Shown: positions 1 to 20,855 of the stretch, piece by piece | How positions within the stretch are numbered: the first letter of the stretch is position 1 | Layout of the letters: each line of letters begins with the position of its first letter | DNA from: a virus | Virus record (IMG/VR): IMGVR_UViG_3300047363_000043 | Span: 1 to 20,855 of that record | Length of the DNA stretch: 20,855 nucleotides | Direction: 5' to 3' (one strand) | Position numbers and translations under genes: made by a program | Notes under the pieces: generated by a model | The model's database searches: none | What the model was told of the DNA's origin: nothing | What the model saw: the letters and a program-made list of their open reading frames with translations, nothing else

Positions 1-496
1 TGTTTACTTTGTAGCCAACGCTGATATTTTTTCTAATACCATCTTTGACATCGTTAAAAATTTCTGAGGCCAGTTCACCTTTCCCAAAGCGAACTACTGC
101 TGTTGTCCTCTTAGCAGTCTCGTCAATTTTAAAATCCTCAACTACACCAATAACTTGAGACATATCATGGTCAAGTAAAAAGGGTGCTGTTTTACTATCC
201 ATAAACTCAGTGTCTATAGATGTGCTTTTATGGTCTAGTACCTCTAAACCAAATGACCTGGCAACTGGCTGCTCACTTGAAACTCCAAGTTTTACAGTTC
301 GTTTTTCCTCATCAATGTAAGATGATTTGGATAAATCAATTGTTCTATAGGTTATACCACCATCAATTGTTCTATCTTGCTCATCTTGCTTAACATCAAC
401 TACCATTTCTGCTTTATCAGCTTTAGAAATGGTGTTTGTTTTTTTAATATCATCCATTTCGTTTACCTCGTTAGTTGTTATTAAATCTTTTGACAT
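1..496 (-). CDS. Prohead (capsid maturation) protease, N-terminal part; gene continues beyond the window
   Basis: This is the first 165 codons of a gene that runs off the window at position 1. The visible part resembles the HK97/U35-S78-type prohead protease domain, which cleaves capsid or scaffold proteins during head assembly. Residues near 108-110 (LLDHD) match the conserved histidine segment of the family, followed by the VIGVVEDF strand. Near the break, NISVGYKV matches the family's nucleophile-serine segment. The ATG at 496 directly follows the portal stop and has a GGAGG Shine-Dalgarno sequence 8 bases upstream, inside the portal gene. A second ATG at 457 with GAGG upstream is possible. 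In related phages this domain can stand alone or be fused to the major capsid protein; the window cannot tell which. The order portal then protease is the usual one for head modules. Confidence 0.82.
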   Translation of the reverse strand, partial: MSKDLITTNEVNEMDDIKKTNTISKADKAEMVVDVKQDEQDRTIDGGITYRTIDLSKSSYIDEEKRTVKLGVSSEQPVARSFGLEVLDHKSTSIDTEFMDSKTAPFLLDHDMSQVIGVVEDFKIDETAKRTTAVVRFGKGELASEIFNDVKDGIRKNISVGYKVN

Positions 497-1975
497 TTAT
501 TCATCCTCCTCATCAAAACCATCAGCAGGAACAGGCTGTTTATTTCCAAATGGTTGATATGCTGACTTGATGTCATATTGTTTCATTAAATCTTTTTCTT
601 TTTGATGCATTTCCATAAGCTCTTCTGCATCTCTTCCCTGGGCGGCTGCTATATCTGAATATGTTGTAATACCATTTTGTAAACCAACAACATTAGCCTG
701 GATCTCTTTTAAAGGATCTATCCAAGCCCATTCTCTTGCAATGTAATTAGTTGAGCCAAAAAACTTATCAAATTTTTCAATTGGCAGCTTTATAGCTCCT
801 GTTGATATAGACATTTCAAGCCATTTTTTAAATATTGGCTCAATCATATGATCTATCATTAGCTGTTGTGCTATCTGGTAAGCAGCTCTGTCTTCTAAAG
901 CTCCTTGTCTTATTGAGCTGTAATTTACTGATGTAAGGTCATTACTTAAAGAATGGTATGAAATATTTAAACCTGATGCTATTGATCGCAATACTGACTT
1001 TGTAAATGAATCAAAAGCAGTTGATGGATGGCTAGGATCAAACTGTTGAAATGACATGCCAGCAGGTAATTGTTCAAAAGTGCCAGGCGTAGCGTTCATA
1101 ACTGGCGCATAATTGTCTTCTATACCATCACCAACATATGAATTTCCGTCTGGACTAGTAAAAAACCCCATCTTGCTACTTGCAGTCCTTGCGCTTACAA
1201 TCTCAGCTTCAAAATAACCATTTAAAAGCTTTATGTTGGCCATTGCAGTAGAAATAGGCGAAACACCCCTTGTTTGCTCTGGCCTGTTACACAAATAAAC
1301 ATGCAACAATTCACTTGCTGGCACTCTTATGTGTTTTCTTGTTTTTGAGTGTAATGTATCGTATGGATGATCTTTAAACATGTAATAAGCAACAGGTTTA
1401 TCAAATGGATCAACTTCAACACCCATTTTAATTGCATTACCATTTTTTGCTGTATCGTTATAATCTTCATCTAAGTGATCTGCTTCATAAAAACGAATCA
1501 TGTAACCAAATTTATTACTACTAGTAGGAATGTGTTGAACTAAAACCTCACCATCTCTATATAAAGTTTCAACAAACAGCTTTTGTGCATCTAAAAATGA
1601 CATTCTGCCATTTGCAACACAAATACCTTTTTTACACCATTGTTTCCAGGCAGCTTCAATTTGTTGATTTGCACCTATATCTAAAGTTCCATTTGTGTCT
1701 CTAGCTTTTGAACTAATTCTTATACCAGACTTACCAACTACATTAGAGATCATCAAGTTTAGATATCTAGCAACATATGCATCATTTCTAGCTAATTCTC
1801 TAGCTCTAGCTCTCAATATTCTGATATTGGGTTGTATTTCTGAATCAGCAGAAGCAGAAGTTGATGAAAAGTCCGAAAACAAACGCCCAACATTAGCGCC
1901 CTGGTATGTTCTTTTGTTTAGTTTTATCTGTGTATCTTTTTTTCGTCTATTAATTATGTTGCTATACCATGCCAT
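497..1975 (-). CDS. Portal protein, lambda gpB type (phage portal family 2)
   Basis: This encodes 492 residues, a typical length for lambda-type portals. The portal forms the dodecameric ring at the special head vertex through which DNA is packaged and to which the tail joins. The N-terminus (basic stretch, then RARARELARNDAYVARYL near residues 54-70 and NVVGKSGI near 78-85) is characteristic of the gpB family, as are 'YRDGEVLV' near 138-145 and 'NRPEQTRGVSPIS' near 231-243. The C-terminus is acidic and probably dispensable. Its ATG at 1975 overlaps the end of the upstream gpW-position gene by one base, and its stop abuts the protease start, so the three head genes are translationally coupled. 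Position after the terminase genes agrees with the lambda order A-W-B. I see no truncation or frameshift. Confidence 0.92.
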   Translation of the reverse strand: MAWYSNIINRRKKDTQIKLNKRTYQGANVGRLFSDFSSTSASADSEIQPNIRILRARARELARNDAYVARYLNLMISNVVGKSGIRISSKARDTNGTLDIGANQQIEAAWKQWCKKGICVANGRMSFLDAQKLFVETLYRDGEVLVQHIPTSSNKFGYMIRFYEADHLDEDYNDTAKNGNAIKMGVEVDPFDKPVAYYMFKDHPYDTLHSKTRKHIRVPASELLHVYLCNRPEQTRGVSPISTAMANIKLLNGYFEAEIVSARTASSKMGFFTSPDGNSYVGDGIEDNYAPVMNATPGTFEQLPAGMSFQQFDPSHPSTAFDSFTKSVLRSIASGLNISYHSLSNDLTSVNYSSIRQGALEDRAAYQIAQQLMIDHMIEPIFKKWLEMSISTGAIKLPIEKFDKFFGSTNYIAREWAWIDPLKEIQANVVGLQNGITTYSDIAAAQGRDAEELMEMHQKEKDLMKQYDIKSAYQPFGNKQPVPADGFDEEDE

Positions 1976-2565
1976 TAGAATTTTACTCCAATAGTATTAC
2001 CAGAAACATTATGATTTTTTAATCTTGATAATTTGACTTCTTGCAAATACTCAGACTTATACCTGTTTCTGAATGTAAGCAATTCATCTACTGACATTCT
2101 TGATAAAGATCTGCCAGCTATAGACATACTGCTTTGGTCAATTGTGGCTCTGCCTTCAATAACAGCTTCTAAGCTATCAAGCACTTTTTTAGCATGTGAT
2201 CTTAAATCTGCATTTGTATCAGCTAAATTAGGTAAAATTGTTATTTTGCCCTCACCAACTTGCACTCTGCTACTATCAGACGTTCTAGTTATGTATGCAC
2301 CCCATATATAATCATGCGGACTATAATTATCAGTAGTTGTTGATGGGACTTCTATGTAATAAATTCCATCAGCCTCTACAGCATTAATGGTAAATTGATG
2401 TGAACCACCGCCACCAGAGTCACAATGGAATCTATAGCTTAAAGAATAAGAGCTAGTAGGATAATCTGTGGCAAGATCCTCTCTTTTCCATGCCCAATAA
2501 TCACCAACGACTAAATCGTTTGGCTCTTTTGTTACATAATTAGATCTATTAAATATGTTGCTCAA
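1975..2565 (-). CDS. Head-tail joining (gpW-position) protein with extra N-terminal domain
   Basis: This 196-residue protein lies between large terminase and portal, where lambda has gpW (68 residues). The C-terminal third (about 115-190: DLRSHAKKVLDSLEAVIEGR, then IAGRSLSRMSVDELLTFRNRY) has the helix-strand-helix pattern of gpW-type joining proteins. The first 110 residues contain GDYWAW and many beta-strand-like segments, suggesting an added beta-sandwich domain, with a GGGG stretch near residues 52-55. The start is taken as TTG at 2565 because AAGAGG lies 8 bases upstream; no nearby in-frame ATG is supported. An 85-base gap upstream holds a promoter-like motif, so this gene may begin a head-gene transcript. 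The gpW role is inferred from position and the C-terminal pattern and is not certain; the family is otherwise uncharacterised. Confidence 0.6.
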   Translation of the reverse strand: MSNIFNRSNYVTKEPNDLVVGDYWAWKREDLATDYPTSSYSLSYRFHCDSGGGGSHQFTINAVEADGIYYIEVPSTTTDNYSPHDYIWGAYITRTSDSSRVQVGEGKITILPNLADTNADLRSHAKKVLDSLEAVIEGRATIDQSSMSIAGRSLSRMSVDELLTFRNRYKSEYLQEVKLSRLKNHNVSGNTIGVKF

Positions 2566-2587
2566 GCAAAAAACCTCTTAAAATTAT

Positions 2588-2599
2588 TAGATATATCTA
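2588..2599. promoter_or_regulatory. Perfect 12-bp palindrome TAGATATATCTA upstream of the gpW-position gene
   Basis: This exact 12-base palindrome sits in the short non-coding gap before the TTG start at 2565, between the candidate promoter motif at 2641-2657 and the Shine-Dalgarno sequence. It could be an operator or a weak hairpin in the leader. AT-rich DNA makes such palindromes fairly easy to obtain by chance, so confidence is low. Confidence 0.25.
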
Positions 2600-2640
2600 T
2601 TATTTAAGTTATGAGCCAAATAAAAAAAGTCAACACTACA

Positions 2641-2657
2641 GGTATGATATTTATAAA
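2641..2657 (-). promoter_or_regulatory. Conserved intergenic motif, copy 1 (exact consensus), upstream of head genes
   Basis: The minus strand reads TTTATAAATATCATACC, an exact match to the 17-base consensus TTTATAAWTAWCAWACC seen at several junctions in this window. It contains TATAAATA, identical to the T4 late promoter core, and also resembles a bacterial -10 box. The TAA in TTTATAA is the stop codon of the large terminase gene. The gpW-position gene starts about 76 bases downstream. A promoter role is inferred from sequence, orientation and position. Confidence 0.5.
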
Positions 2658-4486
2658 TCCTTCCAACTATTAACAAAATTACCCTTTTGCCTTGTTCTTT
2701 GTCTTATTAATGGGTTTTTATCATCTTTTGGTGTGGCAACAGGCTGACCAGGCATAGCATTTAACTCTAAAGAGTCCCAATTTGGGTTTAAAATATAAAT
2801 AGCAGCAAAGCAATACACTAAACAGTCTAAAGTTTCATTTCTAGGCCTTATTTGTTTCCATATTAATGTTTTTCTACCTCTTACAAACCTTGCCACCCTT
2901 TTTTCTGCTGTTAGCTGTGCAAAATAATCCTCATCTACAGAACTTGGAAAATAAAGCATAGATTTATCTGGATCTGCTTTTAAACGCGCAAAAATTGCTT
3001 CTTTTGCCGTATCTGTACCAATACTATATAAAACTGCCTTATTTTTACCAACATAACTTGGCTTACTTGCAATTGGCTTACCAGCAACACTTGAACCTTT
3101 AATTGCAAATATTCTCCTGGCTTGCCTTGGTTTGGTAAATTGATAAACCTGGTTTGTAGATAAACCCCCACTATCAATGCAGGTGCAAGATATGGGCATA
3201 ACCCTGCCAGAATCTGTTTTAAACCTAGATTTTAAAAACTCATCAACTTCAGACCAAACAACTGCTGCATTTGGATCTCCCCAAAATATAAGATGATCTA
3301 TTACATAGGCACAATAATCTCTACCAAATCCTGTTAAAGTAATTTCAATTCTATCTTTTTGCGTATCACACCCTGCAACAATAACCAAAACCTTTTCTGG
3401 TATTGATCTATGGTCATAGTTTAACCTTCTATCTAATAAATCTTCATGCTCTACTGTGTCACCCTCTTCAGTCCAACTTTCACCAAGAGCAGTATTTACA
3501 AATGTTTTTAGTGTTTCTGGATTCTTTTTAGCTTCTAAAAAATTAAAAGCCATTTCTGACCAAGTTGACCAAACTGAATAAAGCTCTGATATATGAAAGC
3601 CTGCTGTCTTATTGCTTTGCTTTGTAGCTATCCACTTACCATTACTAATCATCCATTGTTTTTTTGATTCATCAATTAATGCACCACAATCACCACATGC
3701 ATAACATGCTGTTTCTGGCTTGTCCTCATCCCATATAACATTACTCCATTTCAAAACCTGCATACTATTGCACTCAGGGCATGGGACGTTGTAAAACCTT
3801 TGATCTGATTCCTCAAATGCAGATTCTATAGCTGATATACCTTTGATAGTTGGTGTGCTACACATAAAGATTTTGCGATTAAAAAAGGTTTTTGTTCTGG
3901 CTGTTGCTAATGCTATTGGCGAACCTTCACCTTTTACATTATGTTCAAATCTGTCTATTTCATCTAGCAATAAAACACGAATCGGTCTACTAGCCAAACC
4001 TGCGGCAGATCCAGAAGATGATATGGTTATATGACCGCCCGGGAACTTTTTATGCATAGTAGTATTGCCTGAATCTCTACTTTTAGCATCTGACACTTTT
4101 TCTCTTAAAGTATTGCTATCCCTAATCATAGCTGCAAGCCTGTCTTTGCTAAAAGCCTGTCCCATGGTTAGATTTGGCTGCACTACCATAACTGGTGAAC
4201 TGTCCTGGTCAATATAATAACCAATAGCATTTAATAAGATTTCAGTCTTACCAACCTGTGAACTAGTCATAACTACTATACGTTCAATATCTACCTGGTT
4301 AAAACTATCCATGATTTCACGTTGGTATTCACAACGAGATGTATGCCAAGATCCACTCTCAGCAGATGATTCTGGTGATAGTTTTCTGTAGCTATCCGCC
4401 CACTCGCTAATCGTTAGTTTCGGTGGTGGTTTTAGTGTTTGCATTGTGCTGTTCAGCACGTTCTGCATATTCTTTAGGTATTCCAT
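2651..4486 (-). CDS. Terminase large subunit, GpA type (packaging ATPase-nuclease)
   Basis: At 611 residues this is close to the usual GpA length. It powers DNA translocation into the prohead and cuts the concatemer. The ATPase domain has a Walker A-like SSQVGKT at residues 75-81 and Walker B VLLLDEID at 171-178, with the STPT coupling-type motif soon after. A zinc-finger-like cluster follows (CPEC near 236 and CYACGDCG about 30 residues later), typical of the GpA family. The C-terminal nuclease region includes GCDTQKDRIE and CIDSGG, whose aspartates fit the RNase H-like metal site. The start at 4486 overlaps the small terminase gene by 80 bases; internal ATGs at 4468 or 4444 would shorten the overlap, and no Shine-Dalgarno sequence is decisive. 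GpA terminases usually cut at specific cos sites, so cohesive ends are expected. Confidence 0.95.
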   Translation of the reverse strand: MEYLKNMQNVLNSTMQTLKPPPKLTISEWADSYRKLSPESSAESGSWHTSRCEYQREIMDSFNQVDIERIVVMTSSQVGKTEILLNAIGYYIDQDSSPVMVVQPNLTMGQAFSKDRLAAMIRDSNTLREKVSDAKSRDSGNTTMHKKFPGGHITISSSGSAAGLASRPIRVLLLDEIDRFEHNVKGEGSPIALATARTKTFFNRKIFMCSTPTIKGISAIESAFEESDQRFYNVPCPECNSMQVLKWSNVIWDEDKPETACYACGDCGALIDESKKQWMISNGKWIATKQSNKTAGFHISELYSVWSTWSEMAFNFLEAKKNPETLKTFVNTALGESWTEEGDTVEHEDLLDRRLNYDHRSIPEKVLVIVAGCDTQKDRIEITLTGFGRDYCAYVIDHLIFWGDPNAAVVWSEVDEFLKSRFKTDSGRVMPISCTCIDSGGLSTNQVYQFTKPRQARRIFAIKGSSVAGKPIASKPSYVGKNKAVLYSIGTDTAKEAIFARLKADPDKSMLYFPSSVDEDYFAQLTAEKRVARFVRGRKTLIWKQIRPRNETLDCLVYCFAAIYILNPNWDSLELNAMPGQPVATPKDDKNPLIRQRTRQKGNFVNSWKDL

Positions 4487-4916
4487 TGCTTTCTGCTAGT
4501 TCATTTAAAGTTTCGTAAATTTGTTTGTTAATAATTTGCTCTATATCTTGATATGTTTTTGCACCTAAAACTAAATGAGATATTTTAGATGCTAACCCTA
4601 ATAGTTTTACCCTTATAACAGCAGCCAACTCAGTCCAGGTATCTTCAACCAATTTAGCTGGTATTAATTCGCCTTCTAGCTCTGATACTTTTAATTCTGC
4701 TGCATCTGCTTGGGCTTTAGTTAGTCTCGTTTTTTCCTCAGTAATATCACCAGTTCCATTTTTTTTATTAAAACCACCAAGTTTCCGCAAATATACAATG
4801 TATTCAATTCTGCAAGTGTCAATATCGTTACTGCTTAATATCTCATCTCTTCTAAGTTCTGAGACTCTTTTTGGACTCATGTTCAAATGTTCAGATATCT
4901 GTTTTTGTGTTGCCAT
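4407..4916 (-). CDS. Terminase small subunit, Nu1-like
   Basis: This is a 169-residue DNA-recognition subunit of the packaging terminase. Residues 1-25 (ATQKQISEHLNMSPKRVSEL) form a helix-turn-helix resembling the winged-helix start of lambda Nu1. Residues about 65-80 (RLTKAQADAAELKVSELEGE) are the conserved helix seen in Nu1-like proteins, followed by LIPAKLVEDTWTELAAVIR. The C-terminal 60 residues probably contact the large subunit. The ATG at 4916 fits the helix-turn-helix start; a weak AAGG lies about 13 bases upstream after a T-rich run. The gene overlaps the large subunit gene, as is common for coupled Nu1-A pairs. The GC-rich element just upstream (4961-4990) is where cos would be expected for such an enzyme. 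Confidence 0.85.
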   Translation of the reverse strand: MATQKQISEHLNMSPKRVSELRRDEILSSNDIDTCRIEYIVYLRKLGGFNKKNGTGDITEEKTRLTKAQADAAELKVSELEGELIPAKLVEDTWTELAAVIRVKLLGLASKISHLVLGAKTYQDIEQIINKQIYETLNELAESNGIPKEYAERAEQHNANTKTTTETND

Positions 4917-4960
4917 AAAAAAAAGAAATTACCTTAATGCAAATAGTCTGTGACTAAGAA

Positions 4961-4990
4961 AATAACGGGTCGCGAATAACCCATACTGGC
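4961..4990. other. Candidate cos / terminase cleavage region
   Basis: In an AT-rich gap upstream of the small terminase gene there is a compact GC-rich stretch, AACGGGTCGCGAATAACCC, holding the palindrome TCGCGA (4970-4975) and GGGT...ACCC arms (4967-4970 and 4979-4982). Lambda cosN lies in the equivalent place upstream of Nu1 and is likewise GC-rich with partial two-fold symmetry. The assignment rests on position and composition only. A weak hairpin terminator reading on the minus strand is the main alternative. Confidence 0.35.
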
Positions 4991-5008
4991 TATGCTTGAA
5001 AGAACCTA

Positions 5009-5662
5009 TCACTTAGCTGTACGAAGGGCTTGACGAAGAGCCTTTTCAAATTGTCGTTTAAAACCACCTCTACCAAAGACTACCTGGTTAGCAGTCTCAT
5101 AAAATGGGAACAAGGGCTTGTATTTAGCATACTTTGTAAACAATGCTATCTGCCTTATTCGTGGTGTGTCTGTGTCTCTGGCATACCTCTCCCAAATGCC
5201 CTGGGATGCACCTGAAAACCTTTGACCTTTTGGCTTACCAAAGAAAAACTTTGCACGCTGCGCTTTCATTTTATTGATGGCGCCCTTCCTAAAGTTGCCT
5301 GCTTGGGTAGTCTTGCCTGTGAAGTTGCCTTGCCTTACCACTGCGATAGCCACATTGTCTGGTGTGCGGTTACCACCGCTGACCTCATACTGCATATATG
5401 AAGCTCTACTCTTCTTACCATCATTATTGATATACAGTTCAGCTGTTAGGTTTTTCTTTGTTGACTTCACAACAACAAAGCCAGTCTTGGTAAACTTGGT
5501 AGCATTATCAAACACTCTATCAACCTTTTTCTTTTCAGCCTTTTGCATGCCAAATATAACTCTGTTCATTGCTACTGAAGCTGCAAATGGTATTTGTTTC
5601 TTTTGTATTATGTTTAGGTTTTTGGTTACCTCTTTTATATTAGTCTGTATGTCTAGTTGCAT
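5009..5662 (-). CDS. Tail completion / minor tail protein Z-like
   Basis: This encodes 217 residues from the ATG at 5662 (an adjacent in-frame ATG at 5665 is only one base from the GGAGG Shine-Dalgarno sequence and is less likely). The N-terminal pattern, an amphipathic helix then QIPFAASVAMNR, resembles lambda gpZ-type proteins, in which a run of helix ends in 'A.A.NR'. The middle is very basic (KKSTKKN, KKSRASYM, KMKAQRAKFFFGKPKG) and the end (LFPFYETAN...FKRQFEKALRQAL) matches the terminal helix of that family. Such proteins finish the head-proximal end of the tail. Lambda places Z far downstream of the portal, whereas here it lies directly upstream of the terminase genes. The match is by pattern only; a generic virion morphogenesis protein is the alternative. 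Confidence 0.55.
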   Translation of the reverse strand: MQLDIQTNIKEVTKNLNIIQKKQIPFAASVAMNRVIFGMQKAEKKKVDRVFDNATKFTKTGFVVVKSTKKNLTAELYINNDGKKSRASYMQYEVSGGNRTPDNVAIAVVRQGNFTGKTTQAGNFRKGAINKMKAQRAKFFFGKPKGQRFSGASQGIWERYARDTDTPRIRQIALFTKYAKYKPLFPFYETANQVVFGRGGFKRQFEKALRQALRTAK

Positions 5663-5816
5663 CATTCCTCCAGGTTGATTTAGCCTTAAACCTTAACCCT
5701 ATCTCAGCAGCTTTTCTGCGAACTGTAGACGGGCTACAGCCAAAAGACATAGCTGCATCGTGTGAAGATTTGCCCTGCTTAATCATTTTCTTTAATTTAT
5801 CTTTATCTATTTCCAT
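5640..5816 (-). CDS. Small helix-turn-helix protein
   Basis: This 58-residue basic protein reads MEIDKDKLKKMIKQ, then GKSSHDAAMSFGCSPSTVRR, a classic helix-turn-helix in which SSHDAAMSFG is the first helix-turn and SPSTVRRKAAE the recognition helix. It would bind DNA, perhaps as a regulator or as an accessory factor near the packaging genes. It overlaps the start of the Z-like gene by about 23 bases, and that gene's GGAGG lies inside this one. No Shine-Dalgarno sequence precedes the ATG at 5816; instead a TTTATAATTATC box lies only a few bases upstream, raising the possibility of a leaderless transcript. Its exact target is unknown. Coding status is supported by the clean motif and tight junctions. 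Confidence 0.7.
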   Translation of the reverse strand: MEIDKDKLKKMIKQGKSSHDAAMSFGCSPSTVRRKAAEIGLRFKAKSTWRNDATRHTD

Positions 5817-5831
5817 ATTGATAATTATAAA
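5815..5831 (-). promoter_or_regulatory. Conserved intergenic motif, diverged copy, at the start of the small HTH gene
   Basis: The minus strand reads TTTATAATTATCAATAT, 14 of 17 positions of the consensus TTTATAAWTAWCAWACC, with a perfect TATAAT. It provides the stop codon of the DUF3310 gene and reaches into the ATG at 5816. If it is a promoter, transcription would begin at or within a few bases of that ATG. Confidence 0.35.
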
Positions 5832-6046
5832 CTTTTGTAATGGTCAATTAACTTATTTACAAAGAAAACACATTTCTCAAGGTCTTGTATGTTGGAATTT
5901 TTAAATTTATGCCTGTGCAAATACTTAATAGCAGACGCTTCTAAGTAAGCGGGAAACTCAGACCCTAGCTGTTGTTTTATATAGCTTAAACATTCCACAG
6001 ATCCCTTTCTGTAATGTTCTGGTGCGTTTATTAAATCTTTACTCAT
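5825..6046 (-). CDS. DUF3310 family protein
   Basis: This 73-residue protein matches the DUF3310 pattern: 'INAPEHYRKGSVECLSYIKQ' at residues 6-25, then 'AIKYLHRHKFKN' near 39-50 and 'DLEKCVFFVNKLI' near 55-67. The family is widespread in phages, often among nucleotide metabolism genes and sometimes labelled as a nucleotide kinase-like or SaV-like protein, but I know of no firm activity for the stand-alone form. The ATG at 6046 overlaps the stop of the upstream small gene (TAATG), and AAAGGAGAAA lies just upstream as a strong Shine-Dalgarno sequence. The gene ends within a copy of the intergenic motif. Confidence 0.85.
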   Translation of the reverse strand: MSKDLINAPEHYRKGSVECLSYIKQQLGSEFPAYLEASAIKYLHRHKFKNSNIQDLEKCVFFVNKLIDHYKSL

Positions 6047-6219
6047 TATTTTCTCCTTTTAAATAATTTATTTGCTTGTTTTTGAAATGACCACTCTAAA
6101 AATCTATCAAACCAGCTACTTTTCTGCTTCTTGCCAAAAATAGAATCCCAGTTTGCATCTATCTTCTTTTTATCTTCAGAACGTCTGCCCGAGCCTTTGC
6201 CTCCATGCCATTTAGTCAT
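6046..6219 (-). CDS. Small conserved phage protein (HGGKGS ... NWDSIFG type), function unknown
   Basis: This 57-residue, strongly basic protein starts MTKWHGGKGSGRRSEDKKK and contains NWDSIFGKKQK at about residues 23-33. I recognise this pairing of an N-terminal HGGKGS.R segment with a central NWD.IFG as recurring in small proteins of many tailed phages; I know of no assigned function. The second half (SWFDRFLEWSFQKQANKLFK) could form an amphipathic helix. The ATG at 6219 overlaps the upstream gene's stop (ATGA) and its own stop overlaps the DUF3310 start (TAATG), so it is coupled on both sides. Confidence that it is a real gene is high; a nucleic-acid-binding role would be a guess based only on charge. 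Confidence 0.75.
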   Translation of the reverse strand: MTKWHGGKGSGRRSEDKKKIDANWDSIFGKKQKSSWFDRFLEWSFQKQANKLFKRRK

Positions 6220-6713
6220 GTGTAACTCACCCTTTTAAAACTTATATCTATGTTTTGCTGTTTAAATGTTTCCTTTGCTTCTAAGTAGTCTGGATGCATA
6301 AATCTAAACAACTCTTCTATACTAAATAGCACCACATCCTTATCTTTTGCATGTAGCTGTTTTAATTTAGGCAATTCACACTCCAGGTCACAGACAATAG
6401 CTATTTTGTTGTTTTTGTATTTGTAGCATCTATATTCAGATTCAAGTTCTGCATATCCATTGTCTTTAGCTTTTTTAATTAACGCTGTATAGGCTCTATA
6501 CATCATTTCAATCATTTGCATTTTTTCTTTCGGGCTTGCATTTATCAAAGAATCATCAAACAGCATTTGCGCTTTGCAAAACTTTATCTCTAGCTGCACA
6601 TCTACACATTTAAATAATCTTTTCTTACCACCCCATTTTGTATTTATAGAAGTTTCATAATTTCTATAATCTTTTAATTGTTTTGCTAATGTTTCTTTTA
6701 AATAATTTTTCAT
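6216..6713 (-). CDS. Hypothetical protein, 165 residues
   Basis: I do not recognise this protein. It is mostly predicted helix, rich in lysine and glutamate, with a central stretch (KEKMQMIEMMYRAYTALIKK, about residues 62-81) suggesting a helical bundle, and a later strand-like part (KIAIVCDLECELPKL). No catalytic motif, membrane segment or signal peptide is visible. The ATG at 6713 has no Shine-Dalgarno sequence; a copy of the conserved motif (6715-6731) abuts it, which would fit a leaderless message. Its stop overlaps the next start (ATGA). It lies in the same transcription direction between a DNA methyltransferase and small conserved phage genes. Confidence 0.72.
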   Translation of the reverse strand: MKNYLKETLAKQLKDYRNYETSINTKWGGKKRLFKCVDVQLEIKFCKAQMLFDDSLINASPKEKMQMIEMMYRAYTALIKKAKDNGYAELESEYRCYKYKNNKIAIVCDLECELPKLKQLHAKDKDVVLFSIEELFRFMHPDYLEAKETFKQQNIDISFKRVSYT

Positions 6714-6714
6714 G

Positions 6715-6731
6715 GGTTTGAAACTTATAAA
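6715..6731 (-). promoter_or_regulatory. Conserved intergenic motif, copy abutting the start of the 165-residue gene
   Basis: The minus strand reads TTTATAAGTTTCAAACC, 15 of 17 positions of the consensus TTTATAAWTAWCAWACC. It fills the gap between the methyltransferase stop (6738) and the ATG at 6713. No Shine-Dalgarno sequence is present. A promoter here would give an RNA with almost no leader. Confidence 0.35.
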
Positions 6732-6737
6732 TTTGTA

Positions 6738-7697
6738 TTAAATAATTTTGAGTTGATAATCATTTGTAGTTTGTTTTGCAATTCTTTTTTTAGCTATTTT
6801 TATATATTCATTACTAAGCTCACACAAAATAGAATTTCTTTTATGATTAGTTGCAACAATTCCTGTTGTACCACTACCACTAAATGGATCTAAAACTGTA
6901 CCGCCCTCTGGACATCCAGCCAATACACATGGTTCTATCAAGTCCATTGGAAATGTTGCAAAATGTGCATCTTTAAATGGTTTGGTGCTAACTTTCCACA
7001 CAGATCTTTTATTTTTCTTTTTTGTACCTTTAAATTTATGCAAGTTGTCCCTAGATCCATTTACTCCATCAACTGGTTTTATTTTATTTGGTGAATTTGC
7101 AACGCCTTCCGTTATACAATCTTCTTTAATGGCTTCATTGTCATAATAATATTTTGGGTTTTTAGATAGCAAAAATATATATTCATGTGATTTAGTGCAT
7201 CTATCTTTTACACTTTCAGGCATTGGGTTAGGTTTATGCCAAATAATATCTTGTCTTAAATACCAACCATCCTGTTGTAGTGCTAGTGCTACTCTCCAAG
7301 GTACACCAAGCAAGTTTTTTGGTTTCAAACCAATGTTTTTTATCATATTAGTGTGATTTGAAATATTTCCATATTTTTTTTGCATTTCTTGTGATCTATT
7401 AGAATGACCTTTATCTTTATTAGTATTAAAACCTTTTCCATTTATGGCATTGTAGCTATCGCCTAAATTTAACCACAAAGTTCCATCAGATCTTAATACC
7501 CTTTTTACCTCTTTAAATACATTTACTAAATTATTAATAAATTCATCTATTGTATTTTCTAATCCAAATTGTCCATCTACACCATAGTCTCTTAAACCAA
7601 AATATGGAGGACTTGTTATACAAGTGTTAATAGACTCGTCTTCTATTTTTTTTAATGTTTCTAAACAATTTCCTTTATATATTGTAATTTTATTCAT
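6738..7697 (-). CDS. DNA methyltransferase, beta-type amino-group (N6-adenine or N4-cytosine)
   Basis: At 319 residues it has the beta-class motif order: catalytic motif IV TSPPY at residues 28-32 near the N-terminus, and the S-adenosylmethionine-binding motif I DPFSGSGTTG at 270-279 near the C-terminus. Between them lie 'RVLRSDGTLWLNLGDSY' (motif V-VI region) and 'WHKPNPMPE', typical of this class. SPPY fits both N4-cytosine and some N6-adenine enzymes, so the modified base is not settled. No matching restriction endonuclease is adjacent, so it is probably an orphan enzyme protecting phage DNA or regulating its replication. The ATG at 7697 lacks a strong Shine-Dalgarno sequence and lies just downstream of a long palindrome and an iteron array. 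Confidence 0.92.
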   Translation of the reverse strand: MNKITIYKGNCLETLKKIEDESINTCITSPPYFGLRDYGVDGQFGLENTIDEFINNLVNVFKEVKRVLRSDGTLWLNLGDSYNAINGKGFNTNKDKGHSNRSQEMQKKYGNISNHTNMIKNIGLKPKNLLGVPWRVALALQQDGWYLRQDIIWHKPNPMPESVKDRCTKSHEYIFLLSKNPKYYYDNEAIKEDCITEGVANSPNKIKPVDGVNGSRDNLHKFKGTKKKNKRSVWKVSTKPFKDAHFATFPMDLIEPCVLAGCPEGGTVLDPFSGSGTTGIVATNHKRNSILCELSNEYIKIAKKRIAKQTTNDYQLKII

Positions 7698-7718
7698 TTA
7701 ATTTTTTCTGATCATTTA

Positions 7719-7765
7719 CAGGGAACAGGGATATACCTTATAGGTATATATCCCTTCCCTCCCTG
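7719..7765. repeat. Long interrupted palindrome upstream of the methyltransferase gene
   Basis: The outer arms CAGGGA (7719-7724) and TCCCTG (7760-7765) enclose an inner palindrome at 7727-7755 whose arms are AGGGATATACC and GGTATATATCCCT around a TTATA centre, with two extra bases in one arm. Either strand could fold into a stable stem for AT-rich DNA. It lies in the 131-base gap between the methyltransferase and the primase-helicase gene, directly beside the iterons. No T-run follows the stem on the minus strand, so a simple terminator is unlikely; an origin element, a regulator binding site or an RNA structure is more plausible. Confidence 0.6.
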
Positions 7766-7779
7766 GTAATAGTTGATTT

Positions 7780-7830
7780 ATCCCTAAAACTTCCCTCATT
7801 ATTCCCTCAAACTTCCCTCTAACTTCCCTC
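7780..7830. repeat. Five iterons at exact 11-bp spacing
   Basis: On the plus strand TTCCCTC begins at 7791, 7802, 7813 and 7824, and a diverged copy (ATCCCTA) begins at 7780, so five copies lie in strict 11-base register, about one helical turn. The intervening four bases vary (CATT-like or AAAC-like). The last copy overlaps the TGA stop of the primase-helicase gene. A helically phased array beside a replication gene and a palindrome is typical of initiator-binding origins, but an operator array controlling the methyltransferase is also possible. The periodicity is directly visible; the function is inferred. Confidence 0.75.
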
Positions 7831-9721
7831 ATTTAAACTTTGGCGCTAACTTATGATATTGAGCTGACTGATAACCAAGCTCATCAAATTGCACCACCTC
7901 TTCAAGTTCTACTAATTTTTTAAGTAATTTTTTAACACTATCTACTGATAATATATTTCCATCTGAATCTCTTACCTTGTCTTTTAAATCTTTTGGCCAA
8001 AAATAGTGATCTCCTGGATTATCTTTATCTGCAAAAATAGATTCTCGCTCTAAGGCCTCAAGCGTTAATTTTTGCTTATATGTAAGTTTATCTTTAGCCT
8101 TAAAATCAACATCAGTTAGTTCTAAGAAGCCTGATGTTAGCTCTAAACCCTCACCTATAAGATCAACCTCTTTAAATGCAAAGTTCTTTTCAGACATGCC
8201 TTGGCCATCTTTATTAAGAGTTTGTTGAAAAGATACATACATTTGATCATTCTTATCTGTTCTTTTTACCGAAAATTCATAATCCAGGGATGCACCTATA
8301 ACACTTGAACCTCTTGCTCTATTACCTTCGTGGCCACTGTGATGTACTATGCATACGTTACAGCCATAAGCAGCAATAAGACCATCTAGCTGATGGATAA
8401 AGTTGCCTACGTCTTCTGCTGAGTTCTCATTACCACCACCAAAGTTACGTTGGAATGTATCAACAACAATCATGCCTATATCACCCTCTATAGCTTTTAT
8501 AGCTTCAATTTCTTGTATTAAGCGTTCAAAATCATCCTTATCGCCAATTCTTACAGCCCTATCAGATAGATATAAAGGTACTTTTTCTAGGCTGTATTGT
8601 GCTTGCTGCCATGCGGATAGCCTCCGCTTTATGCCTCTCTGGCCTTCGCCACAAATATAGAGTACAGGCATTTTTTTTGGCGATTCATTTCCATAAAAGT
8701 CTTTGCCAGAAGCTATAGCGCAACTCATTGCCACCGCTACGAATGATTTACCGCTTTTAGGCGCTCCATATATCTGCATTAAAGACTCTGATTCACACAC
8801 ATCTTTAATTAACCAATTTGGATTAGTTACCTGGCTTAATACCTCATCTGCTCTAGTAAAGGTTATAGATCCCTTTTCTTTTTTTTCTTTTGTTGTTTTG
8901 ATGTAATCTTCTAATTCTTTAGATGTCACAAATTGTTTACGTTCAACAGCATCCCATAAATCATCTTTATCATTAAAGTCTTCTGGTGGTTGTATAACTT
9001 TTACAGTGCAGCCATTTGCCTTTAGCTCTTTAGATATTTCACTAGCACATTTATAGCCTGCATCATCATTATCTGGCCATATCCAAACACTCCTACCATA
9101 AATAGGTGACCAATCTGTTTTGTTCCAACCTGTAGCACCTCCATGCCAGGTGCATACATCGTAATCATAAATACTTTCAGCACCCCTCATAGCCTTCTCA
9201 CCTTCGCCTAGTAGCACTGGCTTGTCTGGGTGTTGGTTTGTCATATATAAAGGCAATAAACCTTCTGGCCTTTGCATTGACCAAGATCCATTGGCATTTA
9301 AGCTAAATGGTGCATATTTCATTGGCAAGCCAGCATGTCTGATAACCATAAAGTTATCAGAATACTTAACTTTTACCTCTGCCTCTCTGTAAAGAGCAAC
9401 CATTTGCTCTCTAGTAAATGATCTTGCATTGCTTTTAGTAACATTGGGGGTTATGTCACTAACATTACTTTGGGAGTTATTTTGCAATGCAAGACCAAAC
9501 TGGTTTAAAACATCTTCAACATTTCTGCCATTTTGCTCTATGAGCCATTTAACACCACCGCCTTCGCCTTGTTCAAAGTCATAAAACTGTCCTGTCTCCA
9601 GGGTAAATACTAATGAACCTTTGTTGTTCCATCTCCATTCGTGGGACTTTTCAACTTTAGGCTCACCAAGTATCTGCCTAGCTACATCTGGTGCTATTTT
9701 TTGCCAATCGTGATCCTGCAT
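7829..9721 (-). CDS. Bifunctional TOPRIM primase - RecA-like helicase
   Basis: This encodes 630 residues in three parts. Residues 1-75 resemble a primase zinc-ribbon region in layout (GSLVFTLETGQFYDFEQGEGGG near 35-56) but lack the metal-binding cysteines. Residues about 165-260 are a TOPRIM domain: the catalytic glutamate segment GEGEKA (172-177) and the metal-binding PDNDDAG (216-222). Residues about 300-500 form a RepA/DnaB-like RecA-fold ATPase: Walker A GAPKSGKS (319-326), Walker B IVVDT (418-422) and the HHSGH sensor motif (460-464). The C-terminus is helical and may hold a winged helix. It would unwind the fork and possibly make primers. The ATG directly follows the stop of the SSB-like gene, implying coupled expression. 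Confidence 0.9.
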   Translation of the reverse strand: MQDHDWQKIAPDVARQILGEPKVEKSHEWRWNNKGSLVFTLETGQFYDFEQGEGGGVKWLIEQNGRNVEDVLNQFGLALQNNSQSNVSDITPNVTKSNARSFTREQMVALYREAEVKVKYSDNFMVIRHAGLPMKYAPFSLNANGSWSMQRPEGLLPLYMTNQHPDKPVLLGEGEKAMRGAESIYDYDVCTWHGGATGWNKTDWSPIYGRSVWIWPDNDDAGYKCASEISKELKANGCTVKVIQPPEDFNDKDDLWDAVERKQFVTSKELEDYIKTTKEKKEKGSITFTRADEVLSQVTNPNWLIKDVCESESLMQIYGAPKSGKSFVAVAMSCAIASGKDFYGNESPKKMPVLYICGEGQRGIKRRLSAWQQAQYSLEKVPLYLSDRAVRIGDKDDFERLIQEIEAIKAIEGDIGMIVVDTFQRNFGGGNENSAEDVGNFIHQLDGLIAAYGCNVCIVHHSGHEGNRARGSSVIGASLDYEFSVKRTDKNDQMYVSFQQTLNKDGQGMSEKNFAFKEVDLIGEGLELTSGFLELTDVDFKAKDKLTYKQKLTLEALERESIFADKDNPGDHYFWPKDLKDKVRDSDGNILSVDSVKKLLKKLVELEEVVQFDELGYQSAQYHKLAPKFK

Positions 9722-10336
9722 CTAAAATGGGATATCGTCTTCTGTTAACTCTTGTCTATCTATCTGTGCCTGGGTAGCTGCTGCTACTTGTTGGCTCATG
9801 CTAATCTCACCATCTGCAATCAATGGCTCTTCCCATACAGGCACAACAAAGTCTGCTGGCCTATCTTTCCATCCTAAAAACTTAAATAAAGGCACATTAA
9901 TGTTTAATGCTTTTAGCTCTATAACTTCGTGTTCATTTGTATATTCAAATACAGGCACTTTGCCTTTGTTAGCTTCTATGTCTTTATAAAACTGCACTGC
10001 TATCTTCTTAAAAGCCTGGTATTCACCAAAGCTAAACCTAGACCATAGATACTGCTTGCTGTCATTGGTGAATATATTCATGCTAAACGCTTCTTTATAT
10101 CCTTCCTCTGGCTTAGGTATCTTTATAAAAGGTGTTTCACTGTATTCAGTGTTATAAGCACCATTCCACATACCCCAACCTGTTTTGATTGTATCTGGAC
10201 AAATCATAATTTTATCTAGGCTTACAACCTCTTCATTTGCATGCCATTTCTTATCAGCATTTTTATGCATGATGTAACTACTAGTAGCTCCACCTGTATC
10301 ATTCGTAAATATATCTTCCATCTCTCTTTTCTCCAT
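9722..10336 (-). CDS. Candidate single-stranded DNA-binding protein analogue (acidic ...DDIPF tail)
   Basis: This 204-residue protein ends ELTEDDIPF, essentially the acidic, aromatic-ended tail by which bacterial and phage SSB proteins recruit partners. The body has many strand-like segments (DKIMICPDTIKTGWGMW, FIKIPKP, KVPVFEYTNEHEVIELKAL) compatible with an OB-like fold, but I do not recognise a canonical SSB domain. A Q/A-rich linker (MSQQVAAATQAQIDRQ) separates body and tail, as in SSB. It directly precedes the primase-helicase gene, as expected for a replication module. The ATG at 10336 overlaps the upstream stop (TAATG); an ATG at 10321 with GGAG 9 bases upstream is an alternative start. 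The SSB role is inferred from tail and context. Confidence 0.6.
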   Translation of the reverse strand: MEKREMEDIFTNDTGGATSSYIMHKNADKKWHANEEVVSLDKIMICPDTIKTGWGMWNGAYNTEYSETPFIKIPKPEEGYKEAFSMNIFTNDSKQYLWSRFSFGEYQAFKKIAVQFYKDIEANKGKVPVFEYTNEHEVIELKALNINVPLFKFLGWKDRPADFVVPVWEEPLIADGEISMSQQVAAATQAQIDRQELTEDDIPF

Positions 10337-10509
10337 TAATGTATAGTTCTATCGCCCATACTGTTTATATAAATGCTCTCAAGGTATTCATAGTTGGCAA
10401 CCTTGTAGCTCTCAAAACTCTCATCATTAACAATGTTCAATAGCTCGCATGCAGCACATATTTTTTCGTACCTTCGCCTGCAAAACTTTTCAAATTCATC
10501 ATCCATCAT
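10336..10509 (-). CDS. Hypothetical small protein, 57 residues
   Basis: I do not recognise this protein. It begins MMDDEFEKFCRRRYEKICA and appears wholly helical, with two cysteines close together (CAAC) and an acidic-aromatic middle (FESYKVANYEYLESIYI). The frame is open further upstream to a start at 10563, but ATG 10509 overlaps the stop of the resolvase-like gene (ATGA), the usual junction in this genome, and is preferred. Its own stop overlaps the next start (TAATG). It is thus embedded in the replication operon between a nuclease and the SSB-like gene. Confidence 0.6.
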   Translation of the reverse strand: MMDDEFEKFCRRRYEKICAACELLNIVNDESFESYKVANYEYLESIYINSMGDRTIH

Positions 10510-10919
10510 TTTGTTTTTAATATGTCCCCCATAAATTCGTTGCACAAATCTTCCAGGGAACACATGTAAGTTAATTGGTTATTTTTTTCTAAATTTGGAC
10601 TGACAACATGGCAAGGCAAAACTACATATATTGGTTTTCTGTCAAATTTATAAATTAGTACTGGCACAAATTTATCACCTGCACTTTTTATAACTTGATC
10701 CCACCAGGCTTGCTTGTACATATTAGTGTTGCTTTTTCCATACCTTTTACACTCAATACAAAAGTTTCTAAAATATATGTCTGCCAATCCAGCCTTCCAG
10801 GACTGATCAAAATTTCTTGACACTCTATCTTCCTGGTTGTGTTCAGTTAAACAGTCATTAATTTTATTAACTATTAGCCTTTCAAATGCAGCGCCTTTAG
10901 TTCTTGAATTAATAGGCAT
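10506..10919 (-). CDS. PD-(D/E)XK nuclease, Holliday junction resolvase-like
   Basis: At 137 residues it fits small resolvase-type nucleases. The N-terminal SRTKGAAFERLIVNKIND carries the conserved glutamate (E13) in a helix. The catalytic core ADIYFRNFCIECKRY follows, with D47 and the E56-x-K58 pair, then a helix with a conserved glutamine-like position (MYKQAWWDQ). This order of E, D and ExK matches archaeal Hjc-like and phage resolvase-like enzymes, which cut branched DNA before packaging. It lies between replication genes. The ATG at 10919 is two bases from the preceding gene's stop. An endonuclease of other specificity is possible, as the fold is shared widely. Confidence 0.72.
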   Translation of the reverse strand: MPINSRTKGAAFERLIVNKINDCLTEHNQEDRVSRNFDQSWKAGLADIYFRNFCIECKRYGKSNTNMYKQAWWDQVIKSAGDKFVPVLIYKFDRKPIYVVLPCHVVSPNLEKNNQLTYMCSLEDLCNEFMGDILKTK

Positions 10920-10921
10920 TA

Positions 10922-11104
10922 TTAAGACTCACTAACCTTTTCAACTATTTGTTTTTTTGTTTTATCGTGAAAAGTGGTAGTTAAATAACCATCCTTATAA
11001 ACCTCTGTATAACCAGCAGCATTATTTAAGTGTATATACCAAGAATCTCTGCTTTCAGTAAGCTGTAATCTTCTCTCTTCTACCAGGTGCGTGAACTCAG
11101 TCAT
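10922..11104 (-). CDS. Hypothetical small protein, 60 residues
   Basis: I do not recognise this protein. It begins with a helix (EFTHLVEERRLQLTESRD) followed by strand-like segments (SWYIHLNNAAGYTEVYKDGY, LTTTFHDKT) and ends in a helix (KKQIVEKVSES), so a small alpha/beta fold is plausible. There is no membrane segment or catalytic motif. The ATG at 11104 overlaps the end of the upstream 54-residue gene by eight bases, and its stop lies two bases before the nuclease ATG, so it is coupled on both sides. Confidence 0.6.
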   Translation of the reverse strand: MTEFTHLVEERRLQLTESRDSWYIHLNNAAGYTEVYKDGYLTTTFHDKTKKQIVEKVSES

Positions 11105-11261
11105 TTTTCTTATCTAACTCATGCTGACACATGCCAAGTTTAATTAAGCACTCACCAGCACCTTCAATCTTCATATAGTTATTTTCAGCAAATTTCTTTA
11201 ATTCTTTATGCATGTCTGGTGTTAGCCATAATGCTTTTTTTTCCTTTTTATTTATTTCCAT
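11097..11261 (-). CDS. Small ribbon-helix-helix-like protein, 54 residues
   Basis: This reads MEINKKEKKALWLTPDMHKE then LKKFAENNYMKIEGAGECLI. A short basic strand (KKALWLTP) followed by two helices (PDMHKELKKFAEN and GAGECLIKLGM) is the layout of CopG/Arc-type ribbon-helix-helix proteins, which bind DNA as dimers through the strand pair. It could be a local repressor. The ATG at 11261 has GGAGAG about 13 bases upstream. Its end overlaps the next gene by eight bases. Upstream lies one copy of the 27-base duplicated promoter-like element. The class is judged from pattern only, and no conserved domain search was possible. Confidence 0.62.
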   Translation of the reverse strand: MEINKKEKKALWLTPDMHKELKKFAENNYMKIEGAGECLIKLGMCQHELDKKND

Positions 11262-11305
11262 ATTTTTTTATACTCTCCAATTTTTATTTTAATGATATTT
11301 ACAAC

Positions 11306-11332
11306 TATTACAATTACAGTTTGATATTTATA
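11306..11332 (-). repeat. 27-bp exact direct repeat, copy A (contains motif copy)
   Basis: These 27 bases are identical to 12417-12443. On the minus strand they begin TATAAATATCAAACTGTAAT. They include the TATAAATA core and CAAAC of the junction motif (11318-11334 matches 15 of 17 positions). The copy overlaps the stop codon of the C5 methyltransferase gene and lies 45 bases upstream of the ribbon-helix-helix-like gene. A duplicated promoter or operator is the simplest reading; homologous flanks left by insertion of the methyltransferase gene are another. Confidence 0.6.
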
Positions 11333-12389
11333 TATTTCCTTTAATTTTTTTTAAGATGTGGCATATGACTTCTATAGTCCATCCATTGCCTAACATTTTA
11401 TAACGCTGTGTATTTGATACATGGTTTGTATAATTATCAGGAACTGTTTGCAATCTTTCGCATTCAATAGGTGTTAGTTTTCGCCAACTAAGGTCTTTAG
11501 ATTGTACGCCTGTTGCATGAAACGTGCCTTGTCTTTCAAAGTTTGCTTTAGATGATTTGTAATACTGTGCTTTTATTGTTTGTGATTTTTCTGGCAGTCT
11601 TACAACCTTCTTATCACTACACGGAATCATTGACCTTTGCTTTTTTTCTATACTATTCCACGAAACTGCATAATTATAAGAAGCTGTAAGTGCATAAGCC
11701 TTGCCTTCTTTTGTAGTCATTTTTTTTAGGTTTTTATCAAAATCCTTTAACTTTACATTAGGTATTGAACCACCACCCGAATTGGCTCTAATAGTTACTG
11801 ATTTATTAAAATGCTCTCTTGGTTTCTTTTCACCAAAACCACCATAAATATTAGAATACATTGGCTCTTCTGCATCATTTTCTAAAATATCTCTTAAAAC
11901 TATACCTCTTTGTTCAGGTTGATCTAATCCAGGAATGTTAGTCCAATACCATCTCTGTCGATTTTGTGCTGATACTAATGCAGAATTTATTTTTATACCT
12001 TCCACCCCCATATATTCCGTTATTACCGCTAACCATTCTTTTTTCATATTTACATTTTCTAATAAAAAATATCTAGGCTTTAGCTCTTCAACACACCTAA
12101 CAAACTCAAAAAATAAAGCTGATCTAGGATCATCAAAAGCCAAACCTTTACCTGCTACTGAAAACCCCTGGCATGGACTGCCACCCATAACCAAATCAAT
12201 GTTTGGCAAAGTAGATGTATCTAACTTAGTAACATCACCAACTTGTATAATGTCTGGGTAATTTGCTTCGCTAACTTTCATAGCATACTTATCAATCTCA
12301 CTAGCATAGTAGTTATCAACCTTTATACCTAGACGTTCTAGGGCAATTCGCCCACAACTCATACCATCAAATAAACTTAATACATTCAT
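11328..12389 (-). CDS. C5-cytosine DNA methyltransferase
   Basis: At 353 residues all key motifs are present: motif I SLFDGMSCG (5-13) binding S-adenosylmethionine, ASEID (29-33), motif IV GGSPCQGF with catalytic C73, motif VI ENV (111-113), motif VIII QNRQRWYW (142-149), and C-terminal motifs IX-X (LTPIECERLQTVPDNYT and YKMLGNGWT). The spacing of the early motifs and the 'VSAQNRQRWYWTNIPG' segment recall the DNMT3-like class found in phages. The target sequence cannot be read from the protein. No cognate nuclease is adjacent, so it is probably an orphan enzyme against host restriction. The gene has its own terminator-promoter junction upstream and AAGGAA before the ATG at 12389, suggesting separate control. 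Confidence 0.95.
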   Translation of the reverse strand: MNVLSLFDGMSCGRIALERLGIKVDNYYASEIDKYAMKVSEANYPDIIQVGDVTKLDTSTLPNIDLVMGGSPCQGFSVAGKGLAFDDPRSALFFEFVRCVEELKPRYFLLENVNMKKEWLAVITEYMGVEGIKINSALVSAQNRQRWYWTNIPGLDQPEQRGIVLRDILENDAEEPMYSNIYGGFGEKKPREHFNKSVTIRANSGGGSIPNVKLKDFDKNLKKMTTKEGKAYALTASYNYAVSWNSIEKKQRSMIPCSDKKVVRLPEKSQTIKAQYYKSSKANFERQGTFHATGVQSKDLSWRKLTPIECERLQTVPDNYTNHVSNTQRYKMLGNGWTIEVICHILKKIKGNI

Positions 12390-12416
12390 AATTTTTTATT
12401 TCCTTAAAATTCCATT

Positions 12417-12443
12417 TATTACAATTACAGTTTGATATTTATA
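12417..12443 (-). repeat. 27-bp exact direct repeat, copy B, promoter-like, upstream of the C5 methyltransferase
   Basis: This copy is identical to 11306-11332. Extended by two bases (12429-12445) it reads TTTATAAATATCAAACT on the minus strand, 16 of 17 positions of the junction motif, with TATAAATA. It lies 28 bases upstream of the methyltransferase ATG and just downstream of a candidate terminator, the arrangement expected of a promoter starting a new transcript. Confidence 0.6.
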
Positions 12444-12452
12444 AACTATAAT

Positions 12453-12517
12453 CAAAAAGGAAGGGCAACGCTAAACTCTCCATATACTCTACTCTCTACT
12501 TAGCTACTTGCCCTTCT
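12453..12517 (-). terminator. Candidate intrinsic terminator after the exonuclease gene
   Basis: On the minus strand GAAGGGCAA (12517-12509) pairs exactly with TTGCCCTTC (12468-12460), followed within two bases by a run of five T (12458-12454). The 40-base loop contains a second inverted pair, GCTAA and TTAGC, that can extend the structure. It begins two bases after the stop of the exonuclease gene. The long loop makes it unusual, so efficiency is uncertain. Confidence 0.5.
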
Positions 12518-12518
12518 C

Positions 12519-13460
12519 TTAACCTGTTCTTTTAATCTTTACAAATCCTGCCCTTCTCTCAGGTGCTGCCTTGTATTGCACCTCTTTAACTTGTGCCTCT
12601 TTAGCAGGTAATGTTTTCCATTCCAGGACATATTCAGCTGCCCTAGCCTTGCTGTGGTTTCCCATAGCCATCATTAGATCCGTCATTAATTCATCATGCT
12701 TTTGCTTTGCTATTTTTTGGGTTTCTTTTAATGCCTGGATGGTGTCAATAATATCTACTGTTTCAGCATCTAATATCTTTTCACTCTCTTCATTGCCCTC
12801 GCTAAATATCGTTACTGCATGGCTAGGCTTTTCTGGTGGATAATAATCCTCTTCGTCAACTCTTCTATTAAAATCTAAAACTGCATCAGCCATTTTACTT
12901 CCAAAGTCTGCATCCTTTTTATAAACATATATTCTAAAATCAGTTGATTGATATAAGACAATTAAAATTCCATAGTCTGCTTGCAATATATTCATAGAAG
13001 TATGCAACTGATCTACACCAAGATATTTTGGTGGCTCTTCTACGGCAGGAAAGTCGGAACTGCATTTACATTCAATTGGTATATCACCATTTAAAATTAA
13101 TTCCTTATGGCCTACAACATAGATCCCATTACTAGGATCATGCTTTACTTTTAAATTAACAGCTTTGCATCTGCCATCCAGGGATGCTTGTAATGGTAGC
13201 GTAGGGTGTTTAATTGCATAATCAACATCAGCCTCAAATTCTGTAATACCTAATCTTCTTGCAGCTTCTTTTATAAGCACTGGTTCTAATAGATCTCCTG
13301 TAGCCTGCCTGTTAGTTTGTACATAATTATCTATAAGACACCCATTCTTTTCGTCTATAGCTTTCTTTAAACAATCATGCTTATCAAAAAATTTAGATCT
13401 ATCAAATAATGCACATGTTATTGATGCTGTTGCCCTGTACCAAGTTAATTTACCTACCAT
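12519..13460 (-). CDS. YqaJ-type viral recombinase / exonuclease
   Basis: This encodes 313 residues from the ATG at 13460 (AGGAG six bases upstream; a GTG at 13463 is less likely). The lambda-exonuclease-type PD-(D/E)XK core is complete: GDLLEP (about 56-61) with its glutamate, SLDG (94-97) with the catalytic aspartate, IECKC (130-134) with E-x-K, and GVDQLHTSMNIL supplying the conserved glutamine. Such enzymes degrade one strand of linear DNA to start annealing recombination. The C-terminal 70 residues are helical (DTIQALKETQKIAKQKHDEL) and basic at the end, as in many YqaJ proteins. No annealing protein of the Erf, RecT or Beta type is recognisable nearby; the unknown upstream genes are candidates. 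Confidence 0.85.
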   Translation of the reverse strand: MVGKLTWYRATASITCALFDRSKFFDKHDCLKKAIDEKNGCLIDNYVQTNRQATGDLLEPVLIKEAARRLGITEFEADVDYAIKHPTLPLQASLDGRCKAVNLKVKHDPSNGIYVVGHKELILNGDIPIECKCSSDFPAVEEPPKYLGVDQLHTSMNILQADYGILIVLYQSTDFRIYVYKKDADFGSKMADAVLDFNRRVDEEDYYPPEKPSHAVTIFSEGNEESEKILDAETVDIIDTIQALKETQKIAKQKHDELMTDLMMAMGNHSKARAAEYVLEWKTLPAKEAQVKEVQYKAAPERRAGFVKIKRTG

Positions 13461-13463
13461 CAC

Positions 13464-13832
13464 CTACTCCTTGTTTATAATATTATTTATTTCGTCAATA
13501 GACTCACGAACTTCTATAGGATCTTCGTGACCTAATAGCTCTATAAAAGTTTGCATGCCTTCTTTATAGTAAGATTTGAGATTATTAACTGAAATTGTTA
13601 AAGTATCTAAACAACCTGTTTTGTTAAATCTAACAGTTCTGCCAGGTTTGTTAAAAACATCTAACGAATTAGTTTTTTTGGCTAATTTGCCACAATATAT
13701 ATTATGCGAAGTACTATATGCCATAAAATTAAACGATAGCTGTTTTGTCCCACTACTACGCTGTTTGTATTTTACTGCTGTTCTGCACATATTGTTCTTT
13801 TCATTTATAGATATCATAGGGTTACGTTGCAT
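13464..13832 (-). CDS. Hypothetical protein, 122 residues
   Basis: I do not recognise this protein. The N-terminal half is basic and strand-rich with four cysteines (MCRTAVKYKQ, YCGKL, GCLD); the C-terminal third is a helix (YYKEGMQTFIELLG, then EVRESIDEINNIINKE). The cysteines are too scattered for a clear zinc site. Its last codons carry the AAGGAG that serves the exonuclease gene, so the two are coupled. The ATG at 13832 lies within the preceding gene; internal ATGs at 13817 or 13790 are possible starts and none has a convincing Shine-Dalgarno sequence. Position just before the exonuclease suggests a recombination partner, but nothing in the sequence proves it. Confidence 0.6.
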   Translation of the reverse strand: MQRNPMISINEKNNMCRTAVKYKQRSSGTKQLSFNFMAYSTSHNIYCGKLAKKTNSLDVFNKPGRTVRFNKTGCLDTLTISVNNLKSYYKEGMQTFIELLGHEDPIEVRESIDEINNIINKE

Positions 13833-14061
13833 TTTTATATGAACTCATGCTGTCGTTATCATTAGCCATTCTTTTTAATCTCAAGTTGAAAGTCACTACC
13901 TCAAACTGCGCTATGTGCAATTTGTTTCTTTCAGAATTAGGTGATCTACATATTTTTGCAAAAACTTCATAACCTTCCTTAAAAATATCTCTGGCATTTT
14001 TAATTTGCTCATTTGTCTCTAGCGGTATTGTTAATCTTCTAACTTTTTTTTGGTAACTCAT
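13822..14061 (-). CDS. Hypothetical protein, 79 residues, basic
   Basis: I do not recognise this protein. It begins MSYQKKVRRLTIPLETNEQI, a basic strand-like start, then two helices (KNARDIFKEGYEVFAKICRS and NKLHIAQFEVVTFNLRLKRMA). The arrangement of a basic strand before helices could be a nucleic-acid-binding fold, but this is weak. The ATG at 14061 has an excellent AAGGAG Shine-Dalgarno sequence, and a good promoter candidate lies at 14087-14115, so it probably heads a transcript that includes the following exonuclease gene. Confidence 0.6.
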   Translation of the reverse strand: MSYQKKVRRLTIPLETNEQIKNARDIFKEGYEVFAKICRSPNSERNKLHIAQFEVVTFNLRLKRMANDNDSMSSYKNAT

Positions 14062-14086
14062 TTCTCTCTCCTTGTCTTACTTTTAA

Positions 14087-14115
14087 AATATATAAAATTA
14101 TTTTTTAATATACAA
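14087..14115 (-). promoter_or_regulatory. Sigma-70-like promoter for the 14061 gene
   Basis: On the minus strand TTGTAT (14115-14110) and TATATT (14092-14087) are separated by exactly 17 bases, close to the bacterial -35/-10 consensus. The start codon at 14061 lies about 25 bases downstream with a strong Shine-Dalgarno sequence. The AT-rich context raises the chance of accidental matches. Confidence 0.45.
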
Positions 14116-14127
14116 GTTTTTTTGTAT
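14110..14127. promoter_or_regulatory. Inverted repeat ATACAA-N6-TTGTAT overlapping the -35 box
   Basis: Two perfect six-base arms (14110-14115 and 14122-14127) flank a six-base centre. One arm is the predicted -35 element, so a dimeric regulator bound here would block or recruit polymerase. It might instead be a weak hairpin after the upstream gene. Confidence 0.35.
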
Positions 14128-14144
14128 CTATCACACTCAAACAT

Positions 14145-14678
14145 TTAGCCTAATTTGTTTAGGGTATTTTTTTGTTTATCCTGCTCTTTTTTACAACAAC
14201 TCTTATAAAAGTCATAAGCATCATATTTAGTAAATGCTTTAAATTCCTCTAAATTGTATTCCTTATAAAAATTCATAAGACTGTCCCCAAACATTAATTT
14301 AAAAGGCTTAGATATACTTTCAGCAGTTTTTAGTTTAGATGCAGCGTCTACAAGCATAAGGTGTTTTAAAAACTCAGTAGGTAATATTTTTTTATTTCTG
14401 CCATCATTTCCGCACTGAGATATTTCTACAAGATCATTTTTAATTAAAATTTTTAGCTTTGACCTTATACTATTTTCACTACTCATGGTTGTATTAGCCA
14501 ATATAGTCATGGTCACATCATTGTCTTCTAAAGACTCTGTGTAAATAAACTTCATTACAAAATCAGTCATTTTATCTAACTTAATACCTGTCTGTGATTC
14601 AAACATAAATTGTGCTTTAGCAACAGCAACTTCATATTTTGCTAAATTATTCATAATATCTAATAAAGTAACTTGCAT
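14145..14678 (-). CDS. Winged-helix-like putative regulator, 177 residues
   Basis: The segment TMTILANTTMSSENSIRSKL (about residues 56-75) followed by KILIKNDLVEISQCGNDGRN and KKILPTEF looks like a winged helix: helix-turn-helix, then a 'wing' hairpin with basic residues, as in MarR/DprA-type regulators. The N-terminal helix (YEVAVAKAQFMFESQTG) could dimerise. The C-terminal 70 residues are helical and basic with two adjacent cysteines. A role as a phage transcription regulator is inferred. The ATG at 14678 has TAAGGA eight bases upstream, formed by the end of the recombinase-like gene, so the two are translationally coupled. Confidence 0.55.
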   Translation of the reverse strand: MQVTLLDIMNNLAKYEVAVAKAQFMFESQTGIKLDKMTDFVMKFIYTESLEDNDVTMTILANTTMSSENSIRSKLKILIKNDLVEISQCGNDGRNKKILPTEFLKHLMLVDAASKLKTAESISKPFKLMFGDSLMNFYKEYNLEEFKAFTKYDAYDFYKSCCKKEQDKQKNTLNKLG

Positions 14679-14680
14679 AA

Positions 14681-15367
14681 TTACATCCTTAGCTTCTCAG
14701 CTTTTTTTAATAAATTAGAAACCCCCATTGGAGTCCATGTGTCTTTACCTCTTCTAGTTTTAATATTTCTGGCCATTAAAGCATCTGCAATGCCTTGCAA
14801 CGTAACTTTACCAAATCTTTGTATTTCTCTTATAACAGGAATGATATCTTTACAATAATCATCAGCCTGCTGCACTCTTGCTTTTGATGCATTTGCTGTA
14901 GCTAAAGTGCGCAAATTAACTCTATTGCCAGGCTTCCATCCAGTGGCCTTTTTCTTGTTTAAAGCAATTTTTGCTTTTGATTTATACATTTCATTAGTAT
15001 CTATGCACTGTAAAAACATTTGCGTGGCATGATATTTAAAAACGTCTGCATGCCCTCCTGTTTCTCTTATTGCACAAACATAAGGATCTTTACCTTCAAG
15101 CCTCATAACATTATTGCAAAAGGTTAAACTTCTAGGTAAATGTCCAATGTTAGGTATTATTAAATGTGCATTTCTTGCATTGCATTTATCAACAGCCTTT
15201 TCTAATTCAGGTTTAAAATTTTTCCTTGTACTTGACTCAACATATTTATCTATTAATTTAGCACGTCCATTTAATGCTTTTGCCAATAAAGCCTCAGACC
15301 TTGTCGTATCTTTGGTTGATTTTATGTAAACAACAAATCTACCTATAGCGCTATAATTACCTCTCAT
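14681..15367 (-). CDS. Serine recombinase-family protein with altered catalytic residues
   Basis: At 228 residues the layout follows short resolvase-family recombinases. The N-terminal domain shows VVYIKST (catalytic serine position, S17) and KPELEKAVDKCNARNAHLII; the C-terminal part, KVTLQGIADALMARNIKTRR then GKDTWTPMGVSNLLKK, is the DNA-binding 'recombinase' HTH. The family signature K-L-D-R-L-A-R is here N-I-G-H-L-P-R (residues 73-79), so the catalytic aspartate and first arginine are replaced by G75 and H76, and the helix-E 'E-R' pair is also missing. This suggests loss of strand exchange and a new role, possibly DNA-binding regulator. AGGAG lies nine bases before the ATG at 15367, directly after a perfect inverted repeat. 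An active but unusual enzyme cannot be excluded. Confidence 0.78.
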   Translation of the reverse strand: MRGNYSAIGRFVVYIKSTKDTTRSEALLAKALNGRAKLIDKYVESSTRKNFKPELEKAVDKCNARNAHLIIPNIGHLPRSLTFCNNVMRLEGKDPYVCAIRETGGHADVFKYHATQMFLQCIDTNEMYKSKAKIALNKKKATGWKPGNRVNLRTLATANASKARVQQADDYCKDIIPVIREIQRFGKVTLQGIADALMARNIKTRRGKDTWTPMGVSNLLKKAEKLRM

Positions 15368-15380
15368 TCTCCAACACTCC

Positions 15381-15399
15381 TGTCACTGTATTAGTGACA
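15381..15399. promoter_or_regulatory. Perfect inverted repeat TGTCACT-N5-AGTGACA before the recombinase-like gene
   Basis: Seven-base perfect arms flank five bases, ending immediately next to the AGGAG of the gene starting at 15367. As DNA it is a typical operator for a dimeric HTH repressor. As RNA it folds into a seven-pair hairpin that would sit against the Shine-Dalgarno sequence and could block ribosomes. It is much more GC-rich than its surroundings. Confidence 0.6.
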
Positions 15400-15428
15400 A
15401 TTTATAATTAACATTCCTTAAATATATA
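15400..15428. repeat. 29-bp near-identical repeat, copy A (motif in plus orientation)
   Basis: It matches 16098-16126 at 26 of 29 positions, with the first 15 bases identical. It contains TTTATAATTAACATTCC on the plus strand (15401-15417), 16 of 17 positions of the junction motif but pointing away from the recombinase-like gene. It lies next to the inverted repeat at 15381-15399 in the 112-base gap 15368-15479, which otherwise holds AT-rich promoter-like DNA. Confidence 0.55.
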
Positions 15429-15479
15429 AGAAAATATAATTTTATACAAATATCTTACCTATAAATTTATAAATCAAGA

Positions 15480-15647
15480 TCACTTCACCACACGCCTGTC
15501 GTATTGCAAGCTGTTCCTGTAATTACCTTTACAACACCATTTATTCAACCTTTTCCTGTATTCTAGGTGATGCTTTATTTTTATAATAATAAAATTTAAG
15601 ACTTTAAAACTTATAAAACCTAGTGTAAAAAATATTAAATTTGTCAT
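15480..15647 (-). CDS. Small single-pass membrane protein, 55 residues
   Basis: It reads MTNLIFFTLGFISFKVLNFI, a hydrophobic segment of about 20 residues, then a strongly basic tail (KIKHHLEYRKRLNKWCCKG...RRVVK). By the positive-inside rule the tail should be cytoplasmic. No signal-peptidase site is evident. Its ATG overlaps the stop of the upstream gene (TAATG), the standard coupling in this genome, which supports it being translated. Function is unknown; small early phage membrane proteins often act on host envelope or exclusion, but nothing here shows that. Confidence 0.5.
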   Translation of the reverse strand: MTNLIFFTLGFISFKVLNFIIIKIKHHLEYRKRLNKWCCKGNYRNSLQYDRRVVK

Positions 15648-15811
15648 TATTTTGTCCTCATTAATTTTACAAGTTCAGCTCTTTTATTATTAATAGATGC
15701 TATAAAGTCTCTAGTTATTAAACTGCTTGGGGAAGCATCCCATGATGTGCTATGCAGTTTTTCTTTCATTGCATTAATTTCATTACTTAGTTTTTGTATT
15801 TCTTTTTCCAT
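15647..15811 (-). CDS. Small coiled-coil protein, 54 residues
   Basis: It begins MEKEIQKLSNEINAMKEKLH, a clear heptad-like helix, then STSWDASPSSL and a second helix (RDFIASINNKRAELVKLMR). A helical hairpin or dimer is likely. The ATG at 15811 lies one base after the upstream stop, and its own stop overlaps the membrane-protein start. I do not recognise it. Coding support comes from the tight junctions on both sides and the regular amphipathic pattern. Confidence 0.55.
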   Translation of the reverse strand: MEKEIQKLSNEINAMKEKLHSTSWDASPSSLITRDFIASINNKRAELVKLMRTK

Positions 15812-15812
15812 G

Positions 15813-16082
15813 TTATTCCACCTCATCCCAAATAATTAAACCACCAACCTCAACAGTATCTTCAAGATTTTCTCTAGCCTCTCTTATTGCTTCCTGTATA
15901 TCGTGATAAGACTCGTTATCTGACAGGTCGTTATGGTTGAATATATCCTCTGCTATTTGTAACGCTGTTTGTATAGTTACTATAGGCCTTAACCATCCGT
16001 TCCACCTTTGCGGGTGTATATCTACAGCCTCATATACTGGCATATTTGTATCACCACCAATTGAAAATTTAACTTTATCCAT
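15813..16082 (-). CDS. Hypothetical acidic protein, 89 residues
   Basis: I do not recognise this protein. It is acidic, with a strand-rich start (MDKVKFSIGGDTNMPVYEAV), 'HPQRWNGWLRPIVTIQTAL' and helices (AEDIFNHNDLSD, YHDIQEAIREARENLED), ending GGLIIWDEVE. The start is placed at ATG 16082 because GGAG lies eight bases before it. Upstream in-frame ATGs at 16112 and 16097 would translate the 29-base repeat that also occurs in non-coding DNA at 15400, so they are unlikely. It heads a three-gene string of tiny proteins downstream of a motif-rich control region. Small acidic phage proteins may mimic DNA; this is speculation. Confidence 0.6.
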   Translation of the reverse strand: MDKVKFSIGGDTNMPVYEAVDIHPQRWNGWLRPIVTIQTALQIAEDIFNHNDLSDNESYHDIQEAIREARENLEDTVEVGGLIIWDEVE

Positions 16083-16097
16083 GTTATTTAACTCCAT

Positions 16098-16126
16098 ATT
16101 TATAATTAACATACCCTAAGTATATA
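16098..16126. repeat. 29-bp near-identical repeat, copy B (motif in plus orientation)
   Basis: It matches 15400-15428 at 26 of 29 positions. It includes TTTATAATTAACATACC on the plus strand (16099-16115), an exact match to the junction consensus. Together with the minus-strand copy at 16153-16169 it forms inverted arms about 37 bases apart around a very AT-rich centre. Confidence 0.55.
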
Positions 16127-16152
16127 TAAATATATATAAAAGTATAGTTTTA

Positions 16153-16169
16153 GGTTTGTTATTTATAAA
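16153..16169 (-). promoter_or_regulatory. Conserved intergenic motif, exact copy, after the nuclease-like gene
   Basis: The minus strand reads TTTATAAATAACAAACC, an exact consensus match containing TATAAATA. It begins one base after the stop codon of the PD-(D/E)XK gene and lies about 70 bases upstream of the start at 16082. It probably opens the transcript of the tiny-gene cluster. Confidence 0.5.
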
Positions 16170-16613
16170 TTATTTTAAAGGATTAAGAACTGGCACTTGG
16201 CTAAGTGCATCCAGGGTTTCTTGTAAAGAGTCTATTTCAATGGTTGGGGTTATGATCTTTTTGTCAAAAGTAAAGTATGTTTGCGAAGTAGTATTTGACT
16301 TAAAGATAATTCGCTTATGTTCTTGGCTGTAGAAAACAAAAGCAAGAATATCACAATGGTAGTTCTTATAAACCTCTGACATTTGCCTTGATGTATCTGC
16401 TGCAAAAGTATATTTGCCTTGCTTAGATTCTCTTCTTGTTTTGACTTGTACTGTATATTTTCTGCCATTTGTCTCAAGTAAGATATCTGCTGGGTGTTTG
16501 TCCTGGGTTGGATAAACAAAATCCGCATATTCCAATAGGAATGTTTGTACTAAGGATTCACCCAAAGCACCTAGTCTTGAATTACTTTGATGATCTTCTG
16601 ATGTCTTTGCCAT
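16170..16613 (-). CDS. PD-(D/E)XK nuclease-like protein
   Basis: From the ATG at 16613 it encodes 147 residues. The frame extends to an ATG at 16676, which would overlap the lysozyme gene by 95 bases instead of 32; neither start has a good Shine-Dalgarno sequence. The core has RLGALGESLVQTFLLEY (conserved glutamate), KHPADILLE (aspartate) and KYTVQVKTRR, in which Q-x-K replaces the more common E-x-K. This variant is seen in several endonuclease-like families of the fold, so activity is plausible. Later segments (CDILAFVFYSQEHKRIIF) are typical core strands. Possible roles are host-DNA degradation or processing of phage DNA. Its position right after lysis genes does not point to a specific job. 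Confidence 0.6.
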   Translation of the reverse strand: MAKTSEDHQSNSRLGALGESLVQTFLLEYADFVYPTQDKHPADILLETNGRKYTVQVKTRRESKQGKYTFAADTSRQMSEVYKNYHCDILAFVFYSQEHKRIIFKSNTTSQTYFTFDKKIITPTIEIDSLQETLDALSQVPVLNPLK

Positions 16614-17031
16614 CTTTGCCACATAGTGCAAGTTGTCTGGAATTATATAAACTGCGATTTGGTAGTTGTATTGCATATTTAGAATCTAACAACTCTTCTG
16701 ATGCTTCCAAGAACATACCCATTTCCATTAAAGCTCTTGTCTTTCTAAAGCTCATAAATCCTTGCAAACCAAGATTAAAGCATAAATCTACACAAACCAT
16801 TGCAGCTCGCTCTTCAAACTTTCTCCATTCAGGCCAATTTTCATCAAGCTGGTTTACCACTCTTTTTATATCATTCTCTAATAGATACATGGCTTCATCT
16901 TCTGTAATTCCTCTATCGGTAAGATTTCTACCCACGCCAATGGTTTTTCTAGGCGGATCTGCACTGTCATCATATAAGGTACACATCAAACCCTCATGCC
17001 TTACTAGCATTTCTTTAACTTTCTCGTACAT
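16582..17031 (-). CDS. Endolysin, T4-type lysozyme (glycoside hydrolase family 24)
   Basis: It encodes 149 residues from the ATG at 17031. An upstream TTG at 17064 is possible, but the shorter start places the catalytic glutamate 13 residues in, close to residue 11 of T4 lysozyme. The triad segment is clear: RHEGL (Glu), TLYDDSA (Asp) and RKTIGVGRNLTDRG (Thr). Downstream, ENDIKRVVNQLDENWP and VCVDLCFNLGLQGFMSFRK match the helical lobe of GH24. There is no signal peptide, so it should need a holin to reach peptidoglycan, and a holin gene directly precedes it (one base between stop and ATG). It cleaves the glycan between N-acetylmuramic acid and N-acetylglucosamine. Confidence 0.92.
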   Translation of the reverse strand: MYEKVKEMLVRHEGLMCTLYDDSADPPRKTIGVGRNLTDRGITEDEAMYLLENDIKRVVNQLDENWPEWRKFEERAAMVCVDLCFNLGLQGFMSFRKTRALMEMGMFLEASEELLDSKYAIQLPNRSLYNSRQLALCGKDGKDIRRSSK

Positions 17032-17032
17032 A

Positions 17033-17425
17033 TTATTTGCTATGAACTCCTTTAGTCTTTTCAAAAGTCCTCAAGGAACTCATGCCAAGTAAAGATAAAA
17101 GAATTGTTGTTAATTGTGAAAAATCAAACTCTAACTTTTCTAGTTGCAAATCAATTCCATTTACCACTGCTATCCAAGTTGCAATAGGCAATACAATGAA
17201 ATGAGTAAAAAGTGCAAAAGCAGATATATATCCAACAGTTGGCCTCCAGGACGAAGCAAACCAGTTCCCGTTCTTGGCCTCTTCAGCATTAAGAGCAATT
17301 TGTGCTTTGTCCAAAGATATAAGTTCTTTTTGTATGTCATTTGATAATTTTTCTTTAAGGTCTTTGTCCTGGACAAATTTATCCAAGACGTTGTTTGCTA
17401 TCTCAGCAATTTTTGTAATGCTCAA
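17033..17425 (-). CDS. Holin, 3TM / gene-transfer-agent type
   Basis: At 130 residues, the helical N-terminal half ends in EEAKNGNWFASSWRPTVGYI, the signature of the 'holin of 3TMs' family found in gene transfer agents and many phages. Two hydrophobic segments follow (about 65-90, AFALFTHFIVLPIATWIAVV, and about 103-116, LTTILLSLLG), ending SSLRTFEKTKG. The start is TTG at 17425, with AGAGG six bases upstream; its first bases overlap the TGA of the XhlA-like gene. It should permeabilise the inner membrane to release the lysozyme encoded next. Confidence 0.85.
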   Translation of the reverse strand: MSITKIAEIANNVLDKFVQDKDLKEKLSNDIQKELISLDKAQIALNAEEAKNGNWFASSWRPTVGYISAFALFTHFIVLPIATWIAVVNGIDLQLEKLEFDFSQLTTILLSLLGMSSLRTFEKTKGVHSK

Positions 17426-17622
17426 ATCATTCCTCTGATAATTAATGTGAACAATGAAATAACTATTGTAGTAAGACCGCCAACAAGCCAGGCTTTAGTG
17501 CTGTTGACTGATGCCTGTAAATCATCTGTTTTTCTATATATGCTTCTCCATCTCTCTGCACACATTTTTTCGTGTACAGAAAGCTGTAAATGCACCTCGT
17601 TAGCAGTCTTTCTTGTTGACAT
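17422..17622 (-). CDS. XhlA-like (haemolysin/holin accessory) membrane protein
   Basis: This encodes 66 residues: a charged, helical N-terminus with HEKMCAERWRSIYRKTDDLQ (about 17-36) and a single C-terminal membrane helix (LVGGLTTIVISLFTLIIRGM, about 46-65). This layout is that of XhlA-type proteins, which sit in the membrane and cooperate with holin and endolysin in lysis. It overlaps the holin start by four bases. Short length and a simple pattern limit certainty; a different small lysis accessory is the alternative. Confidence 0.68.
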   Translation of the reverse strand: MSTRKTANEVHLQLSVHEKMCAERWRSIYRKTDDLQASVNSTKAWLVGGLTTIVISLFTLIIRGMI

Positions 17623-17625
17623 ATA

Positions 17626-17880
17626 TTAGCCTTCAGTTACTTCAACCTCTGCATCATCTTCTATAGCTTCAGAAAATGCTTTTATTTGCATTTCCCTATA
17701 TTCAGCAGTAATGATGTAATCCTCATAAGACTCTTGCAACCTTTGTAATTTCCGTTGCGCAACATTTAACTTTGCAGCTATATTACCCTGGTCTTCATTA
17801 AGATCCTCAGCCTTGAATTCTCTTCCGTTAAAATTAATTACAACATCATTTTGTTGTTTATTTTCTACATTATTTTCCAT
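17626..17880 (-). CDS. Hypothetical acidic coiled-coil protein, 84 residues
   Basis: I do not recognise a firm family. It begins with a polar stretch (MENNVENKQQNDV), then VINFNGREFKAEDLNEDQ and a long helix (AAKLNVAQRKLQRLQESYED), and ends acidic (EDDAEVEVTEG). The 'NGREF...L' start followed by a helix resembles small phage proteins of the 'NGKEY...LS' type, but only loosely. The ATG at 17880 has GAGAGG upstream, and a copy of the junction motif lies at 17898-17914. It precedes the lysis genes. Confidence 0.55.
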   Translation of the reverse strand: MENNVENKQQNDVVINFNGREFKAEDLNEDQGNIAAKLNVAQRKLQRLQESYEDYIITAEYREMQIKAFSEAIEDDAEVEVTEG

Positions 17881-17897
17881 ATAAGTTTCCTCTCTAG

Positions 17898-17914
17898 GGT
17901 TTGATAATTATAAA
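17898..17914 (-). promoter_or_regulatory. Conserved intergenic motif, exact copy, before the 84-residue and lysis genes
   Basis: The minus strand reads TTTATAATTATCAAACC, an exact consensus match that also contains a perfect -10 box TATAAT. A second TATAAT and a run of eight T lie just upstream. The ATG at 17880 lies 17 bases downstream with its Shine-Dalgarno sequence between. It may start the lysis transcript. Confidence 0.5.
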
Positions 17915-17931
17915 ATTATACATAAAAAAAA

Positions 17932-18171
17932 TTACTCAGACCATAGTGCATTTGCAATAGTCTGTACTAATTGATCTTCACCTGTAACATCATCACCTTC
18001 TTTAAGATGCACTACTTTAGTAGCTGCTACTGGTAATTTATCATCATCAGGGTCATCAAATACATCGTTATATACCACCATTAAAGTTGGGTAAGTAGTC
18101 TCACCCTCTTCAGCTTGTTGTGCTGGATAAGTTTCTATCCTTTGCACTGTTGTTGTTAATGAAATTGCCAT
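17932..18171 (-). CDS. Hypothetical conserved phage protein, 79 residues
   Basis: It reads VQRIETYPAQQAEEGE, TYPTLMVVYNDVFDDPDDDK, then VVHLKEGDDVTGEDQLVQTI and ANALWSE. I recall similar small proteins next to tail-fibre genes in marine phages, with the same 'VQRIE.YPA', 'MVVY...FDDP.DD' and 'LVQTI..A.W' pattern, but no function is known to me. The acidic DDPDDDK stretch may bind a cation. The ATG at 18171 has AGGAG upstream; the gene begins ten bases after the tail-fibre stop. It may assist fibre folding or attachment, by neighbourhood only. Confidence 0.62.
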   Translation of the reverse strand: MAISLTTTVQRIETYPAQQAEEGETTYPTLMVVYNDVFDDPDDDKLPVAATKVVHLKEGDDVTGEDQLVQTIANALWSE

Positions 18172-18181
18172 CTTTATTCTC

Positions 18182-20855
18182 CTATATTGTTGTTATTATA
18201 AAACTTAGCAATTCATTATATCTTACACCAAGTCTCGTTTGTTCTACACCATCACCATCTTCCCAAGTGCTAGAGATAAACATCCCATAATCACTTGCAT
18301 CCAATCCTTCTGCTGTAAATGCATCTTGTAAGTCTTGTGCTATGACTCCAAAATGATATCTAGCTGTTTCATCAGAATCAGAATTATCATCTTTTTCTGC
18401 TACTGAATCTTGCCATCTAAATCTTCTTATTAAACCTTTACATGCTGTAGCTACTCTCTGCTCTGCATCTGTTAAGGCTTGTATATCTTGTTTTTCGTTT
18501 CTATCAGAAGTTTGAATAGTGCCATTGGTTGCATATACATCATCAAAACGTACTGATGAACTTCCAAGATCAATAGCATTGTCACTATCTGCACCATTTT
18601 CATTGCAAGGTAAAACAGCTTTATAAGTAATGTAGGATTCAAATTTAAGACCAGTACCAAAAGTTGATATAAAGAAATTAGACTCTGTTTGATCTAAGTG
18701 ACCAATTTGCCCTATATTAGTTCCTGTACTACTCAAAAATTGTAAATAACGACCTTCGTTAGTAGTGTGTTTATTTTTAATAGTCGCTATAGCATCTGTT
18801 GCACTGCCTTTAATGCCCTCTATTTGTGCTTTACTATCTGTTGTAAATAATCCTTCTGAGGTAAATGTTCCTTGTACACTTGCATTGCCTAAAGATGTGA
18901 ATGTGCCTGTTTCTATATTGCCAGTTAGCTCTATATCTGTACTAAATTCAGCAGTTGCTGATGTTATTTTTAATCGTTGTCCACCACTTGTAAGGAATCC
19001 TATCTGGTGATCTGCAGGGCTGTACATACCAGTATTAATATCACCATTAAATCCATAAGAAGCGGTGGTTGTTGAATTTCTACCTGTTGTAATTGAGCCA
19101 TCAAATCTGTTTCTAACAGCATCAGGTATAAAAATACCATAAGCAGAGGTGGGTAATGTTCCTGAATAGTTTCCGTAAAATAATGCGGCTGTGTGTGTTG
19201 GAGCAGAGCCTGTGTTATTGTCATACTCTGCATTAAATACATACGATGTACCATATATATCACCACTATTTGCCGCTATATCAATTTCACCATAAACGCC
19301 AACAGCTTTTGTAATTACTCCACTATCCGCAGTATTAGTAACTCTATTATAAGAGCCATATAGATTGTTTGCATCTGATGTAGCATTATCACTTTGAGCT
19401 TGGAATTTAGCACCAAATACATTAGTAACATTACCTGCACCACCATTATCCTCAGCTATAGCTTGAACACCAATAATCTCTGTTGTTTGCCCTGTGCTTG
19501 GAGTTGCTGTTGCATTAAAGTAACCACCAACAATGACATCAGCATCACCTGTAGAATCAAGATCAACAAATACTCCGTATGCTCTATGCTCATTTGAAGT
19601 ATCACCACCTGTAGCAGTGGAATTAATGTCTAAATATAAACCACCCTGTTCTCTATCTGCTGTAGTTGCAGTAGTGCCTGAAAGCGTTGATACAATCTCT
19701 TGTGCAAAATAAAAATCATTATTAGGATTGGTTTGGTTAGCTGTAATTCTTAAAGCACCAGCAGCTTGATTGTCTACATCAATTAATACTGCACCTGTGC
19801 TTGTAATAGCTCCTGAAGAAATAGTTCCTGCAAAAGTTGCGTTTTGTGATGAATCTAATCTTAATGCTTCATTACTATTAGTATCAAAAACAAGTTCATT
19901 ATTTGCTGTAGAGCCATCAGTAATATTTTTTATTTCAGAATATCTATTAGCTGTACCAAATCTAGTACCCCACAATCGTATACTTGCTGTATTAGATGTA
20001 TTTTCATCTGTAGTAGGTATTATTTCTATTGCGGGTGTGTTTACTGCTTCATTAATAGCTAAAGCCGAGACTGGTGTATAACTAGCACTTGTTCCTATTT
20101 CTATAGCACCACTAGAGATAGTTCCTACGCTGGTAAGGTTAGCACTATTAAATGTAATGTCTCCAGTAGATGAATTTATACTTAACTGACCTGTATCATC
20201 TGTTATACCATTCCTTACTCTTACTATTCCATCAAAATATGCACCTTGACTAGAATTAACATATAGGTAATTGTCACTTACTAAAACAACACCATCATTT
20301 CTAACTCTAAATAATGTCGCATCAGAACTATCTTTAGCAATTAGTGTGTCTGCTGTATTATCAGATGTGCTTCCAGTTGATGTAATAGCACCACTAGAGA
20401 TAGTTCCTGCAAAGGTAGCATTTTGAGAAGTATCTAGTGTTAAAGCAGTATTATTATTAGACCTTAATATAACCTGAGATGCATCAGACTGAAGTTGTAA
20501 AGCACCACCTGAATTTCTAAGTATGCTTCCATTGGTAGACATGAAAATATTTCCACTACTTGTAATAGCACCACTATTGATACCTCCAGTAAAAGTAGCG
20601 TTTCCTGTTGAGCCAACTAAAGTAAATTGTGTACCACTTGAATAATGCTCAAGTTGAAAACCTGTGCTGTAGTTCACAACATCATAATCAGTTGAGCTGT
20701 CGTGATATATGTAGTGTGTATTATCCCCTGCACCTGATAGAAGTATTTTATTACCTGCACTAATAGCAATATTTCCACTGCTTGTAATAGCACCACTAGA
20801 GATAGTTCCTATGTTTTGTAAGTTTCTTGTTCCTGATGTAATAACAGTTGTATTA
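18182..20855 (-). CDS. Tail fibre/spike with repeats and C-terminal S74 intramolecular chaperone; start lies outside the window
   Basis: The frame stays open to the end of the window, so the gene is longer than the 831 codons counted from the GTG at 20677. Low-complexity repeats such as NATFAGTISSGAITSTG recur through the N-terminal half, typical of trimeric beta-structured fibres. A middle domain (GVYGEIDIAANSGDIYGTSY, GIFIPDAV) may be a beta-helix or receptor part. The last 109 residues are an S74 chaperone domain: SDRNEKQDI carries the Ser-Asp cleavage site, and YHFGVIAQDLQDAF and RLGVRYNELL are conserved elements. In the family this domain guides trimer folding and then cuts itself off. 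The protein stops soon after RYNELLSFIITTI, without the long helix many relatives have. It should determine host binding. Confidence 0.9.
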   Translation of the reverse strand, partial: NTTVITSGTRNLQNIGTISSGAITSSGNIAISAGNKILLSGAGDNTHYIYHDSSTDYDVVNYSTGFQLEHYSSGTQFTLVGSTGNATFTGGINSGAITSSGNIFMSTNGSILRNSGGALQLQSDASQVILRSNNNTALTLDTSQNATFAGTISSGAITSTGSTSDNTADTLIAKDSSDATLFRVRNDGVVLVSDNYLYVNSSQGAYFDGIVRVRNGITDDTGQLSINSSTGDITFNSANLTSVGTISSGAIEIGTSASYTPVSALAINEAVNTPAIEIIPTTDENTSNTASIRLWGTRFGTANRYSEIKNITDGSTANNELVFDTNSNEALRLDSSQNATFAGTISSGAITSTGAVLIDVDNQAAGALRITANQTNPNNDFYFAQEIVSTLSGTTATTADREQGGLYLDINSTATGGDTSNEHRAYGVFVDLDSTGDADVIVGGYFNATATPSTGQTTEIIGVQAIAEDNGGAGNVTNVFGAKFQAQSDNATSDANNLYGSYNRVTNTADSGVITKAVGVYGEIDIAANSGDIYGTSYVFNAEYDNNTGSAPTHTAALFYGNYSGTLPTSAYGIFIPDAVRNRFDGSITTGRNSTTTASYGFNGDINTGMYSPADHQIGFLTSGGQRLKITSATAEFSTDIELTGNIETGTFTSLGNASVQGTFTSEGLFTTDSKAQIEGIKGSATDAIATIKNKHTTNEGRYLQFLSSTGTNIGQIGHLDQTESNFFISTFGTGLKFESYITYKAVLPCNENGADSDNAIDLGSSSVRFDDVYATNGTIQTSDRNEKQDIQALTDAEQRVATACKGLIRRFRWQDSVAEKDDNSDSDETARYHFGVIAQDLQDAFTAEGLDASDYGMFISSTWEDGDGVEQTRLGVRYNELLSFIITTI
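20105..20810. repeat. 22-bp exact repeat within the fibre gene, three copies
   Basis: Identical 22-base copies lie at 20105-20126, 20387-20408 and 20789-20810; the last two share further bases upstream. Diverged relatives lie near 19803 and 20565. They encode the recurrent GTISSGAI protein module. Such repeats can promote recombination and length change in fibre genes. Confidence 0.7.

Follow-up and report, generated by a model that had tools for sequence, protein, structure and literature searches.

The array of short direct repeats and the hairpin that follow the primase-helicase gene of this virus very probably mark a candidate start of genome replication. On the evidence of sequence comparison, we consider it highly probable that array and hairpin form the origin, that the adjacent primase-helicase is its own initiator by means of its C-terminal domain, and that the two are exchanged as one specificity cassette. 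What carries this reading is the array itself, the hairpin, the conservation of their layout, the concerted change of their motif, the swaps between phages, and the way in which the helicase C-terminus tracks the iteron type. The sequence studied is IMG/VR virus record IMGVR_UViG_3300047363_000043, positions 1-20,855, and the whole of this 20.9-kb stretch is called the window here. An earlier note had taken the array and a palindrome beside a replication gene for an origin, and a layout that is conserved while its motif changes supports that view. It had also left the initiator still to be identified; a candidate with good computational support can now be named, which is the predicted C-terminal winged-helix domain of the adjacent primase-helicase.

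Five 11-bp repeats had been claimed, TTCCCTC at 7791, 7802, 7813 and 7824 with ATCCCTA at 7780, and these are indeed present and all 11 bp apart. Read on the minus strand, which encodes all window genes, the array is GAGGGAAGTTAGAGGGAAGTTTGAGGGAATAATGAGGGAAGTTTTAGGGAT, five units of the 11-bp repeat AGGGAAGTTNN positioned 3' of the helicase gene. The 3' end of this gene, AAATGAGGGAAGTTAGAGGGAAGTTTGAGGGAATAATGAGGGAAGTTTTAGGGAT on the minus strand, contains five AGGGA cores with an exact 11-bp period, and the first copy overlaps the helicase stop codon (7829-7831). The arrangement TTCCCTC-N4-TTCCCTC occurs three times, and never in 100 shuffled versions of the 20.9-kb window with dinucleotide counts preserved. 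Furthermore, the array is the joint top-scoring short-period repeat (9-24 bp) within the window, and the top period-11 site in those relatives of the same iteron type that have a complete site. As in iteron origins, several short direct repeats are thus found beside a putative replication-initiator gene. An AT-rich spacer, AAATCAACAATTA, lies next to the iterons and is the candidate unwinding element, giving the order array, spacer, hairpin; AAATCAACAA-like spacer sequence is retained in AGGGA types, and also in L016 despite its changed iterons. The palindrome proves to be a hairpin at 7720-7764, AGGGAGGGAAGGGATATATACCT-ATA-AGGTATATCCCTGTTCCCT; its apical stem is perfect over 8 bp, its loop has 3 nt, and both of its arms carry the same AGGGA core as the array. 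GC skew, which had been suggested as a check on the origin, does not mark the site: it is uniformly negative across the window, without an inflection at the array, and therefore neither supports nor opposes an origin. The features of the site are the following.

7825 to 7829, minus strand: iteron 1, core AGGGA, overlapping the helicase stop codon (seen in the sequence; kept in relatives)
7814 to 7818, minus strand: iteron 2, core AGGGA (sequence and shuffle test)
7803 to 7807, minus strand: iteron 3, core AGGGA (sequence and shuffle test)
7792 to 7796, minus strand: iteron 4, core AGGGA (sequence and shuffle test)
7781 to 7785, minus strand: iteron 5, core AGGGA with diverged flank TAGGGAT (sequence)
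7765 to 7780, minus strand: AT-rich spacer AAATCAACTATTACC (comparison of relatives)
7742 to 7764, minus strand: hairpin 5' arm with three direct AGGGA copies (sequence and arm comparison)
7739 to 7741, minus strand: hairpin loop ATA (loop comparison across types)
7720 to 7738, minus strand: hairpin 3' arm with two inverted AGGGA copies (sequence and arm comparison)
6216 to 6713, minus strand: 165-aa conserved protein, the right-hand flank of the exchanged cassette (comparison of relatives)

Relatives were collected from IMG/VR scans with a helicase query, a 165-aa protein query and a helicase alignment, which gathered well over 100 loci, a count in which overlapping parts of one contig often appear as separate loci. 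In nearly every locus that covers the site, array, spacer and hairpin are found between the helicase stop codon and the 165-aa gene. The earlier note had proposed to look in relatives for a conserved array with changing sequence, and this is what dozens of IMG/VR relatives display, the layout persisting while the motif differs completely. At least 13 iteron motif types exist; those seen are AGGGAAGTTTG, AGGGAATTTAC, GAGTTAGTTTT, ACGGAATTTNC, GTGTGTA, GGTTTGGTTTT, GGATTGGTTTT, TTGGGTGTTAG, TGGGGTAAAA, GTACCTA, TGTCTAT, GTATGTA, TGCATAA and GGTTCC. The proposed 11-bp helical phasing holds exactly in the window and in several other types, but spacing is 10-12 bp in others and an irregular 8-12 bp in the GTGTGTA type, so that strict phasing is not a rule of the family. 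Hairpin loops are mostly NTA or TNTA, with TCT/TTCT in the GGTTTGG and GGTTCC types; at the apex (7731-7749 in the window), the loops are restricted to GTA, TTA, ATA, TTTA, TATA and TCT, while the stems vary.

In the window a methyltransferase gene lies between the hairpin and the 165-aa gene, and in L002, L008, L011 and L015 a different methyltransferase-like gene lies between the helicase gene and an intact array. Such methyltransferase-like genes on either side of the origin (6738-7697 in the window; after the helicase in the four loci) resemble the contents of an insertion hotspot. No Pfam or PHROG family matches the 165-aa protein, whose gene comes after the origin in nearly all iteron types; it was found in 12 of the 12 records tested. 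Two loci, L013 (at 8312) and L019 (at 8332), carry at similar positions a direct repeat with a 17-bp period, perfect over 33 bases and unrelated to the iterons. Another, L149 (JAAXIF010000094.1), is a 3.8-kb phage contig inside a Sphingobacteriales metagenome bin and is likely misbinned.

By these comparisons, the array and the hairpin arms change together. Among 13 types, arrays share a mean of 8.4 4-mers with their own 5' arm versus 3.6 with the hairpins of other types, and a mean of 7.8 inverted 4-mers with their own 3' arm versus 3.7 for other types (permutation p 5e-5 in both cases). Stem complementarity persists across the motif changes with a combined p of 1e-6, single hairpins being marginal against shuffles (p 0.02-0.37). 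Moreover, in five pairs of loci (L006/L031, L006/L104, L009/L038, L013/L019 and L003/L016), identity is mostly 83-99% over the 5' portion of the helicase gene and over the genes past the hairpin, yet drops to ~34-67% between mid-helicase and the end of the hairpin. The same discordance is found in G002, a GTGT type: compared to the AGGGA-type G001 and G006, its replication-region genes are mostly 85-100% identical and its helicase 59%, whereas that helicase is 71% identical to the one of GTGT-type G004, a phage that is mostly much more distant in its other replication genes. It is plain from these alignments that origin cassettes have been swapped between phages, the helicase being the discordant gene, and in a gene-by-gene comparison of the replication region no gene besides the helicase was seen to track the iteron type. 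L031 and L038 share an array but have low nucleotide identity in the C-terminus; this pair seemed at first to count against the reading, but GTGT-type C-termini share WFT..F..H...NS at the protein level in an alignment made without L038 that did include its near relatives L034 and L106.

What kind of protein, then, does the discordant gene encode? Pfam finds AAA_25 (PF13481, E 8e-38) and a TOPRIM domain, and PHROGs assigns the protein to primase/helicase families. A profile built from nine relatives retrieves a single solved relative, the RSF1010 RepA hexameric helicase (PDB 1g8y, E = 2e-6), and by this homology the protein has a RepA-type RecA-fold helicase core, putatively hexameric. The gene upstream, 9722-10336, occupies the same position as an annotated ssDNA-binding protein gene in roseophages. 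For the C-terminus, AlphaFold2 models three helices and two strands in a winged-helix layout (pLDDT 86), and the C-terminus of a GTGT-type helicase is modeled with the same order of helices and strands at a moderate pLDDT of 69. Foldseek with the C-terminal model returned mostly winged-helix DNA-binding proteins (LexA, Fur, ToxR and others), these matches being weak (best E 0.07). Model and matches point to a winged helix as the predicted fold of the C-terminus.

7829 to 9721, minus strand: TOPRIM + AAA_25 primase-helicase, 630 aa, the proposed self-loading initiator (Pfam, PHROGs, PDB profile match)
7832 to 8116, minus strand: C-terminal winged-helix domain, aa 536-630, proposed to bind the iterons (predicted structure, Mantel test, analogy with cultured isolates)
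7907 to 7945, minus strand: predicted recognition helix, aa 593-605, helix 58-70 of the model (predicted structure)

This C-terminal domain is also the part of the helicase that best follows the iteron. In a Mantel test on 34 loci, rank correlations with iteron distance were 0.48 for the C-terminal domain, 0.29 for the core, 0.15 for the TOPRIM part, 0.12 for the downstream gene and 0.09 for the helicase N-terminus; the C-terminus given the core retained 0.42 with p <= 5e-4, a permutation value that is a guide rather than an exact probability, since the loci share ancestry. Cultured phages allow a finer comparison. The window phage belongs with the CRP-822-type roseophage family (described in PMC12629253, in which a text search found no mention of origin, iterons or repeats): the six best matches of its large terminase are roseophages of this type (CRP-822 and CRP-823 with 560 and 562 bits), its portal is 46-48% identical to that of CRP-822-type isolates, it has helicase relatives among them, and the order of nuclease, SSB and helicase is similar. 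The helicases of CRP-822 and CRP-823, phages of the common Roseobacter host strain FZCC0197, are 94-100% identical over ~600 residues but 73-78% over the last 150, the difference being concentrated in the last ~108 residues. Across four isolates, CRP-822/831 versus CRP-811/823, the helicase core is 98-100% identical; CRP-831 has a C-terminus of the CRP-822 kind and CRP-811 one of the CRP-823 kind, while the N-termini differ, and 33 of the 35 type-fixed amino-acid differences fall within residues 643-750. The array is TTGTATA in CRP-822/831 and TTTGTAGT in CRP-811/823, and both hairpin arms switch along with it. With near-identical cores, and with C-termini and iterons that differ together, the iteron follows the C-terminal domain and not the core. 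The metagenomic swaps would have allowed the core as the specificity determinant, which the different iterons beside near-identical cores in CRP-822 and CRP-823 argue against; as the core moves with the C-terminus in most of those swaps, it is chiefly the four isolates, along with the Mantel test, that support the finer assignment to the C-terminus. The hairpin apex, AAACCCTTTAGGGTTT, is identical in the two iteron types of the isolates; a component of the machinery that stays constant may recognise it.

Could the array instead be an operator, at which the C-terminal domain or another regulator controls the downstream genes or the helicase operon, with replication starting elsewhere? Iteron proteins often autoregulate, the array lies between co-directional genes, and the 165-aa gene is downstream in nearly all types. 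We nonetheless regard this as unlikely, because promoter enrichment is absent at the array site, which lies 3' of the helicase gene and not ahead of its promoter, the layout survives unrelated gene insertions on either side, and the gene that tracks the array type is a replicative helicase. The chances are slimmer still that another protein is the iteron-binding initiator, as is usual in many iteron origins, e.g. RepC in RSF1010 (PMC4234260). One such protein would be the 177-aa product of 14145-14678, which is winged-helix-turn-helix-like as judged by eye, evolves fast and varies independently of iteron type, with 46-58% identity between phages whose neighbour genes are mostly 60-80% identical or more. 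It was rejected as not type-specific, diverging regardless of iteron type (57% identity between types, 29% within a type). Furthermore, the high identity of the other replication genes between G002 and G001/G006 despite unrelated iterons leaves little room for a separate initiator, and a host factor cannot account for the types, two of which occur in phages of the one strain FZCC0197.

That the repeats and hairpin act in the transcript, as attenuator, terminator or translation control, would fit the maintenance of stem complementarity through sequence change, but is very improbable: at the site no intrinsic terminator (GC-rich hairpin then T run) and no U-tract was found, the array and hairpin region has no Rfam match, and the motif tracks a domain of DNA-binding type. 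Loops such as GTA and TTTA are, moreover, of kinds known to form compact DNA hairpins. A packaging or recombination site or a G-quadruplex array is scarcely credible, since one strand is rich in G in the AGGGA, TGGGGT and GGTTTGG types but not in the GTACCTA, TGCATA, TTGTATA and TGTCTAT types, which the G-quadruplex fails to accommodate, and since the CRP-822 and CRP-823 terminases match that of the window equally well although their arrays differ.

Returning to array and hairpin as an origin, the pairing of C-terminus and iteron in the CRP isolates, together with the predicted winged helix, makes the helicase itself the most likely candidate for the missing initiator, acting through its C-terminal domain on the iterons downstream of its gene. 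From this we infer a course of binding, melting, helicase loading and hairpin priming. The C-terminal winged helix would bind the 11-bp iterons, and probably also the identical cores in the hairpin arms, which would assemble the RecA-fold helicase at the array. The AT-rich spacer would then be opened and the iteron-bearing hairpin exposed, upon which the helicase would load, and the fused primase or host enzymes would prime synthesis, the exposed hairpin possibly being the priming site. Origin and C-terminal domain would evolve and swap as one specificity cassette, like lock and key. A bolder proposal, tentative and on balance doubtful, is that a widespread family of lytic marine phages carries a single-polypeptide RSF1010-like replicon uniting helicase, primase and iteron binding, in which the iteron-bearing hairpin, with its conserved NTA/TTTA loop, is an ssDNA priming site. 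Origin specificity would be a module under rapid exchange, its diversity keeping co-infecting relatives, satellites or defence systems from firing, hijacking or cutting each other's origins. If this were true, the four isolates with their two pairings of C-terminus and iteron would constitute a directly readable recognition code.

A similar layout 3' of the helicase gene is found in the Roseobacter phages CRP-406, CRP-823, CRP-822, CRP-811 and CRP-831, and in Alteromonas XX1924, Salicola CGphi29, Idiomarinaceae 1N2-2 and Wolbachia WO; in six of the six of these cultured phages tested, the motif is enriched at the site above every other stretch of the fetched locus. The Shewanella-infecting phage MG592452 has a CGGACA-rich stretch and a hairpin past its helicase. 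No array follows the helicase gene in a Jerseyvirus (Salmonella) or in BFK20, which shows that AAA_25 helicases do not always come with this layout, and MW202475 has no clear array. In the Wolbachia phage WOVitB (L177, 4930-5250), AAGTTGGCA/AAGATGGCA repeats and an AT-rich stretch lie directly past RepA, which suggests that they are the WO phage origin. As for the host, a helicase relative ~79% identical lies on a contig of the SAR86 single cell AG-390-L11 (L150-L154), which carries bacterial housekeeping genes to ~50.2 kb and then phage genes to its end. No integrase is visible at this joint (near 50.2-50.5 kb) and integrases are reported absent from almost all CRP-822-type family members (PMC12629253), so that the joint may be an amplification chimera; otherwise it may be a prophage end. 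Whichever its origin, it suggests that the phage was inside a SAR86 cell, and SAR86 hosts have been predicted for the low-GC subgroup V of the family (PMC12629253).

These findings provide a concrete candidate origin and initiator for a mostly uncultured, widespread group of marine phages, with SAR86 as possible hosts. Since cultured phages of Roseobacter, Alteromonas, Salicola, Idiomarinaceae and Wolbachia have similar arrays and hairpins downstream of the helicase gene, the origins of many AAA_25-helicase phages may become callable from sequence alone. Furthermore, the repeated swaps of a matched domain and DNA site serve as a natural mutagenesis series for studying how winged helices recognise DNA, and make it testable whether origin types diversified against cross-talk between co-infecting phages or parasites.

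How does this compare with known systems? In Staphylococcus, SaPI Rep and SCCmec Cch2 are self-loading initiator helicases whose C-terminal domain reads an iteron origin directly downstream of their own gene (PMC7581432). The putative phage origin likewise lies directly 3' of its initiator-helicase gene, and specificity appears to reside in the C-terminal domain, in the phage by sequence co-variation. However, Rep and Cch2 are DUF927/MCM-like or D5/Primase_Cterm helicases, without a TOPRIM fusion and without an iteron-bearing hairpin as origin hallmark, whereas the phage helicase is of the AAA_25 family, with RSF1010 RepA as its sole PDB relative, and on the phage side a whole family with many iteron types is involved. 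The oriV of RSF1010 (IncQ) combines iterons, bound by RepC, with short stem-loops that are exposed and primed (PMC4234260). The phage shares iterons, a stem-loop and a helicase core detectably homologous to RepA, but no candidate for a separate RepC was seen: where RSF1010 splits the work over RepA, RepB' and RepC, helicase, TOPRIM and putative iteron-binding domain are one polypeptide, and the phage hairpin carries iteron sequence. Similarly, pRN1 of Sulfolobus has an origin stem-loop directly 3' of its replication-protein gene, conserved in structure and not in sequence (PMC4234260), a position and a preference for structure over sequence that the phage shares; pRN1 differs in its archaeo-eukaryotic primase with SF3 helicase, its ~100-nt stem-loop and its lack of an iteron array. 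P4 alpha unites primase and helicase in a single chain and binds ori repeats with a winged-helix domain (PMC4234260). The phage protein is likewise a single-chain primase-helicase, with a predicted winged-helix domain, but of another helicase family. To our knowledge, the P4 ori lacks such an iteron-bearing hairpin directly 3' of the gene. In lambdoid phages, each type has an O DNA-binding domain matched to its iterons, and the two are exchanged together as a module, like those of the phage; in lambda, however, the O gene itself contains the iterons and its product is no helicase, whereas the phage iterons lie 3' of a helicase gene. The logic is thus a known one, shared with SaPI Rep, Cch2, P4 alpha, RSF1010 and pRN1, and what is new is that the helicase is of another family, that the hairpin bears iteron sequence, and that an unusually large number of origin types is exchanged.
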